NCBI RefSeq assembly: GCF_023502395.1
Contig: NZ_JAMFMB010000001.1
Span: 62,001-126,000 of the forward strand
Source: Ruegeria spongiae
GTDB taxonomy: Bacteria; Pseudomonadota; Alphaproteobacteria; Rhodobacterales; Rhodobacteraceae
DNA length: 64,000 nucleotides
Direction of reading: 5' to 3'
Below are positions 1 to 64,000 of this stretch, one piece after another. Below the pieces are notes generated by a model. It was given only the letters and a program-made list of their open reading frames with translations, made no database searches and was not told the DNA's origin. The translations under genes were made by a program, and so were the position numbers. The first letter of the stretch is position 1. Every line of letters begins with the position of its first letter.

Positions 1-137
1 CGGCCCATCCGTTCGGCGTAAGGGTAACTGTCGGTGATGATGTCGTCCTTGGCCGCCTTTTCCAACGCTTTGCGCAGATGGCCCGGCGCGTCCTCAGCGA
101 TGAACCTGGCGATTTCGCCCTTGTTTTTGCGAGACAT
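1..137 (-). CDS. ppk2: N-terminus of probable polyphosphate kinase 2 (cut by window edge)
   Basis: Only the first 45 codons are present; the rest lies left of the window. The ATG at 135-137 follows an AGGGAGG ribosome site six bases upstream. The protein begins MSRKNKGEIARFIAEDAPG and then has KAAKDDIITDSYPYAERM. A basic start, a short helical lead and a 'DDI..S.YPYA..M' stretch resemble the N-terminus of class I polyphosphate kinase 2, which transfers phosphate between polyphosphate and nucleotides. The Walker A motif that would confirm the family is outside the window, so this is a resemblance call on a short fragment. Confidence 0.5.
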   Translation of the reverse strand, partial: MSRKNKGEIARFIAEDAPGHLRKALEKAAKDDIITDSYPYAERMG

Positions 138-186
138 TCCGGGCCTCCCTGTTTGCTCGTACACGCACTATGGAATGTTAAGGGGA

Positions 187-1134
187 TTAACGCAAACCCG
201 CCCGTTCCGCCGCCCGGTCAATGGCGTCCACCACTTCGGGGACCGAAACATGCTGCGGCATGTGGCCCACGCCTTCCAGACTGGTGAGGACCGCATCGGG
301 TATTTGTTCGACAAGGGTCTGCGAGTGGATTTCCAGCCCCACTACCGTGTCGTCGGTGCCATGCACGATCTCGGTCGGGACCGAGATTTCATGATACCGC
401 GGGGCCAATTCCTCGATCTCGCCCAGCAGATTATAGCGTTGCCGCGCGTTGGCGCGCAGCGAGTCACGCCGCAGGCTGAGACCGGGGCCGAAATGATCGG
501 CATAATCCTCGGGCATCGGGTTCGGGGCGAAGACATCGACAAAGGTATCCTCGACCACCGATTGCGGCACATAGGCTGTGATCAGCGGGTTCACCACCGC
601 CGCCCCGATTGGATTGGCGGTGAGCTTGTAGAAAAGTTCCAGCTCGGTGTCCCAGGGGTTCGACGCGCCCGCAATCGGCACCAAAGCGGCCAGAGCGTCA
701 GGATGTGCGACTGCCCAAGCCAGCGCCACCGCGCCACCATAGCTTTGGCCAACCACGATGGGTTTGTCGGCGCCAAGCTGTTGCGCGGCCTTCATCAGTT
801 GCGTGGCCTGTTCCGTGATCGTCGCGCCGTTGGGGTTGAGCGGGTCGGAATAACCCAGTCCGGGGCGGTCAAAGACGATGACCCGGTAGTTTTTGGCCAG
901 CGCCGGGGCGAGGCGATAGGTCATGTCGTTGGTATTGCCGTTCGAGCCGTGGATCAGCACCACATCCGGGCCTTCGCCCATCACCTCGGCATGGACCTGA
1001 TGACCGTCCACCTGCAGCAACTCACCCCTGGCTGGATGGCTGGCTTCGGCGCGCGCCTCGTTGCGGTTGGCGAGCCAGAGCGTCAGCGCCCAGAAGGCAC
1101 CCAGAACAAGCAGGATGATCACCAGCGCGCGCAT
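187..1134 (-). CDS. alpha/beta-fold hydrolase with N-terminal membrane anchor
   Basis: A 315-residue alpha/beta hydrolase. Residues 2-22 are a single hydrophobic segment, so it is probably inner-membrane anchored with the domain in the periplasm, or secreted. The oxyanion HGSNG is at 62-66, the nucleophile elbow GQSYGG puts Ser131 in place, and HGTDD (about 259-262) and GVGHMP (His291) supply the acid and the histidine, so the triad looks complete. The substrate cannot be read from sequence. It starts six bases after the metA stop codon on the same strand, so it is probably co-transcribed with metA. MetA is itself an alpha/beta-unrelated acyltransferase, so the hydrolase should not be read as MetX. 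Confidence 0.85.
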   Translation of the reverse strand: MRALVIILLVLGAFWALTLWLANRNEARAEASHPARGELLQVDGHQVHAEVMGEGPDVVLIHGSNGNTNDMTYRLAPALAKNYRVIVFDRPGLGYSDPLNPNGATITEQATQLMKAAQQLGADKPIVVGQSYGGAVALAWAVAHPDALAALVPIAGASNPWDTELELFYKLTANPIGAAVVNPLITAYVPQSVVEDTFVDVFAPNPMPEDYADHFGPGLSLRRDSLRANARQRYNLLGEIEELAPRYHEISVPTEIVHGTDDTVVGLEIHSQTLVEQIPDAVLTSLEGVGHMPQHVSVPEVVDAIDRAAERAGLR

Positions 1135-1140
1135 CTCCGG

Positions 1141-2079
1141 TCAGGCCCTCAGATCGGTGGAGCTATGACCGATACGGCTGATGTCAAAGGGCGTCGTTTC
1201 GTAGATTTCGCTGATCCAGTTGCCATAAAGCAGATGCGCGTGGCTGCGCCAGCGGTTCTGCGGCTCTTTCGAGGGGTCGTTGTCGGGGTAGTAGTTCAGC
1301 GGCACATTGATCGGCGTGCCATTGGCGACATCGCGGTCATATTCCTGTTTCAGCGTGTCGCTGTCATACTCGAAATGGTTGAAGATATAGAGCGCGCGAT
1401 GGGCCCGGTCGCGCACCAGACAGGGGCCGACCTCATCGCTGCCCAGCAGGGTGCGCAACCCGTCCGCCGCGTCGATCTCGTCCTGCTTCATTTCGGTCCA
1501 GCGGCTGACCGGGATGAAACACTCATCCGAGAACCCGCGCAGGAAGGACGAGGCGGGGTCCATGTTCCGTTGCCGGAAACAGCCGAACGCCTTGGCGTCC
1601 AGCATGTGTTTCTTGACACCGTGGAAATGGTTGATCATCGCCATCCCGCCCCAGCAGACACCGAAGGTGGAATGCACATTGGTCTGGGTCCAGTTCATCA
1701 CTTCGACCAACTCGTCCCAATAGGTGACGTCGGTGAACTCCAGATGTTCGATCGGCGCGCCGGTGATGATCAGACCGTCGAATTTCTCGTCCCTGACTTT
1801 CTGAAACGGGCGATAGAATTCGGCCATATGCTCGGAGGCGGTGGTCTTGGTGCGGTGTTCGGACATGCGGATCAGGCTGAGTTCGATCTGCAGCGGCGTG
1901 GCACCGATCAACCGGGCAAACTGGTTCTCGGTCTGGATCTTCTTGGGCATCAGGTTCAGCAGGCCAATGCGCAGCGGGCGGATATCCTGACGCGCCGCCT
2001 GATCCTCGGACATGACCATGACACCTTCACGGCTGAGGACGTCGAAGGCGGGCAGGTCAGCGGGGATCTTGATGGGCAT
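1141..2079 (-). CDS. metA: homoserine O-acyltransferase MetA, predicted acetyl-CoA type
   Basis: Catalyses acylation of homoserine, the first committed step of methionine synthesis, in the cytoplasm. The 312-residue length fits the MetA family (about 305-310). The glutamine-amidotransferase-like fold carries the catalytic cysteine in FGVCWGG (Cys142), with the conserved segments [15 protein letters not shown] (39-53), YIFNHFEYD and NYYPDNDP further on. Residue 111, in [10 protein letters not shown], is glutamate. In characterised MetA enzymes Glu111 goes with acetyl-CoA use and Gly111, as in E. coli, with succinyl-CoA use, so O-acetylhomoserine is the predicted product despite the usual 'succinyltransferase' label. 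A sigma-70-type promoter lies just upstream and the hydrolase follows. Confidence 0.95.
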
Positions 2080-2110
2080 GATGGGGGCTCTTTTGCGAAC
2101 GTGTCTGGGC

Positions 2111-2139
2111 TAGATAGTCCGGGCAGGCGGTGGTGCCAA
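2111..2139 (-). promoter_or_regulatory. sigma-70-type promoter of metA
   Basis: On the minus strand TTGGCA (2134-2139) is separated by exactly 17 bases from TATCTA (2111-2116). Transcription would begin near 2104, leaving a leader of only about 25 bases before the metA ATG. That is too short for a SAM riboswitch. This is read by eye, not mapped. Confidence 0.55.
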
Positions 2140-2209
2140 GCCTCGTTACGCTTGACAGCGCGGGACTGTGGCCTCTCAATCAGGTGCAGACCGGCGGGAG
2201 GGGACCGGA

Positions 2210-2788
2210 ATGAAAAGACTGGGTTTTTTGGCGCTGATGCTGTGGGCGCTGCCTGCCATGGCACAGGACGGCTCTGAATGGGACCTGCAGCGCTGTGTCT
2301 GGAGCTGTCTGGCAAACTCTCCGGGCGCACAGAGCGCGATCTATCACCAATGCGTGAGCAGGCACTGCACCGGGCCGCAATATCAACCGCAGGCGGTGAC
2401 ACCCGCGCCGGTGGCGCAGGGCTGGTCGGCGGGGATGGCGGCGGATGGCAAGACTTGGTCGGCGGGGTTGGCTGCCGCAGATGGCAGCGGGCAGGGACTG
2501 TATTTCCAGTGCATTCCGGGGCGTGACAGCTATTTGATGCTATACGGGCTGAAGGCGCGTGAAGGCGTGTTCCAGATCAGCATTGATGGCCGTGCCTATC
2601 CCTTGGTCTTTCACGGCAGACGCGGGGAGTTGACCAGCGATCTGCCCGCCTCGGCGCCGTTTCTGAACCTGCTGGGGCAGGGGCGCGTGATTGCTATTGT
2701 GGACCCTGACGGGGCGTACAGAGCGAGCTACGGCCTGCTGAACGCGCACGGGGCGATCTGGCAGGTGCGAGCGGCCTGTGGCACTTAG
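2210..2788 (+). CDS. secreted hypothetical protein with N-terminal cysteine cluster
   Basis: Start chosen at ATG 2210 because a GGGAGGGG ribosome site lies just upstream and the protein then begins with a clean signal peptide, MKRLGFLALMLWALPAMAQ, with an AMA-Q cleavage site; longer in-frame starts would spoil it. The mature part of about 173 residues opens with four cysteines in about 25 residues (CVWSC, then CVSRHC), likely two disulfides in the periplasm. The remainder is beta-rich with no catalytic motif I recognise. Its stop codon abuts the stop of the convergent ATPase gene with no base between. Function unknown. Confidence 0.75.
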   Translation: MKRLGFLALMLWALPAMAQDGSEWDLQRCVWSCLANSPGAQSAIYHQCVSRHCTGPQYQPQAVTPAPVAQGWSAGMAADGKTWSAGLAAADGSGQGLYFQCIPGRDSYLMLYGLKAREGVFQISIDGRAYPLVFHGRRGELTSDLPASAPFLNLLGQGRVIAIVDPDGAYRASYGLLNAHGAIWQVRAACGT

Positions 2789-3646
2789 TCAGCGCCCAAG
2801 CGCGTCGCCAATCAACGCGTCGAAATCCACAGCATCCCGCACCGTCGACACCTGATCGGCGGTCAGGGTGAGGCCCCAGTTCCGCGCCATCGCCGCGTAG
2901 CGCGGCTGCCGGTGGGCCAGTGCCCGCGCATAGGTCCAGCGCACGAAGGCATCGGGATCGACCTCATCGGGGGCGCAGCCCTGTTCGGACAGGTAGCCCT
3001 CCCACATCTCGGTCAGGAACTCGGCCTGATAGGACATCGGCTTGGGGTCCTTGTCGAAGCGGCGGATCAACTCGTCAGTGTGGGCGGCGTCACCCTTGAG
3101 CCAGATCATCAGCGTGTCCTTGGCAAGCTCAGACAGCACGTGATCCTTCGGATCCTCGGGGTCGACCCATTCGCAGATCGAACCGCCGGTGTCGCAGATG
3201 AAATTCGGATAGCCATAAAGCCGCTCGGCGCGGTCGATGAAATAGGGCGTGTCCAGCAGCGCGTGGATCTCGGCCTGGCGAAACTGCTCCTGCCGGCGGC
3301 GGTACTCGGCGATGGCCAGACCGCCCAGATCGGGATTGCCGGGTTTGCCCAGATAGGCCGAGACCGGGGTGAGGTTCTGGAACGAGATGTTCGACCCGAT
3401 ATAGATCGAATCCGACAGCAGCAGGTCGCGCAGGAAGGGCACCTTCATCGCCTGCGCCTTGGCGTTGTCGGTGATGTATTCGCCCATGTAGCGGGTGCCG
3501 ATGCGGTAATCGATCGAGTAATGGAACCAGTCGCCGCCCGCGCGCAGAATATTGCTGAGATGGGTCTTGCCCAGACCGGACATGCCGAAAAACAGCACTT
3601 TCTTGCGCGGCGCATCGCGCCAGTCCTGAGCTGATGAATAGAGCAT
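2789..3646 (-). CDS. P-loop ATPase of unknown function
   Basis: A 285-residue soluble protein with a Walker A motif, GMSGLGKTH, at about 21-29 directly after a beta strand (KKVLFF), and the hydrophobic strand NFICDTGGS (about 148-156) in the place expected for Walker B. The lysine-threonine pair is intact, so nucleotide binding is credible. The segment after the P-loop (GDWFHYSIDYRIGTRY) recalls kinases that read a small substrate, but I cannot assign one. It lies next to a FadL-like porin on the same strand, separated by a strong terminator, so no shared operon is implied. No transmembrane segment or signal peptide. Confidence 0.7.
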   Translation of the reverse strand: MLYSSAQDWRDAPRKKVLFFGMSGLGKTHLSNILRAGGDWFHYSIDYRIGTRYMGEYITDNAKAQAMKVPFLRDLLLSDSIYIGSNISFQNLTPVSAYLGKPGNPDLGGLAIAEYRRRQEQFRQAEIHALLDTPYFIDRAERLYGYPNFICDTGGSICEWVDPEDPKDHVLSELAKDTLMIWLKGDAAHTDELIRRFDKDPKPMSYQAEFLTEMWEGYLSEQGCAPDEVDPDAFVRWTYARALAHRQPRYAAMARNWGLTLTADQVSTVRDAVDFDALIGDALGR

Positions 3647-3722
3647 GTCCCGCAGTCCCGATTTTTGCCCCTAGCTAGAGCGCTGTGGGAGCCTGGTCAA
3701 TCATGTGCATGGGCGCGGAATC

Positions 3723-3751
3723 AAAAAACCCCGCCGATGGCTCCGGCGGGG
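3723..3751 (-). terminator. rho-independent terminator after the FadL-like gene
   Basis: Perfect 8-bp stem CCCCGCCG/CGGCGGGG (3729-3736 and 3744-3751) with a 7-base loop, followed on the minus strand by six T (3723-3728). It lies 26 bases beyond the FadL-like stop codon. Confidence 0.9.
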
Positions 3752-3776
3752 TTCTCGTGTTTTTGTTTCGTTCAGA

Positions 3777-4916
3777 TCAGTTCTTGTTCAGGTAATGGGT
3801 GACCTGAATACCAACGCTCCAGGCGTGGTTGTTCTTGAATTTGCCGCCGATATCGGTGGTCGCATCGCCAACATCGGTATACTGGATACCGCCCGACAAC
3901 TTGGTGTCGCCGAAATCATAGGTGCCGCCAATGCCGATGGCCCAGAACCCGTCATTCGGGCCAAGATCGGTCTGGATCGTGTCCAGCGCATCTTCGTACT
4001 GGATTTCGATCGCGCCTGCGAATTCCGGAGTGATCTGACGCGCAACACCCAGCGTATACGTCGTGGTGGAACCGCCAAACTTGACGATAGGTTCTTGGAA
4101 AATCGAATCATACACCGGGGCGTTCCAAACTAGTTGGCGCCAATCCACCCAGCGAATCCGACCAAAGACAAGCGTGTCCGCCGCGACACCAGTCTGGAAA
4201 TCAAGGTTGACCGATTGTGGTGACTTCACTTCGGACGTGCTTTTGACGTCCAAAGCACTCGTCGTTTCCGTTTGATCCAGATCATGCTTGATCGCCGAGT
4301 TGTAAGTCAGCGACACGCGTGCTGCGATTTCCGGCTTTTCCCAAGCGACACCAACAACATAGCCAAAATCGATCGGCTTGTCGGTGTTAATGTTGTACAT
4401 ATCAACGCCAGGAGCCGGTATGCCTGGAACCCGAACATCTGCGTGCAGCCGCTGGGCGCGGATACCCCCAATGGCGCTGAACCCGTTGTCGAACTTGTAA
4501 CGCAAGATCCCGGTTAGGGATTCTGCCTTGGCCTTGGCGCTCAGCTGCTGGGTGTTTCCGCCTGTTTCGCCCGAGAATGGCCATTTGACCGGATAGAGGA
4601 TATCTGCGCCATAAGGCTCATCATAGATCAGAGCCACATCGATCTGGTCGTTGATGGCAGTTTTGTACCCACCTTGCGGGATCCAGAAATTTCTTGCGAC
4701 GTTTCCAGACGGCCGATATTCGCCAGTGGCGTTGTTCGGCGCATCCGCGGCAATAGAACCGCTGATGCGCGGGCTGGTCCAGGACAGACCGGCCTGTATG
4801 ACCGTGCCCGGTTCAAAGATCAGGTTGATGCCCTGTCCGCTGCGATCGACGCCGCCAGCAAACAAAACAGAAGGTGACAGCGCAGCCGTCGCCAGCGCCA
4901 TAAGTGATTTTTTCAT
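3777..4916 (-). CDS. OmpP1/FadL/TodX-family outer membrane transport protein
   Basis: A 379-residue protein with a signal peptide (MKKSLMALATAALSPSVLFA) and a mature part of alternating short beta strands, as in FadL-type 14-strand barrels that pass long-chain fatty acids and other hydrophobic compounds. Supporting features are the early aromatic/glycine segment, repeated strand pairs such as FGYVVGVAW and YTLGVARQI, and the final strands WAIGIGGTYDFG and WSVGIQVTHYL. It ends ...HYLNKN rather than on the usual terminal aromatic residue, a small oddity for barrel assembly. It ends in its own terminator. The substrate cannot be predicted; the upstream EamA gene is 126 bases away on the same strand. 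Confidence 0.8.
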   Translation of the reverse strand: MKKSLMALATAALSPSVLFAGGVDRSGQGINLIFEPGTVIQAGLSWTSPRISGSIAADAPNNATGEYRPSGNVARNFWIPQGGYKTAINDQIDVALIYDEPYGADILYPVKWPFSGETGGNTQQLSAKAKAESLTGILRYKFDNGFSAIGGIRAQRLHADVRVPGIPAPGVDMYNINTDKPIDFGYVVGVAWEKPEIAARVSLTYNSAIKHDLDQTETTSALDVKSTSEVKSPQSVNLDFQTGVAADTLVFGRIRWVDWRQLVWNAPVYDSIFQEPIVKFGGSTTTYTLGVARQITPEFAGAIEIQYEDALDTIQTDLGPNDGFWAIGIGGTYDFGDTKLSGGIQYTDVGDATTDIGGKFKNNHAWSVGIQVTHYLNKN

Positions 4917-5042
4917 TGTCCTCTGAGTCCCTGTTGCTCTGGGTACTATTATTGCGTGTGGGCGTCGCTAACAGAACTGAAAATTCGCGGTCAACTCTTA
5001 CCTAACGGCAAAGTTTTCAGATATGTGACGTATCTGCGTCAG

Positions 5043-5903
5043 TTACGTAAGGGAAGCTCTAACGTTTATGTAGTTCGCGGCAAGGATCAGGCCTCCGCCG
5101 ATAAAAATCCAGATATCAACGGGTTCGTGATAGAACAGTGCACCGACGATAGCGATAACGGGCAGCCGCGCGAAGTCGAACGGAACGACGATTGTCGCGG
5201 GGGCAATGCTGAGCGCGTTGGTAAGGCAGAAATGCGCCGACAAGCCGCAGATTCCGATCAGAATCAGCCAGGGCGCGGTCGCTGTTGTGGGCAGGGCGAT
5301 CTCGGCGTCATACCCCGAGGCCAGCAGGCCCAGAATCAGCTGCATCGTGGTGAGCCAGAACAGGATGCTGCCGATGCCTTCGCTCCGGGTCAGCCGCTTG
5401 GTCGCAATCATGGTGAGCGCAAAGAAAATGGCGCAGCTCGCGGCGGTAATCACACCTGCGCCTAGCGGCGCCGCACCAGGGCGCGCAACAACGAGGATGC
5501 CGAGAAAACCCAGCCCGACGGCAACCATCTTTGCGACGGTGATCCGTTCTCCCAGCAGCAGTGGTGCCAGAAGGATCACCCAAAGCGGGGTGGTGAATTC
5601 AAGCGCGAAGAGTTGCGCCAGCGGGATCAGGCTGAGCGAATAGAGCCACAGATTCTGACCGGTGAAATGCGCCAGGTTGCGCGCCATGTTCAGTCCAAGC
5701 CGGTCGCGGCTGACCCGGTGCCAGGTTCGTGTCCAGGTGAGCACGGCGCAGACGATGATCACACCGATCAGGCTGCGATACATCATTATCTCGAACGTAT
5801 CATGGGTGCTGGCCGCAGCGCGACCCGACACCGCCATGAGTGTGAACGATGCGATTGCTCCTGTCATCCAGAACGCAGCGTGCAACACATTAGCTGCAGC
5901 CAA
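5043..5903 (-). CDS. EamA/DMT-family membrane exporter
   Basis: A 286-residue integral membrane protein with about ten hydrophobic segments in two repeated halves, the layout of the drug/metabolite (DMT, EamA) superfamily, whose members export amino acids, nucleotides or drugs. Typical signatures are LEFTTPLWVILLAPLLLGE closing the first half and VPFDFARLPVIAIVGALFY in the second. The start is TTG at 5903, with AGGAAGGA seven bases upstream; a GTG five codons later is an alternative. Substrate not predictable. Confidence 0.88.
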   Translation of the reverse strand: MAAANVLHAAFWMTGAIASFTLMAVSGRAAASTHDTFEIMMYRSLIGVIIVCAVLTWTRTWHRVSRDRLGLNMARNLAHFTGQNLWLYSLSLIPLAQLFALEFTTPLWVILLAPLLLGERITVAKMVAVGLGFLGILVVARPGAAPLGAGVITAASCAIFFALTMIATKRLTRSEGIGSILFWLTTMQLILGLLASGYDAEIALPTTATAPWLILIGICGLSAHFCLTNALSIAPATIVVPFDFARLPVIAIVGALFYHEPVDIWIFIGGGLILAANYINVRASLT

Positions 5904-5947
5904 CAGACCGTCCTTCCTGAGTGCATGCTTCGCCGAAACACATCGGA

Positions 5948-6667
5948 TCAGGCACCTGACGCAAGTGGGGTTTCGCTGGTTTGGGTTGCGTCTTTGAAAA
6001 GGTAGTCATGGTGGGACAATTGCGCTTCAAAGACATAATCGTGCTGCCCGAGATACGCGGACAATTCATCAAAATCTTTGTGTTCGATCAGCATGTAACT
6101 GAAGCGGTACTTTTGATGGTTGATACCCTTCAGCACAGGGATCTCAACCCCTTCGACGTCCAGGGAAAGAAAATCAATCCGCTCGGGAGCACCTGCTTCA
6201 GTGAGGATTGCGTCAAGAGTTCGCGCAATCGCGCCAAAACGAAAGTTCGTTTCGGATTTTGGCAAATGAACCTTTGAGCGTTCGATATGCTCCAGCGGGT
6301 CGTCAATGGCGCTCTCCATGCCAAGACTGACGCTCATGAGGTTGGAGTACACCATTTCAACAAACCGATCCGAATAGTCGAAATCGACACAGGCACCGCA
6401 AAACACGGAGTTGTTCTCGCCACGTAGAGCGAGGCATTTCAGGTAGTTATGTGGCGCCGGTTCCACCAGAACGCCGCGCCAGCCGCGTGAGCGTTCCAGT
6501 CGGTACGTATTCGACTGATTTATTCCGTCATTGGCGCCCAGTTCGACATAAAACCCGCCATCGAAATTCAGGTAAGGTTCAATTTTCTCGTCTAAGTAGT
6601 TTAGGCCAAAGTACTTCTTTTTCCTTTGTTTTTCCTGTCTGCGGCGGAGCCAGCCCGGTTTGACCAT
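5948..6667 (-). CDS. FkbM-family SAM-dependent methyltransferase
   Basis: A 239-residue FkbM-type methyltransferase, a family that usually O-methylates sugars or polyketides. Motif I is VELGANDG at 41-48, preceded by GGFY; the acidic motif II is VLVEP (66-70); and the family's LSLDVEGVE segment is at 167-175. The basic start (MVKPGWLRRRQEKQRKKK) lacks a signal peptide. The start ATG has GAGG eight bases upstream. It lies beside a second, different methyltransferase on the same strand, so the two may modify a common surface glycan or other product, but no glycosyltransferases are in sight. Base composition is less GC-rich than the flanking housekeeping genes, which hints at acquisition. Confidence 0.85.
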   Translation of the reverse strand: MVKPGWLRRRQEKQRKKKYFGLNYLDEKIEPYLNFDGGFYVELGANDGINQSNTYRLERSRGWRGVLVEPAPHNYLKCLALRGENNSVFCGACVDFDYSDRFVEMVYSNLMSVSLGMESAIDDPLEHIERSKVHLPKSETNFRFGAIARTLDAILTEAGAPERIDFLSLDVEGVEIPVLKGINHQKYRFSYMLIEHKDFDELSAYLGQHDYVFEAQLSHHDYLFKDATQTSETPLASGA

Positions 6668-6847
6668 GATTTGTACCTCGATTTGCAGCTACTGCACGAT
6701 CTCGATCAGACCGGTCTTCAGACCAGGCCCGAGGCCGTGTGTTTATTCTTTATTTCATCTGGCCATGCATGCCAGACTGGGGTCCAATTCTGCGCAGTTG
6801 GCCTTTGGTGGGCATACCAACGCCGGGTTTTCAGGCTTCGTGTCAGA

Positions 6848-7558
6848 TTAATGGTCTTCGGGGCTGATCTCTTTGAGCCCGCCGACCGGGTCCAGCGGTC
6901 CTTTACGTTTGAGTGCACGACTTGGGTTCAAATAAATGGAGGTTGTCCATGTATAGGCGTTTATCGGGCCGAAACCATTGAAATCGCACCGATGCCAGCC
7001 GATGCCTTCATCCAGCAGCGCCATGACCACCGGATTCCTGTCGGAGTTGTCAAAGATGATCAACGCAGGGTCCGCGTTCTGCGCCACAATGTTTTTGATA
7101 ACATGGCGGGCACAAGTATTTCTGAATTTCCCGTCGATGACGATGATATCGGCATCTGATACTTCGGCACGTTCAGCGTAACCCGATTCACTCTGCTCAA
7201 AGACATAGGTGAAATTTGCATTGTTGGCGACCGAGGCACGGACCTTCTCTGACCAGATTGGATCGTGTTCGATTGATGTGACGACCGCGCCCGCGTTCAG
7301 GTAGTAAATCGACGAGTTTCCGCTGCCATACTCGAGAACGCGCGCGCCACCTAGGTCGAAATTGTTGAGGTACTCAATGGCCGGGTAGGTATACCAGGGT
7401 ATCTCTCTGCCAGAGCCGTCGCGGCAGTCCCATTTCTCCATCGAGTCGTACTGACCGTAAGCATCGCCCAATATCCGGTAGGTTTTGACCTGTTCTCGCG
7501 AGGTATCGGTTGCGCGCTTCAGTACTTTCCTTAGAATCCAGAAATGCCTGCTGTTCAT
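6848..7558 (-). CDS. class I SAM-dependent methyltransferase-like protein
   Basis: Start taken at ATG 7556-7558 with AAGGA ten bases upstream; a GTG two codons earlier is possible. About 236 residues. Motif I is VLEYGSGNSS (about 74-83), followed by TSIEHDP, where Glu and Asp would hold the ribose of SAM, and ADIIVIDGKFR in the motif IV position with an acidic residue. The fold therefore looks like a Rossmann methyltransferase, but without a substrate clue. It is transcribed in the same direction as the FkbM gene 180 bases further on. AT-richer than guaA next to it. Confidence 0.7.
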   Translation of the reverse strand: MNSRHFWILRKVLKRATDTSREQVKTYRILGDAYGQYDSMEKWDCRDGSGREIPWYTYPAIEYLNNFDLGGARVLEYGSGNSSIYYLNAGAVVTSIEHDPIWSEKVRASVANNANFTYVFEQSESGYAERAEVSDADIIVIDGKFRNTCARHVIKNIVAQNADPALIIFDNSDRNPVVMALLDEGIGWHRCDFNGFGPINAYTWTTSIYLNPSRALKRKGPLDPVGGLKEISPEDH

Positions 7559-7615
7559 CGTCACTTGGTCCTTATTTTACCGGATCAGCGGCCCCGATTC
7601 GGCTTTGCGTGTCAC

Positions 7616-9190
7616 TTATTCCCACTCAATGGTTCCAGGCGGTTTCGAGGTGATGTCATAGGTGCAGCGGTTGATGCCGCCGACCTCGTTGATGATCCGT
7701 GTGGCGGTCTCGCCCAGGAAGTCGTGGGTGAACGGGTAATAGTCGGCGGTCATGCCATCGACAGACGTAACCGCGCGCAGGGCACAGGCATAATCATAGG
7801 TGCGCCCGTCGCCCATCACCCCCACGGTACGCACCGGCAGGATGGCGACAAAGGCCTGCCAGATCTCGTCATAGAGTCCGTGCTTGCGGATCTGGTCGAT
7901 ATAGATCGCATCTGCTTCGCGCAGGATCTCCAGCTTCTCGCGGGTGATCTCGCCGGGGCAGCGGATGGCCAGGCCGGGGCCGGGGAAGGGGTGGCGACCG
8001 ATGAAGCTCTGCGGCAGGCCCAACTCGCGGCCCAAAGCACGGACCTCGTCCTTGAACAACTCGCGCAGCGGCTCGACCAGTTTCAGGCCCATTTTCTCGG
8101 GCAGGCCACCCACATTGTGGTGGGATTTGATTGTCACTGACGGACCGCCGGAAAAACTCACGGATTCAATGACATCGGGATAGAGCGTGCCCTGCGCCAG
8201 AAACTCGGCACCGTCGATGGTGTCGGCATGTTTCTGGAACACGTCGATGAACAGCTTGCCGATGATCTTGCGCTTGGTCTCGGGGTCGGATTGCCCGTCC
8301 AACTCACCCAGGAACAGCTCGCTTTCATCGGCGTGGATCAGCCGGATGTTGTAATTGTCGCGGAACATGGCGACCACTTCCTGCGCCTCGTTCTTGCGCA
8401 GCAGGCCATGGTCGACGAACACGCAGGTCAGTTGGTCGCCGATGGCCTCGTGGATCAGGATCGCGGCGACCGAGCTGTCGACGCCGCCCGAGAGGCCGCA
8501 GATCACCTGCTTGTCACCGACCTGAGCGCGGATCTGTTCGATCATCTGTTCGCGATAGGCGCCCATTGTCCAGTCGCCGCTGAACCCGGCGAGGCGCACG
8601 AAATTCTCATACAGCTTGGCACCGCGCGGGGTGTGGTGCACCTCGGGGTGGAATTGCACCGCATAGAAATTGCGGCTGGTATCAGCGGTGATCGCATAGG
8701 GCGCGTTGGGCGAGGTGCCATAGACCGCAAAGCCGGGTGCCAATTGGCTGACATGGTCGCCATGGCTCATCCAGACCTGTTCATCGCCGTCGCAGAACCA
8801 GCCCTCCAGCAGCGGCAGCGTGCCCTCAGGGGTGACAAAGGCGCGGCCAAACTCCGCCGTGCCGCCACCGCCCGAGATCTTGCCTCCGTCGACCTGGCCG
8901 CCCAGTTGCTGCATCATCACCTGCTGGCCGTAGCAGATGCCAAGAATCGGCACGCCATAGTCAAAGATCTCTTGCGGGGCACGGGGCGATCCCTCGCGGG
9001 TGACGCTGTCGGGGCCGCCCGAAAAGATCACGGCTTTCGGGGCCATCTGGCGCACGAAATCCATTGTCACCTTCTGATAGGGGTGGATCTCGCAATAGAC
9101 GTTCAGCTCGCGCAGGCGCCGGGCGATCAGCTGCGTGACCTGGCTGCCGAAGTCGATGATAAGGAGGCGGTCATGGGATGTCTGGCTCAT
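7616..9190 (-). CDS. guaA: GMP synthase (glutamine-hydrolysing)
   Basis: Converts XMP, glutamine and ATP to GMP in purine synthesis. Start chosen at ATG 9190, giving [17 protein letters not shown] and 524 residues (E. coli 525). The N-terminal class I amidotransferase domain has the nucleophile in GICYGQQ (Cys86) and the HPE motif in VQFHPEV. The ATP-pyrophosphatase domain carries the P-loop LSGGVDSS, and the C-terminal dimerisation domain ends with the usual [10 protein letters not shown]. No partner gene of the pathway is adjacent, and guaB is not in the window. Confidence 0.98.
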
Positions 9191-9271
9191 GGCCCAGCTA
9201 CTAGGTCGCAGAGGTGGCAAGCGCAAGGGATTTCAGGCAGAATAAGGCCCGTGCAAAAGGAGGATGCCGCC

Positions 9272-9709
9272 ATGTCCGACATTAGACTGCGATCCGCCGA
9301 GCCTGCTGATCTGCCCGAGCTGGAGCGGGTCATCACATCCGCCTATGCCGCCGAACGTGCCCGGCTGAGCGGTATCCCGGATGTTACCGATGGGTTGGAT
9401 GCGCATATCCGCGACGACATCGTGCATCTTGCTGAACGGGCGGGCCGGGTTCTTGGCGTCATCGTTCTGATCCGAAAGGAGGCGGCCCTGCTGGTCGCCA
9501 ATCTCGCGGTCTCTGCCGAGGCGCAGGGCACCGGCATCGGTGGCCGCCTGATGCAGATGGCCGAAGATGCTGCGCGTGAGATGGGATATGCCCGGATGAC
9601 CCTGCGCACCCATGTGGGCCTGTCGGGGACCCGCCGTTTCTATGTCGCCTTGGGCTGGGACGAGACAGGCGTGAGCGGGCAGGTGGTGTCCATGCAAAAG
9701 ACCCTCTGA
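9272..9709 (+). CDS. GNAT-family N-acetyltransferase
   Basis: A 145-residue GCN5-related acetyltransferase. Start at ATG 9272 because AAAGGAGG ends eight bases upstream. The acetyl-CoA-binding motif A is AVSAEAQGTGIGGRLMQMAE (about 81-100), a clear Q-x-x-G-x-G/A pattern, and motif B follows around RRFYVALGW (about 124-132). The acceptor is unknown; a small free amine or a protein N-terminus are both possible. It diverges from guaA with 81 bases between the start codons. Confidence 0.88.
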   Translation: MSDIRLRSAEPADLPELERVITSAYAAERARLSGIPDVTDGLDAHIRDDIVHLAERAGRVLGVIVLIRKEAALLVANLAVSAEAQGTGIGGRLMQMAEDAAREMGYARMTLRTHVGLSGTRRFYVALGWDETGVSGQVVSMQKTL

Positions 9710-9764
9710 CCGCGCGGGCATACAGGTCCGGTGATCGCGGAACCCTTCGGAACGTAAGGTCGTG

Positions 9765-9847
9765 TTGGACCGGTGACTGTTCATCGCCTAGTAACCGAGA
9801 CCACGCATTGGGGGTGATCTGCGAGCAGATGCCTTGAGAGCACCCCC
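9765..9847 (+). promoter_or_regulatory. promoter and nested hairpin ahead of the SDR gene
   Basis: TTGGAC (9765-9770), an 18-base spacer and TAGTAA (9789-9794) form a weak sigma-70-like promoter. Just after its expected start point, GGGGGTG (9810-9816) pairs with CACCCCC (9841-9847). Inside, ATCTGC (9817-9822) pairs with GCAGAT (9825-9830), leaving a ten-base single-stranded bulge (9831-9840). The element ends 25 bases before the SDR ATG. It could be a regulatory leader or only a stabilising hairpin; no known riboswitch core was recognised. Confidence 0.4.
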
Positions 9848-9872
9848 GCCCACGGCGACAGGGAGACAGCGC

Positions 9873-10679
9873 ATGACCACGGACAGGATTGCATTCATCA
9901 CCGGCGCGACCGGAGGCATCGGACAAGCCGCCGCCGCGCATTTTCACGACAGCGGTTACCGGCTCTGGCTCTGTGGTCGGGACGAGACCATTCTGGGCGA
10001 ATTGGCCGCGCGCTACCCGACCGCCCGGATCAGCAAGTCCGACCTGGCTGATCCGCACTCGCTCGAGGCACTCTGCGCCGAGGTTGCCGCCTCATCCGAG
10101 CGGATTTCCGTGGGGTTGGTGAATGCAGGGATCGTCAAACCCGGCCACGCCGTTGATCTGGAACGCGCAGAGATTTGTCGCCATCTCGATATCAACCTGC
10201 GCGCCGCCACGCATCTGAGCCAGGCGCTGGCGCAGCATATGAAGCAGCACGGTGACGGCCACATCATCGGTACGCAATCCGCGGCCAGCTTTGTCGCCTT
10301 GCCGGGCAGCGCCGCTTACACCGCCAGCAAGTTCGGCATTCGCGGCTATTACCTGTCCTTGGCCGAGGAACTGCGCGCGCATGGTATTGCCGTGACGTCG
10401 ATCTATCCCAATGCGATCGACACGCCGATGTTGCGATATGAGGCAGCCAATGGCGGCAGCGCGCTGAACTTCCTGTCCACGCCCTCAACCACCGATGATG
10501 TGGTTGCCGCCTTGAAACGGGCGCAAAAGGGCAAGAAGCTGGAATATTTCGTGCCGCGCTCGGATGTGGTGACCGCAAGATTGCTGACCGCTTTTCCCGG
10601 GCTGATGCGGCTGCTTTATCCGACGCTCAACCGCATGGGTGAAAAGGGACGGCAGAAGTTTCTGAAGCAGATAGAGTAA
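9873..10679 (+). CDS. short-chain dehydrogenase/reductase
   Basis: A 268-residue classical SDR. The NAD(P)-binding motif TGATGGIGQ is at 10-18, the NAG motif (VNAG) at 83-86, the catalytic serine around 136-139 in TQSAAS, and Tyr149/Lys153 in YTASK. Start at ATG 9873 with AGGGAGA upstream. The arginine in CGRDE (about 36) at the end of beta-2 favours NADP(H). The oxidised or reduced substrate cannot be read. It lies 163 bases ahead of the MttB-family gene on the same strand, so a shared role in one-carbon metabolism is possible but unproven. Confidence 0.93.
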   Translation: MTTDRIAFITGATGGIGQAAAAHFHDSGYRLWLCGRDETILGELAARYPTARISKSDLADPHSLEALCAEVAASSERISVGLVNAGIVKPGHAVDLERAEICRHLDINLRAATHLSQALAQHMKQHGDGHIIGTQSAASFVALPGSAAYTASKFGIRGYYLSLAEELRAHGIAVTSIYPNAIDTPMLRYEAANGGSALNFLSTPSTTDDVVAALKRAQKGKKLEYFVPRSDVVTARLLTAFPGLMRLLYPTLNRMGEKGRQKFLKQIE

Positions 10680-10842
10680 CGCACGCGCCGCAGACGGCCC
10701 CAGTTTTCCGCATTCCGTCGCAATTTGACTGCCCGGTTGTGCGTCCATGTCGCTTTTCCCCCTATTGCGCCGCAATCTTTCGGCGTGCGGGTCGCTTCAC
10801 CCGATAGAAACGACTCGAACACGCAGTGTAGGGGAAATACCC

Positions 10843-12387
10843 ATGGCAGAAGCAGCAGCGCGCCGCAGGGGCCGGGGCGGCGGCGGGGCCGCGCGCCGGG
10901 CCGAACGGTCGGCGGTCAGGATCGAAACCGCGAAGTATATCGAGCGGAACATTCCGAATTTCGAAGTGCTTACGGAAGAGGCGCTCGATATCATCGAGGC
11001 CAACGCCGAAACCGTGCTGGAAGAGATCGGCGTCAATTTCGTCGATAACCCCAAAGCGCTCGAGCGTTGGCGCGAGGCGGGGGCCGATGTGGACGGCGAA
11101 CGTGTGCGCCTGCCAAAGGGGCTGGCCAGAAAGCTATGCGCCACTGCCCCGAAAGAGTTCACCCAGCACGCTCGCAACCCCGAGAAGTCGGTGGTGATCG
11201 GCGGGCGCAACCTGGTGCTGGCCCCGGTCTATGGTCCACCTTTCGTGCGCGATGCCGAGGGCGGCCGCCGCTATGCCACGATGGAGGATTTCAGCAAGTT
11301 CGTGAAGCTGGGCTACATGTCGAAATGGCTGCACCATTCCGGCGGCACGGTCTGCGAGCCCACGGATGTGCCGGTGAACAAACGTCATCTGGACATGCTG
11401 CACGCCCATATGACGCTCAGCGACAAGCCCTTCATGGGCTCGGTCACCGATCCCAGCCGGGCGCGCGATTCGGTCGAGATGTGCGAGGTTCTGTTCGGAA
11501 AGGAGTTCGTGCAGGACAACACCGTGATGACCTCGCTCATCAACATCAACTCGCCAATGACTTTCGACGATGTGATGATGGGCGCGCTCGAGGTCTATGC
11601 CGCCAGCAATCAGGGCTGCATCATCTCGCCCTTCATCGTGGGCGGCGCGATGGCGCCGGTCTCGGTGGCGGGCACGCTGACGCAGGTGTTGGCCGAGGTC
11701 ATGGCGGGCATTGCCTATAGCCAGTTGATCCGTCACGGTGCGCCGGTGATCTTCGGGGCGTTTGTGTCCTCGATCGACATGAATTCCGGCGCCCCCACCT
11801 TTGGCACGCCCGAGGCATCCATGGTCACCTATGGCGCAGGCCAGCTGGCCCGGCGCCTGGGGCTGCCGTTCCGCTCGGCAGGCTCGTTCTGCGGCTCGAA
11901 ACTGCCCGATGCGCAAGCGGCTTATGAAACCGCGAATTCGCTGAATATGGGGCTGCTGGCAGGTGTGAACTTCATGCTGCATTCCTGCGGTTGGCTGGAA
12001 GGCGGTCTGGTCGCGGATTTCGAGAAATTCGTGATGGATGCCGACCAGTTGGGCGTTCTGCACGGGCTGGCCAAGGGCGTGCCCGTCGACGAAGAATCGC
12101 AGGCCATGGATGCGATCCGCGAGGTCGGTCCCGGCGGGCATTATCTGGGCTGCGCCCATACCCAGGCCAATTTCAAGTCTGCGTTCTGGAAGTCGGAACT
12201 GCTGGATTACAAACCGTTCGAAACCTGGGAGGAAGAGGGCGGCCGCGACACGCGGATGCTGGCAAGCGAGCGGGTCGAATTCCTGCTGGCCAATTACCAG
12301 CAGCCCACCCTCGACCCGGCCATCGCCGAGGCGCTTCTGGCCTATGTCGCCGACAAGAAGGCCTCGATGCCCGACGCTTTCATGTAA
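10843..12387 (+). CDS. MttB-family (trimethylamine methyltransferase-like) corrinoid methyltransferase, non-pyrrolysine
   Basis: A 514-residue member of the MttB superfamily, which moves a methyl group from a quaternary or tertiary amine to a cob(I)alamin carrier protein. Start at ATG 10843 after GGGGAAA. The first 25 residues are a low-complexity Arg/Gly/Ala tail (MAEAAARRRGRGGGG) that is not part of the catalytic barrel. Conserved family stretches include MGSVTDPSRARDSVEMCE, INSPMTFDDVMMGALEVYA and MNSGAPTFGTPEAS. There is no internal TAG, so it lacks the pyrrolysine of the archaeal trimethylamine enzyme and belongs with the bacterial non-Pyl members, some of which demethylate glycine betaine or related compounds. 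A candidate carrier protein lies about 11 kb away. The 3' end overlaps the DUF6477 gene by 8 bases. Confidence 0.92.
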   Translation: MAEAAARRRGRGGGGAARRAERSAVRIETAKYIERNIPNFEVLTEEALDIIEANAETVLEEIGVNFVDNPKALERWREAGADVDGERVRLPKGLARKLCATAPKEFTQHARNPEKSVVIGGRNLVLAPVYGPPFVRDAEGGRRYATMEDFSKFVKLGYMSKWLHHSGGTVCEPTDVPVNKRHLDMLHAHMTLSDKPFMGSVTDPSRARDSVEMCEVLFGKEFVQDNTVMTSLININSPMTFDDVMMGALEVYAASNQGCIISPFIVGGAMAPVSVAGTLTQVLAEVMAGIAYSQLIRHGAPVIFGAFVSSIDMNSGAPTFGTPEASMVTYGAGQLARRLGLPFRSAGSFCGSKLPDAQAAYETANSLNMGLLAGVNFMLHSCGWLEGGLVADFEKFVMDADQLGVLHGLAKGVPVDEESQAMDAIREVGPGGHYLGCAHTQANFKSAFWKSELLDYKPFETWEEEGGRDTRMLASERVEFLLANYQQPTLDPAIAEALLAYVADKKASMPDAFM

Positions 12388-12682
12388 GGCAATCCGGGGC
12401 GCGGCTGGCCTTGAGCAGCTGCGCCTCGCCCATCATTGCGATCAGCAGATCAAGGTGACGGATGACGGAATAGCCCGCATCGTCGCTGCGGCGGCGTTCG
12501 TCCAGTTCGCGTTCCAATTCCATAAGGCGCATCAGCGATGCAGCCGGGCGCGGCAGCGTGCCATAACCCAGGATGCGCGGCAGGTGACGGTCGCGGCGGT
12601 ATTCCTGCACGCCATGGCGGGCCGCCCGGATCAGCAGGCGCGGGCGGCGGAGCGTGGAAAGCATGGTGGTCAGGTCTTGCAT
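12380..12682 (-). CDS. DUF6477-family small protein
   Basis: A 100-residue protein beginning MQDLTTMLSTLRRPRLLIRA; start at ATG 12682 because GAGGGAC lies just upstream. Rich in arginine and predicted all-helical, with no signal peptide or membrane segment. It resembles a short Rhodobacterales-restricted family known as DUF6477, which has no assigned function. It is divergent from the DUF6456 gene across a 233-base AT-richer region. I associate this pairing with other Rhodobacterales genomes, which would suggest a functional link, but this is from memory and not checked. Confidence 0.75.
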   Translation of the reverse strand: MQDLTTMLSTLRRPRLLIRAARHGVQEYRRDRHLPRILGYGTLPRPAASLMRLMELERELDERRRSDDAGYSVIRHLDLLIAMMGEAQLLKASRAPDCLT

Positions 12683-12823
12683 GGTCTGTCCCTCGTGGTT
12701 TTTTGCGTCTTTCTCCTTTTGCTGCACAACCTTGGCGGGTGTTGCCGGGTCGGCACTCGCACCGTTCTCTGGGTTCAGTCCTGTTTATCAATTTTAAACA
12801 ATAGTTTCCCCAGGGGTTCGCCC

Positions 12824-12839
12824 TTAACAAACAGGTAAC
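12824..12839. promoter_or_regulatory. CtrA-like binding site between the DUF6477 and DUF6456 genes
   Basis: TTAA (12824-12827), seven bases, then GTAAC (12835-12839). This is one mismatch from the alphaproteobacterial CtrA consensus TTAA-N7-TTAAC. It lies in the shared upstream region of two divergent genes, 76 bases before the DUF6456 start. A single near-match can occur by chance in an AT-rich gap. Confidence 0.35.
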
Positions 12840-12915
12840 AAATGCTCCCATAGGTTGTTTCTGTTTGTCAGGGGACTCGCGGGGGCACCAAGGGATGACA
12901 AAATAAGGGTACGAT

Positions 12916-14019
12916 ATGATGAATGACGGGTCCGGCTTTATTGTTCCGGCATGGGTTCCTGAAGGCGCCCGGCGCTACCTGGCGCATACCGAAGCAGGAC
13001 ATTCCATCCGAGAACTGGCACGTGGGGCAGGGTGCCACGCCTCGACGGTTCTGAGACAGATTCGCAAGGTTGAGATGCGCCGGGACGATCCGCTGGTGGA
13101 TGCGGCGCTGCAGAACCTCGCCACGTCACATTTCCCGTCGCGGACGAAACCGCAACCAACCGATGCGCAGTGGGAAAGCGACCCGGTCGAGGAGCAACCC
13201 GTCGACAAGGCGATGTTCGATCACGAAGCGGCACGGGTGCTGCGGCGGCTTTGCGAAACCGGTGCGGTTCTGGCGGTGGCCGAGGATATGGACAAGGCGG
13301 TCGTGGTGCGCGACAGCGGCGCGGCCAATACCCGCACGGCCGTGGTGGCCGCCGCGATTGCGCAGGCGCTGGCGCTGAACGAGTGGATTTCCTGTGACAA
13401 GCCGGGGCGGATCTGCCGCTATCGGATCACCGCCGCCGGGCGGGCCGCCCTTGGTCAGTTGCTGGCCGAGGCTGAAAACCGCGCCCGCCGCGCCCGCGAA
13501 GACGGCATGGCCGAGGCGCAGGCCAGTTTCGCCGGACCCGCAACAGAGATACCAGGGCATGAGAATGCGCGCCGCAAGATGCGTTATGGTCTGGCCGAAA
13601 GCCCGCTGGCCGCGCTGGCGCGCCGCAAGGATCGCGACGGCAAACCGTTTCTGGCCGAGGATCTGGTGCGCGCCGGTGAGCGGTTGCGCGAGGATTTCGA
13701 ATTGGCGCAGATCGGTCCCAATGTCGCCCAAAGCTGGGAGGGGTTTTTGACGGGAAAATGCGGCGGCAATCGGCCGGGCGATCCGGTCAGCGGCGGGTCT
13801 TCGACGGCGCGGGACCGGGTGGCGCGCGCGCTCAGCGATCTGGGGCCGGGGCTGAGCGAGGTGGCGCTGCGCTGCTGCTGCTATCTCGAAGGGCTGGAAC
13901 TGGCGGAAAAGCGTCTGAGCTGGTCGGCGCGGTCGGGCAAGATCGTGCTGCGCATCGCCTTGCAGCGGCTCAAACGGCATTACGAAATGGCGTGTGAGGC
14001 GGACGCCATGATCGGCTGA
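12916..14019 (+). CDS. DUF6456-domain protein with N-terminal helix-turn-helix
   Basis: A 367-residue protein. Residues 17-53 (ARRYLAHTEAGHSIRELARG and on through ASTVLRQIRK) form a helix-turn-helix resembling resolvase or sigma-like domains, so DNA binding is likely. A middle region (about 100-180) looks like a second winged-helix-type fold (RRLCETGAVLAVAEDM, YRITAAGRAAL). The C-terminal 150 residues from SPLAALARRKDRDGKPFL onward match the conserved DUF6456 core of alphaproteobacteria, with a cysteine run RCCCYLEGLE near 316-325. Start ATG 12916 has AAGGG upstream; ATG 12919 is equally possible. Regulatory role is inference. Confidence 0.8.
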   Translation: MMNDGSGFIVPAWVPEGARRYLAHTEAGHSIRELARGAGCHASTVLRQIRKVEMRRDDPLVDAALQNLATSHFPSRTKPQPTDAQWESDPVEEQPVDKAMFDHEAARVLRRLCETGAVLAVAEDMDKAVVVRDSGAANTRTAVVAAAIAQALALNEWISCDKPGRICRYRITAAGRAALGQLLAEAENRARRAREDGMAEAQASFAGPATEIPGHENARRKMRYGLAESPLAALARRKDRDGKPFLAEDLVRAGERLREDFELAQIGPNVAQSWEGFLTGKCGGNRPGDPVSGGSSTARDRVARALSDLGPGLSEVALRCCCYLEGLELAEKRLSWSARSGKIVLRIALQRLKRHYEMACEADAMIG

Positions 14020-14046
14020 GGCCCACGCCTTGCGCATTATTGTTAA

Positions 14047-14066
14047 GGCCCGCCAGATGGCGGGTC
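14047..14066 (+). terminator. hairpin terminator after the DUF6456 gene
   Basis: CCCGCC (14049-14054) pairs with GGCGGG (14059-14064) around a four-base loop, followed by a modestly T-rich stretch (TCCTTCTT). It is 29 bases after the stop codon. Confidence 0.55.
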
Positions 14067-14145
14067 CTTCTTATGTGGAGGACTGTCAAGCGCAACGACT
14101 GACGCTGCGGTGGCTCATTTAGCAAGGCAATGGCAGATTCCAGCC

Positions 14146-14691
14146 GAGGCTGTGTAAAAATTCCTGATGAGAAACGTTTGCCGACAAGGATCGGAGGCAG
14201 GCATGTCGGGCTATTTCGAGGGTTCGGATCGGGGGCAGAAGACGCTGTTTCCAGACCGGGTGGAAGGCTGGATCAGCAAAGAAAACCCTGTCCGCATCAT
14301 CGACCTTTTCGTGGCTGAGATCAATCTTGCGGAAATCGACTTCGCGCGCACGTCCCCGGCGCAGATGGGCGTCCGGGGTTTCATCCGCCGCTTCTGCTGA
14401 AGCTCTTCATCTAGGGCTTTCTGAATCGAGTGCCACCCAGCCCCGGGCGCTGGAGCGGGAGGTCGGGCGCAATGTCGAGGTGATGTGACTGGCGGAGCGA
14501 TTGGCCCCGGACCACAAGACGATTGCCGATTTCCGGCGCGACAACGGTGCTGCGATCCGGAAGACCCGCGCGCAGTTCGTGGAGCTCTGCCGCCGGATCG
14601 GCGTGCTCAAGGGCGACTGTGTCGCGCGCGACGGCAGCAAGTTCAAGGCGATCAACAATCGCGACAAGAACTTCACCAGGGGCAAGATCGC
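14146..14691 (+). mobile_element. decayed IS1182-type insertion sequence, copy 1 (5' part only)
   Basis: Begins at a sharp boundary with GAGGCTGTGTAAAAATTCC, shared with copy 2. The transposase opens at 14203 (MSGYFEGSDRGQKTLFPDRV) and matches the N-terminus of IS1182-family DDE transposases. The reading frame is broken several times: a frameshift near 14365-14375, TAG in place of the Tyr codon of LKLFIYGF (14412), two extra bases near 14440, and TGA in place of Trp (14486-14488). The rest (APDHKTIADFRRDNGAAI, DGSKFKAINNRDKNFT) is in another frame. It stops abruptly where integrase sequence begins; no 3' end is present. Inactive. Confidence 0.8.
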
Positions 14692-14975
14692 GTGTTCGGC
14701 TGGCATTCCAGAGAGAACCTGTATGGATACTGGAAGGACATTTGCCGTGAGGCTGGGGTGGAATACATCACGCCGCATGAGGTCATGCGTCACACCTTCG
14801 CCACCAACTTGCACAACAAGCTGGGCATGCCGGCCTCTGACATTGTCGCCACTGGCCGGTGGTCGCTGGGCAGTACCGTTATATCCAGCGGGTCTACATC
14901 CACAGCGATGAGACCGGACGGGTGGCGGCTGAGAAGTTGGAGGGTCTGAGGCGGCAGAGAAAGGCGGAAGAGTGA
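14692..14975 (+). pseudogene. C-terminal remnant of a tyrosine recombinase (integrase)
   Basis: Only the C-terminal catalytic part survives, joined directly to the truncated IS. It reads FGWHSRENLYGYWKDICREA, then TPHEVMRHTFATNL with the box II His-x-x-Arg pair, then ASDIVATGRWS. After that a frameshift near 14872 moves the rest, QYRYIQRVYIHSDETGR with the candidate nucleophilic tyrosine, into another frame, ending at TGA 14973-14975. It points toward, and ends 101 bases from, the 3' end of tRNA-Asn, the usual place for an integrase of a tRNA-targeted island. Non-functional. Confidence 0.8.
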
Positions 14976-15076
14976 TTCTGGAAACGAAAGTTGCAATAAA
15001 CTTGCAACGACCCCTGAAACACCCATCCTTTGGCAACATCGATGGCGTCGAAACCATTGATATTGAAGGAAACTTT

Positions 15077-15151
15077 TGGCTCCGGCGGTAGGGATCGAAC
15101 CTACGACCAATTGATTAACAGTCAACTGCTCTACCGCTGAGCTACGCCGGA
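15077..15151 (-). tRNA. tRNA-Asn (GTT), copy 1
   Basis: On the minus strand a complete 75-base cloverleaf runs from TCCGGCG to CGCCGGA-G with encoded CCA at 15077-15079. The anticodon loop CTGTTAA gives GTT (Asn). D-arm GCTC/GAGC and T-arm GTAGG-TTCGATC-CCTAC pair cleanly. The gene is identical to the copy at 26336-26410, and about 45 bases of 5' flank are also near-identical. An integrase remnant lies on its 3' side. Confidence 0.97.
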
Positions 15152-15231
15152 ACGGTTCGCGCCATATAGCAATCCCGTTTTACGGCGTCCAGAGGGATTG
15201 CGCGCTTTTCTCACGCTGCCTTCGCGCCTTG

Positions 15232-16146
15232 CTACTGCCGATGGAATGCCGCTTCTGAAGTAAGCGGACCGGTCGGGGTGACCCGCTCGCGGCCCAGAAG
15301 ATCAACAAGGTGCGCAAAGACATTGCGTTCAGCGGCAGGCAGCAGGGCCGGGGGCGTGTCGGTATAGACCTGCTCTGCGATCTGGCGGGCGGTGGCGGAG
15401 CCGCTCTCCAGAGCGGTCAGGATCGCCGCCTCGCGACCCTGACGATGCGCGATGAGCCAGTCGAGCCGTCCGGCAGGGTCCTCGACCGGCGCACCGTGGC
15501 CCGGGTGGAAAACCGACCAGTTGCGCGCGCGCAGTTTGGCGCAGGAGGCCATGAAATCCGTCAGGTCGCCATCGGGCGGCGACACCAGCGAACTGGCCCA
15601 TCCCATCACATGATCGGCGGTGAAGCAGATGTCGCCCCAGCCCAGCGCGACGTGATTGCCCAGATGGCCCGGCGTATGAATCACTTCGAGCGTCCAGTCC
15701 GGGCCTTGCAGGGTCTCGCTGTCGGCAATCTCGATATCGGGGCGGAAGTCGTGGTCGATGCCTTCTCCTCCACCGCCCAACCCGGCGTCAGCCAGTCCGG
15801 CCATGACCGCGCTGCGACCGGCCTTGGGACCGCCAAAGCCATGAACCGGCGCGCCGGTACGTTCTGACAAGGGACGTGCCAGTGGCGAATGATCCAGGTG
15901 GCTGTGGGTCACGATGATATGCGAAATGCGCTGCCCGGGTTCTACAGCGGCCAGAATGGCCTCCAGATGCGCATCGTTGAGCGGGCCGGGGTCGATCACC
16001 GCCAGATCGCTCTGGCCGATCAGATAGGTGTTTGTGCCGCGATAGGTCATCGGCGAGGGGTTGGGCGCCAACACGCGGCGCAGGCCGGGCGACAGCGTGA
16101 CCGCAACGCCTGCGGGCGGATCGAAATCGTCGGGGGGAGGACGCAT
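15232..16146 (-). CDS. MBL-fold metallo-hydrolase (LACTB2-like)
   Basis: A 304-residue metallo-beta-lactamase-fold hydrolase. The zinc motif HSHLDH is at 81-86, a further histidine in HTPGHLGNH (about 166-174), an aspartate in FTADHVMGW, and the terminal histidine in FHPGHG. The start PSPMTYRGTNTYLIG and the C-terminal winged region resemble the beta-lactamase-like-2 group, whose members include endoribonucleases and thioesterase-like enzymes. The substrate is not predictable. It diverges from the histidine kinase gene with 41 bases between, so their promoters overlap. Confidence 0.9.
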   Translation of the reverse strand: MRPPPDDFDPPAGVAVTLSPGLRRVLAPNPSPMTYRGTNTYLIGQSDLAVIDPGPLNDAHLEAILAAVEPGQRISHIIVTHSHLDHSPLARPLSERTGAPVHGFGGPKAGRSAVMAGLADAGLGGGGEGIDHDFRPDIEIADSETLQGPDWTLEVIHTPGHLGNHVALGWGDICFTADHVMGWASSLVSPPDGDLTDFMASCAKLRARNWSVFHPGHGAPVEDPAGRLDWLIAHRQGREAAILTALESGSATARQIAEQVYTDTPPALLPAAERNVFAHLVDLLGRERVTPTGPLTSEAAFHRQ

Positions 16147-16187
16147 CGGCTCTTTCTCTTGGATTCCTGCGCGGTTACCCTTAGCGC

Positions 16188-17507
16188 ATGTCCTTCGATT
16201 GGCTCAAACATTATATGCCGCGTGGCCTTTATGGGCGCGCTGCGCTGATTCTGGTTCTGCCGGTGGCGATGCTGCTGGCGATCATGTCCTTCACCTTCAT
16301 CCAGCGGCACCTTGAGGACGTGACCCAGCAGATGACCGGCACCGTCGTGCGCGAGGTCCGGATGGTGGGCGATCAGGTGGTCGGGGCCGAGACCCAGCAG
16401 GAGTTGATCGCGCGTGTCCGCCCGTTCCTGACATCGCTGAACATGAAGGTCCGGTTCCCGTCGCCACGCGAGGTGCCCGAGGCGGATGGTGTCAGGTTCT
16501 TCGATTACACCGGCGGGGTTGCGCGGGATACGCTGAAGCAAAGCCTGATGGCGGTTCGGGCGATCGAGCTGTTGCCGGACAAGACGGCGCTGATCTATCT
16601 CGACAGCGATCTTGGACCGATTGAACTGACCATAAGCCGGCGGCGCCTGACACCAACAGCACCGCATCAACTGATCGTCACCATGGTGTTCTGCGGCATT
16701 CTGATGACGGCGATCGCCTCGCTTTACATGCGCAACCAGCTGCGTCCGATCACCCGTCTGGCCCGTGCCGCCAAGGCGTTCGGGCGCGGCCAGAACGTTA
16801 CCTACCACCCCGGTGGCGCAACCGAAGTGCGCGAGGCGGGCAATGCCTTCATTGACATGCGGGCCCGGATCGAACGGCAGATCGAACAGCGCACCCTGAT
16901 GCTGTCGGGGGTCAGCCACGATCTGCGCACGCCGCTCACCCGGCTGAAGCTGGGCCTGTCCATGCTGGACGAACAGGATGCCGAGCCGTTGCTGGAAGAC
17001 GTCAACGAGATGCAGCGGCTGGTGGATTCCTTTCTGGATTTCTCTCGCGGTGCCTCCGAGGGCGAGGTCGAGAAGCTGGACCCGCAATCCCTGATCACGC
17101 GCATCGTCGAGGATGCCCAGCGCGCTGGCAAGCCTGTCACCCTTCTGCCGCCCGAGGGCGAGGGCAGCGCCAAACTGCGCCCCGATTCGATTCGCCGTGC
17201 ATTGCAGAACCTGATCGACAATGCGGTCCGCTATGGCAGCCGTGCCGAGGTCAGCGTGGCTTTCACGCCCAAATCGCTGCGTCTGCGGGTCGAGGATGAC
17301 GGGCCGGGCATCCCGCCCGATCAGCGCGGCGAGGCGTTGAAACCCTTCGCCCGGCTTGACCCGTCGCGCAATCAGAACAAAGGCACCGGTGTTGGCTTGG
17401 GGCTTGCCATCGTGGCCGACATCGCCCGCGCCCATGGCGGCACGCTCAGGCTGGGACAAAGCGAGCGGCTGGGCGGGCTCTGCGCCGACATCGTGATCGG
17501 GCGCTAG
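16188..17507 (+). CDS. EnvZ-type sensor histidine kinase, orphan
   Basis: A 439-residue inner-membrane sensor kinase. One membrane segment at about 18-37, a periplasmic domain of about 120 residues, a second segment at about 162-181, a HAMP linker (about 182-235), then the HisKA box SGVSHDLRTPLTRLKLGLSM with His244 as the phosphorylated residue. The HATPase domain shows an N box (LIDNAVRYG), DDGPGIP and GVGLGLAI. The architecture matches EnvZ/OmpR-type systems, but no response regulator is adjacent on either side, so the partner must be elsewhere. Start ATG 16188 has no strong ribosome site. Confidence 0.92.
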   Translation: MSFDWLKHYMPRGLYGRAALILVLPVAMLLAIMSFTFIQRHLEDVTQQMTGTVVREVRMVGDQVVGAETQQELIARVRPFLTSLNMKVRFPSPREVPEADGVRFFDYTGGVARDTLKQSLMAVRAIELLPDKTALIYLDSDLGPIELTISRRRLTPTAPHQLIVTMVFCGILMTAIASLYMRNQLRPITRLARAAKAFGRGQNVTYHPGGATEVREAGNAFIDMRARIERQIEQRTLMLSGVSHDLRTPLTRLKLGLSMLDEQDAEPLLEDVNEMQRLVDSFLDFSRGASEGEVEKLDPQSLITRIVEDAQRAGKPVTLLPPEGEGSAKLRPDSIRRALQNLIDNAVRYGSRAEVSVAFTPKSLRLRVEDDGPGIPPDQRGEALKPFARLDPSRNQNKGTGVGLGLAIVADIARAHGGTLRLGQSERLGGLCADIVIGR

Positions 17508-17538
17508 CGCATCGGCTGGCGAGGAAACGCAACAGGCG

Positions 17539-18033
17539 TCAGGCGGCCAGTTCTGCGGCCTCGACGATGCCCTTGTAGGTGTTCAGGGTCAGGCCGACCT
17601 CGAAAGCCCGGAAACACAGCTCATCCGAGGGCGGATGGCCGGTCTTGCGCAGGCATCCCGCCAGATCGTGCAGACAATCATGGCGCGCGATGATTTCAAG
17701 CGGAGTCAGGAATTGCTCGGCGCGCGATATGTCCGACATATCGGCCTGAAGCAGTTCAAGCAGGCTGGCCAGCGCAGGGGTGCGCCGGTGCTGCAGCAAT
17801 TCGTTCAAAACGATCACCTGCTCCTCGCGCGCCAGCGCCTTCATCGACAAGACCGCCTGGACAACGCGATAGGTCCGTGCATCCGTGCGCATCTCGGCCA
17901 GTGCCTGTTCCGCGCGTGCGGCTCTGCCAGTGTCGCGGGGCTGCTCGGAGAGCACATCAGAGGGGTCGAGCATCGGATGTGGCTGCGGTGCGGGCCGAAG
18001 CCGTCTATCGGATAGATGTTCTGAATGTTTCAT
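17539..18033 (-). CDS. hypothetical helical protein
   Basis: A 164-residue protein I do not recognise. The first 45 residues are polar and probably disordered; the rest is helical, with ARTYRVVQAVLSMKALAREE and ALASLLELLQADMSDI looking like regular amphipathic helices. No signal peptide, no membrane segment, no catalytic motif. Codon usage matches its neighbours and its stop is 31 bases from the end of the convergent kinase gene. The 3' end could mark a stand-alone protein of unknown role. Confidence 0.6.
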   Translation of the reverse strand: MKHSEHLSDRRLRPAPQPHPMLDPSDVLSEQPRDTGRAARAEQALAEMRTDARTYRVVQAVLSMKALAREEQVIVLNELLQHRRTPALASLLELLQADMSDISRAEQFLTPLEIIARHDCLHDLAGCLRKTGHPPSDELCFRAFEVGLTLNTYKGIVEAAELAA

Positions 18034-18210
18034 TCTCTGGCCCCGCTTGCCGCCCCTGCGTGCTCAAATGAGTATGCAGCACGCCGGATAATTGAGAAAA
18101 TTAAACAATTTCGGACAGCCCGGTCTGCGGATTCTTGCCGATGCCTGTAACATGCGGGTGAGGTCAGGTGTGGCCGGGCGTTGCAATCGGTGTCGTGCGG
18201 GGAAAGTGTT

Positions 18211-18286
18211 TGGTAGGCCCGGAGGGATTTGAACCCCCAACCAAAGCGTTATGAGCGCTCTGCTCTAACCGTTGAGCTACAGGCCC
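18211..18286 (-). tRNA. tRNA with CAU anticodon, probably tRNA-Ile2 (lysidine type)
   Basis: A complete 76-base tRNA on the minus strand with encoded CCA (18211-18213). The loop CTCATAA gives anticodon CAT, which is either elongator Met or Ile2 modified by TilS. The acceptor stem has C4-G69 and C5-G68 pairs, which are recognition features of E. coli tRNA-Ile2, and the anticodon stem is GAGCG/CGCTT. I favour Ile2 over Met. The first pair is G1-U72, an unusual end for an elongator tRNA. Confidence 0.9.
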
Positions 18287-18391
18287 GCCTGAGGCCATGC
18301 CTAGCAGGATCGCGGGTCGCGTCAAGCCTGACCGTTGCATGCGCGCGCGCAATGGACTAACCCGCGCGCAGGCAATGACGAGGACGCGATC

Positions 18392-19438
18392 ATGACGGCG
18401 GGCAAGAACGGCATCACCTATGCGGATGCGGGCGTGGATATCGATGCGGGCAACGCTCTGGTCGACAGGATCAAGCCGGCGGCCAAACGCACCAATCGCC
18501 CCGGCGTGATGAGCGGGCTGGGGGGCTTCGGCGCGCTGTTTGACCTCAAGGCGGCGGGCTATGACGACCCGGTTCTGGTGGCCGCAACCGATGGGGTGGG
18601 CACCAAGCTGCGCATCGCCATTGATACCGGTCTGGTGGATGGCGTCGGCATCGATCTGGTCGCCATGTGCGTCAACGATCTGGTCTGTCAGGGTGCCGAG
18701 CCGCTGTTTTTCCTAGACTATTTCGCCACCGGCAAGCTGGAAACCGAACAGGCAGCGCGCATCATCGAAGGCATCGCGACCGGCTGCGAACGCTCCGGCT
18801 GCGCGTTGATCGGGGGCGAAACCGCCGAGATGCCCGGCATGTATCCCGCAGGTGATTTCGATCTGGCGGGCTTTTCCGTCGGTGCGATGGAGCGTGGTAC
18901 CGCGCTGCCCGAAGGCGTGCAGGAGGGCGATGTGCTGCTGGGCCTCGCCTCGGACGGGGTGCATTCCAACGGTTATTCGCTGGTGCGGCGGCTGGTCGAG
19001 ATGTCCGGCCTCGATTGGGAGGCCGATTGCCCCTGGGCTGACGGCTCGTTGGGGGCCGCGCTGCTGGCTCCGACGCGGCTTTACGTGCGGCAGGTGCTGG
19101 CGGCGATCCGCGCTGGTGGCGTGCATGCGCTGGCCCATATCACCGGCGGCGGTCTGACCGAGAACCTGCCGCGTGTGCTGCCCGAAGGTATGGGCGGAGC
19201 GATTGACCTCGGCGCTTGGGAACTGCCCCCGGTCTTCGGCTGGATGGCGCAGACGGGCGGGATCTCCGAGGCGGAAATGCTCAAGACCTTCAATTGCGGC
19301 ATCGGCATGGTTGTGGCCTGCGCCGCAGATCGCGCCGAGGCCATTGCCGAATTGCTGCGCGAACAGGGCGAAAGCGTCACCGTTCTGGGTCATGTGACCG
19401 GTGAAAGTGGGATCGCCTATTCGGGCAAGCTGCTGTGA
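18392..19438 (+). CDS. purM: phosphoribosylformylglycinamidine cyclo-ligase (AIR synthetase)
   Basis: Closes the imidazole ring to aminoimidazole ribonucleotide, the fifth step of purine synthesis. 348 residues, start at ATG 18392 ([20 protein letters not shown]). Conserved family segments are [64 protein letters not shown] and [16 protein letters not shown]. Its TGA overlaps the purN GTG start by four bases, giving translational coupling. The promoter is probably between the tRNA and purM. Confidence 0.98.
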
Positions 19439-20031
19439 GCACCAAACGGGTCGCGATCCTGATCTCGGGCGGCGGGTCGAACATGCTGACACTGCTCGAC
19501 AGCATGACCGGCGATCACCCAGGCCGACCCTGTCTGGTTCTGTCCAACGATCCACAGGCGGGCGGGCTGGCAAAGGCCGCGGCGCGCGGCGTGCCGGTGG
19601 CCCATGTCGATCACCGACCTTTCAAAGGCGACCGCGCTGCGTTCGAGGCGGCGCTGATTGAGCCGCTGCAGGAGCACAAGCCCGACATTGTCTGTCTGGC
19701 CGGCTTCATGCGGGTGCTGACCGGAGATTTCGTTGCCCGCTTCGAAGGGCGGATGCTGAACATTCACCCGTCACTTCTGCCCAAATACAAGGGCCTGCAC
19801 ACCCATTCCCGCGCGCTTGCGGCAGGCGAGCGCGCGCATGGCTGCACCGTGCATGAGGTCACCGCCGCGCTGGATGACGGCCCCATTCTGGGACAGGCGC
19901 AGGTGCCGGTCGAGCCCGGCGATACGCCCGAGACGCTGGCGGCGCGGGTTCTGGTGCAGGAACACCGCCTCTACCCGGCGGTGCTGCGTCGCTATGCGGG
20001 CGGCGACCGCAGCCCGGTTCTGCTGGGCTGA
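19435..20031 (+). CDS. purN: phosphoribosylglycinamide formyltransferase
   Basis: Transfers a formyl group from 10-formyltetrahydrofolate to GAR, third step of purine synthesis. 198 residues starting at GTG 19435 inside the end of purM. The GAR-binding loop SGGGSNM, the conserved LAGFMRVL segment, and the catalytic Asn-His-Asp set (NIHPS and the Asp in LDDGPILGQ) are all present. The start codon overlap (GTGA) with purM supports a purMN operon as in many proteobacteria. Confidence 0.97.
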
Positions 20032-20060
20032 CCGCCTGAAAACCACCGTTACGCGAACAA

Positions 20061-20089
20061 TTGCAGTCGGGCCGTGTTCTGCGTATGCT
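20061..20089 (+). promoter_or_regulatory. sigma-70-type promoter of rnd
   Basis: TTGCAG (20061-20066), a 17-base spacer, and TATGCT (20084-20089). Expected start of transcription is near 20096, immediately before a perfect palindrome. The gene for RNase D begins 71 bases further on. Confidence 0.5.
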
Positions 20090-20099
20090 TAGCCTTGGG

Positions 20100-20117
20100 G
20101 TTCCGGCATGCCGGAAC
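20100..20117. repeat. 18-bp perfect palindrome at the rnd transcription start
   Basis: GTTCCGGCA followed directly by TGCCGGAAC: nine-base arms with no spacer. As DNA it could be an operator; as RNA it would form a hairpin at the extreme 5' end of the rnd message. It includes a GTTC...GAAC pair, but the spacing does not fit the LexA direct-repeat box. Confidence 0.6.
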
Positions 20118-20160
20118 AGGGGCGAGTGCGACAACAAGAAGAACAGGGCATCCGAGCCGA

Positions 20161-21318
20161 ATGAAAACACTGACAACGACCCAAGAGCTGGCCGCCTTCT
20201 GCACCGCTGCCGCCCAACATCCCTATGTGACCATAGACACCGAATTCATGCGCGAGCGGACCTATTATTCGCGCCTGTGTCTGGTGCAGATGGCCTTTCC
20301 CGGTGAGGGTGACGACAATGCCGTGCTGGTCGATCCGATGGCGGACGGCATGTCGCTTGAGCCGCTCTACGACCTCTTCCGCAACGAGGACGTGGTCAAG
20401 GTCTTTCACGCCGCGCGCCAGGATCTGGAGATTTTCTGGATCAACGCGCAGGTCTTTCCCAAGCCGCTTTTTGACACCCAGGTCGCGGCGATGGTCTGCG
20501 GCTTTGGCGATCAGGTGGGGTATGAGACGCTGGTGCGCAAGATCGCAAAAGAAGGCGTCGACAAATCCTCGCGCTTTACCGACTGGTCGCGCCGCCCGCT
20601 GAGCGAAGCGCAAAAGACCTATGCGCTGGCGGATGTGACCCATCTGCGGTTGATCTACGAATTTCTGGCGGCAGAGCTTGAGAAATCCGGGCGCAGCCAT
20701 TGGGTGACCGAAGAACTGCAGGTTTTGACCGATCCCGCCACCTATCTGGTGCAGCCCGATCAGGCCTGGCAGCGGGTCAAGACGCGCACCAATTCCGGCA
20801 AGTTCCTGGCGGTGGTGCGGGAGTTGGCCAAGTTTCGCGAAACCCACGCCCAGACCAACGACGTGCCGCGCAACCGGGTGTTCAAGGATGACGCCCTGAT
20901 CGAGCTGGCCTCGACCAAGCCGCGCAATCCGGCGGATCTGGGCGGGTCGCGCCTGCTGCTGCGCGAGGCGCGCAAGGGGCCGATTGCCGATGGGATCCTG
21001 GCTGCCGTAAAGCGCGGTGTGAACTGTCCGCCCGATGAGATGCCGAAACCCGACCGCAGCCGCGACAAGCTGCAGGTGAACCCGGCGCTGGCCGATCTGC
21101 TGCGGGTGCTGTTGAAGGCCAAGACCGAAAGCGCGGGCGTCGCCGCCAAGCTGATCGCGCCCAGTGCCGATCTCGACCAGATCGCGGCGGGCGAGCGCGA
21201 CGTGCCGGCCTTGTCCGGCTGGCGCTATGAGGTCTTCGGTGAAGATGCGCTGCGGCTGTGCGACGGCCAGATAGCCCTTTCCGCCAAAGGCCAGAGTGTC
21301 AGGGTCGTCGCGCTCTGA
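20161..21318 (+). CDS. rnd: ribonuclease D
   Basis: A 3'-5' exoribonuclease that trims tRNA and other stable RNA precursors. 385 residues, start ATG 20161. The DEDD exonuclease domain shows Exo I in TIDTEFMRERTYY (Asp26, Glu28), Exo II in FHAARQDLEIF, and Exo III in YALADVTHLRLIYEFL. One helicase-RNase D C-terminal (HRDC) domain follows at about 210-290 (FLAVVRELAKFRETHA, FKDDALIELA). The tail of about 90 residues (PSADLDQIAAGER and on) is a partial second HRDC-like region. Its ribosome site is weak, so expression may be low or controlled by the 5' hairpin. Confidence 0.95.
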   Translation: MKTLTTTQELAAFCTAAAQHPYVTIDTEFMRERTYYSRLCLVQMAFPGEGDDNAVLVDPMADGMSLEPLYDLFRNEDVVKVFHAARQDLEIFWINAQVFPKPLFDTQVAAMVCGFGDQVGYETLVRKIAKEGVDKSSRFTDWSRRPLSEAQKTYALADVTHLRLIYEFLAAELEKSGRSHWVTEELQVLTDPATYLVQPDQAWQRVKTRTNSGKFLAVVRELAKFRETHAQTNDVPRNRVFKDDALIELASTKPRNPADLGGSRLLLREARKGPIADGILAAVKRGVNCPPDEMPKPDRSRDKLQVNPALADLLRVLLKAKTESAGVAAKLIAPSADLDQIAAGERDVPALSGWRYEVFGEDALRLCDGQIALSAKGQSVRVVAL

Positions 21319-21336
21319 TCTGAACACAGAAGACGT

Positions 21337-21864
21337 TTAACGGCGGCGCGATTCCAACGCGTTGCGCTCCGATGTCACCCGGATCAGGCGGATACCCTCA
21401 AGCGTCTCGTGCGAGACGGTGACCGCATCGTGGATGGTGCGCGAGTCTTCGTCGCCCTGCGGCGTTGCATCCGTCGGATAGACCACGCGGAACGTATAGC
21501 TGAGCACGCCGTTCTTGGTGTTCTCCTCGGACCTGTCACGGCGCAGAACCGCGTCGAACGCGCCTTGGCGCTGCGCCACACCGGTGGCGTAGATGATCGC
21601 GCCGGCATTGGTCTTTTCGACCCGCATTGCAGTCAGTTTGGATATCGGCACAGAACCATCCACCGGTTCGGGCCGGGAGAAGATGCCTTTGCTGGTCTCT
21701 TCCGGCGGCAACAGCGGGTTGACGGTGCCGTCGCTATCCACATTGACCGCCGCGGGCTCTGACTTGTTGAACCAGTTCGATGGGTTCACGCGCGAGTCGC
21801 GCCATGAACTGCACGCACCCAGCGTCAGTGATCCGATCAGAAGAACCGTCAATGAAACCCGCAT
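21337..21864 (-). CDS. lipoprotein of unknown function
   Basis: Start taken at ATG 21864; a TTG two codons earlier is possible. About 175 residues. The signal sequence MRVSLTVLLIGSLTLGAC ends in a lipobox (LGAC, Cys18), so it is lipidated and probably faces the periplasm. The body has a proline-rich linker and a C-terminal domain with SKLTAMRVEKTNAGAIIYA and GVLSYTFRVVYPTD, rich in beta strands. It resembles small Rhodobacterales lipoproteins without assigned role; a relation to DUF3576 came to mind but I cannot support it. Confidence 0.75.
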   Translation of the reverse strand: MRVSLTVLLIGSLTLGACSSWRDSRVNPSNWFNKSEPAAVNVDSDGTVNPLLPPEETSKGIFSRPEPVDGSVPISKLTAMRVEKTNAGAIIYATGVAQRQGAFDAVLRRDRSEENTKNGVLSYTFRVVYPTDATPQGDEDSRTIHDAVTVSHETLEGIRLIRVTSERNALESRRR

Positions 21865-22006
21865 CTGCAACCGCCCCGGTCAATTCGTCTTGCCTAGAAA
21901 CCGGTTAGCCTATCCGGCGGCGCTTGAAAACCCATCGCGGGTCTGGACAGGCGGGCAGGGCGCGCTTAGGTGACGGGTGTGACCTGCCAGATGACGGAGC
22001 ATGCCA

Positions 22007-22417
22007 ATGGCCAGCCCAGCCTTCGAAGACATTGTCGAGGATTTCGAGTTTCTCGACGACTGGGAAGACCGCTATCGCCATGTGATCGAACAGGGCAAAG
22101 CGATGGCGCCGTTGAATGACGCGCTGAAAGTGCCCGCCACTAAGGTGCATGGCTGTGCCAGTCAGGTCTGGCTGCATCCGATGATCGAGAACGGGGTGTT
22201 CCGGTTCGACGGCGACAGCGACGCGCTGATCGTGCGCGGCCTGATCGCGGTTCTGCGCGCGCTTTACAACGGTTCGCCGGTGGCCGAAGTGCCCGGAATC
22301 GACGCGCGGGCCGAGTTGGAGCGGCTGGGTCTGAACGACCATCTGTCGGCCCAGCGCTCGAACGGGTTGCGCTCGATGATTGATCGTATCCGCGACGTGG
22401 CATCCGAGCACGCTTGA
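22007..22417 (+). CDS. sufE: SufE-type cysteine desulfuration protein
   Basis: Accepts the sulfane sulfur from SufS and passes it to the SufBCD scaffold during iron-sulfur cluster assembly. 136 residues; start at ATG 22007, seven bases after GGAG, in preference to ATG 22001, which is too close. The active cysteine is in VHGCASQVWLHP (Cys50). The DWEDRYRHVIEQG start and LSAQRSNGLRSMIDRIR end match the family. No other suf gene is next to it. Confidence 0.95.
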   Translation: MASPAFEDIVEDFEFLDDWEDRYRHVIEQGKAMAPLNDALKVPATKVHGCASQVWLHPMIENGVFRFDGDSDALIVRGLIAVLRALYNGSPVAEVPGIDARAELERLGLNDHLSAQRSNGLRSMIDRIRDVASEHA

Positions 22418-22429
22418 TCAGGTCGTGCA

Positions 22430-22456
22430 GGCGAGCGGCTGGTCCTCGCGCTCGCC
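22430..22456. terminator. hairpin between sufE and the DUF1638 gene
   Basis: GGCGAGCG (22430-22437) pairs perfectly with CGCTCGCC (22449-22456) around an 11-base loop. It sits between convergent genes and could end either transcript, but there is only a short T-run on the plus side (ATTTT at 22462-22466). Confidence 0.4.
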
Positions 22457-22483
22457 GTGGCATTTTCAGTCGGATGAAGACGA

Positions 22484-23122
22484 CTACTCCTGCGCCAGGG
22501 TGCCAAGCGCGGTTTTCAGATCGCCATAGCCGGTGAACCGGCGTTCGAATTCAAGGCCCATGCGGTCGGCGCAGGCGCGGGCCTTTTCGGTGAGGGCCGG
22601 GTCGTCGATCTGGGCCTGATAGACCAGCTTGGTGTAATTGCCGAAATACATGTCGCGCAGTTCGGGGTGGCGGTCTAGCCCCATGGGCTTCCAGATGAAG
22701 GCGTCGAATTGGCGCACCAGAAAATCGGTCAGGTAGAAGGCGGTGAACTCGTCTTCGGCAAGCTCGGCAAAGCGGTCGTTGCCTTCGAAGAAGGAATAGC
22801 AATGCGGCCCTGCGACCATCTGGACACCCAGCCGGTCGCAGAGCGATTGCAACAGGCCCCCGGTGCCACAATCGGCATAGACCACGAAAATGTCGTCATA
22901 ATCGTCGCGGTTTTTCAGCACCGTGTCTTCGACGGCCTGCGGGATCTTCTCAGGGTGGAGATGATAGATCGCGGGCAGGCAGGTCAGGGTCATATGCGAC
23001 CAGCCATTGGCCTTGATCAGGGCCAGAATCTCGCGCGCCAGCGCACCGCAGGCGATGAGCAGAATCCGGCCCTCGCCGCGCGCTTGCAGGCCTTTCTGGG
23101 TCAGTTCCGTATCACTGATCAT
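22484..23122 (-). CDS. DUF1638-family protein, last gene of a corrinoid operon
   Basis: A 212-residue soluble protein; start at ATG 23122 with GGGGGAA upstream. It opens RILLIACGALAREILALIKA with a cysteine-glycine turn, then YADCGTGGLL and AGPHCYSFFEG, giving three conserved-looking cysteines (about 26, 86 and 108) that could bind a metal or corrinoid. The family DUF1638 is found near methylamine and corrinoid methyltransferase genes in bacteria and archaea. The gene follows the corrinoid protein and a 24-residue peptide on the same strand. Biochemical role unknown. Confidence 0.8.
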   Translation of the reverse strand: MISDTELTQKGLQARGEGRILLIACGALAREILALIKANGWSHMTLTCLPAIYHLHPEKIPQAVEDTVLKNRDDYDDIFVVYADCGTGGLLQSLCDRLGVQMVAGPHCYSFFEGNDRFAELAEDEFTAFYLTDFLVRQFDAFIWKPMGLDRHPELRDMYFGNYTKLVYQAQIDDPALTEKARACADRMGLEFERRFTGYGDLKTALGTLAQE

Positions 23123-23147
23123 GGCTGGTTCCCCCGGTATTGCGGGC

Positions 23148-23222
23148 TCAGGCCCCAACCCAGACCGTCAGGCCAATCGCAACAACAGCGGCGAGCAGGA
23201 TAATTACGACGTTCGGTTGCAT
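23148..23222 (-). CDS. 24-residue single-span membrane peptide in the corrinoid operon
   Basis: A short ORF too small for routine calling: MQPNVVIILLAA followed by VVAIGLTVWVGA and TGA. Nearly all of it is one hydrophobic segment, enough to cross the membrane once. AAAGGAG is eight bases before the ATG at 23222 (two codons inside a possible earlier ATG at 23228), an excellent ribosome site. It lies 99 bases after the corrinoid gene stop and 25 bases before the DUF1638 start, on the same strand. The perfect site and operon position support real translation; no function is known to me. Confidence 0.6.
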   Translation of the reverse strand: MQPNVVIILLAAVVAIGLTVWVGA

Positions 23223-23321
23223 GGTCATGTCTCCTTTGGGTTTATCTGGGGTTGGGTCGGGCAAAAGAAAAGGGCGGCGCCGATTGCGGCCCGCCCCGTT
23301 TCAGTGTTCGGAAACGTGCCG

Positions 23322-24020
23322 TCAGGCGGAGAGTTGATTGTGTTTGCGGCTGACGAAATCCTTGGCGGTTTCGACCGCCACGGCGGCATCGCGGCAATAG
23401 GCGTCGGCACCGATGGCCTTGCCGAATTCTTCGTTCAGCGGCGCGCCACCGACCAGCACGATATAGTCCTCACGAATGCCCTGTTCGACCAGCGTGTCGA
23501 TCACCACCTTCATGTAAGGCATTGTGGTGGTCAGAAGGGCGGACATCCCCAGAATGTCGGGCGCTTCTGTTTCCAGCGCCTCCAGATAGTTTTCGACCGG
23601 GTTGTTGATGCCCAGATCGACCACTTCGAAGCCCGCGCCCTCCATCATCATCGACACCAGGTTCTTGCCGATATCGTGAATGTCGCCCTTGACGGTACCG
23701 ATCACCATCTTGCCGACGCGCGGCGCGCCGGTTTCGGCCAGCAACGGTTTGAGGATGAACATGCCGCCCTTCATCGCATTGGCGGCCAGCAGCACCTCGG
23801 GCACAAAGAGGATACCGTCACGGAAATCGGCACCCACGATGGTCATCCCGCCGACCAGCGCCTTGGTCAGGATGTCATAGGGCATCCATTTGCGCTCCAG
23901 CAGAATGTTCACGCCCTCTTCGATCTCTTCCTTGAGACCGTCATAGAGGTCGTCGAACATCTGTTGCACAAGTTCTTCGTCGTCGAGTTCCGACAGGATG
24001 ATGTCATCTTCTTCCGACAT
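23322..24020 (-). CDS. corrinoid (cobalamin-binding) methyl carrier protein
   Basis: A 232-residue B12-binding protein of the MtaC/MttC/MtgC type. It carries a methyl group on cobalt between a substrate methyltransferase and a tetrahydrofolate methyltransferase. The N-terminal cap helix bundle (about 20-95) has the typical VPEVLLAANAMKGGM segment. The Rossmann-like domain has GDIHDIGKN (112-120) with His115 as the lower cobalt ligand, then GINNPVENYLEA, SALLTTTMPYM and LVGGAPLN, all standard. First gene of an operon with a small peptide and a DUF1638 protein. Its likely partner, the MttB-family gene, is 11 kb upstream and on the other strand. Confidence 0.95.
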   Translation of the reverse strand: MSEEDDIILSELDDEELVQQMFDDLYDGLKEEIEEGVNILLERKWMPYDILTKALVGGMTIVGADFRDGILFVPEVLLAANAMKGGMFILKPLLAETGAPRVGKMVIGTVKGDIHDIGKNLVSMMMEGAGFEVVDLGINNPVENYLEALETEAPDILGMSALLTTTMPYMKVVIDTLVEQGIREDYIVLVGGAPLNEEFGKAIGADAYCRDAAVAVETAKDFVSRKHNQLSA

Positions 24021-24203
24021 GCGCGCGATTCCTCGGTGTTACGGGTTTGTGACCCTAGGTTATTTCTTGCTTCTTTTTGCTCAAAAGGCCGCAAATGGAC
24101 TGCGTTAATTGCGACACTGGCGGCGCTACAACCGACCTATAGAGATGAATTCGAAATACTGAAAATGAGAAATTTGCAGGAAGATGATGTGTTTGTTGCG
24201 AAT

Positions 24204-24218
24204 GTTCCTCTTATGTTC
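24204..24218 (+). promoter_or_regulatory. LexA-type SOS box upstream of the radical SAM gene
   Basis: GTTC (24204-24207), seven bases, GTTC (24215-24218): an exact match to the alphaproteobacterial LexA direct-repeat box GTTC-N7-GTTC. It ends 12 bases before the ATG and overlaps the only -10-like sequence there (TATGTT, 24212-24217), which is where a repressor would act. Confidence 0.6.
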
Positions 24219-24230
24219 TAGTTTCGATGT

Positions 24231-25310
24231 ATGGATCAATCCGCCGACATATCCACACAGTGCAGGCCGGGACGGGGGGCTGTGTCCAATGCGTCGGGGC
24301 GGTTCGATCTGGCACGCGTTGAGGTCTGGGACGGGTGGGAGATTGCCGAAGAGGCCAGATTGCTGCGCACCGAATTGCGGATCGAACATGCGCGCAGCCT
24401 GATCACCTACAACCGTTCGCCGGACTTGCCCTTCGACCGGTCGATCAACCCTTACCGAGGGTGCGAGCATGGGTGCGTATATTGTTTTGCCCGTCCGACA
24501 CACGCCTATCTCGGCCTGTCGCCGGGGTTGGATTTCGAGAGCGTTCTGGTCGCCCGGCCCAATGCCGCGGATGTGTTGCGGCGGGAATTGTCAGCTCGGC
24601 GGTATAAGGTCGCGACCATCGCGATCGGCACCAATACCGACCCGTATCAGCCGGTCGAACGCGATCACGGTATTGCGCGCGCCTGCCTGGAAGCGCTGGC
24701 AGACTTCAACCACCCGGTTGCGATTGTCACCAAAGGTGCGCTGATCGAGCGGGACCTGGACATTCTGGCACCGATGGCCGCCAAGGGGCTGGTGCGGGTC
24801 GGGATCTCTTTGACCACGCTGGACACCGACCTGTCGCGCCGGATGGAACCTCGGGCGCCGTCACCGGCGCGGCGGCTGAAAATGATCCGGCGGTTGGCCG
24901 AATCGGGCGTGCCGGTGCGGGTGATGACCTCGCCGCTTGTGCCAGGGTTGAGCGATCATGAGCTTGAGGCGCTGCTTGCGGCGGGGGCCGAGGCCGGGGC
25001 CACAACCGCAAGCTGGATCATGCTGCGCCTGCCGCGCGAGGTGTCGGACCTGTGGCAGGAATGGCTGGCCGAGCACTACCCGGATCGCGCTGCGCGGGTG
25101 ATGGCACGGCTGCGCGAGATGCACGGCGGCAAGGACTATGACGCGCGTTGGGGGCATCGGATGCAAGGGCAGGGACCGTATGCCGAGATGGTGGCACAAC
25201 GGTTCAAGACCGCCTGTCGCCGGTTGGGCCTGTCGCAAGAGGCCCCGCCGCTCAGAACCGATCTGTTTGCGGTGCCGCCACAGGCAGGAGATCAGCTTAG
25301 CCTGTTCTAA
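24231..25310 (+). CDS. PA0069-family radical SAM protein
   Basis: A 359-residue radical SAM protein related to spore photoproduct lyase. The 4Fe-4S motif is CEHGCVYC (Cys78, 82, 85) within YRGCEHGCVYCFARPTHAY. The family's N-terminal GRGAVSN...RF pattern is at about 14-25, and TIAIGTNTDPYQPVE and IVTKGALIERD are conserved barrel strands. The substrate is not known; kinship to a DNA-repair lyase and the LexA box make a DNA-damage role worth testing. Start ATG 24231 has no clear ribosome site, so a very short leader is possible. C-terminus is LSLF. Confidence 0.9.
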   Translation: MDQSADISTQCRPGRGAVSNASGRFDLARVEVWDGWEIAEEARLLRTELRIEHARSLITYNRSPDLPFDRSINPYRGCEHGCVYCFARPTHAYLGLSPGLDFESVLVARPNAADVLRRELSARRYKVATIAIGTNTDPYQPVERDHGIARACLEALADFNHPVAIVTKGALIERDLDILAPMAAKGLVRVGISLTTLDTDLSRRMEPRAPSPARRLKMIRRLAESGVPVRVMTSPLVPGLSDHELEALLAAGAEAGATTASWIMLRLPREVSDLWQEWLAEHYPDRAARVMARLREMHGGKDYDARWGHRMQGQGPYAEMVAQRFKTACRRLGLSQEAPPLRTDLFAVPPQAGDQLSLF

Positions 25311-25510
25311 CCGCGTGGATCGCAAAGGCAGACACAGGTCTGCCGGGAGGAACAGGCGATCTCCCTGAAAACGGGCTCAATCCGCTCGACGATTCAGCAG
25401 CCTGACCGGGCTGTACCTGACGGCGATTGGGCAGTATTGCCGATGGAAGCCCACAACGATCCGGGCGACCCCCGCCACTCAAGATTCACCTTGCCAAACA
25501 GAGACCGGAT

Positions 25511-25741
25511 ATGACGTCAGCAGACCTCGGGTTCACCTATCAACGGCTCAAAGGCGGCGACGTCAGGATCGCCCATCATGGCAGGCCCGCAACAACGCTG
25601 CGCGGGGACAAGGCCGAGTGGTTTCTGGAGGATATGGAGACCCTGAACTTCAATTCCCAGCAGCAGGAGATGGCCCGGATCACCGGCAATTATCGCCGGG
25701 GCAACGAGCGTCAGGCGAAATCACACCCTCGGAACCGATAG
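25511..25741 (+). CDS. small conserved hypothetical protein
   Basis: A 76-residue soluble protein: MTSADLGFTYQRLKGGDVRI, then HHGRPATTLRGDKAEWFLED, ending ITGNYRRGNERQAKSHPRNR. The mix of a short beta hairpin and a basic tail, with conserved-looking HHGRPA..LRG and GNY.RGNER segments, makes me think it is a real family found in Rhodobacterales, but I cannot name it. Start chosen at ATG 25511, which begins the folded part. The 200 bases before it hold only a 7-bp hairpin (25327-25344). Confidence 0.65.
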   Translation: MTSADLGFTYQRLKGGDVRIAHHGRPATTLRGDKAEWFLEDMETLNFNSQQQEMARITGNYRRGNERQAKSHPRNR

Positions 25742-25869
25742 CGTGTTTTGACAAGGGGTGCGGGCAGAGAAACACCGGAGCCCGCCGCGAGAAAAATACC
25801 ATACTGGACGGTGTCGCCGCTGAATGCTGCGATGCCGGGGTTTTCCAACCCCAGGAGTTTCCAGCATGG

Positions 25870-26216
25870 TTAAGTAAGCAACACGGATTTTGCGGTTCGC
25901 CGCCGCCGTTGAGGATCGGCCCATCTATGTCGGGCCAGATCCGACGCTGCGATTTCAAATCGCACCAATTCGGACAAAACCCGTTCCATCAAACCTGTTT
26001 CCATGTTCCCGACGCCACTCGCATAGTCAAGGGCAAGGGTGCTGAGCCACGTCAAACGGCGGGCCAGCACCTCGGCCTCACGGACCACGTCGGTTCGCAA
26101 GGAAAAAACGAGAAACGGGTTTGAAGCCATTTTCGAAAATAAATCGGCAAACGACGACGCCAATAAAAAGACGAAGCCCGACTTTCCAAATGCAGGATGT
26201 TGTTTTTTCTTCTCAA
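25870..26216 (-). pseudogene. N-terminal remnant of a tyrosine recombinase (integrase) with frameshift
   Basis: Reads leftward from the 3' side of tRNA-Asn copy 2. The probable start is TTG 26216 with GGGAG eight bases upstream. One frame gives LRRKNNILHLESRASSFYWR followed by RRLPIYF, the typical basic start of phage-type integrases. Around 26125 the frame shifts, and the other frame continues with PFLVFSLRTDVVREAEVLA and LMERVLSELVRFEIAASDLA, which match the helical N-terminal DNA-binding region of such enzymes. Homology fades at about 25890 and a stop follows at 25870. No catalytic domain is left. The stretch from 25742 to here contains nothing else recognisable. Confidence 0.7.
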
Positions 26217-26279
26217 TGCTCCGACTCCCGCAAGCGACGTGTGTCATCGGATGTGTTAGAGAATGTGCCCAGAACGACG

Positions 26280-26304
26280 AAAGCGCCCCAAGGTGGAGCG
26301 CTTT
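26280..26304 (-). terminator. hairpin terminator on the 3' side of tRNA-Asn copy 2
   Basis: AAAGCGCCCC (26280-26289) pairs with GGAGCGCTTT (26295-26304) over ten positions, one of them G-T, around a five-base loop. A and T tails on both sides make it usable in both directions. It lies 31 bases beyond the tRNA 3' end. Confidence 0.6.
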
Positions 26305-26335
26305 TACGTTTATTACCAATCCCTTGTGGGATTTT

Positions 26336-26410
26336 TGGCTCCGGCGGTAGGGATCGAACCTACGACCAATTGATTAACAGTCAACTGCTCTACCGCTGAG
26401 CTACGCCGGA
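26336..26410 (-). tRNA. tRNA-Asn (GTT), copy 2
   Basis: Identical over all 75 bases to the gene at 15077-15151, including encoded CCA (26336-26338), and in the same orientation. The 5' flank is also nearly the same for about 45 bases, whereas the 3' sides differ completely. That is the pattern expected if the tRNA and its promoter were duplicated and the 3' sides then received different mobile elements. Confidence 0.97.
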
Positions 26411-26667
26411 ACGGTTCGCGCCGTATAGCAACCCCGATTCAGGGCGTCCAGTGGGGAAAACCAAAAAAATGCGCCCCGTTTGCGTCCGCATTCCTTGGGC
26501 GCTCGCGTCAGGTAGTTCATCGGTGGCTTGATGTCGGAAGAGCGGACGATTCTGCCGTTCGACTTCCCGGCGCAGACGGTTGGTGTCTGCGTTTCGCGAC
26601 CGAGGTGAGAACCACCAGTGGCCTATTCCGCGGGGTCGCCGCAGACGCGAAGAAAGTTTGGGTCAGG

Positions 26668-27228
26668 CTACCCGTCGACATTCGGATATATGAACCCGTT
26701 TACCGGGTAGAAACTGCCATACCGGCCCGGCTGGCTTTCGACCCGGACCAGCGTCCAATCGTTGTTTTTGGACACGTCCTTGACGCCCATTTTCAAAGAT
26801 ACCTTATTGCGGTGCCAGTTAGCGTGGTTCACGACGACTTCCCGGTCGGTGACAACGTCGGACACGACAGCCACATGGCCCAGCGGCATCCCGCGGGTCG
26901 CGCGAAACGACATCACCGCGCCGACAACCGGTTCGGTGCCCCGCTCAAAAGTAGTGCGCGCCTTGCCCCACCAGTCCTTGGCGTTGCCGCGAATTTCGAT
27001 GCCGCTGAGGTTTCGTGCGTAAGGCACGCACCACACCCTTTGTCCCCGGGCCCGCTTTTGGGCGACCTCGCGCAGCGCCATTGACTGACGTTCCGGATCG
27101 AGATCCGCATCGGCTGAGCTTTGGGCGCAGGCAGAGACAAGGCTGAAAAGCCCCACCGCAAACGCCGTTCGGGCGAAGCCGGACAGGCGCGGCCAGATCG
27201 TATTCGTATTGCGTGCTTTGTTTTGCAA
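26668..27228 (-). CDS. CHAP-domain lipoprotein (putative amidase/peptidase)
   Basis: A 186-residue protein with a signal sequence ending in a lipobox, FSLVSAC (Cys34). The CHAP domain has the catalytic cysteine in RVWCVPYARNLSGIEI (Cys67), followed by GNAKDWW, the histidine in PLGHVAVVSDV (His118) and the VVVNHANW segment (about 131-138) that completes the active site. CHAP enzymes cut peptidoglycan or amide bonds; this one likely acts at the outer membrane or in the periplasm. The first codon is TTG 27228 with no clear ribosome site, so the true start is uncertain. It lies between tRNA-Asn copy 2 and the second IS copy. Confidence 0.85.
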   Translation of the reverse strand: MQNKARNTNTIWPRLSGFARTAFAVGLFSLVSACAQSSADADLDPERQSMALREVAQKRARGQRVWCVPYARNLSGIEIRGNAKDWWGKARTTFERGTEPVVGAVMSFRATRGMPLGHVAVVSDVVTDREVVVNHANWHRNKVSLKMGVKDVSKNNDWTLVRVESQPGRYGSFYPVNGFIYPNVDG

Positions 27229-27420
27229 GAAGCTTTATTGCCGGTTCGAAGATTCACGGGTTTTTACGGTGATCTGATCGAAAATGAAAGGATGCCTGGC
27301 AGTTCTCCGGCGGGATTCTGCCAGTTCCCTGTGTCGCATTTTGGCCAATGGCTGGGCCAAAAGACGCATATACGCCCGTAGTGACGAATGCTGCGACTGA
27401 ACAAGAGGTCTGCTATGGCC

Positions 27421-28722
27421 CGAGGCTGTGTAAAAATTCCTGATGAGACATGTCTGTAGACAATGACCGGAGGCAGGCATGTCGGGCTATTTCGAGGGTT
27501 CGGATCGGGGGCAGAAGACGCTGTTTCCAGACCGGGTGGAAGGCTGGATCAGCAAAGAAAACCCTGTCCGCATCATCGACCTTTTCGTGGCTGAGATCAA
27601 TCTTGCGGAAATCGACTTCGCGCGCACGTCCCCGGCGCAGATGGGCGTCCGGGGTTTCATCCGCCGCTTCTGCTGAAGCTCTTCATCTAGGGCTTTCTGA
27701 ATCGGGTGCCATCCAGCCCCGGGCGCTGGAGCGGGAGGCCGGGCGCAATGTCGAGGTGATGTGACTGGTGGAGCGATTGGCCCCGGACCACAAGACGATT
27801 GCCGATTTCCGGCGCGACAACGGTGCTGCGATCCGGAAGACCCGCGCGCAGTTCGTGGAGCTCTTCCGCCGGATCGGCGTGATCAATGCCGGACACGAGC
27901 GCGAGCAACTGTCGCCGGTGGCCAGCGGAGCGAGATCTACGCTCGGGCACAACGAGATGAGCGCAATCGCCTCTCTCGTGCATGCTGCGCATACACTGTC
28001 GGGCAGTGGATAAAAATGATTTCAGCGACCGTGAATTCCTGGCCTGTCACGAAGATGGCATCACGCCGATCCTTCCCCGGCCCGAGACCTCGGGCAACCG
28101 GCGCAAGGGTATGTATGTGCAGGCCGACTTTGCCGATGACGCAGATGCGAATGTCTGCCGGTGCCCAGCAGGCGAAACGCTGACATACCGATACACCACC
28201 GAGGAAGGCGGCCTGGCGGTGCAGCGTTACTGGACCAATGGCTGTCAGGCCTGTCCGATCAAGGCACGCTGCACCACCGGCAAAGAGCGCCGGCTCACCC
28301 GATGGGAGCACGAGCATCTGATCGACGACATGCGCGACCGCATGAGCTGCGATCCCGAGGTGACGGCGCTCAGGCGGAGCACAGTCGAGCATCCGTTCGC
28401 CATGCTCAAGGCCTGGATGGGGGCAACGCACTTCCGGATGCGACGGTTGAGACGCGTCCGCACCGAAATGGCATTCCATGTTCTCGCCCAAAACATCAAA
28501 CGCATGATCAACAGGGCGGGAGTTCGCAGACTTCTGGCCGCCATTCCGGCCTGACCCAAGGGCGCTTGGCTCAAATTACCCCCGCAAAGCAACAAGAAAC
28601 CCTGTTTCCCACGCTTTTCCGGCCCGTAGGGCACCGACGCGCCCCGGAAACCAGGGCGCCCAGAGCAAGCCAGAGAGACACTCTCAACGCAGAGCAACCA
28701 GGCAAGTCTCCACACACCCTCA
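27421..28722 (+). mobile_element. decayed IS1182-type insertion sequence, copy 2 (internal deletion)
   Basis: The 5' end starts with the same GAGGCTGTGTAAAAATTCC as copy 1. The 3' end is probably near 28711-28722, where CACACACCCTC resembles an imperfect inverted copy of that terminus. Transposase sequence begins at 27480 and carries the same frameshifts and stops as copy 1. After ...ELFRRIGV it jumps to a late part of the gene, has a further insertion of about 38 bases near 27970-28008, and then runs to the normal C-terminus. Flanking sequence differs from copy 1, so it arrived by transposition and not by duplication of a larger block. Confidence 0.8.
27480..28554 (+). pseudogene. broken IS1182-type transposase gene
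   Basis: N-terminal part MSGYFEGSDRGQKTLFPDRV to RTSPAQM in one frame, then IADFRRDNGAAIRKTRAQFV in a second. A deletion removes most of the catalytic core. The C-terminal part is one open frame of about 170 residues with LACHEDGITPILPRPETSGN, CRCPAGETLTYRY, CQACPIKARCTTGKERRLTR (a cysteine cluster typical of the family) and the DDE glutamate region STVEHPFAMLKAWMGATHF. It ends RAGVRRLLAAIPA. Not functional. Confidence 0.8.
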
Positions 28723-28842
28723 GCTCGAACCTACCATTTTGCGATCTATCATGACTAAGCTCCGTTCGGGTTCGCTTCGATGGTGGATTGCGGCCTTCGT
28801 CCTGCGCTTGATCTGCCAAATTACATTGAGAGTTATCCGGTC

Positions 28843-29090
28843 ATGATTTTTTCAGAAAGAACGATAATTGACCTCGTTGAAACCAAGGATGCTGAGCAGA
28901 TTTACCAATACTACCATCGCAACAAAAACACCTCTGTCCTTGAGACCATCTCGTTCGAAGGACCACCATAGCCTTGCGGCATGGCAGTCTCGCGCGGAAA
29001 GTCAGGAAAACAGCGGCAAGGCCGGGACCTCGTACCACTTCGCGGTAAGACTTTCCCCCAGCATGGTGAATTTTTGCCTTATGTCAGGCG
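28843..29090 (+). pseudogene. truncated, frameshifted RimJ-like GNAT acetyltransferase
   Basis: Begins at ATG 28843, MIFSERTIIDLVETKDAEQI then YQYYHRNK, which matches the N-terminus of RimJ/RimL-type ribosomal-protein acetyltransferases (S/T-ER-x-x-x-R-L-V then Y-Y-x-x-N). The first frame ends at 28971. Another frame then carries SLAAWQSRAESQENSGKAG and TSYHFAVRLS, matching the next part of the same family. The acetyl-CoA-binding half is absent; the remnant runs into the end of the peroxiredoxin gene. Markedly AT-richer than its surroundings. Confidence 0.65.
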
Positions 29091-29639
29091 TTACGCCAGT
29101 TCCGGCTCTTTCTGTTCTGCCAGATGGGCCAGGACCGTCTCGGGCGACGAGACGCCATAGGGGTCTTCGGGGCAGTTATCCATCAGGCCGGGCTCCTCGA
29201 ACCACGCCTCGACCACGCCGTCCGTGACGATGGCGGCGTAGCGCCACGAGCGCATGCCGAAACCCAGATTGTCCTTGTCGACCAGCATGCCCATCTTGCG
29301 GGTAAATTCGCCCGAGCCATCAGGGATGACCTTGACGTTTTTCAGGCCCTGCGCTTCGGCCCATTTGTTCATGACAAAGCTGTCATTGACCGACAGGCAG
29401 TAGATTTCATCAATGCCCTGCGCCGCGAAATCGGCGTGGCCGTTTTCAAAGCCGGGCAGTTGATAGGTCGAACAGGTGGGGGTGAATGCGCCGGGCAGCG
29501 AGAACAGAACAACGCGTTTGCCGGCGAAGTAATCACCGGTGGTCACATCCTGCCAGCGGAACGGGTTCGGCCCTTCGATCGCCTCATCGCGGACACGGGT
29601 GTGAAAGGTGACGTCGGGCAGTCGGGTGCCGGTTTTCAT
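29091..29639 (-). CDS. Prx5-type peroxiredoxin
   Basis: Reduces peroxides with a cysteine thiol. 182 residues; start ATG 29639, with AGGAG about seven bases upstream. The peroxidatic cysteine is in PGAFTPTCSTYQLPGFE (Cys56) with the Pro-Thr-Cys arrangement of the family. Only one further cysteine (in LDN-C-PEDPYGVSS near the C-terminus, and one in YCLSVND) could resolve, so it may use glutathione or an intramolecular partner. MKTGTRLPDVTFHTRVRDEA is the standard lead of Prx5/AhpC-TSA members. It diverges from lipA over a 251-base gap. Confidence 0.95.
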   Translation of the reverse strand: MKTGTRLPDVTFHTRVRDEAIEGPNPFRWQDVTTGDYFAGKRVVLFSLPGAFTPTCSTYQLPGFENGHADFAAQGIDEIYCLSVNDSFVMNKWAEAQGLKNVKVIPDGSGEFTRKMGMLVDKDNLGFGMRSWRYAAIVTDGVVEAWFEEPGLMDNCPEDPYGVSSPETVLAHLAEQKEPELA

Positions 29640-29890
29640 CTGAGATCTCCTCATCGGAACTGTTTTCGCGGCATGGGTTAAAATGATTCCAAACCGGTCG
29701 CAAGGCGGTCTTGCTGCAAATGCTCGATAATAAATTCGGGTATAATACCAGCATGTTCGATCTGTCTGCTTGCCGGGTATGCTGCGCTTGCGAAATTGCC
29801 GCGCATAGCGGCCATGCAGCACTGGCTGTTTGCCTCTGGGCGAATTATGGTATGCACAAGCAAGCTGACCCTAGGTGAGGACGCAAACCC

Positions 29891-30841
29891 GTGCGCGATC
29901 TGAAAATCCCCGAGCAACGCCACCCCGAAAAGGCGCATCGCCCGGATAATGCCCAGCCCAAGAAGCCAAGCTGGATCCGGGTCAAGGCACCGGGTGGCAA
30001 AGGCTATGCCGACACCCGCAAGATCATGCGTGACAACAACTTGACCACGGTCTGCGAAGAGGCGGGCTGCCCCAATGTGGGCGAATGCTGGTCGCAGGGC
30101 CACGCCACCATGATGATCATGGGCGAGATCTGTACCCGCGGCTGCACTTTCTGCAACATCGCCACCGGCAAGCCCGACACGCTGGATGCGTTCGAGCCTG
30201 GCCGGGTGGCCCATGCGGTGCAGAAACTGGGGCTGAACCATGTGGTGATCACCTCGGTTGACCGCGACGATCTGGAGGATGGCGGGGCCGATCATTTCGC
30301 CCAGACCATTCGCGCGATCCGCCACCGTTCGCCTGCGACCACGATCGAGATTCTGACGCCGGATTTCATCAAATGCGATGACAGCGCGCTTGAGATAGTG
30401 GCCGAGGCCAAGCCGGATGTGTTCAACCACAATCTGGAAACGGTCCCCGGCCTTTACCCCGAGGTCCGCCCGGGTGCGCGCTATTTCCACAGCTTGCGTC
30501 TGTTGCAGCGGGTCAAGGAGCTGGACCCGTCGATCTTCACCAAATCCGGTATCATGGTCGGCCTGGGCGAGGATGCGCAGGCGGTGCGGCAGGTGATGGA
30601 CGACATGCGCGCCGCCGATATCGATTTCCTGACCATCGGCCAGTATCTGCAACCGACGCCGAAACACCACACGGTGGATCGCTTTGTCACCCCGGATGAG
30701 TTTGCGACCTATGAAAAGGCGGCCTTTGGCAAGGGCTTCCTGATGGTCTCGGCCACGCCGCTGACCCGCTCGTCGTATCATGCGGGCGATGATTTCGCCC
30801 GGCTGCGCGCTGCTCGGGACGCGCAACTGGGCAGGGCATAA
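29891..30841 (+). CDS. lipA: lipoyl synthase
   Basis: A radical SAM enzyme that inserts two sulfur atoms into octanoyl-lipoyl domains. 316 residues from GTG 29891, with GGTGAGGA upstream. The auxiliary cluster motif is [12 protein letters not shown] (Cys55, 60, 66) and the radical SAM motif CTRGCTFC (Cys81, 85, 88); both are complete. [10 protein letters not shown] with the conserved Arg-Ser-Ser-Tyr is at the C-terminus. The gap upstream contains a good TATAAT (29741-29746) but no matching -35 box. Confidence 0.98.
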
Positions 30842-30847
30842 ACGCTT

Positions 30848-31867
30848 CTAAAGAATGTTTTCGCGCAGGATCTGCACCACTTCTTCATATGCGCGCTGAG
30901 CCGCAGGGACGTTCTTGGCAAAGTGAATGAACGGGTGAACGAGGTCCTTCTTCAGGCGAACATCCGCCCTCACGCCAGCCTTTTTCAGCTTTTCACCATA
31001 GGCCAGACCTTCGTCGCGCAACGGGTCAAACCCGGCAATCATCAGCGCGGCAGGGCAGACCCCCTCGACGTTTCCAAGCAGCGGTGAGGCCATCGGGTCC
31101 AGCGCATCTGCTTCGGTGCGCAGATAGTGTTCTGTGTACCATTCCATCTCTGGTTTTTCGAGAAGGAAACCCAGATCGAACAACTCGTAGGAACGGGCCT
31201 GTTTGCTCAGATCGACCCATGGCACCCAGAGCATCTGGAACTTGGGCGGATGGTTTGCGTTCTTGCGCTGCTGTGCGACGACTGCGGAGATGTTGCCCCC
31301 GGCGCTGTCGCCTCCTACCGAGATCCGGTCGGGATCGAAGCCCAACTTTGCCGCCTGCGCGGCGACCCCGTCATAGGCGGCCAGACAATCGTTGATGCCA
31401 ACAGGGAACTGGTGTTCGGGTGACATACGGTAGTCCACCGCGAGGACGGCGCAGCCGACGTCCAGGGCGATCTTGTTGCAGACTTCACGATGCGTGACGA
31501 GCGATCCCATGGCGTGGCCGCCACCATGATAAAAGACAAAGACAGGAGCCTTTTCCGGCAGGTCCTTGGGACGATGGATTTCGCAATTGATCGGCCCGTT
31601 TGGCCCATCAAACACATGTGTTGTGATGGGCACGTCACGGCTGAGCGGATAGGCCAGCCAGTGGGCCTTGGTGTCATAGTCTTCGCGCTTCTGCTTGATT
31701 GGCGGAATGACACCGGGCGGGTCGGTGAAGTTCTTGACCATGAAATTGACCAGCGGGTCCAGCTTCTGGCCGTCGATTTCAATCGGCGGGCCGCTCAGCA
31801 TACGCAGGATCGGGGTGGGCAGCTTGCAGGTTGTGCGGGCCGCAAATCTGAGGATGGCGTTCTTCAT
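30848..31867 (-). CDS. alpha/beta hydrolase of the hormone-sensitive lipase (GDSAG) family
   Basis: A 339-residue esterase. The oxyanion motif HGGGHAMG (about 114-121), the nucleophile elbow GDSAGG (about 187-192), an aspartate in AGFDPLRDEG (about 275-284) and the histidine in DLVHPFIHF (about 307) define the HSL family. Start at ATG 31867 with GGAG upstream. It is divergent from a TetR regulator across 174 bases, the classic layout of a regulator controlling the enzyme beside it. Likely acts on short-chain esters; no secretion signal. Confidence 0.93.
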   Translation of the reverse strand: MKNAILRFAARTTCKLPTPILRMLSGPPIEIDGQKLDPLVNFMVKNFTDPPGVIPPIKQKREDYDTKAHWLAYPLSRDVPITTHVFDGPNGPINCEIHRPKDLPEKAPVFVFYHGGGHAMGSLVTHREVCNKIALDVGCAVLAVDYRMSPEHQFPVGINDCLAAYDGVAAQAAKLGFDPDRISVGGDSAGGNISAVVAQQRKNANHPPKFQMLWVPWVDLSKQARSYELFDLGFLLEKPEMEWYTEHYLRTEADALDPMASPLLGNVEGVCPAALMIAGFDPLRDEGLAYGEKLKKAGVRADVRLKKDLVHPFIHFAKNVPAAQRAYEEVVQILRENIL

Positions 31868-31902
31868 TTGGTGTCTCCGTAGCATGGGTGGATTCGAAAC
31901 GG

Positions 31903-31937
31903 GAATATTATTCGGAAAATACGGAGCGCGCATATTC
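31903..31937. promoter_or_regulatory. inverted repeat in the hydrolase/tetR intergenic region
   Basis: GAATAT (31903-31908) and ATATTC (31932-31937) are inverted copies 23 bases apart in an AT-rich gap between divergent genes. This would be a sensible operator for the TetR protein, but the arms are only six bases and the spacing is long. Confidence 0.3.
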
Positions 31938-32041
31938 TGTCAACAAATAAAAATAATGCTCTTGTTTTGACGTTGCGGTATACTGGATTTGGCAGGGATT
32001 GCCTGACACAAGGCATTGGAAAGCAGGGATTCGAATTCATC

Positions 32042-32677
32042 ATGAGATCAGGATCAGTGACCGACACCGTGCAGCAGATCACCCGCCGACCGCAGCAAAA
32101 GCGCGGCAAGGCCAAGTTTGAAGCGATTCTAGACGCGACCAAGTCCATGATGGTCGAAAGCGGCAGCGTCGGGCTGCGCATTCAGGATATCTCGGCACGA
32201 TCAGGTGTCAGCGTTGGCGGGATTTATCAGTATTTCCCGTCCAAGGAGGCCATCGTTCAGGAAATCGCGGATCGCTACAATGACTGGGTCGGCGCGTTGA
32301 TCTTCGCTGATCTGACCGAAGTCCCCGAGGATGCTGCAGGGTTCGAGGCCCTGTTTCGCGAGATTTTTGAGGGCTATGCCAAGGCGCATCTGAGCGATGA
32401 GCACTCATTGGGCATTTTCCTGTGCATCTCGTCGGAACAGACCCTGATGCAGCGCAGCATGGAGGCTTCGATGGATCACGCGCAGAAGATCACCGAAATC
32501 ACTGGGCATTTGTTCCCACAATGGAGCGAGGCGCAATTCACCCAGCGGATCTATCTGGCGATGGTCATGTCCCGCACACTGGTCGAGGCGGCCCTGGCCG
32601 CGCCCGAGGCAGACCGGGCGGCGCTGCTGGACACCGGATTTGATATTCTGATCACCAGTTTCCGGCGGGCAGAATGA
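32042..32677 (+). CDS. TetR-family transcriptional regulator
   Basis: A 211-residue repressor-type regulator; start chosen at ATG 32042. The DNA-binding helix-turn-helix spans about 22-66: KFEAILDATKSMMVESG, then IQDISARSGVSVGGIYQYFP. The ligand-binding domain follows, ending in RAALLDTGFDILITSFRRAE. It faces away from the lipase gene, so it probably controls that gene and itself. Its stop abuts the end of the convergent hpt gene. Confidence 0.93.
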   Translation: MRSGSVTDTVQQITRRPQQKRGKAKFEAILDATKSMMVESGSVGLRIQDISARSGVSVGGIYQYFPSKEAIVQEIADRYNDWVGALIFADLTEVPEDAAGFEALFREIFEGYAKAHLSDEHSLGIFLCISSEQTLMQRSMEASMDHAQKITEITGHLFPQWSEAQFTQRIYLAMVMSRTLVEAALAAPEADRAALLDTGFDILITSFRRAE

Positions 32678-33217
32678 TCACCCGGTGAACCGCACCTTGC
32701 CGATGAAGGGCAGGTTGCGATTGCGCTGCGCATAGTCGATGCCATAGCCCACGACAAATTCATCGGGAATCTCGAACCCGATCCAGTCGGACCGGAAATC
32801 CACCTCGCGGCGGCTGGGCTTGTCGAGCAGGGCGATGGATTTCAACCGCTTCGGCTGGCGGCTGCGCAGCAGGTGGGTGACATGGTTCAGCGTGTGGCCG
32901 GTGTCGACGATATCCTCGACCACCAGCACGTCGCGCCCTTCGATGGCGCCGCGCAGGTCCTTGAGAATGCGCACTTCGCGGCTGCTTTCCATGGCGTCCC
33001 CATAAGAGGACGCCTCAAGGAAGTCGACCTCGATGGGCAGGTCCAGCTCGCGCACCAGATCGGCGATAAAGACGAAACTGCCGCGCAGCAGGCCAACCAC
33101 GACAAGCTTGTCGGTATTGCCGAACTCGTCAGTGATATTGCGGCAAAGCTCCTCGATCCGGGCGGCGATGGCCTTGGCCGAGATCATCTCATCTATCACA
33201 TATGCGCGGTCGCTCAT
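32678..33217 (-). CDS. hpt: hypoxanthine phosphoribosyltransferase
   Basis: Salvages hypoxanthine (and often guanine) to the nucleotide with PRPP. 179 residues; start ATG 33217 after AAGGGGG. The PRPP-binding motif is [14 protein letters not shown] (about 95-108), with [17 protein letters not shown] as the first conserved strand-helix and [20 protein letters not shown] binding the purine near the C-terminus. Confidence 0.97.
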
Positions 33218-33291
33218 CGCTGCCCCCTTGATCTTTTGCGCCCAACATACGACATCACGCGCCATTGTCATGTGAGAAGACGCCACACCCG

Positions 33292-33738
33292 ATGCCAAAA
33301 CACTCCGAGACCAGACGCCTGCCATATAGTGCCCAGCAGATGTATGATCTGGTGGCGGATGTGGGCAAATACCCCGAATTCCTGCCCTGGTGCGCGGCGG
33401 CGCGTGTGCGGCGGACCTATGATGATGGCCGGGCGCGGGTGATGGAGGCAGACCTGGTTGTTTCCTTTCAGGTGTTCCGCGAGAAATTCGGCAGCCGTGT
33501 GACGCTTTATGACGCCGACCACCGGATCGACACCGAATATCTGGACGGCCCGTTCAAATACATGAAATCCAACTGGGGTTTTGCGGATGTGCCTGATGGC
33601 GGCTGCGACGTTTCCTTCCATGTGAAGTTCGAATTCAGGAACATTATGCTGCAAACGGTTATCGGCATGGTGTTCAACGAGGCGATGCACCAGATCGTGC
33701 GCGCCTTTGAAGAGCGCGCGAAGGTGCTCTACGGATAG
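33292..33738 (+). CDS. RatA/Coq10-like START-fold protein
   Basis: A 148-residue SRPBCC (START-like) protein. It begins with [23 protein letters not shown], the signature of the RatA/Coq10 group, then has [28 protein letters not shown] and [19 protein letters not shown]. Coq10 homologues chaperone ubiquinone; the E. coli RatA name rests on a ribosome-association toxin claim. A ubiquinone-binding role is more likely here. It diverges from hpt. Confidence 0.9.
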
Positions 33739-33774
33739 GCTTTACCACGCGCGGGCGGGCGCTAGACTGCGCCC

Positions 33775-35070
33775 ATGACCAATCTGACATCTCAGCTTGC
33801 CCGCTTTGCCACCGGTCCCATCACCACCACTGCTGCCGCGCGCCTGATCACCGCCCTGTCGGTGCTCGACTGGTTTTCGGTCGGCCGCGCAGGCGCCGAT
33901 GAACCGGTGGCGCACATCATCCGCGACACGGTGTTGTCCGAGGGTGGGGCGGGGCAGGCGCATCTCTTTGGTGGCTCTGCCGCGCCCGTGCGGGCGGCGG
34001 CGCTGGCCAATGGCACCATCTCTCATGCGCTGGATTATGACGATACACATTTTGCCCATATCGGCCATCCCTCGGTCGCGGTGATTCCGGCAGCGCTGGC
34101 ACTGGCCGAGCTGCGCGAGGTGCCGCTGGTCGATCTGCAGGAGGCCGCGCTGGTCGGCATGGAAGTCTCGATTCGCGTCGGCCTCTGGCTGGGTCGCGCC
34201 CATTATCAGACTGGCTTTCACCAGACCGCCACCGCCGGGGCCTTTGGCGCGGCGGCGGCAGCGGGGCGGCTTGTTGGGCTGACACCGGATCAGATGGCGC
34301 AGGTGTTCGGGCTGACCGCCACCCGCGCGGCGGGGCTCAAGGCGCAGTTCGGCACCATGGGCAAGCCTTATAACGCCGGTATCGCCGCAAGCTGCGGGGT
34401 TGAGGCCGTGCAATTGGTGCAGAGGGGATTCATCGCCAACCCCGACGCGATGGAGGGGGCGGCGGGGTTCGGTGCCACCCATCACGGCGCAGATGATCGC
34501 GACGCGGCGCTGGAGGGAATTGGCGAGACCTGGCTCTTCGAAAGCGTCAGCCACAAGTTCCACGCCTGCTGTCACGGGCTGCATGCGGTGCTTGAGGCGG
34601 CGCGCAGCCTCGACATTGCTGAACCGGAAGTGGCCGAGATGACGGTCAAAACCCATCCGCGCTGGATGAGCGTGTGCAATCAGCCCGCGCTCACCACCGG
34701 GCTGGGCGCGAAATTTTCCTATCGCACCGTGCTGGCGATGCGGGCGCTGGGATATGACACGGCGCGTCTGGATAGTTACTCCGAGAAGGTTTGTGCCGAC
34801 CCAAGGCTGCAACGCCTGCGCGATCACATCTCCGTCGAGGCCGACGAGACCCTGTCCGAAACACAAGCGCATCTGAGCGTGCTGCGCCGCGACGGGCAAC
34901 GGCTGGAGGCCAGCCACGACCTGAAGGAACCGCTGTCGCTGGCCGCGCGCGAGGATCGCGTGCGCGCCAAGTCGGCCACACTGATCGGGGGGCAATTGAG
35001 CGATGAGATCTGGTCGCTGCTGCGCACCGGTGGCTCGGCGGCCGAACTTGCCGCGCGGATGGCGGAATAG
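33775..35070 (+). CDS. MmgE/PrpD-family protein
   Basis: A 431-residue member of the family of 2-methylcitrate dehydratase PrpD, cis-aconitate decarboxylase and relatives. Typical segments are GTISHALDYDDTHFAHIGHP, GYEVSIRVG-like LVGMEVSIRVG, HQTATAGAFGAAAAAGRL, GTMGKPYNAG and KFHACCHGLHAVLEAA. No other propionate gene is nearby, so the substrate cannot be assumed to be 2-methylcitrate. It ends 67 bases from amtB, and a strong hairpin sits between. Confidence 0.93.
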   Translation: MTNLTSQLARFATGPITTTAAARLITALSVLDWFSVGRAGADEPVAHIIRDTVLSEGGAGQAHLFGGSAAPVRAAALANGTISHALDYDDTHFAHIGHPSVAVIPAALALAELREVPLVDLQEAALVGMEVSIRVGLWLGRAHYQTGFHQTATAGAFGAAAAAGRLVGLTPDQMAQVFGLTATRAAGLKAQFGTMGKPYNAGIAASCGVEAVQLVQRGFIANPDAMEGAAGFGATHHGADDRDAALEGIGETWLFESVSHKFHACCHGLHAVLEAARSLDIAEPEVAEMTVKTHPRWMSVCNQPALTTGLGAKFSYRTVLAMRALGYDTARLDSYSEKVCADPRLQRLRDHISVEADETLSETQAHLSVLRRDGQRLEASHDLKEPLSLAAREDRVRAKSATLIGGQLSDEIWSLLRTGGSAAELAARMAE

Positions 35071-35072
35071 CA

Positions 35073-35100
35073 AAAGCGGGCCTCGGTCGAGACCCGCTTT
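35073..35100. terminator. bidirectional terminator between the MmgE/PrpD gene and amtB
   Basis: AAGCGGG (35074-35080) pairs with CCCGCTT (35093-35099), with an inner CTCG/CGAG pairing. A-rich and T-rich flanks on both sides suit the convergent gene arrangement. Confidence 0.75.
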
Positions 35101-35136
35101 CCGGCCGTTTCCGGCCTGACGCAGCACAAGGTGGGC

Positions 35137-36318
35137 TCAGCTGGTCATGTCGTAGGCGCGCTCTCCATGCACCGAGAGGTCGAGCCCGTTGGTTTCCGTC
35201 TCGGCGTCTACCCGCAGAGGTGTGACCAGCGCAACCAGTTTCACCAGAATCACGGTCGCCACCACGGTGAACAGCCCGACAATCGCCAGCCCGCCAAGCT
35301 GCGCGGTCCAGGTGCCCTGACCGAAGACGGCGATCATGATGGTGCCGAAGATGCCACCAACACCATGCACGGCAAAGACATCCAGCGTGTCATCTATTTT
35401 CAGCATGTTGCGGACCAGATTGACCGCTTCCTGACACAGGATACCGGCGACAAATCCGATGATCAGCGCCTCGATCGGACCAACAAAGCCACTTGCCGGG
35501 GTGATCGAGGCCAGACCGGCGATGGTGCCGGTGACCAGACCCACCATCGAGGCCTTGCCGTATTTGATCTTCTCCCACAGCGCCCAGCTGAGCGAAGCGG
35601 TTGCCGCCGAGAGATGGGTGACGGTCAGCGCCATCGCCGCGCCGCCATCGGCCGCCAGTTGCGAGCCACCGTTGAAGCCGAACCAGCCGACCCAGAGCAT
35701 CGCTGCCCCGATCATCACAAAGCCCGGGTTGTGCGGCGGCGTGGTGTGGTTGCGGCGCGGGCCGAGGAAGACGGCAATCACCAGCGCCGCCAGACCGGCG
35801 GTTTCATGCACCACGATGCCACCGGCAAAGTCGCGCACGCCGATCTCACCGAAAATGCCGCCGTCCGACAGGAACCCGCCGCCCCAAATCCAATGCACCA
35901 CGGGCGCATAGACCAGCAGCATCCACAGGCCCGAGAAGGTCAGCACAAAGCCAAAGCCGATGCGTTCCACATAAGCGCCGACGATCAGCGCGGGCGTGAT
36001 GATCGCAAAGGTCATCTGGAAGGCAAAGAACAGTACCTCGGGCAGGGTGCCTGCCAGCGTCTCGGGCGTGATGCCCAGCAGGAAGATCTTGTCCAGCCCG
36101 CCCCAATAGCCGCTGGCGCCGCCACCAAAGGCGATGGAATAGCCCGCGACGAGCCACAGAATGCTCATCAGACAGGCAATCGAGAAACAATGCATGAAGA
36201 CGCTGAGCACATTTCGGGCGCGCACGAGCCCGCCGTAAAACAGCGCCAGTCCCGGCAATGTCATGAAAAGGACCAGCGCGGTTGCCACGATGATCCAGGC
36301 TGTGTCGGCTCCGTTCAT
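35137..36318 (-). CDS. amtB: ammonium transporter Amt
   Basis: A 393-residue channel with eleven hydrophobic segments that moves ammonium across the inner membrane. The twin pore histidines are in GGIVVHETAG (His171) and FAVHGVGGIFGT (His318). ITPALIVGAYVERI, FNGGSQLAADG and GPRRNH are family signatures. There is no cleaved signal and no glnK gene beside it, which is unusual because the PII regulator is generally the neighbour. The leader contains a 9-bp inverted repeat. No sigma-54 promoter (GG-N10-GC type) was found in the 180 bases upstream. Confidence 0.96.
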   Translation of the reverse strand: MNGADTAWIIVATALVLFMTLPGLALFYGGLVRARNVLSVFMHCFSIACLMSILWLVAGYSIAFGGGASGYWGGLDKIFLLGITPETLAGTLPEVLFFAFQMTFAIITPALIVGAYVERIGFGFVLTFSGLWMLLVYAPVVHWIWGGGFLSDGGIFGEIGVRDFAGGIVVHETAGLAALVIAVFLGPRRNHTTPPHNPGFVMIGAAMLWVGWFGFNGGSQLAADGGAAMALTVTHLSAATASLSWALWEKIKYGKASMVGLVTGTIAGLASITPASGFVGPIEALIIGFVAGILCQEAVNLVRNMLKIDDTLDVFAVHGVGGIFGTIMIAVFGQGTWTAQLGGLAIVGLFTVVATVILVKLVALVTPLRVDAETETNGLDLSVHGERAYDMTS

Positions 36319-36343
36319 GAACCGATCTCCTTTTCTGCCTGCG

Positions 36344-36363
36344 CGCGATGCAGGTGCATCGCG
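36344..36363. repeat. inverted repeat in the amtB leader
   Basis: CGCGATGCA and TGCATCGCG separated by GG: perfect nine-base arms, 25 bases upstream of the amtB start codon. As RNA it would form a stable hairpin just before the ribosome site (AAAAGGAG); as DNA it could bind a dimeric regulator. Confidence 0.6.
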
Positions 36364-36498
36364 GGTGAGTGAAGTTGCAGGCGGTTCAATCGGAGGAACG
36401 GTGGGGAAAAAAGAGGCAGAGGCCAGAAAACCAGCCCATTTTGCACGCTTTTTGTACAGCGGCTAAAAATTGGGCGGTTTTCGGCGCGGGCGGGTCAC

Positions 36499-36978
36499 TT
36501 ATTGATCGCTGCGCGAAGCGGCCTTGACCAGACAGGCCAACGCGTGATCGCGGGCGGCCTCGCGCACCTTGTCGCGCCCCAGCGCGCCGAATTCGATGGT
36601 TTCGGCGCAGGTCCGCGCGGTTTTGGTGGCGATTGCGAAGCAAACCCGCCCCTCGGGCTTGAACTCGGACCCGCCGGGGCCTGCGATACCGGTGATCGAG
36701 ACGGCGATGTCCGCCGCGCTGTGCGCCAGTGCCCCCTCAGCCATCTCTGCCGCAACCTCTTCGGACACCGCGCCATGGACGGCGAGCGTTTCGGCGTTGA
36801 CGCCCAGCATCCGCTGTTTGGCGGTGTTGGAATAGGTGACGAAGCCGCAATCGACCACGTCCGAGCTGCCCGCAATGTCGGTCAGCGCCGCAGCCACCAT
36901 GCCACCGGTGCAGCTTTCGGCGGTGCAGATGCGCAAGCCTCGCGCGCGGGCCAGGGCCAGAAGCGCCTCGGGGGTCAC
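36499..36978 (-). CDS. pncC: nicotinamide-nucleotide amidohydrolase PncC (CinA C-terminal type)
   Basis: A 159-residue stand-alone CinA C-terminal domain, which deamidates NMN to nicotinate mononucleotide for NAD recycling. Motifs are TAESCTGG (19-26), DCGFVTYSNTAK (43-54) and ITGIAGPGGS. It lacks the N-terminal MoCF domain of full CinA. The start is GTG 36978, overlapping the pgpA stop by four bases, so it is the last gene of the ispDF-pgpA-pncC operon. Confidence 0.93.
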   Translation of the reverse strand: MTPEALLALARARGLRICTAESCTGGMVAAALTDIAGSSDVVDCGFVTYSNTAKQRMLGVNAETLAVHGAVSEEVAAEMAEGALAHSAADIAVSITGIAGPGGSEFKPEGRVCFAIATKTARTCAETIEFGALGRDKVREAARDHALACLVKAASRSDQ

Positions 36979-37472
36979 AGCCCCAGCACCCCATGCGACA
37001 GGAAGGCCAGCGCAACGACCCCGATGGCGGCAAAAATACCGGCGATCAGGTCGTCCAGCATCACGCCCAGCGGATCACCGCGCCGGTCGGCCCAACCGAT
37101 GGGGCCCGGTTTGGCGATATCGAACAGGCGAAACAGCAGAAACGCCGCGATCCAACCGGGCCAAAGCGCCGAGATATCCAGCCCATGGGCCCAGGCCGGA
37201 GCCGAAACCGCCCAGAGCGCCACGAACTGCCCGGCGACCTCGTCGATCACGATCTCGGAGGGGTCGTGGTCGTCGCTGTCCCTGGTCATCACATGCGTCG
37301 CCCAGTTTCCGACCAGAGCCACCAGCAACGTCGCCAGAAACAGCAGGGGAAAGCCGCCCAATTGATGCAGCACCCAGGCCATTGGCAGCGCCGCCAGCGA
37401 CCCCCAGGTGCCCGGCGCAGGCCGCAGGTAGCCGACGCCGCCCACCGTGGCGATGATCTGCGCCAGCCTCAT
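36975..37472 (-). CDS. pgpA: phosphatidylglycerophosphatase A
   Basis: Dephosphorylates phosphatidylglycerol phosphate at the inner membrane. 165 residues with about four hydrophobic segments. Family marks are [19 protein letters not shown] (about 12-30), DEVAGQF with the conserved acidic pair, [12 protein letters not shown] and the DDLIAGIFA segment near the C-terminus. Overlaps ispDF by four bases (ATGA) and pncC by four, giving tight translational coupling. Confidence 0.95.
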
Positions 37473-38602
37473 GTCCGCACCAGACAGGCAGTGGCAATGG
37501 CGGCGATGCCTTCCTCGCGCCCGATGAAGCCCAGCCGCTCCGAGGTGGTAGCCTTGATCGAGACCTGATCGGGTTCCAGCCCCATGATCCGCGCCATTTC
37601 CGCTTGCATATCAGCGGCATGCGGCCCGATCTTTGGGTGCTCGCAGACCAGCGTACAATCGATATTGGAGATCCGGTAGCCCTGTTCCCGGGCCAATTTC
37701 ACCGCATGGGCCAGGAAAATCTCGCTTGCCGCGCCTTTCCATTGCGGGTCCGAGGGCGGAAAGTGCCGCCCGATATCCCCTTGCGCCAGCGCGCCATAAA
37801 TCGCGTCGGTGACCGCATGCATACCCACATCGGCATCCGAATGCCCCTGCAGCCCGCGCCCATGCGGGACGCGGCAGCCGCACAGGATCACATGATCGCC
37901 CGGCCCGAAGCGATGCACGTCATAGCCATTGCCCAGTCTCACATCCATGTCGTGTCCCAATATCCTTTCTGCGCGGGCGAAATCCTCGGCTCGCGTGATT
38001 TTCAGATTGTCTGCCGCGCCCGGAACGATGGCAACCTTCATGCCTGCCGCGCGCGCCACTTCGACATCGTCGGCGGCCTCACCGGTGCGGGCCTCATGCG
38101 CGGCGCGGATCAGGTCATAGTGGAATCCCTGCGGCGTCTGTGCCGCATAAAGCCCCATGCGGTCGCGCGTGCCCTCGACAATTCCGTCGGTCCCTGACCA
38201 AAGCGCATCACTTACCGCCAGCCCCGGTGCGGCGGCATCGTGACTGTCGAGCGACTCCAGCACCGCACGAATAAGCGCTGCGCTCACACAAGGGCGCGCC
38301 ACATCATGGATCAGCACCCGCGTCACGCCGCGCCCCTCCAGCGCCCGCAACCCGTTGCGCACCGAGTCGGCGCGTTCGGCGCCCCCCTTGGCAAGCAGCA
38401 GATCGGTGGCGCCGAACTCGGCCCAGGCCTCGGCATTGTCCGGCGGCAGGACCAGTACCAGATGCGCGATCTCGGGCAGGCGGAAGCGATCCAGTGTCCA
38501 GTCGACCACACGCCGACCCGCCAGCGGTCGCCATTGCTTGGGCAACCCGCCACCGGCCCGGCGTCCGCGTCCGGCGGCAACGATGATGGCGGCTATTGTC
38601 AT
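37469..38602 (-). CDS. ispDF: bifunctional IspD-IspF
   Basis: Two steps of the MEP isoprenoid pathway fused in one 377-residue protein, a fusion common in alphaproteobacteria. IspD (residues 1 to about 215) makes CDP-methylerythritol, with the nucleotide-binding [15 protein letters not shown] at 9-23 and [10 protein letters not shown] at about 98-107. IspF (about 219-377) cyclises the product, with metal ligands in NGYDVHRF (Asp228, His230) and His262, and the GHSDADV segment at 253-259. The IspE step must be supplied elsewhere. Divergent from dusB. Confidence 0.97.
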
Positions 38603-38786
38603 GGGCGATGTGCTCCTGCTGGGGTCGGGCTCTGTTTAGGACCAGAGAGGGCCAAGGGCAATCACTCCGATCATCTGCCTAAAAATTGTGCAGACGCGAT
38701 TGCAGCAGGTCAAATACACCCCGGTTTTCTTGTGCATTTCACAGGGTTTCGATACCACGAAGGAAACTGCACAAGGATTGGGCAAA

Positions 38787-39770
38787 GTGACCCTGCATCT
38801 TGCGGACAAACAGATATCACCCGCGGTGATCCTGGCCCCGATGGCCGGAATCACCGATCGCCCTTTCCGCGATCTGGTCATGCGCTTTGGCGCCGGGCTG
38901 GTGGTTAGCGAGATGGTCGCCAGTCAGGAGATGGTGCAGGCCAAGCCCGGTGTCCGTGAACGCGCCGAGATCGGCGCAGATGTGGAAAACACCGCTGTGC
39001 AGCTGGCGGGGCGTGACGCCGATTGGATGGCCGAGGCGGCGCGGCAGGTGGCCGATCGCGGCGCGCGGATCATCGACATCAACATGGGCTGCCCGGCCAA
39101 GAAGGTGACCAGCGGCTATTCCGGCTCGGCCCTGATGAAGACGCCGGATCATGCGCTTTCCCTGATCGAAGCGGTGGTGGGCGCGGTCGACGTGCCGGTG
39201 ACGCTCAAGACCCGATTGGGCTGGGATGATGCTCTGCTGAACGCACCCGAGATCGCGCGGCGGGCCGAGGCGGCGGGGGTGCGGATGATCACCATCCATG
39301 GCCGCACCCGCTGCCAGTTCTACAAGGGCCATGCCGATTGGCAGGCGATCCGCGCGGTGAAAGAGGCGGTCTCGATCCCGGTGATCGCCAACGGGGATAT
39401 CGTCGACCTGGCCTCGGCCCGAACCGCGCTTGAGCAGTCTGGTGCGGACGGGGTCATGGTCGGGCGCGGCGCGCAGGGACGGCCCTGGCTGCTGGCGGAA
39501 ATCGCGGCCTCGCTTGGGGCGTCGGCATATCCGGATATTCCAACCGACCATGCGCTGGCTGATATGGTCTGCGCCCATTACGAGGCGATGCTGGGCTTTT
39601 ACGGCGCTGAATTAGGCCTGCGCGTCGCCCGCAAACATCTGGGCTGGTACATGGACCGGGCCGGCACACCGCCCGCGCTGCGTCGTCAGGCCCTGACAAG
39701 CCGCGATCCGGGCGAGGTGCTGCGCTTGCTGCCATCGGCGCTGGACGGGCAGGGGGAACAGGCCGCATGA
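38787..39770 (+). CDS. dusB: tRNA-dihydrouridine synthase DusB (NifR3)
   Basis: Reduces uridine in the tRNA D-loop with FMN. 327 residues. The start is GTG 38787 with AAGGA nine bases upstream, giving a protein aligned with NifR3 of Rhodobacter capsulatus; the longer reading frame has no ribosome site. Signatures are [16 protein letters not shown] (15-30), the catalytic cysteine in [10 protein letters not shown] (Cys102), and [17 protein letters not shown]. The stop overlaps ntrB by four bases (ATGA), so dusB is the first gene of the ntr operon, as in rhodobacters. Confidence 0.97.
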
Positions 39771-40849
39771 GCATGGATCAAGCCATCTGGGCCTCTTTGC
39801 CGGTACCCGCTTTTGTCATCGACGCGCGCGACCGGATCGAAGATGCCAATTCCGCCGGTGAAGGCTTTCTGAATGCCTCGGTCAAATCGGTGGCGGGCGT
39901 GCCGGTCTGGGATCAGATTGCCATCGACGCGCCCATAGAAGAGGCCTTCGATCGCGCCCGCAGCAATGGCACGCCGCTTTTCGTCAACGATATCGACGTG
40001 GGCACCGGCAGCCGCGCGCCGCTGCAATGCGCGCTGCAGATTGCGCCGGTGCAGGGCCAGCCCGGCAAGATGCTGATGCTGATCTCGCCGCGCGAACTGG
40101 CCGGGCGCATGACCCAGAGCCATACGGTGAAATCCGCCGCGCAATCGGCCATCGGCATGGCCGAGATGCTGGCCCATGAAATCAAGAACCCGCTGGCGGG
40201 GATCACCGGCGCGGCGCAGTTGCTCAGCATGAACCTCGCGCCCGAGGATCTGGAACTGACCGACCTGATCGTCGCCGAAAGCCGCCGCATCGTGAAACTG
40301 CTGGAGCAGGTGGAACAGTTCGGCAATCTCAGCCCGCCCGACTTCCGCCCTGTCAACATCCACGATGTGCTGGATCGGGCGCGGCGTTCGGCGCTGCTGG
40401 GGTTTGGCGCGCAGATGAAGATCATCGAGGATTACGACCCCTCGCTGCCTCTGGCCTTTGGCGACCCGGATCAATTGTTGCAGGTGGTGCTGAACCTGTT
40501 GCGCAATGCTTCCGAGGTGGCAGAGCCCTCGGGCGGCACGATCCGGCTGCGCAGCTATTTCGAACATTCCTTCCGCTTGCGCCGCAGCGATGGCACCGGG
40601 CAATCCCTGCCGCTGCAGGTCGAGATCATTGATGACGGTCCGGGCCTGCCTGAAGACATCCGCAACGATGTGTTCGACCCGTTTGTGTCGGGGCGCGAGA
40701 ATGGCACCGGTCTGGGGCTGGCGCTGGTGAGCAAGATCGTCTCGGACCACAATGGATGGATTACGGTCACCTCGGTTCCGGGACGGACAGTGTTTAGGCT
40801 GTCGCTGCCCCGGGTGCCGCGCGGCTATGACCTAGAGGAGAAGACCTGA
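39767..40849 (+). CDS. ntrB: nitrogen regulation sensor histidine kinase NtrB
   Basis: Cytosolic kinase/phosphatase that phosphorylates NtrC when nitrogen is limiting, under PII control. 360 residues: an N-terminal PAS domain (about 5-110), the H box [19 protein letters not shown] with His137, and the HATPase domain with [17 protein letters not shown] and [10 protein letters not shown]. Translationally coupled to dusB upstream; its TGA shares one base with the ntrC ATG. Confidence 0.97.
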
Positions 40850-42216
40850 TGGATGGCACCGTTCTTGTCGCCGACGACGACCGCACGATCCGCACGGTTC
40901 TGACCCAGGCACTGACCCGGGCGGGGTGCAAGGTGCATGCCACCTCGTCGCTGACCACGCTGATGCGCTGGGTGGGCGAGGGCAAGGGCGATCTGGTGAT
41001 CTCGGATGTGGTCATGCCCGATGGCAACGGGCTTGAGATGCTGCCCAAGATCAGTGCGGACCGGCCCGGCCTGCCGGTGATCGTGATCTCGGCGCAGAAC
41101 ACCATCATGACGGCCATTCAGGCGGCCGAGGCCGACGCGTACGACTACCTGCCCAAACCGTTCGACCTGCCGGACCTGATGAAACGCACCGCGCGGGCGC
41201 TGGAAGAGCGTCGCCGCAGTCCCTCTGAGGCTCCGACCGAAGACAGCGCGCGCCCCGAGGAATTGCCGCTGGTCGGGCGGACCCCGGCGATGCAGGCGCT
41301 GTACCGGTTGGTGGCGCGGGTGATGAACACCGATCTGCCGGTGCTGATCTCGGGCGAAAGCGGTACCGGCAAATCCCTGATCGCGCGGGCCATTCACGAT
41401 TTCTCGGACCGGCGGACGCTGCCCTTTGTGACGGTCACCGCCGCCGACCTGCAGAATCTGGAAGGTCCCGCCCGCGTGCTGGCGCGGGTCAAGGGCGGCA
41501 CGCTGCTGATCGACGAGGTCTCGGATATCGAGGATGAGATTCAGGCAAGGATCGTACGGATGATGGATGCGCCGGGCGATCATGTGCCGCGCTTCATGGC
41601 GACCAGCCAGGATGATCTGGCCTCGGCGATGGAGAGCGGGCGGGTGCGGCAGGATCTCTATTACCGGCTCAGCGGAGCGACGGTGCAGGTGCCCGCGCTG
41701 CGCGAACGGGTCGATGACATCCCGCTGCTGGCCGCGCATTTTCTGGGTCGGGCCGAACGCGAAGGCGCACCCAAACGCTGGCTGAGCGAAGACGCCCAAG
41801 ATCTGGTCCGGGTCTATTCCTGGCCCGGCAACGTGCGCCAATTGGAAAATGCGGTGCGCCGGCTGGGTCTGACCAGCCGCGCCGATGAAATCACCCGTAT
41901 CGAGGTTGAGTCGGTGCTGGGCAGCCAGCCTGAGGCCGAGCCAGCCCTTGGTGGTGGTGATTCCGAGAAGCTTTCGACCTCGGTCGGGCGGCATTTGCGG
42001 CGTTATTTCGACCTGCATGGCGGGATGCTGCCACCACCCGGCCTCTACCAGAGGATTCTGCGCGAAGTTGAGGGCCCGCTTATAGAAATCGCACTGGATG
42101 CCACCGGTGGGAATCAGGCGAAATGCGCCGATCTCCTGGGAATCAACCGGAATACGCTGAGAAAAAAGATCTCGGATCTCGATATAAAGGTGACACGCAG
42201 ACGCAAACTGATGTAA
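40849..42216 (+). CDS. ntrC: nitrogen regulation response regulator NtrC lacking the GAFTGA loop
   Basis: 455 residues. Receiver domain 1-115 with acidic pocket (VADDD) and Asp53 as the phosphorylated residue; AAA+ domain with Walker A GESGTGKS (169-176) and Walker B TLLIDEV (218-224); C-terminal Fis-type helix-turn-helix ([20 protein letters not shown]). Between the two Walker motifs the sigma-54 activators carry an E-LFGH-GAFTGA loop; here [20 protein letters not shown] runs straight to the Walker B region and the loop is absent. Rhodobacter capsulatus NtrC shares this deletion and activates the sigma-70 enzyme, so this protein should do the same. Confidence 0.97.
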
Positions 42217-42315
42217 TATCGCCACACAAACCGTGGCAATCGGGTTTCGGCCTGGGAACGACCACGAGATATGGCGGTACGTCGCTTCGGCGGCACATCA
42301 GAATGAGGGTAGCAG

Positions 42316-44601
42316 GTGGCAACCTGGTCACAGCACGGGCCAATTCCATCCCTGAGTCAGTGGAGAAAGTCCCGAAGGGCCCGGAATTTCGGGACCTTGG
42401 GTCTTGTTGTGCTTGGCCCGGTTCTGACGCTTGCCACCTATCTGGTGATCGGCCCGTTCGAGTTGGATGTCTCGGCGCCGACCCTGCGGCTGATTCTACT
42501 GACCGATCTTGTGTATATTCTGGTGCTGGCCGCCCTTGTGCTGGCACAGGTCGGACGGCTGGTGGCGGCACGGCGGGCGAAATCGGCAGGCTCACGGCTG
42601 CATTTGCGGCTGATCGGCGTGTTTACCTTTCTGGCGCTGGTGCCCACTGTGACGGTGGCGATCTTTGCCGGGCTTACGGTGAATATCGGGCTTGAGGGTT
42701 GGTTCTCGGACCGGGTGCGGCAGGTGGTCGGCAATTCTCTCGCCGCAGCCGAAGCCTATGAGGCCGAGCATCGCGAAGACCTGACCCAGGACGCGCAGGC
42801 GCTGGGGCGGTTTCTGGATCAGGCCCGCTCGATCGATTTCTACATCAATGATGGCGAATTGCGCGAAGTGCTGGCGCAGGGTCAGGCGCAGATTCAGCGC
42901 GGGTTGAAAGAGGCCTATATCATCGACGGCACCGGCGAGATCCGGGTGCGGGGCGACCGTTCGTATCTGTTCGATTTCGAGAGCCCAACGCCCGAACAGG
43001 TGGCGCAATCCGAAACCGACGGCGAAGTGATCGTGCAGGACTGGGACAATAACGAGTTCCGCGCCATCGTGCCGCTTTATGCCTATCTCGACCGCTATCT
43101 CTATGTCAGCCGCGTTGTGGATGGCGAGATTCTGAACCTGCTGGACGACACCAAGGAAACCGTGCGGCTTTACCAGCAATTGGAGAGTGAGCGGGGCAGG
43201 GTGCTGTTCGAGTTTGGCCTGCTTTATCTGGGCTTTGCGTTGATCCTGATCCTGGCGGCGGTCTGGCTGGGACTGTGGTTCGCCGAACGTCTGTCGCGCC
43301 CGGTGGGGCGGTTGACGACGGCGGCGCAGCGGGTCGGCGCAGGTGATCTGGGCGTGCAGGTGGTCGAGGAAAAGGGCGATGACGAAATCGCCATGCTGGG
43401 GCGCTATTTCAACCAGATGACCCGGCAGCTCAAGGGCCAGCGCGACACGTTGCTGGAAAACACCCGCCAGATCGAAAGCCGCCGCAGGCTGTTTGACTCG
43501 GTGCTCAGTTCGGTGACCTCGGGTGTTGTCGGGCTGGACCCCGATGGCTGCGTGACCTTCGTGAACCGGTCCGCCGAACGGTTGCTGGACTGGTCGGGCG
43601 ATGATCAGAAACCGGCCATCGGCGTGGCCGTGCCCGAATTTCTGCCGCTGTTCGAAGCGCTCAGGGATGGCGGCAACGAGACCGCGCAGGGCGCCGTCAA
43701 GGTCACCCGAAAGGGCCGGGCCGAAAACCTGCTGGTGCGCATGGCAACGCGGCGCGGCGAAGATGGCCGGCTGGAAGGCTATGTGGTCGCCTTTGATGAT
43801 GTCACCGATCTGGTCAGCGCCCAGAGAATGGCGGCCTGGGGTGACGTGGCGCGGCGTATCGCGCATGAGATCAAGAACCCGCTGACCCCGATCCAGTTGA
43901 GCGCCGAGCGCATCAAGCGCAAATTCTCGCGGCAGTTGGACGAGGCCGATGCTGACACGCTGGTGTCGATGACCGATGTGATTGTCCGCCAGACCAACGA
44001 TCTGCGCCGCATCGTCGACGAGTTTTCGAAATTCGCGCGGATGCCCGAACCGGTGCGCCGCGAAGAGGATCTGACCCAGATCGTGCGCGACGCGGTTCTG
44101 CTGCAACAGACCGGTCAGCCGGATGTGAAAGTGTCAGCGACGCTGCCCGATGGACCGGTGATGAGCGATGTGGACTCCACGATGCTGAGTCAGGCCTTGA
44201 CAAATCTGATCAAGAACGCGGGCGAAGCGATTGAAACACTGAAGAAAAAAGGCGCACCAGAAAACCTTGCGCCGGAAATTCAGGTCACGCTGGACGATAT
44301 GGGCGATGGCTATCAGATCACCATTGCCGACAATGGCATTGGTCTGCCGGAAGACCGCGCGCAGCTGTTTGAACCTTACGTGACCACCCGGGACGAGGGC
44401 ACCGGGCTGGGCCTGCCCATCGTCAAGAAGATCATCGAGGAACATGGCGGCACACTGGCGCTGGAAGATGCGCCGCTCTTTCAAGGACAGGACCATTATG
44501 GCGCAATGGCCGTGATCCGACTTCCCGGGCCCGAGGCGGTCCGCAATACCGCGCCATCCAGACAAACAGCACAAAAAACGAAGGCGGAGCAAGATGAGTG
44601 A
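42316..44601 (+). CDS. ntrY: nitrogen regulation sensor histidine kinase NtrY
   Basis: A 761-residue membrane sensor. Hydrophobic segments at about 27-47, 58-83 and 95-120, then a periplasmic domain of about 160 residues, a membrane segment near 298-320, HAMP, a PAS domain (about 395-500), and the kinase core with H box [20 protein letters not shown] (His517) and DNGIGLP, GTGLGLPI motifs. Start GTG 42316 with GAGG seven bases upstream. It partners NtrX. A gap of 99 bases after ntrC may hold its own promoter. Confidence 0.95.
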   Translation: MATWSQHGPIPSLSQWRKSRRARNFGTLGLVVLGPVLTLATYLVIGPFELDVSAPTLRLILLTDLVYILVLAALVLAQVGRLVAARRAKSAGSRLHLRLIGVFTFLALVPTVTVAIFAGLTVNIGLEGWFSDRVRQVVGNSLAAAEAYEAEHREDLTQDAQALGRFLDQARSIDFYINDGELREVLAQGQAQIQRGLKEAYIIDGTGEIRVRGDRSYLFDFESPTPEQVAQSETDGEVIVQDWDNNEFRAIVPLYAYLDRYLYVSRVVDGEILNLLDDTKETVRLYQQLESERGRVLFEFGLLYLGFALILILAAVWLGLWFAERLSRPVGRLTTAAQRVGAGDLGVQVVEEKGDDEIAMLGRYFNQMTRQLKGQRDTLLENTRQIESRRRLFDSVLSSVTSGVVGLDPDGCVTFVNRSAERLLDWSGDDQKPAIGVAVPEFLPLFEALRDGGNETAQGAVKVTRKGRAENLLVRMATRRGEDGRLEGYVVAFDDVTDLVSAQRMAAWGDVARRIAHEIKNPLTPIQLSAERIKRKFSRQLDEADADTLVSMTDVIVRQTNDLRRIVDEFSKFARMPEPVRREEDLTQIVRDAVLLQQTGQPDVKVSATLPDGPVMSDVDSTMLSQALTNLIKNAGEAIETLKKKGAPENLAPEIQVTLDDMGDGYQITIADNGIGLPEDRAQLFEPYVTTRDEGTGLGLPIVKKIIEEHGGTLALEDAPLFQGQDHYGAMAVIRLPGPEAVRNTAPSRQTAQKTKAEQDE

Positions 44602-46009
44602 TATTCTGATCGTTGACGACGAGCGCGACATTCGCGAACTGGTGTCCGATATTCTCGAGGATGAGGGCTATGCGACCCGGCTGGCGGGCAACTCGGATGA
44701 CTGCATGGCGGCCATCAATGCCGAACCGCCGGGCCTGCTGATCCTGGATATCTGGCTCAAGGACAGCCGGATGGACGGGATCGACATCCTCAAGGCGGTC
44801 AAGCGCGACAACCCCGATATCCCGGTGGTCATCATCTCGGGCCACGGCAATATCGAAATTGCGGTCGCCGCCATCAAACAGGGTGCTTATGACTTCATCG
44901 AGAAACCCTTCAACATCGACCAGCTGATGGTGGTGATCCGGCGCGCGATGGAAACCTCGCGCCTGCGCCGCGAGAACAGCGCGCTCAAACGCCGCGAAGT
45001 GACCAATGCCGACTTGATCGGCAATTCGGCGGCCTTCCGGTCGATGCTGGGACAGCTTGAAAAGGTCACCCGGTCCAACGGTCGCGTGATGCTGAGCGGC
45101 CCGGCGGGATCGGGTAAAGAGATCGCCGCGCGCTTCATACATGCGCAGTCGAACCGCGCCAATGGCCCCTTCGTGACCGTGAATTGTGCCGGGGTCGAGC
45201 CTGAGCGGGTCGAAGAAGTGCTGTTCGGCCGCGAAACCGCCGAGCGCGGGGTTGAACCGGGTCTGCTGGAAGAGGCGCATGGCGGGGTGGTCTATTTCGA
45301 CGAGGTGGCGGACATGCCGCTGGGCACCCAGTCCAAGATTCTGCGGGTGCTTGTCGATCAGCAGTTTCAACGGGTCGGTGGATCGGACAAGGTGCGGGTC
45401 GATCTGCGGGTGATTTCGTCGACCAACAAGGACCTCGAAGAGGAAATCCGCGCCGACCGCTTCCGCGAAGAGCTGTTCCACCGTCTCAACGTGGTTCCGA
45501 TCGACGTGCCGCCTTTGGAAGAGCGGCGCGAGGATATTCCGTTGCTGGCCGAGCATTTCATCGAAATGTGCCACGAGACGCAAGGCCTGACCCCGCGTGC
45601 GCTCAGCGATGAAGCCATTGCGCTGATGCAGACAATGGCCTGGCCCGGCAATGTGCGCCAGCTCAAGAACCTGATCGAACGGGTGCTGATCCTGGGCGAC
45701 AGCACCGGTCCCATCGAGGCGCGCGAACTGCCCAACGAGGAAGAACGCGAAAGCGAAGAGGGCCGCGTGGTTCTGTCCGGTGCGCTGGCAACCTTGCCCC
45801 TGCGCGAGGCGCGCGAGGCGTTCGAACGCGAATATCTGCTGACCCAGATCAACCGTTTCGGTGGCAATATCAGCCGCACCGCCTCGTTTGTCGGCATGGA
45901 ACGCAGCGCGCTGCACCGCAAGCTGAAATCACTGGGTGTTGTGACCTCGAACAAGGCAGGCAGCCGGGTGGCCCATGTGGATGAGGAGGTGACCGAGGCT
46001 GCGGAATAA
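44594..46009 (+). CDS. ntrX: nitrogen regulation response regulator NtrX
   Basis: 471 residues. Receiver domain with Asp52 (LLILDIW), AAA+ domain with Walker A GPAGSGKE (169-176) and Walker B GGVVYFDEVADM, and a C-terminal Fis-type helix-turn-helix (GGNISRTASFVGMERSALHRKL). The region where GAFTGA should be reads EVLFGRETAERGVEPG, so this AAA+ domain is also not a standard sigma-54 activator. That is usual for NtrX. It overlaps ntrY by eight bases. Confidence 0.96.
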   Translation: MSDILIVDDERDIRELVSDILEDEGYATRLAGNSDDCMAAINAEPPGLLILDIWLKDSRMDGIDILKAVKRDNPDIPVVIISGHGNIEIAVAAIKQGAYDFIEKPFNIDQLMVVIRRAMETSRLRRENSALKRREVTNADLIGNSAAFRSMLGQLEKVTRSNGRVMLSGPAGSGKEIAARFIHAQSNRANGPFVTVNCAGVEPERVEEVLFGRETAERGVEPGLLEEAHGGVVYFDEVADMPLGTQSKILRVLVDQQFQRVGGSDKVRVDLRVISSTNKDLEEEIRADRFREELFHRLNVVPIDVPPLEERREDIPLLAEHFIEMCHETQGLTPRALSDEAIALMQTMAWPGNVRQLKNLIERVLILGDSTGPIEARELPNEEERESEEGRVVLSGALATLPLREAREAFEREYLLTQINRFGGNISRTASFVGMERSALHRKLKSLGVVTSNKAGSRVAHVDEEVTEAAE

Positions 46010-46023
46010 GCTGCAGCCCGGAC

Positions 46024-46509
46024 TCAGCCGCCCGTACTGGCGATCTGGGGCGTGACGATCTGATAGGTTTGATCCTCGTTGCGGATGAAGCAGGAATTGC
46101 CGGATAGCTGCGGCAAGGTCGTCGTGCGCCCCGGCGGAATCTGCGATGTCACCGACTGGCTGCAGGCTGGTATGCTGACAAGCTGATAGCCCTTGTTGGC
46201 CATGCACAGATCCAGAACCTTCGACCGCAGCGGCTTGTTCGCGTCAACGCTATAGACCGGGCCGGGCGCCCAGTAACTGTTTCCGCGCCAGCACTGGCCG
46301 CGATTGCAGTAGCGGTTTCCGGGATAATAGACCGGTGGACCCTGACGGATCTGCGTGTTGACGGGAACCTCCTCCAGCGCCTGCACTTCGCAACGGGTGG
46401 TGTCATTCTGCTGGCGGGTGACCGAAACGCCGGGCTGGTAGTAGAGTGACAATGGCCCGCATCCTGCAAGCATCATCCCAAACAGCGTAATCCGGATCAG
46501 CGTTTTCAT
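46024..46509 (-). CDS. cysteine-rich lipoprotein of unknown function
   Basis: A 161-residue protein with a lipobox, MMLAGCGPL (Cys17), preceded by a basic-hydrophobic signal. The mature part has six further cysteines (TTRCEV, RYCNRGQCWRG, LDLCMAN, IPACSQ and NSCFIR), suggesting disulfides in the periplasm. Ends in a loosely folded tail. No family recognised. Convergent with ntrX, 14 bases apart, and divergent from trkA. Confidence 0.75.
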   Translation of the reverse strand: MKTLIRITLFGMMLAGCGPLSLYYQPGVSVTRQQNDTTRCEVQALEEVPVNTQIRQGPPVYYPGNRYCNRGQCWRGNSYWAPGPVYSVDANKPLRSKVLDLCMANKGYQLVSIPACSQSVTSQIPPGRTTTLPQLSGNSCFIRNEDQTYQIVTPQIASTGG

Positions 46510-46605
46510 AGGCTTACTGTGCCGCAGCGTGGCGGGCCTGACAATTCAATTGACCCTGATTTGGGCTTCTGTCATTCAGAAATCCGGCATCAAGGGACCA
46601 GTGCG

Positions 46606-47982
46606 ATGAAGGTCATCATTTGTGGGGCCGGGCAGGTGGGCTGGCAGATCGCCCGCCATCTGTCAGGCGAGTTGAACGACGTGACCGTCGTCGACAACAA
46701 TCCCGATCTGGTCCGGCGCGCCACCGAAACGCTGGACGTTCAGGGTATCTCGGGCTTTGCCAGCTATCCGGACGTGCTGGATCGGGCCGGGGCCGGGGAT
46801 GCAGACATGATCATCGCCGCCACCCATTCCGACGAGGTCAACATGGTGACCTGTCAGGTGGCCCATTCGGTCTTTGGCATCCAGCGCAAGATTGCGCGAT
46901 TGCGGTCGCAATCCTATCTGACTGCGATCTATTCCGATCTTTATCGCCGCGACCATCTGCCGATCGACGTGGTGATCAGCCCCGAACGCGAAGTGGCTGC
47001 CGCCGCGATGCGCCGCCTCTCGGCTCCCGCCGCCTTCGATACCGAACTGTTCATGGAAGGCGACGCGCAGTTGCTGGGCATTGCAATCGACGAAGACTGC
47101 CCGATCGTGAACACGCCGCTGCGGCAGTTGACCGATCTGTTTTCGACCCTGCGCACGCTGGTGGTCGGGATCCGGCGTGAGGGCACGCTGTTTGCTCCGG
47201 AACCGGGCGACCAGATCTTTACCGGCGACGAGTGCTACGTCTTTACCCATGTGGATGATGTCGAACGCACGATGGAGGTGTTCGGCAAGACCCATGGCAA
47301 GCAGGACCGGGTGGTCATCGTTGGCGGTGGCAATGTCGGGCTGGAGGTCGCCAGCACGCTGGAACAGCACAAGACCCGCATCCGCGCCAAGGTGATCGAG
47401 CGCGACCGCAAATGCGCCGAAGTGGCCGCCGAGGCGCTGGAGCGCACCATCGTTCTGAACGGTGACGGGCTGGATGCCTCGCTGCTGGCCGAGGCCGGGA
47501 TTGCCCGTGCCGACGCGATGCTGGCAGTAACCGATGATGACAAGACCAACCTGCTGGCCGCCGTGCGCGCCAAGGCCGAGGGCTGCCCGCTGGCCATCGC
47601 ACTGATCAACGACCCCACGCTGGTGCCGCTGATGGGGCCGCTGGGGATCGACGCCTATATCAACCCGCGCGCCACAACGGTCAGCTCGATCCTGCGCCAT
47701 ATCCGTCACGGGCGGGTGCGGCAGGTCTATTCCATCGGCGATGCCGAGGCCGAAGTGATCGAGGCCGAGGTGCTGTCGACCTCGCCCATGGCGGGCCAGA
47801 AGCTGCGCGACATCGACTTTCCCGAAGGAGTTCTTGTGGGTGCGCTGCGCAAGGGCGACAAGGTGGTACGCCCGTCGGGCGGGATGCGCATTGACGAGGG
47901 CGACACGATCGCGCTGTTTGCCATGGCCAAGGACGTGCCGGAGGTCGAACGCCTGATGCAGGTCTCGATCGACTTTTTCTGA
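46606..47982 (+). CDS. trkA: Trk potassium uptake regulatory subunit TrkA
   Basis: A 458-residue NAD-binding regulator of the Trk K+ system on the cytoplasmic face. It holds two RCK_N Rossmann domains, GAGQVGWQIARHL at 6-18 and GGGNVGLEVA from about 240, each followed by an RCK_C domain. Start ATG 46606 after AAGGGA. The stop overlaps the trkH ATG by one base, which couples the two subunits. Confidence 0.97.
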   Translation: MKVIICGAGQVGWQIARHLSGELNDVTVVDNNPDLVRRATETLDVQGISGFASYPDVLDRAGAGDADMIIAATHSDEVNMVTCQVAHSVFGIQRKIARLRSQSYLTAIYSDLYRRDHLPIDVVISPEREVAAAAMRRLSAPAAFDTELFMEGDAQLLGIAIDEDCPIVNTPLRQLTDLFSTLRTLVVGIRREGTLFAPEPGDQIFTGDECYVFTHVDDVERTMEVFGKTHGKQDRVVIVGGGNVGLEVASTLEQHKTRIRAKVIERDRKCAEVAAEALERTIVLNGDGLDASLLAEAGIARADAMLAVTDDDKTNLLAAVRAKAEGCPLAIALINDPTLVPLMGPLGIDAYINPRATTVSSILRHIRHGRVRQVYSIGDAEAEVIEAEVLSTSPMAGQKLRDIDFPEGVLVGALRKGDKVVRPSGGMRIDEGDTIALFAMAKDVPEVERLMQVSIDFF

Positions 47983-49517
47983 TGGCGCGCACCGCTCAGA
48001 AGATCAGCCTGGCGCGGCAATTGCCGCTGTTTCTGCTGATCTGGGGCATTGCTTCGCTGTTGATGTGGGTCCCGGCGGTGATGGCTCTGGTGCAAAATGA
48101 TCACGATGTTTCGCGGTCGTTTTTCTATTCGGGCATCGTTGGTCTGACGGTGGTCACGATGATCTCGCTGGCGATGCAGGGCCGTAGGTCGCGGCGTGGC
48201 ACCTTGGGGCAGTTGCTGGCATTGATGGCGACATTTGCCCTGCTGCCGCTGTTTCTGGCGGTGCCGTTTCACGACGCGCTGCGCACCACGAGTTTTCTGA
48301 ACGCTTATTTCGACATGGTCAGCGCGATCACAACCACCGGCGCGAACCTGTTCACCGAGCCCGGACGGCTGGCGCCCTCGCTGCATTTGTGGCGGGCGCT
48401 GGTGGCGTGGATGGGCGGGCTGGTCATGTGGATTTCCGCCGCTGCCATCCTGGCACCGCTGTCGCTGGGCGGTTTCGAGGTGACCGCGCGGGGACAGCCG
48501 GGCCGCGCCGTGCCCGGCGCCGCGCAATCCGAACGCGCCGATCCGCGTGGTCGGCTGCTGCGGATCTGCCGCACGCTGGCGCCGGTTTATCTGGGTCTGA
48601 CGGCGGTGGTCTGCGTGCTGTTGCTGATCGCGGGCGAGGCCGAACTGACCGCCATCTGCCACGCCATGTCGATCCTGGCGACTTCGGGGATATCTCCGGT
48701 CGGGGGAATCGCCGGGTCGACCTCGGGCATCACCGGTGAGGCGATCCTATTCCTGTTCATGTTCTTTGCGCTGTCACGCCTGACTTTTTCAAGCGACACC
48801 GCCACCAGCGGGTATGCGCGGCTGGATCAGGACCCGGAGTTCCGCATCGGCGTGGCCATCGTCATCGGCCTGCCGCTGCTGCTGTTCGTCCGGCACTGGC
48901 TGGCGGCGTTTGAGGTCGACGCGGTCGAGAGCTTCGAATTTGCCCTGCGCTCGCTGTGGGGGTCGATGTTTACCGTCCTGTCCTACCTGACCACAACCGG
49001 ATTTGTCAGCGCCGACTGGGAAGAGGCGCGGCAATGGTCAGGCTTGGGCAATCCCGGGCTGATCCTGCTGGGCCTTGCCCTGATCGGGGGCGGCGTGGCC
49101 ACCACCGCAGGCGGCGTGAAACTGTTGCGGGTATACGCACTTTATCTCAATGGTTACAGAGAGATGGAGAAGCTGGTTCATCCATCCTCGGTCGATTCAG
49201 GCGACAAGGGAAACCGTCGTATCCGGCGCGATGGCGCGTTTATCGCCTGGATTTTCTTCATGCTGTTTGCCATCTCACTGGCGGTTGTCAGCGCCTTGCT
49301 GGCGGCCTTTGGCCTCAGCTTCGATCAGGCGCTGGTGCTGAGCATCGCCACGCTGTCCACCACTGGACCGCTGATCGACATGTCCGGCGAAATCTCGATC
49401 CGGCTGGTGGAACTGAACGGCTGGGCCAAGCTGATCATGTGTCTGGCCATGGTGGTTGGCCGGCTTGAGACGCTGGCGATCATCGCGCTGATCACACCCG
49501 ACCTGTGGCGCAATTGA
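47982..49517 (+). CDS. trkH: Trk potassium uptake channel subunit TrkH
   Basis: A 511-residue membrane protein with four repeats of a TM-pore-TM unit. The filter-like segments are [40 protein letters not shown] and [12 protein letters not shown], each carrying the Gly that lines the pore. Works with TrkA upstream. Confidence 0.97.
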
Positions 49518-49647
49518 ACAGTTTTGCAACGGCTCACTCATTGTTGATTTTTCGTCTGGAATATCCCTTCCCGGCACTCCATACTTGACCCAGAGGGAGC
49601 GCGTTGGTCCGCAGCGCGTCGCAAGAACAAAGGCGAGAACAAAGTTA

Positions 49648-49887
49648 ATGGCTTCGGACAGACAGAATCTTCAGGATGCCTTCCTGAACCATGTAAGAAA
49701 AACCAAAGTTCCAGTCACAATTTTCCTGATCAACGGCGTGAAACTGCAAGGTGTCATCACCTGGTTTGACAATTTCTGCGTGCTGCTGCGCCGCGATGGT
49801 CAATCGCAGCTGGTGTACAAGCATGCGATCTCAACCATCATGCCGTCCCAACCGATCAGCCTGTACGAGGGCGAAGACGCCACTTGA
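49648..49887 (+). CDS. hfq: RNA chaperone Hfq
   Basis: A 79-residue Sm-like hexameric chaperone that pairs small RNAs with mRNAs. Start at ATG 49648. Sm1 lies at [19 protein letters not shown], Sm2 in [10 protein letters not shown], and FLNHVRKTK with the rim residues precedes. It has the short C-terminal tail usual in alphaproteobacteria. The stop codon overlaps the hflX start by one base. Confidence 0.98.
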
Positions 49888-51158
49888 TGGAGCATGAGAG
49901 GGCGCGCACCCGGGCTTGGGTGCTGCATCCCGATATTCGATCAGACGCAGAGCGCCGGGCACCCGAACCGGCGCTGCAAGAAGCCGTAGCACTTGCGGCG
50001 GCTTTGCCCGATCTGGACGTGATCGGGTCCGGTATTGTGCGCCTCGCAAAACCACAACCCGGTTATCTCTTTGGTTCGGGCAAGATCGAGGAACTGGGCG
50101 CCGTTCTGAAGGCCGCCGAGGTCGAACTGGTTCTGATCGACGGTCCGCTGAGCCCGGTACAACAGCGCAATCTGGAGAAGGCGTGGAAGGTCAAGATCCT
50201 CGACCGGACCGGCTTGATCCTTGAAATTTTCAGCGACCGCGCCCGCACCCGCGAAGGCGTACTGCAGGTCGAAATGGCGGCGCTTTCATATCAGCGCACG
50301 CGGCTGGTGCGGGCCTGGACCCACCTGGAACGCCAGCGCGGCGGGCTTGGCTTTGTCGGTGGCCCCGGTGAAACCCAGATCGAGGCCGACCGGCGCGCCA
50401 TCGACGATCAGCTTGTGCGTCTGCGGCGACAATTGCAGAAGGTGGTCAAAACCCGTGAATTGCACCGCCAGGCGCGCGCCAAGGTGCCATACCCGATCGT
50501 TGCGTTGGTGGGCTATACCAATGCGGGAAAATCGACGCTGTTCAACCGGCTAACCGGGGCCGAGGTGATGGCCAGGGACATGCTCTTTGCCACGCTCGAC
50601 CCGACCATGCGCCGGGTGCAGCTGCCCGATGGGCCCGAGGTGATCCTGTCGGACACGGTGGGTTTCATCTCGAACCTGCCGACCGAACTGGTCGCATCCT
50701 TCCGCGCCACACTGGAAGAGGTTCTGGCCGCTGATCTGATCCTGCATGTGCGCGATATCAGCCACGCCGATACCGAGGCGCAGGCAAGAGATGTCGCTGA
50801 AATCATGATCTCGCTAGGGGTCAATGAAGAACGCCCAAGCCTTGAGGTCTGGAACAAGATCGACCAGTTGCCCGATGATATCCGCGACAATGTGATGACA
50901 CGGGCCGAGCGCGAGGACGGGGTCTTTGCCATTTCGGCGGTAACCGGCGAGGGGATCGACGCGCTGCTTGACCAGATCGCGGTCGAACTACAAGGCGCGC
51001 GCCATGAAACCGTGCTGCGGCTCGGGTTTTCCGACGGCCGCAAACGGGCCTGGCTGTTTGAGCAAGAGCTGATCCAGAGCGAGGAGCAGACCGAAGACGG
51101 GTTCGAGATCATTGTCCTCTGGACCGGCAAACAAGAGGCCCAGTTCGCGGCGCTTTAG
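49887..51158 (+). CDS. hflX: GTPase HflX
   Basis: A 423-residue ribosome-associated GTPase that splits stalled ribosomes. The N-terminal HflX domain contains GGLGFVGGPGETQIEADRR (152-170). The GTPase domain has G1 GYTNAGKST (209-217) and G3 DTVGFI (256-261), and NKID (G4) further on. Start ATG 49887 shares a base with the hfq stop; TTG 49884 is possible. The hfq-hflX order is conserved in proteobacteria. Its end overlaps the convergent SnoaL-like gene by four bases. Confidence 0.96.
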   Translation: MEHERARTRAWVLHPDIRSDAERRAPEPALQEAVALAAALPDLDVIGSGIVRLAKPQPGYLFGSGKIEELGAVLKAAEVELVLIDGPLSPVQQRNLEKAWKVKILDRTGLILEIFSDRARTREGVLQVEMAALSYQRTRLVRAWTHLERQRGGLGFVGGPGETQIEADRRAIDDQLVRLRRQLQKVVKTRELHRQARAKVPYPIVALVGYTNAGKSTLFNRLTGAEVMARDMLFATLDPTMRRVQLPDGPEVILSDTVGFISNLPTELVASFRATLEEVLAADLILHVRDISHADTEAQARDVAEIMISLGVNEERPSLEVWNKIDQLPDDIRDNVMTRAEREDGVFAISAVTGEGIDALLDQIAVELQGARHETVLRLGFSDGRKRAWLFEQELIQSEEQTEDGFEIIVLWTGKQEAQFAAL

Positions 51159-51550
51159 CGCCCCTCTATCTGGCGCTGGTGATCGTCTGGGTCGAACCAG
51201 ATGTGGGCCGCGCGGATGCGCAGTTCCGCGTCCAGCTCCCATTCCTCCCAGCCACGGATGACCACGCGGTTTCCGGTCTCGGCATGGGTGCCTTGCAGCG
51301 TCCAGGCAAAGAGCGCATGATCCCCCGCCTTGCGCATCGTATCGCAGGTCATGTCGAGATCGGGAAATTCGGTAAAGAAACTCTTCGCAACTTCTGCCAC
51401 GGCGGCCTGACCGACCAGCGGAGCGCTGCGATAGATGGTGATCTTGCCGCCGGGGGCAAAGAAGCTGGCCACATAATCGGGATTGCCGGAACTCCAGGCC
51501 AGGGCATAGTTCCGCGCGAGATTCTGCAGCTTGTCCTGGGCTGTGGCCAT
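51155..51550 (-). CDS. SnoaL/NTF2-like protein
   Basis: A 131-residue protein of the SnoaL-like cone fold: LARNYALAWSSGNPDYVASF, APGGKITIYRSAPLVGQ and the C-terminal HIWFDPDDHQ segment with aspartate/histidine residues. Members range from polyketide cyclases to limonene-epoxide hydrolase-like enzymes and ketosteroid isomerases, and many are of unknown use. No substrate can be given. Confidence 0.8.
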   Translation of the reverse strand: MATAQDKLQNLARNYALAWSSGNPDYVASFFAPGGKITIYRSAPLVGQAAVAEVAKSFFTEFPDLDMTCDTMRKAGDHALFAWTLQGTHAETGNRVVIRGWEEWELDAELRIRAAHIWFDPDDHQRQIEGR

Positions 51551-51615
51551 TGGGGTCTCCTTGCCGTCATATTGGGGTGGAATAAACCAAACTGGTGCGC
51601 CGCGTCCAGACGGGC

Positions 51616-54078
51616 TTATTGCGGGATGAGCGTGGTCACGCCGACGGAGGCCGCCCGGGCCAGATCGGTATCCAGTGACATCGGGATATATTCGCCGCGC
51701 CGCCAGAGCTGCGCCTGATCGTCGTAATGACGGGACAGGAAATGCCCGGACTGGCCGGTGGAAATGACAAAAACCGAACTGTCGGGATCGGCGAAATCAT
51801 AGACGCCGCGGAAACCGGCGCCATGCACGTTCTGGAACGGGGCCGGGTCCTCGCCCGAGGTGCGGCCCCGTTGCAGCGTGTTGTCGCCACCGCTGGTTGA
51901 TTGCCGTATGTTCACGAAGTAGCGCAGCACCGGAACCTTACCCAGAATCGGGTGGTCATGGGTGGCCTGATGCGCGTCGCCCCAGCGCAGGCTTTCCAGC
52001 GCGGTGCCGTGGGTCTCGGCGATCCAGACCAGCGCGTCATCCAACGCCAGACGGGCCATGTCGGTGCAGCTTTCGACCGGCGCACTTTGGCTGACATCAC
52101 ACCAGACCGAGGCCCCGTCGACATCGCGAAAAACCCGTTCGATGAACAGCGGATCGACATGTTTGAACTCATCGGCGAGCGGTCCAAGTTCATCCTTGAT
52201 CAGGCGCTGTTGCAGGGCGCGCAGCCAGGCGGCATAGATCAGCGGTTCGGGCAGATGCTCGTTCATCTCGCCATTCCAGTCGGCGAGCAGCGACAGTGCG
52301 ATTTGGCGCTGGCGTTCGGGCGTGCCTTCGGGCGCAGCCTCGCCGGTGAACCAAAGATCGGCACCGATCAGCGGCAGCAGCGAACGGGCGGTGAAGCTGA
52401 CCGGGTCCAGCTGCACCTCGATGAAGCTGTCGCGGGTATGCACCTGACGCGACTGCATCAGGCGTTCCCAGCGGTTCACCCGCTGGGTGTCGCCCCAGCT
52501 ATGAGAGACATGGTTCGGGAAGGGGCGGTCGACGGTCTTGTTGTTGGTGTTGCCCAGCAAGCCGCCGGTCGGCGACAGGAAAGAGGGGTTGGTCTGGTAC
52601 GGCATCCGCCCCTGCCAGCGGTTTTCGGGCCGCCAGCCCTGGCTGGGCATCCGCCCCTGGCTTTGATGGCGCGCGTCGCGACGGGGGATCGCGCCGACGG
52701 TCTGCATCGCAACCGTTTCCCGATCAGCCAGGGTCAGGTTCTGCGCCGGGGCAATGTAACGTTCCCCCGCCTCGATCGCCTGCGCCACGGTTTTGGCGCT
52801 CATCAGCGCGATAGCGGCGGACATGGTGGTGTCGTTCGGGCTGAGCGCGGTCCAGGCCAGTGACGCCACATGCCCCGGCGGCGTTATGGTGCCCAGATTG
52901 TACAGGCTGCCCGGCAGCACCGGACCGTTTTCGGTCCAGCGCAGGGTCAGCGTGATCGGGGCGGCGTTCTTGATCTGGATGATCGAGGGGCGGTTCTCGA
53001 ACGGTTTGTAGCCATCGGGGGTCAGGTATTGCTCGGGGTCGTCGGGGTTGAGCTGTTCGATATAGAGATCCTGATCATCGACATAAGACGAGGTGATGCC
53101 CCAGCCGAGATAGTCGCTGCGCCCGGTCATAATGGCCGGGACACCGGGAATGGTGCCGCCGATCACGCCGCCCGCGGACAGCTCAAGCCGCGCCAGATAC
53201 CAGGTCGAGGGGGCCGAGAAACCCAGATGCGGATCATTAGCCAGCAGCGTGCCACCGCTGGCCGAGCGGGTGGGATCAGCCGCCCAGGCGTTCGAAGCTC
53301 CGGCAAGCCCGCGTTCGGGCACCGGCGAGACCGGATCGGCAGCGGGCCGTGTGCCCGAGGCATAGCGGGGCAGGCCGGGGAACAGCCCCGAATATTCCGG
53401 CAGCGCAGCAATGCCGGTGCCGGGCACGTCGGGCAGGATGTCCAGCAGGCGGTCAGGATCGTCCAGCATCAGCGAGGTGCGGGCGCGCAGCACCTCTTCT
53501 TCAAGGTGGCCGGAGAGCTGCAGCGCCATCAGCTTGATCATCGCGATGCTGTCGGCGGGGTGCCAGGGGGCCATCGGGGTTGGAAACAGGAACATTTCGG
53601 GCGCGCCACGACCCAGTGATTCTTCGTTGATCTGGGTCAGGCGTGCATTCACGCCAGCAGCATAGGCGCGCAGCGCCACCATCGTCTCTTCGTCCTGAAC
53701 CTCGACCGAGAGCTGTGCCGCGCGGTAGAGGTCGAGCCGTCGCAACAGCCGGTCAATCCCGACCGTTCGATCCCCGAATACCTCGGACAGGCGGCCCTGC
53801 ACCGTGCGGCGCATCACCGTCATCTGCCAGAGGCGATCCTGCGCATGGGCAAAACCGAGGCCGAAATAGACATCCGCATCACTCTGGCCGAAGATATGCG
53901 GCACATTGGCGTTGTCGCGCACGATCTCGACCGGTGCGGTCAGGCCTGCAACGGAAACCTCGCGGTTGTAATCGGGCCGCGACTGGCTGGCCAGGAAATA
54001 GACCAGTGCAATACCTGCCACGATCAGCAGGATCAGTCCGGTGGCAATCCGCAGCAACCAGCGAAAAATCAATCTCAT
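51616..54078 (-). CDS. penicillin acylase-family Ntn hydrolase
   Basis: An 820-residue enzyme. A single hydrophobic segment at about 8-30 anchors or exports it to the periplasm. Residues 38-240 look like the alpha subunit (VPHIFGQSDADVYFGLGFAHA near 59-80, AQDRLWQM at 78-85). Autoprocessing should occur before the nucleophile Ser262 in GLAGASNAWA (257-266), which becomes the new N-terminus of the beta subunit (GGTLLANDPHLGFSAPS follows). Penicillin acylases and AHL acylases share this fold, so quorum-signal or amide hydrolysis are both possible; nothing in the sequence decides. Its upstream gene codes for a SYLF lipoprotein. Confidence 0.88.
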   Translation of the reverse strand: MRLIFRWLLRIATGLILLIVAGIALVYFLASQSRPDYNREVSVAGLTAPVEIVRDNANVPHIFGQSDADVYFGLGFAHAQDRLWQMTVMRRTVQGRLSEVFGDRTVGIDRLLRRLDLYRAAQLSVEVQDEETMVALRAYAAGVNARLTQINEESLGRGAPEMFLFPTPMAPWHPADSIAMIKLMALQLSGHLEEEVLRARTSLMLDDPDRLLDILPDVPGTGIAALPEYSGLFPGLPRYASGTRPAADPVSPVPERGLAGASNAWAADPTRSASGGTLLANDPHLGFSAPSTWYLARLELSAGGVIGGTIPGVPAIMTGRSDYLGWGITSSYVDDQDLYIEQLNPDDPEQYLTPDGYKPFENRPSIIQIKNAAPITLTLRWTENGPVLPGSLYNLGTITPPGHVASLAWTALSPNDTTMSAAIALMSAKTVAQAIEAGERYIAPAQNLTLADRETVAMQTVGAIPRRDARHQSQGRMPSQGWRPENRWQGRMPYQTNPSFLSPTGGLLGNTNNKTVDRPFPNHVSHSWGDTQRVNRWERLMQSRQVHTRDSFIEVQLDPVSFTARSLLPLIGADLWFTGEAAPEGTPERQRQIALSLLADWNGEMNEHLPEPLIYAAWLRALQQRLIKDELGPLADEFKHVDPLFIERVFRDVDGASVWCDVSQSAPVESCTDMARLALDDALVWIAETHGTALESLRWGDAHQATHDHPILGKVPVLRYFVNIRQSTSGGDNTLQRGRTSGEDPAPFQNVHGAGFRGVYDFADPDSSVFVISTGQSGHFLSRHYDDQAQLWRRGEYIPMSLDTDLARAASVGVTTLIPQ

Positions 54079-54211
54079 GGGTGTCCCGTGCCTTCTGGAT
54101 TCCGGATCGCGGCCAAACTAGAGCAAGCGGCAGGAGGCTGAAAGGCCGTTTCCTACGGAAACCCGACCGGAAAGACCGGCAGGGCAAGGACCCCGCCGGC
54201 GGTTAGGGGCA

Positions 54212-54784
54212 TCAGGGGATGATGCGGGAATATTTGGTGCCCTCGACCGTGGCCCCCAGCAGCAGGCCAGCCTGACCAAAGACTGCCGCGATCACCGGAG
54301 AGGTGGTGGTTGTGGTGGTGGCGGACAGTTGCTCGCCCTGATCGCCGACCACATAAGCCAAATCTGCGCCTGCCTCCCACCCGCTGGAGCGGCGGAACCG
54401 GCCCAACGCGTCTTCGGTCATGAAGAACAGCACCGTGGCATATTGTGCCGCCCCGATCTGCAGGCCCGCCGTGCCCTTGACGGTCTGATAATAGTCGACG
54501 GTAACACCGTTGACGCGCAACGCGCCGCGCCCGTAAGCGCCGCCAAAGCCGAAACCGGCTTCGGTGATCAGTGGCATCACCAGGATGCCGTTGGCCTTGT
54601 TGCCGATTTCGACGGTGTTTGGATACTGGTTGTAAAGCTCCTGCAGGGTGGCATCGACGCGCGCGTCGATGACGGCGCCATTGGAATTTCCGACGCCATT
54701 GCCGCAAGCGGCGGTGACGGTCAGACCGGCCATGCCAAGGGCAAAGCCGCGACGGCTCAGTCGTGGGGATTGGGAACTGCTCAT
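54212..54784 (-). CDS. SYLF (Ysc84-like) domain lipoprotein, Tat-type signal
   Basis: Start chosen at ATG 54784, giving 190 residues. The leader MSSSQSPRLSRRGFALGMAG has a twin-arginine motif (SRRGFAL) followed by a lipobox-like TAAC (about 27-30), pointing to a Tat-exported lipoprotein. The SYLF domain follows: GILVMPLITEAGFGFGGAYG, RGALRVNG, YQTVKGTAGLQIG and the serine/threonine loop TTTTTTSPVIAAVFG. SYLF proteins bind phosphoinositides or other lipids; the bacterial role is unknown. A 5' extension in the same frame is not supported. Confidence 0.85.
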   Translation of the reverse strand: MSSSQSPRLSRRGFALGMAGLTVTAACGNGVGNSNGAVIDARVDATLQELYNQYPNTVEIGNKANGILVMPLITEAGFGFGGAYGRGALRVNGVTVDYYQTVKGTAGLQIGAAQYATVLFFMTEDALGRFRRSSGWEAGADLAYVVGDQGEQLSATTTTTTSPVIAAVFGQAGLLLGATVEGTKYSRIIP

Positions 54785-54922
54785 TTTCTCTGTCTCTGTG
54801 GTTGCCTGATAAGCCGGTTTGTCCGGTCTTGCGGCAAGCATACGCATAATGTCGGGCGCTGTCACCTTGTTCATGACGGCGCCGGGCGGGATATCGCCCG
54901 GAAAATCACACAAATTGAAGGG

Positions 54923-55975
<1,053 letters not shown>

Positions 55976-56047
55976 TCAAGGGTGGCATTCACATGCCCGC
56001 CATGGCAAAGGCACCGGGACAAGAACCAAAGGGCAGGGGAATAACGG

Positions 56048-56569
56048 TTGGACTGGTACGACTCGATCTTCGAGATGATCGACATGCGGAGCTTCTCGAA
56101 CCTCTGGTTCTGGATTGGGCTCGCGGTCATGTGGTCTACAGCCAGCCACTGGGTGATGGGCATTCCCTTTGACATGGTGACCCGGGCGCGCCGTCTGGGT
56201 GGGCAGGCCGAACACGACCTGAACGACATCACACGGATCAATGTGAACCGGCTGCTCTATATCACCGATATTTCCGGGTTGTGGATATTGGCCATCGGTT
56301 GCTTTTTCCTGTCCGGGATGGCGATGCTGGGCTTCTTCTACGGTATCGAGTTCGCACAGGCCCTGTTCCTGCTGGGGTTCCCAATGTCGGTTGTCGGGCT
56401 GGTCAACCTGGCGACAGCGCACAAGATTCGCGCACAGGGCGCACAGGGACGCGACATTGCCCGCCATCTCAACCGAAGCCGGATCATCATACAGGTCATC
56501 GGCATGATCTCGATCTTTGTAACTGCACTCTGGGGCATGTATCAGAACCTTTCCATCGGTGCCCTCTAG
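56048..56569 (+). CDS. small integral membrane protein, Rhodobacterales-type
   Basis: A 173-residue protein with four hydrophobic segments (about 18-36, 72-96, 98-118 and 140-163) and short loops. Start is TTG 56048 with AGGGGA seven bases upstream (MDWYDSIFEMIDMRSFSNLW). Homologues in this order are sometimes labelled 'component of SufBCD complex'; I recall that label but see no motif that supports a role in iron-sulfur assembly. It lies 22 bases ahead of mfd, possibly in the same transcript, and diverges from hemB. Confidence 0.75.
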   Translation: MDWYDSIFEMIDMRSFSNLWFWIGLAVMWSTASHWVMGIPFDMVTRARRLGGQAEHDLNDITRINVNRLLYITDISGLWILAIGCFFLSGMAMLGFFYGIEFAQALFLLGFPMSVVGLVNLATAHKIRAQGAQGRDIARHLNRSRIIIQVIGMISIFVTALWGMYQNLSIGAL

Positions 56570-56591
56570 AGCGGGAAAAGGACCCAAAAGC

Positions 56592-59500
56592 ATGCAGGCA
56601 ACGGATCACATTCTGGTCGGCGGCGCGCCCGAGGGGTATGACGCGCAACTGATCCTGCGCGAGATCGCGCGCGCGGATGGGCATGTTTGCCATGTCGCCC
56701 GCGACGACAAGCGGATGGAGGCGATGCGCGCCGCGCTTGCTTTCCTTGCCCCCGATATGCCGGTCTTTGTCTTTCCCGGCTGGGATTGCCTGCCGTATGA
56801 CCGGGTCTCGCCCAATGCCGAAGTGTCTGCCGCACGCATGGCCACGCTGGCGGCACTCGTACACCAGATGCCGCAGCGCTTTGTGCTGCTGACCACGTTG
56901 AACGCCGTCACCCAGCGGGTTCCGGCGCGCGCGCTGCTGCGCGAGGCGGCCTTCACCGCACAGGTCGGCCGGCGTATCGACGAAGAGGCGTTGCGGAACT
57001 TCCTCGTGCGGATGGGATTCACCCAGAGCCCCACGGTGATGGAACCCGGCGACTACGCCATTCGCGGCGGCATCATCGACATCTACCCGCCGGGCGAAAG
57101 CGGCCCGGTGCGGCTGGATCTGTTCGGTGACGTGCTGGATGGTGCACGCCGCTTTGATCCGGTCTCGCAACGGACCACCGAAAAGCTTGACGTCGTGGAA
57201 CTGGCCCCGGTCAGCGAAGTGATCCTGGACGAGGCCGCGATCACCCGCTTCCGGCAGAATTACCGGATCGAATTCGGTGCGGCGGGCACCGATGACCCGC
57301 TCTATGAGGCGGTGAGTGCAGGGCGCAAGCATCAGGGGATGGAGCACTGGCTGCCCTTCTTTCACGAACATCTGGAAAGCCTGTTCGATTACCTGCCCGA
57401 GGCCACGATCACGCTGGATGATCAGGTCACGCCCGTGCGGCTGGCGCGGTGGGACAGTATTCAGGACCAGTACGAGACCCGCACCCACGCGCTACAGAAC
57501 CGCTCGCGGATGGACAGCGTCTACAAACCGACGCCGCCGGGTCTGCTCTATCTTGATGACAATGCCTGGACTGAGGCCGTTGCGGCGCGCCGCGTGATGC
57601 AATTCAATCCGTTGCCGCAGGCCAGCGGGCCAGGTGTGATCGACGCAGGCGGGCGCATCGGACGCAATTTCGCGCCCGAGAGGCAACAAGAAAGTGTCAG
57701 CCTTTTTGGGGCATTGGCCAGCCATGTTCAGGCGAAACTGGACGCGAAACCCGTCCTGATCGCCTCTTATTCTGAAGGTGCGCGCGAACGCCTGACCGGG
57801 TTGATCGAAGATGAAGGCCTGGCTGAGGCGGTTCCGGTTCCCAACGGCACACGGATCGGCAAGCGCGGATTGCATCTGGCGGTCTGGGCGCTGGAACACG
57901 GCTATGAGACGCCCGAGATGGTGGTGATCTCGGAACAGGATGTGCTGGGCGACCGGCTGATCCGCGCGCCCAAGAAGCGCCGAAAGGCCGAGAACTTTCT
58001 GACCGAGACTCAATCGCTCAGCCCCGGCGATCTGGTGGTGCATGTGGACCACGGCATCGGCCGCTATCAGGGCATGGAAGTGGTGACTGCCGCCGGGGCC
58101 GCCCATGAATGCCTGCTGCTGGAATATGCCGAGGCGGCCAAGCTGTATCTGCCAGTCGAAAATATCGAATTACTGTCGAAATACGGCCATGACGAAGGCC
58201 TGCTCGACAAGCTGGGCGGCGGCGCGTGGCAGGCCAAGAAGGCCAAGCTCAAGGAACGCATCCGCGAGATGGCCGACCGGTTGATCCGCATCGCCGCCGA
58301 GCGTGCCCTGCGCAAGGCCCCGATGCTCGATCCGCCCGCCCATGCCTGGGAAGAGTTTTCCGCCCGCTTTCCCTATCAGGAAACCGATGACCAGCTGCGT
58401 GCCATTGGCGACGTGATGGAAGACCTGCAGTCCGGCCAGCCCATGGACCGGCTGATCTGTGGCGATGTGGGATTTGGCAAAACCGAGGTGGCGATGCGCG
58501 CCGCCTTTGTCGCCGCCATGTCGGGGTTGCAAGTGGCGGTGATTGCGCCCACCACTTTGCTGGCCCGCCAGCACGCGGCCAGCTTTGCCGAACGGTTCCG
58601 CGGGTTCCCATTGGAAGTCAGACAGTTGTCGCGATTTGTTTCCGCAGGCGAAGCGCAGAAAACCCGCGATGGTCTGTCGCGCGGAACGATCGACATCGTC
58701 ATCGGCACCCATGCGCTGCTGGCCAAGGGCATCCGGTTCCAGAATCTGGGCCTGCTGATCATCGACGAGGAACAGCATTTCGGCGTCGCCCACAAAGAGC
58801 GCCTGAAACAATTGCGCAGCGACATCCATGTCCTGACCCTGACCGCCACGCCGATCCCGCGCACCTTGCAGCTGAGCCTGACCGGGGTGCGGGATCTGTC
58901 GATCATCGGCACCCCGCCGATCGACCGGCTGGCGATCCGCACCTATGTCAGCGAGTTCGACGCGGTTACCATCCGCGAGGCGCTGCTGCGCGAGCATTAC
59001 CGGGGCGGGCAGAGCTTCTATGTGGTGCCCCGGATCAGCGATCTGCCCGAGATCGAGGCGTTCCTGAAGGAGCAATTGCCGGAACTGACCTATATGGTCG
59101 CCCATGGCCAGATGGCCGCCGGAGAGCTCGATGACCGCATGAACGCCTTCTATGACGGCAAATATGACGTGCTTCTGGCCACCACCATCGTCGAATCCGG
59201 CCTCGACATCCCGACCGCCAACACGATGGTGATCCACCGTGCCGACATGTTCGGGCTGGCGCAGCTTTATCAGATCAGGGGCCGGGTGGGTCGCTCAAAA
59301 ACCCGCGCCTATGCCTATCTGACCACCAAACCGCGCGCCAAACTGACCGACACGGCCGAGAAACGCCTGCGTGTGCTGGGCTCGCTCGATACGCTGGGGG
59401 CCGGGTTCACGCTGGCCTCTCAGGACCTGGATATTCGCGGTGCGGGGAACCTGCTGGGCGAGGAGCAATCCGGCCAGATGCGTGACGTTGGCTATGAGCT

Positions 59501-60050
59501 TTACCAGTCGATGCTGGAAGAGGCGATCGCCAAGATCAAGGCGGGCGAGATGGAAGGGCTCAGCGATGCCGACGATCAATGGGCGCCGCAGATCAATCTG
59601 GGCGTGCCGGTGTTGATCCCCGAAGATTACGTGCCCGATCTGGACGTGCGCCTCGGCCTTTATCGCCGCCTGTCATCTTTGTCGAAAAAGGTGGAACTGG
59701 AAGGCTTTGCCGCCGAGTTGATCGACCGGTTCGGCACGCTGCCCAAAGAGGTCAACACGCTGCTGCTGGTGGTGCGCATCAAGGCGATGTGCAAACGCGC
59801 CGGCATCGCCAAACTGGATGGCGGGCCAAAAGGGGCCACGATCCAGTTTCACAACGATAAATTTGCCTCGCCCGAAGGGTTGGTGGAGTTCATCCAGAAC
59901 CAGAAGGGCCTGGCCAAGGTCAAGGACAACAAGATCGTGGTGCGCCGCGACTGGGCCAAGGAAAGTGACAAGATAAAGGGTGCCTTTGCGATTGCGCGTG
60001 ATCTGGCGGAAAAAGTGATTGGGACGCGGAAAAAGGCCAAGACCGCCTGA
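56592..60050 (+). CDS. mfd: transcription-repair coupling factor Mfd
   Basis: A 1152-residue ATP-dependent translocase that removes stalled RNA polymerase and recruits UvrA (E. coli 1148). Start ATG 56592 with AAAAGGA nine bases upstream. The UvrB-homology region fills the first 350 residues, the RNA polymerase-interaction domain includes GDLVVHVDHGIGRYQGMEVV, and the RecG-type motor has Walker A GDVGFGKTEVAMRAA (from residue 624) and the DEEQ box (725-728), with IVESGLDIPTANTMVIHRAD and RGRVGRS in the second motor domain. The C-terminal TRCF domain is complete. Confidence 0.98.
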   Translation: MQATDHILVGGAPEGYDAQLILREIARADGHVCHVARDDKRMEAMRAALAFLAPDMPVFVFPGWDCLPYDRVSPNAEVSAARMATLAALVHQMPQRFVLLTTLNAVTQRVPARALLREAAFTAQVGRRIDEEALRNFLVRMGFTQSPTVMEPGDYAIRGGIIDIYPPGESGPVRLDLFGDVLDGARRFDPVSQRTTEKLDVVELAPVSEVILDEAAITRFRQNYRIEFGAAGTDDPLYEAVSAGRKHQGMEHWLPFFHEHLESLFDYLPEATITLDDQVTPVRLARWDSIQDQYETRTHALQNRSRMDSVYKPTPPGLLYLDDNAWTEAVAARRVMQFNPLPQASGPGVIDAGGRIGRNFAPERQQESVSLFGALASHVQAKLDAKPVLIASYSEGARERLTGLIEDEGLAEAVPVPNGTRIGKRGLHLAVWALEHGYETPEMVVISEQDVLGDRLIRAPKKRRKAENFLTETQSLSPGDLVVHVDHGIGRYQGMEVVTAAGAAHECLLLEYAEAAKLYLPVENIELLSKYGHDEGLLDKLGGGAWQAKKAKLKERIREMADRLIRIAAERALRKAPMLDPPAHAWEEFSARFPYQETDDQLRAIGDVMEDLQSGQPMDRLICGDVGFGKTEVAMRAAFVAAMSGLQVAVIAPTTLLARQHAASFAERFRGFPLEVRQLSRFVSAGEAQKTRDGLSRGTIDIVIGTHALLAKGIRFQNLGLLIIDEEQHFGVAHKERLKQLRSDIHVLTLTATPIPRTLQLSLTGVRDLSIIGTPPIDRLAIRTYVSEFDAVTIREALLREHYRGGQSFYVVPRISDLPEIEAFLKEQLPELTYMVAHGQMAAGELDDRMNAFYDGKYDVLLATTIVESGLDIPTANTMVIHRADMFGLAQLYQIRGRVGRSKTRAYAYLTTKPRAKLTDTAEKRLRVLGSLDTLGAGFTLASQDLDIRGAGNLLGEEQSGQMRDVGYELYQSMLEEAIAKIKAGEMEGLSDADDQWAPQINLGVPVLIPEDYVPDLDVRLGLYRRLSSLSKKVELEGFAAELIDRFGTLPKEVNTLLLVVRIKAMCKRAGIAKLDGGPKGATIQFHNDKFASPEGLVEFIQNQKGLAKVKDNKIVVRRDWAKESDKIKGAFAIARDLAEKVIGTRKKAKTA

Positions 60051-60052
60051 TT

Positions 60053-60115
60053 GGGGGCGCTGCCCCCGCCGCGGCAAGCCGCGACTCCCCCGAGGTATTT
60101 TGAAACAGAAGAAAG
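60053..60115 (+). repeat. extragenic palindromic repeat after mfd
   Basis: Two perfect hairpins in tandem: GGGGGC-GCT-GCCCCC (60053-60067) and CGCGGC-AA-GCCGCG (60070-60083), followed by CTCCCCCGAGGTATTTTGAA and a purine-rich tail. Sequences of this shape recur in gene ends across Rhodobacterales genomes in my recollection. It would also serve as a terminator for mfd, as only two bases separate it from the stop. Confidence 0.65.
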
Positions 60116-60177
60116 AGGGGGCCGGACGTCATCTGGCCAAAAGTGTCCCCGCCGGAGGCATCGCGCGGCGCGCGCGA

Positions 60178-61845
60178 TTATGAGGTCTCGGCCGGCATTG
60201 CCGCCTGAGCACAGAAGCAGGAGGCTGCCAAAGCGCGATCAGCGCGGGCCAGCGCAAGGTCGAGGCGTTGTTTGATCTGAACGATTTCAACCTGTTCCTC
60301 GCGCGCCTTCAGGCAGTCATGCAGGCCTTTCAGGCTCCAGACATTGTCGGGATGTACCGTCGCGCGGCTGAGTTGACCGCCGAGGCCGAGGTCTTCGCGA
60401 TAGACCGATTCGGCCTCATGGGTATGGCCCTGCTCAAACAGCAGCGCCCCCAGCGCATGGCGGGTGGGCTGCATCCAGCCCCAGGGCTCGTCATAAGGCA
60501 AGCCATCGTCCAGCGCGACTGAGGCGCGCAGATGGGCAAAGGCGGTCTTGAAATTGCCTTTGCGGTAAGCGATCTCTCCGCGCAGCATTTCGGATGCGAT
60601 TTCAAGCAGATGGATGACCTTGTTGTTGTGTAGCAGCCTTGTGTCGGGCACCCGCGCACGGGCGGCGTCGAACAGCTTCTCCTCGGCTTCCGCGGCGGGC
60701 ACATCGCCTGTGGCTGCATGCGCGAGGGCGCGCGCATAGTGTACGGTTGCTGTCACCGTCCGGTAGAGGTCGCGGTCTTCGGGCAGCTCCAGCGCCTTCG
60801 CGTCTTCCCATTGACCGAAGCGGATCAGGATATGCGGTTCCATCGCCATATAGCTTTCGAAGAAATCCGCCATCGGTGGGCTTTCGATGCGCAGCATCTC
60901 TTCCGGCGTGGTGTCCCAGATACCACGATTGGCCTCAAGCGCAGGCTGCATTTGTCCTAGGAAAAGAGCGCCATAGAGGGCGAAGTGGTAGTTGTGCTGG
61001 CGGTAGCCGGTATAGATGTTGAAGGCACCCTCGCGCGCGTAGTATTTCAGATCGGCAACCACCGCTTGCCGGTTCCAGCGCACCACGTCCTGATAGTGAC
61101 CGCAAAGCACGTCGATATGGGTTGGCATATGCACCAGATGCCCGGCGTCGGGCACCAGCGTGCGCAGGATATCCCCTGCTTTCAGGGCTTTTTCGGGCGT
61201 CGGCGACATCTCCATCAGGTGGATATAGAGGTGCAGTAAGCCGGGATGGGACATTGCGGCCGGGTCATCGCGCATGGCGGTTTCGAGAGCCTCTCGCGCT
61301 TCCAGCGTGGCGGCGCCTTCAGCCGGGACACCGCTGCGCAGGTCCCACATTTTCCACGGGGTCATGTTGAGCAGGCTTTCGACGTAGATCGTGCGCAGGT
61401 CCAGCTGATCGGGGCAGGTGGCAAAGGCCGCGCGCATGGCGTCGGCGAAATCACGGTCCCAGACCTCCATCTGGTCGATCGGCGCGCGCTGCGGGTAACG
61501 CGCGGGCAGGGCGGTGATCAGTTGGGCTTCAAGCTCGCTGCAACCCTCCAGCCGCGCCACTGCTTCCTGTGTGGCGTCATAGGCCTTGGCCAGCGCCCGC
61601 TCGCGTCCGCCTTCATCCAGCAACGCCCAGGGCAGGTTGTAATTGGGACCCGCCGCATAGGCCACGCCCCAATGGGCCATGGCGCAATCGGGATCATGGT
61701 CCAGCGCGCGCTCGAAACAGGCAACGGCCTCGTCATGGTTATAGCCATAGGTCCAGACCAGCCCGCGATTGAACCAAAGCTGGGCGTCCTGCGACTGCGT
61801 GGTGATCCGGCAGCTATGCGTGCCGAGGTCGTAATCATATGACAT
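60178..61845 (-). CDS. TPR-repeat protein
   Basis: A 555-residue soluble protein; start chosen at ATG 61845. Tetratricopeptide-like helices recur along the length: DAQLWFNRGLVWTYGYNHDE, AVACFERALDHDPDCAMAHW, then further units about TPEKALKAGDILRTLVPDAG and VHYARALAHAATGDVPAAEA, ending with HALGALLFEQGHTHEAESVY. Two histidine-rich stretches (HLVHMPTHIDVLCGHYQD and GYRQHNYHF) between the repeats could bind metal. It has neither a signal nor a membrane segment. TPR proteins scaffold complexes; the partner is not visible here. Confidence 0.8.
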   Translation of the reverse strand: MSYDYDLGTHSCRITTQSQDAQLWFNRGLVWTYGYNHDEAVACFERALDHDPDCAMAHWGVAYAAGPNYNLPWALLDEGGRERALAKAYDATQEAVARLEGCSELEAQLITALPARYPQRAPIDQMEVWDRDFADAMRAAFATCPDQLDLRTIYVESLLNMTPWKMWDLRSGVPAEGAATLEAREALETAMRDDPAAMSHPGLLHLYIHLMEMSPTPEKALKAGDILRTLVPDAGHLVHMPTHIDVLCGHYQDVVRWNRQAVVADLKYYAREGAFNIYTGYRQHNYHFALYGALFLGQMQPALEANRGIWDTTPEEMLRIESPPMADFFESYMAMEPHILIRFGQWEDAKALELPEDRDLYRTVTATVHYARALAHAATGDVPAAEAEEKLFDAARARVPDTRLLHNNKVIHLLEIASEMLRGEIAYRKGNFKTAFAHLRASVALDDGLPYDEPWGWMQPTRHALGALLFEQGHTHEAESVYREDLGLGGQLSRATVHPDNVWSLKGLHDCLKAREEQVEIVQIKQRLDLALARADRALAASCFCAQAAMPAETS

Positions 61846-61896
61846 GGTGGCCCCTCCTGCGCCGCAGGATAGGTCAGGCGCGCGCTTTCGCAAAGC

Positions 61897-63105
61897 TCAG
61901 GCTGTGACGCTCTGTTCCACCCGCGCCATCTGCAGCATGAGCAGGAAGGCCAGCACCGACATGATGAATATACCCGCAGTCAGCGGCAGCAACGTGCCAT
62001 CGAAGAACAGCCCGATCGGGGCCGCGATCAGCGCCGCCAACACGGTCGAGATCGCCCCGATCACCGAGGCGGCCATGCCCGCGATATGGCCCATCGGCTC
62101 CATCGCGATGGCGTTGAGATTGCCCAGCGTGATGCCGACCATGGCAAAGACGCTGGCCTGCCAGACAACAAAGAGGGCAAAGCTGGTCATGTCGGACAGG
62201 GCCATGCTGTTGAGGAACAACACGCCGCCCGACAGAACGATCTGCGCCCCCAGTGCCCAGGTCACCAGTCGGCGCATGCCCAGCCGCACCACAACAGCGG
62301 CGTTCAGCAGGCTGGCCGTGCCCGAGACCAGCGCCACCGCGCCGAACCAGAAGGGGAATGTCTCTTCCCGGTCGAAAATCACGTCATAGACCGGCTGCAC
62401 CATGGTGAGCATGGTGAACAGGATGCCCAGGCAAAGCGTCTGGACCGCGATCGACAGGCGCACGGTGGGATTGCGAAACATCTCCTGCACCGCGCTCCAG
62501 AGCAGTGAGGCGCGGAACGGGCGCCGGTTTTCACGCGGCAGCGGTTCGTCGAGCCGCAGGCCCATCCAGGTCACCATGATGCAGGCAAACACCACAAAGG
62601 CGACAAAGACCCCGCGCCAGCCCGAGAACGCGATGATACCCGCGCCCAAGGCCGGGGCCACGGCGGGGAAAAGCGTGAAGATCATCATGGCAATCGACAT
62701 GATCCGTGCCATCTGACGACCGGAATAGAGGTCGCGCACAACCGCCACGGCCACGATTCGCGGGGCGGCGGCGCCGATGCCCTGCAATACGCGGGCGGCC
62801 AGGATGGTCTCGAGCGAGGTGCTGGCCCAGGCCAGAATCGCGGCGAAGATATAGAGCGCAACGCCCACCACGATCACTGGTTTGCGCCCGAATGCGTCCG
62901 ACAGCGGGCCGGTGAAAAACGTGCCGATCCCCATGCCCGCCACAAAAGAGGTCAGGATCAGCTGCGCGCGGTTTTCCTCGTCAGGGCTGAGCTCGCGGGC
63001 GATCTCGGGCAGAGCGGGCAACATCGCGTCGATGGAAAAAGCGATGGTGGCGAACATCACCGCAATCAGCGCGATGAACTCGGCCGTTGAAATCCTTGTG
63101 CTCAT
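61897..63105 (-). CDS. Bcr/CflA-family multidrug efflux MFS transporter
   Basis: A 402-residue 12-segment MFS transporter. Start at ATG 63105, seven bases after GGAG, in preference to 63111. The motif A segment is GPLSDAFGRKPVIVVGV in loop 2-3, and MLPALPEIARELSPDEENRA then QLILTSFVAGMGIGTFFTG is typical of Bcr/CflA exporters of drugs and sulfonamides. It ends 52 bases before the TPR gene start. Substrate unknown. Confidence 0.92.
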   Translation of the reverse strand: MSTRISTAEFIALIAVMFATIAFSIDAMLPALPEIARELSPDEENRAQLILTSFVAGMGIGTFFTGPLSDAFGRKPVIVVGVALYIFAAILAWASTSLETILAARVLQGIGAAAPRIVAVAVVRDLYSGRQMARIMSIAMMIFTLFPAVAPALGAGIIAFSGWRGVFVAFVVFACIMVTWMGLRLDEPLPRENRRPFRASLLWSAVQEMFRNPTVRLSIAVQTLCLGILFTMLTMVQPVYDVIFDREETFPFWFGAVALVSGTASLLNAAVVVRLGMRRLVTWALGAQIVLSGGVLFLNSMALSDMTSFALFVVWQASVFAMVGITLGNLNAIAMEPMGHIAGMAASVIGAISTVLAALIAAPIGLFFDGTLLPLTAGIFIMSVLAFLLMLQMARVEQSVTA

Positions 63106-63180
63106 TGACATGCTCCTTCTCCGCCCGCGCTATCACGCGGATGGGATCAGAGCCATAGACGTAATTGCACAAGTCTTGTG

Positions 63181-63855
63181 CTACTGTGCAGCTTCTGTTT
63201 CAAGCTGAGACTTGATGTCCCGGATGACTTTTTCCCACAGCTCGGGCGGTTGTGCGCCGGGCACCGCGTGCTGGCTGGCAACGATGAAGGTCGGTACCGA
63301 ACTCACGCCCATCTTGCGCGAATGGGCATCGCGGGCGGCGATCTCGTCGCGGTCGGCCTCCGATTGCAGCAGTTTCAACACGACCGAGGCATCCATCCCG
63401 AGACCGTCGGCAATATCGCCCAGAACGTCGCGGTCCCCGATATCGCGCCCGTCGACGAAATAGGCTTTGAAAAGTGCGTCAACCGCTTGATTTTGCTTGC
63501 CCTCTATTCCCGCCCAGTGGATCAGCCGATGCGCGTCCATCGTGTTGGGGGTGCGGGTCATGGCGTCGAAATTGATCGTGAGGCCAGCCTGTTCGGCATG
63601 CTCAACCACCGGCGCATAGGCTTTGACTGCGCCCTCCTTGCCGCCGAACTTGCCTTCCAGATAGGCGCGGCGGTCCATGCCCTCGGCAGGCATGTCGGGG
63701 TTCAGCTGGAACGGGTGCCATTCGATGACAAAGGGATGATCCGGGATCGCGGTCAGCGCCTTGTCCAGTTGGGTCTTGCCGATATAGCACCAGGGGCAGA
63801 TCGGATCGGACATGATGTCGAGCTTGACGGTGGCCGGGTTTTTGGGCTGGGTCAT
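63181..63855 (-). CDS. FrnE-like DsbA-family oxidoreductase
   Basis: A 224-residue thioredoxin-fold protein of the FrnE (2-hydroxychromene-2-carboxylate isomerase-like) group. It begins KLDIMSDPICPWCYIGKTQL with CPWC (Cys20, Cys23), and has the cis-proline loop GVSSVPTFIVA near residue 186. No signal peptide, so it is cytoplasmic. Its ATG shares four bases with the stop of the upstream acyl-CoA synthetase, so the two are coupled. Confidence 0.92.
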   Translation of the reverse strand: MTQPKNPATVKLDIMSDPICPWCYIGKTQLDKALTAIPDHPFVIEWHPFQLNPDMPAEGMDRRAYLEGKFGGKEGAVKAYAPVVEHAEQAGLTINFDAMTRTPNTMDAHRLIHWAGIEGKQNQAVDALFKAYFVDGRDIGDRDVLGDIADGLGMDASVVLKLLQSEADRDEIAARDAHSRKMGVSSVPTFIVASQHAVPGAQPPELWEKVIRDIKSQLETEAAQ

Positions 63856-64000
63856 GGTGAAGGCACCTTGAAAAGCGCGGGCAGCGCGCGTCGGAGGAGC
63901 TTGCCGTTGCCGCCCATGGGCAGCTCGGACAGGTGAATATAAGCGCGCGGTTGTTTGTAGCGGGCGAGCCGGTCTTCCACATAGGTCTGCAAGGTGCTTT
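63852..64000 (-). CDS. C-terminus of an AMP-binding acyl-CoA synthetase (cut by window edge)
   Basis: The last 49 codons of a gene that enters from the right edge. It ends with VEDRLARYKQPRAYIHLSEL, then PMGGNGKLLRRAL, which is the C-terminal motif of the AMP-dependent synthetase/ligase superfamily (A10 motif, with the catalytic lysine in NGKLLR). Such enzymes activate fatty or aromatic acids as CoA esters. Its TGA (63852-63854) overlaps the FrnE start. Confidence 0.85.
   Translation of the reverse strand, partial: STLQTYVEDRLARYKQPRAYIHLSELPMGGNGKLLRRALPALFKVPSP

Follow-up and report, generated by a model that had tools for sequence, protein, structure and literature searches.

The window (the whole 64-kb stretch of DNA analysed) carried on its plus strand a gene predicted to encode a radical SAM protein of 359 amino acids, preceded by a LexA box lying between two predicted promoter hexamers. 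Divergently oriented genes on the minus strand encoded a B12-binding corrinoid protein (23322-24020) and a DUF1638 protein (22484-23158). The features of the locus were as follows.

24196-24201, plus strand: predicted -35 hexamer TTGCGA (consensus TTGCAA), from the profile of box-aligned Rhodobacterales-like promoters
24204-24218, plus strand: LexA box GTTCCTCTTATGTTC, an exact GTTC-N7-GTTC in the 17-bp promoter spacer, present in 78 of 84 family genomes
24219-24224, plus strand: predicted -10 hexamer TAGTTT (consensus TAnnnT), from the same profile
24231-24233, plus strand: ATG start codon and predicted +1 of a leaderless mRNA, 6 nt past the -10
24231-25310, plus strand: PA0069-family radical SAM protein, 359 aa (NF033668, 503.9 bits; Pfam Radical_SAM PF04055, 77.1 bits)
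24462-24485, plus strand: [4Fe-4S] ligands C-x3-C-x2-C (CEHGCVYC), codons 78-85, with C78, C82 and C85 in 51 of 51 aligned sequences
25293-25307, plus strand: QLSLF, predicted sliding-clamp (DnaN) binding motif, codons 355-359, with a similar motif, widely defined, in 174 of 179 relatives

The exact GTTC-N7-GTTC that the sequence-only reading had placed 12 bases before the ATG was confirmed at these positions on the plus strand, the gap between GTTCCTCTTATGTTC and the ATG at 24231 being 12 nt, and its assignment of the protein to the PA0069 family agreed with an NF033668 score well above the cut-off of 360 bits and with the invariant C-x3-C-x2-C motif. The same reading had the box overlapping the only -10-like sequence, which required correction: in Rhodobacterales-like promoters the conserved -10, TAnnnT (TAGTTT in the window), directly follows the box, and the box fills the spacer.

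GTTC-N7-GTTC is the LexA consensus of Caulobacter (PMC12700426 and PMC9578287, excerpts). The exact motif was observed twice in the window against 1.69 expected, and 149 times in the 4.59-Mb source genome against 108 for a reversed control pattern; because the genome-wide count barely exceeds this control, the bare box was rejected as evidence. Thus, the exact motif alone is not significant, whereas its position is. The second copy in the window, at 56210-56224 on the minus strand, is probably there by chance. The source genome encodes a LexA protein (TIGR00498, 181 bits, at C1:294471), whose gene has its own exact box just 5' (C1:294424-294438). Exact boxes were also found upstream of recA (C1:270861), 40 nt before the start of a UvrD-type helicase gene, and 14 nt before that of a gene for an ImuB-like Y-family polymerase; these box-bearing genes fit predicted control by LexA. 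Two further ORFs of this genome followed exact boxes. One, encoding a Macro-domain protein (L197, contig C109 of G000), starts 53 nt after the A/T-rich box GTTCTCTTTTTGTTC near position 19627 and is a candidate SOS gene by this proximity; the other, encoding a C5-cytosine DNA methylase (L184, contig C31 of G000), starts 200 nt after the box GTTCTCTTAATGTTC near position 93475.

Of 120 genomes belonging to the same bacterial family, 84 carried the radical SAM gene; at E 0.001 the other 36 contained nothing matching the gene family, and the gene can thus be lost. Within 300 bp upstream of the match, the exact box was present in 78 of the 84, the source genome included, with 77 of the 78 carrying it on the coding strand. 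It was missing from six (L020, L025, L026, L123, L121 and L145), the last two retaining a one-mismatch box near the usual position. An exact box was also found at 36 of 37 named Rhodobacterales-like loci (on the plus strand in 32 of the 37, and in reverse orientation as the sole box in 4), at 36 of 43 other named alphaproteobacterial loci, being absent from 7, and at 27 of 30 further loci of the same class; the family-genome, named-locus and further same-class sets may share genomes. Taken over 152 orthologues, 140 had the exact box in the upstream 300 bp versus 1.8 expected from 100 dinucleotide shuffles (largest value 6), a control that covered 152 of 164 promoters, the 12 reverse-stored loci left out there being included in counts such as 78 of 84. 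Control stretches inside the gene and downstream of it contained the box in 2 of 98 cases each, and a similar scan of recA, used as a comparison gene, gave 25 of 30 family genomes. Absence of the box from orthologous promoters, which the sequence-only reading had named as the observation that would count against it, was thus looked for, and the box was present in the large majority of the family genomes and of both named sets. The comparative evidence was judged decisive for a predicted LexA-controlled promoter.

Outside the class, 44 genomes of the same phylum had matches; the analysis kept the 39 that scored above the family cut-off and dropped the 5 weak ones. None of these 39 relatives had the alpha-type box upstream, and 29 had CTGT-N8-ACAG, the gamma/beta LexA type, the exact box being absent from the other 10; 28 of the boxes were situated within about 105 bp of the match start and one at -292, and mononucleotide shuffling, the control applied to this set, gave 1.27 per set. 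The LexA boxes of E. coli and P. aeruginosa are comparable to this pattern (PMC9578287, excerpt). Upstream of a Streptomyces plasmid relative (L343) an exact GAAC-N4-GTTC, GAACATGTGTTC, was observed, and an Arthrobacter plasmid relative (L342) had the near-consensus CGAACATACATTCG, which is upstream provided that the MRWD start is correct. The type of box therefore changes between classes, yet control appears to be kept or regained, which argues for a function in the damage response. PA0069 itself reportedly belongs to the P. aeruginosa LexA regulon described by Cirz in 2006; among the matches listed in open-licence literature, no link between PA0069 and SOS was found. The earlier proposal that the gene is tied to the SOS response gained support from the boxes on both sides of the class boundary, and SOS control of the radical SAM gene is, on these comparisons, almost certain.

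The arrangement of the promoter was also conserved. When 99 Rhodobacterales-like promoters with a plus-strand box were aligned on it, TTGCAA occupied -8 to -3 relative to the box, TAnnnT followed the box, and the ATG stood at +27. The -35 profile was T91 T69 G77 C69 A54 A49 percent and the -10 profile, directly after the box, T75 A90 ... T66 percent, while no purine-rich consensus before the ATG appeared in the position profile of these 99 promoters. Among the 77 family promoters with a plus-strand box, 69 had an in-frame start codon 11-13 nt past it; the recA boxes began 69-98 nt before the match, with one second box at 128. The hexamers were imperfect, TTG occurring in 41 and TA in 57 of the 77 family promoters, and a generic promoter scan of 24020-25420 returned no promoter at its threshold. 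The 17-bp spacing between the hexamers, the start codon at the expected +1, and the box 11-13 nt from the start point to a leaderless mRNA, which, judging from these alignments, is likely in Rhodobacterales. In other alphaproteobacteria the distance from box to start was not fixed as it is in Rhodobacterales; 13 of their 36 box-bearing promoters had TAnnnT 5-7 nt before an in-frame start situated 23-25 nt past the box, and thus a leaderless start with a shifted box may recur in part of this group.

The window protein ends in DQLSLF. In bacteria, QL(S/D)LF is the textbook motif for clamp binding (PMC9690074, excerpt), and residues 355-359 conform to the revised consensus, Q-phi-x-[L/M]-[F/L] or a 6-mer (PMC13254535, excerpt). 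A wide definition, which accepted QxxLF or a Q-hydrophobic form of either length within the last 12 residues, was matched by 174 of 179 relatives, comprising 135 of 140 alphaproteobacterial and all 39 outside-class proteins; for shuffled tails the mean was 3.4 and the maximum 9 (200 rounds, n = 179). The five tails failing this definition were L056, L081, L083, L101 and L259, four of which had a Q-L-like motif just outside the definition or further in, with L083 lacking any. The published consensus matched 112 of the 140 alphaproteobacterial and 8 of the 39 outside-class tails; with M allowed in position 2, these counts rose to 126 and 22 (148 of 179), and this form occurred in none of 3876 internal non-overlapping 12-mers. 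Rows of the 51-sequence alignment contain the matched part only, and its C-terminal column counts were not used as evidence. In the AlphaFold2 model the last block had a mean pLDDT of 67, with a short helix predicted at 354-358. Binding of the enzyme to the clamp is, from the conservation of its tail, a likely property.

The model itself, built from the 51-sequence alignment, had a pLDDT of 79.9 and a pTM of 0.82. The best Foldseek match was spore photoproduct lyase (SPL; E 3.7e-8), and VIA-align superposed the model on 4fhc and its mutants with Z 18.1-19.0 and an rmsd of 3.1-3.9 A over 261-268 residues at 13-14% identity; the distant relationship to this enzyme suggested from the sequence alone thus held as the closest fold of a predicted structure. 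When the PDB was searched by sequence with the family profile, SPL was not among the entries listed at E 10; the link to SPL therefore depends on the fold search together with weak NCBIfam matches (below), and 'SplB' is a fold name that does not prove the activity. Together, this fold and the C-terminal clamp motif (in the wide definition), on which the sequence-only reading was silent, lend support to the earlier hint of a repair function, and a DNA lesion is, by a modest margin, the favoured substrate.

The best-surviving alternative is that the substrate is a protein or RNA, the enzyme being an SOS-controlled modifier of the clamp, a polymerase or tRNA and the clamp motif its recognition handle. 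Many radical SAM enzymes do act on protein or RNA, the motif aims at DnaN itself, and the next fold matches after SPL were NifB (Z 14.2), SuiB, PFL-AE and SkfB, spanning Z 13.5-14.2. These lie about 4-5 Z units below SPL, however, and the cross-class SOS-type boxes and the clamp motif both indicate DNA, which leaves a protein or RNA substrate unlikely, if the least so of the alternatives considered.

A second alternative concerns the tail, which might be a docking or degradation tag for a partner other than the clamp. Short motifs are ambiguous, and many outside-class tails, of the QGSLF and QQSLF types, deviate from the strict consensus. Against this, the variants mostly had the published 5-mer form, with some at (QMGLDF) or near (QLTFDF, QMEFEF) the 6-mer form, and the motif was located at or near the extreme C-terminus. 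Distant plasmid relatives, nine of which were taken from the 40 listed among 77 plasmid records, bear on the same point: two haloarchaeal relatives, expected to use PCNA, lacked the motif. Two bacilli lacked it as well, which counts against clamp binding. A non-clamp partner is rated improbable. Among other relatives, the actinobacterial tails were QLTLL (Streptomyces L343) and QEPLF (Arthrobacter L342), and L344 has a frame that ends within the domain. Two clostridial plasmid relatives, L346 (Acetoanaerobium, QLSFF) and L350 (Roseburia, QQSLFD), had clamp-like ends; both are radical SAM proteins that align with half of the query at about 32% identity.

A third alternative takes the name splB literally, the enzyme being a true spore photoproduct lyase, or a lyase of another thymine dimer, under SOS control. 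The best fold match (Z 18-19) speaks for it, as do weak matches of 28 of the 51 family members to the NCBIfam photoproduct lyase model TIGR04070 (best E 6.2e-6) and of 15 to TIGR03886, and the alpha/beta gene is named splB in PMC3323433 (excerpt). The window protein itself, on the other hand, matched neither model at E 1. The only cysteines conserved among the 51 sequences were the cluster ligands C78, C82 and C85, with C11, C152 and C329 not conserved; the protein is therefore not an ordinary photoproduct lyase. Cys140 of 4fhc, the catalytic cysteine of SPL, whose mutants are named in the PDB titles of SPL structures, falls in a ...C-[TY]-[ST]-D... segment that the solved SPL shares with the SPL-like protein L355. 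The PA0069 family has GTNTDP there, with T134 (in 48 of 51) in place of the cysteine, and the third ligand is followed by F86 (in 51 of 51) at the place of Tyr98 in SPL. These positions were placed by eye, since the hhalign comparison with an SPL-like protein covered residues 165-280 only, leaving out the catalytic region. Carriers of the PA0069 gene here are, moreover, not spore formers. Such a lyase under SOS control is thus quite improbable, and spore photoproduct itself is a slightly poorer candidate still as the substrate. SPL-family proteins L351, L352 and L355 had no terminal clamp motif. L355, from the alphaproteobacterium G147, scored 281 bits against TIGR04070 (cut-off 400) and keeps the SPL cysteine segment; the G147 genome encodes both this protein and a PA0069-family gene.

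The divergent B12-binding gene (start 24020) was rejected as the very improbable owner of the box: a corrinoid-protein homologue, counted regardless of orientation, is encoded on the upstream side in 60 of 67 Rhodobacterales-like loci, but none was found there in the 43 other alphaproteobacterial loci, 36 of which keep the box, and in most Rhodobacterales-like loci the box is situated 11-13 nt before the radical SAM start, in the spacer of its promoter. A defence-system reading was likewise set aside, with no PADLOC match. As for mobile copies, nine viral contigs had matches, only the best three exceeding 50% identity and all three lying at a contig end, and in 11 phage records the match covered less than half of the query.

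Taken together, the gene probably encodes a radical SAM enzyme that is under SOS control, is tethered to the clamp and acts on damaged DNA, a reading built on the conserved box and tail motif, the promoter geometry, the modelled fold and the lack of a conserved extra cysteine. What we infer here is actual induction, a leaderless start, clamp binding and damaged DNA as the substrate, and the sequence of events would be as follows. LexA bound to the box between -35 and -10 would keep the gene off; upon DNA damage, RecA-triggered cleavage of LexA would free the promoter, and the transcript would begin at the A of the start codon and be translated without a leader. The C-terminal QLSLF would dock on the beta sliding clamp, in its hydrophobic cleft, and this may bring the SPL-like barrel to DNA at stalled forks, gaps, repair tracts or newly made DNA, where a 5'-deoxyadenosyl radical would attack the lesion, or else a partner bound to the DNA, in a reaction independent of the SPL cysteine. 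Chances are evenly balanced for the wider generalization, namely a widespread SOS-response class of radical SAM enzymes that are carried by the clamp, act directly, reverse or process a DNA lesion in the dark with no need of SPL's cysteine-tyrosine relay, and are made from a leaderless mRNA in Rhodobacterales. The two independent signals, persisting SOS-type boxes and a terminal clamp tag, make a repair role testable. If the reading is true, a radical SAM enzyme joins the sliding-clamp toolbelt, and a further activity would dock on the clamp after damage, beyond translesion polymerases and mismatch repair. The family is widespread, as judged from 84 of 120 genomes, yet it stands in NCBIfam as a hypothetical equivalog.

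Part of this has precedent. In the excerpts available, PMC3323433 predicted that 'splB' is under SOS control in alpha- and beta-Proteobacteria but did not observe this in gamma (Vibrionaceae, E. coli), and PMC8565304 predicted it for SplB/COG1533 in Bacteroidetes; for Bacteroidetes, Gram-positives and Balneolaeota, the SOS sets given in the latter paper and in PMC7739468 include SplB/radical SAM proteins. We infer that the 'splB' or SplB of PMC3323433 and PMC8565304 is the PA0069 family. With the prediction of PMC3323433 already in print, the SOS-control part is not new; the boxes outside the class suggest SOS control in lineages outside the alpha class beyond those of that paper, to be read with the proviso that the 39 genomes may be beta or gamma. 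Excerpts of PMC3765255 link SplB-like enzymes to ImuB-C by gene neighbourhood, and a table of the S. venezuelae LexA set in PMC9380542 (excerpt) contains a radical SAM protein of unspecified family. For Streptomyces, the parts of PMC12924846 (2026) available describe the SplB label of a Rv2578c-family gene as doubtful and its link to DNA repair as speculative, and report its inactivation in one strain without clear fitness cost. What is new, as far as searched, is that the protein ends in QLSLF, a textbook sliding-clamp-binding motif: no paper joining the PA0069 family to the sliding clamp was among the matches listed in open-licence literature, and neither a clamp-binding C-terminus nor a leaderless promoter whose spacer holds the box was found for PA0069 or 'SplB' in the portions of the literature examined.

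Among known systems, the window protein is a member of the PA0069 family (NF033668), COG1533 'SplB', with which it shares the predicted SOS control. It is related to the Rv2578c family (NF038135), scoring 243.8 bits, below the cut-off of 430; the actinobacterial relatives L342 and L343, two records only and unscored as to family, combine SOS-type boxes with the tails QEPLF and QLTLL. The radical SAM barrel is common to the window protein and spore photoproduct lyase (4fhc and mutants), whereas the window protein lacks the conserved extra Cys, has Phe for Tyr98 (by eye), and differs in its C-terminus. Pol IV, Pol V and ImuB are clamp-tethered SOS proteins; they have in common with the predicted enzyme both SOS control and a short clamp-binding motif, but the window protein is a radical SAM enzyme and not a polymerase.
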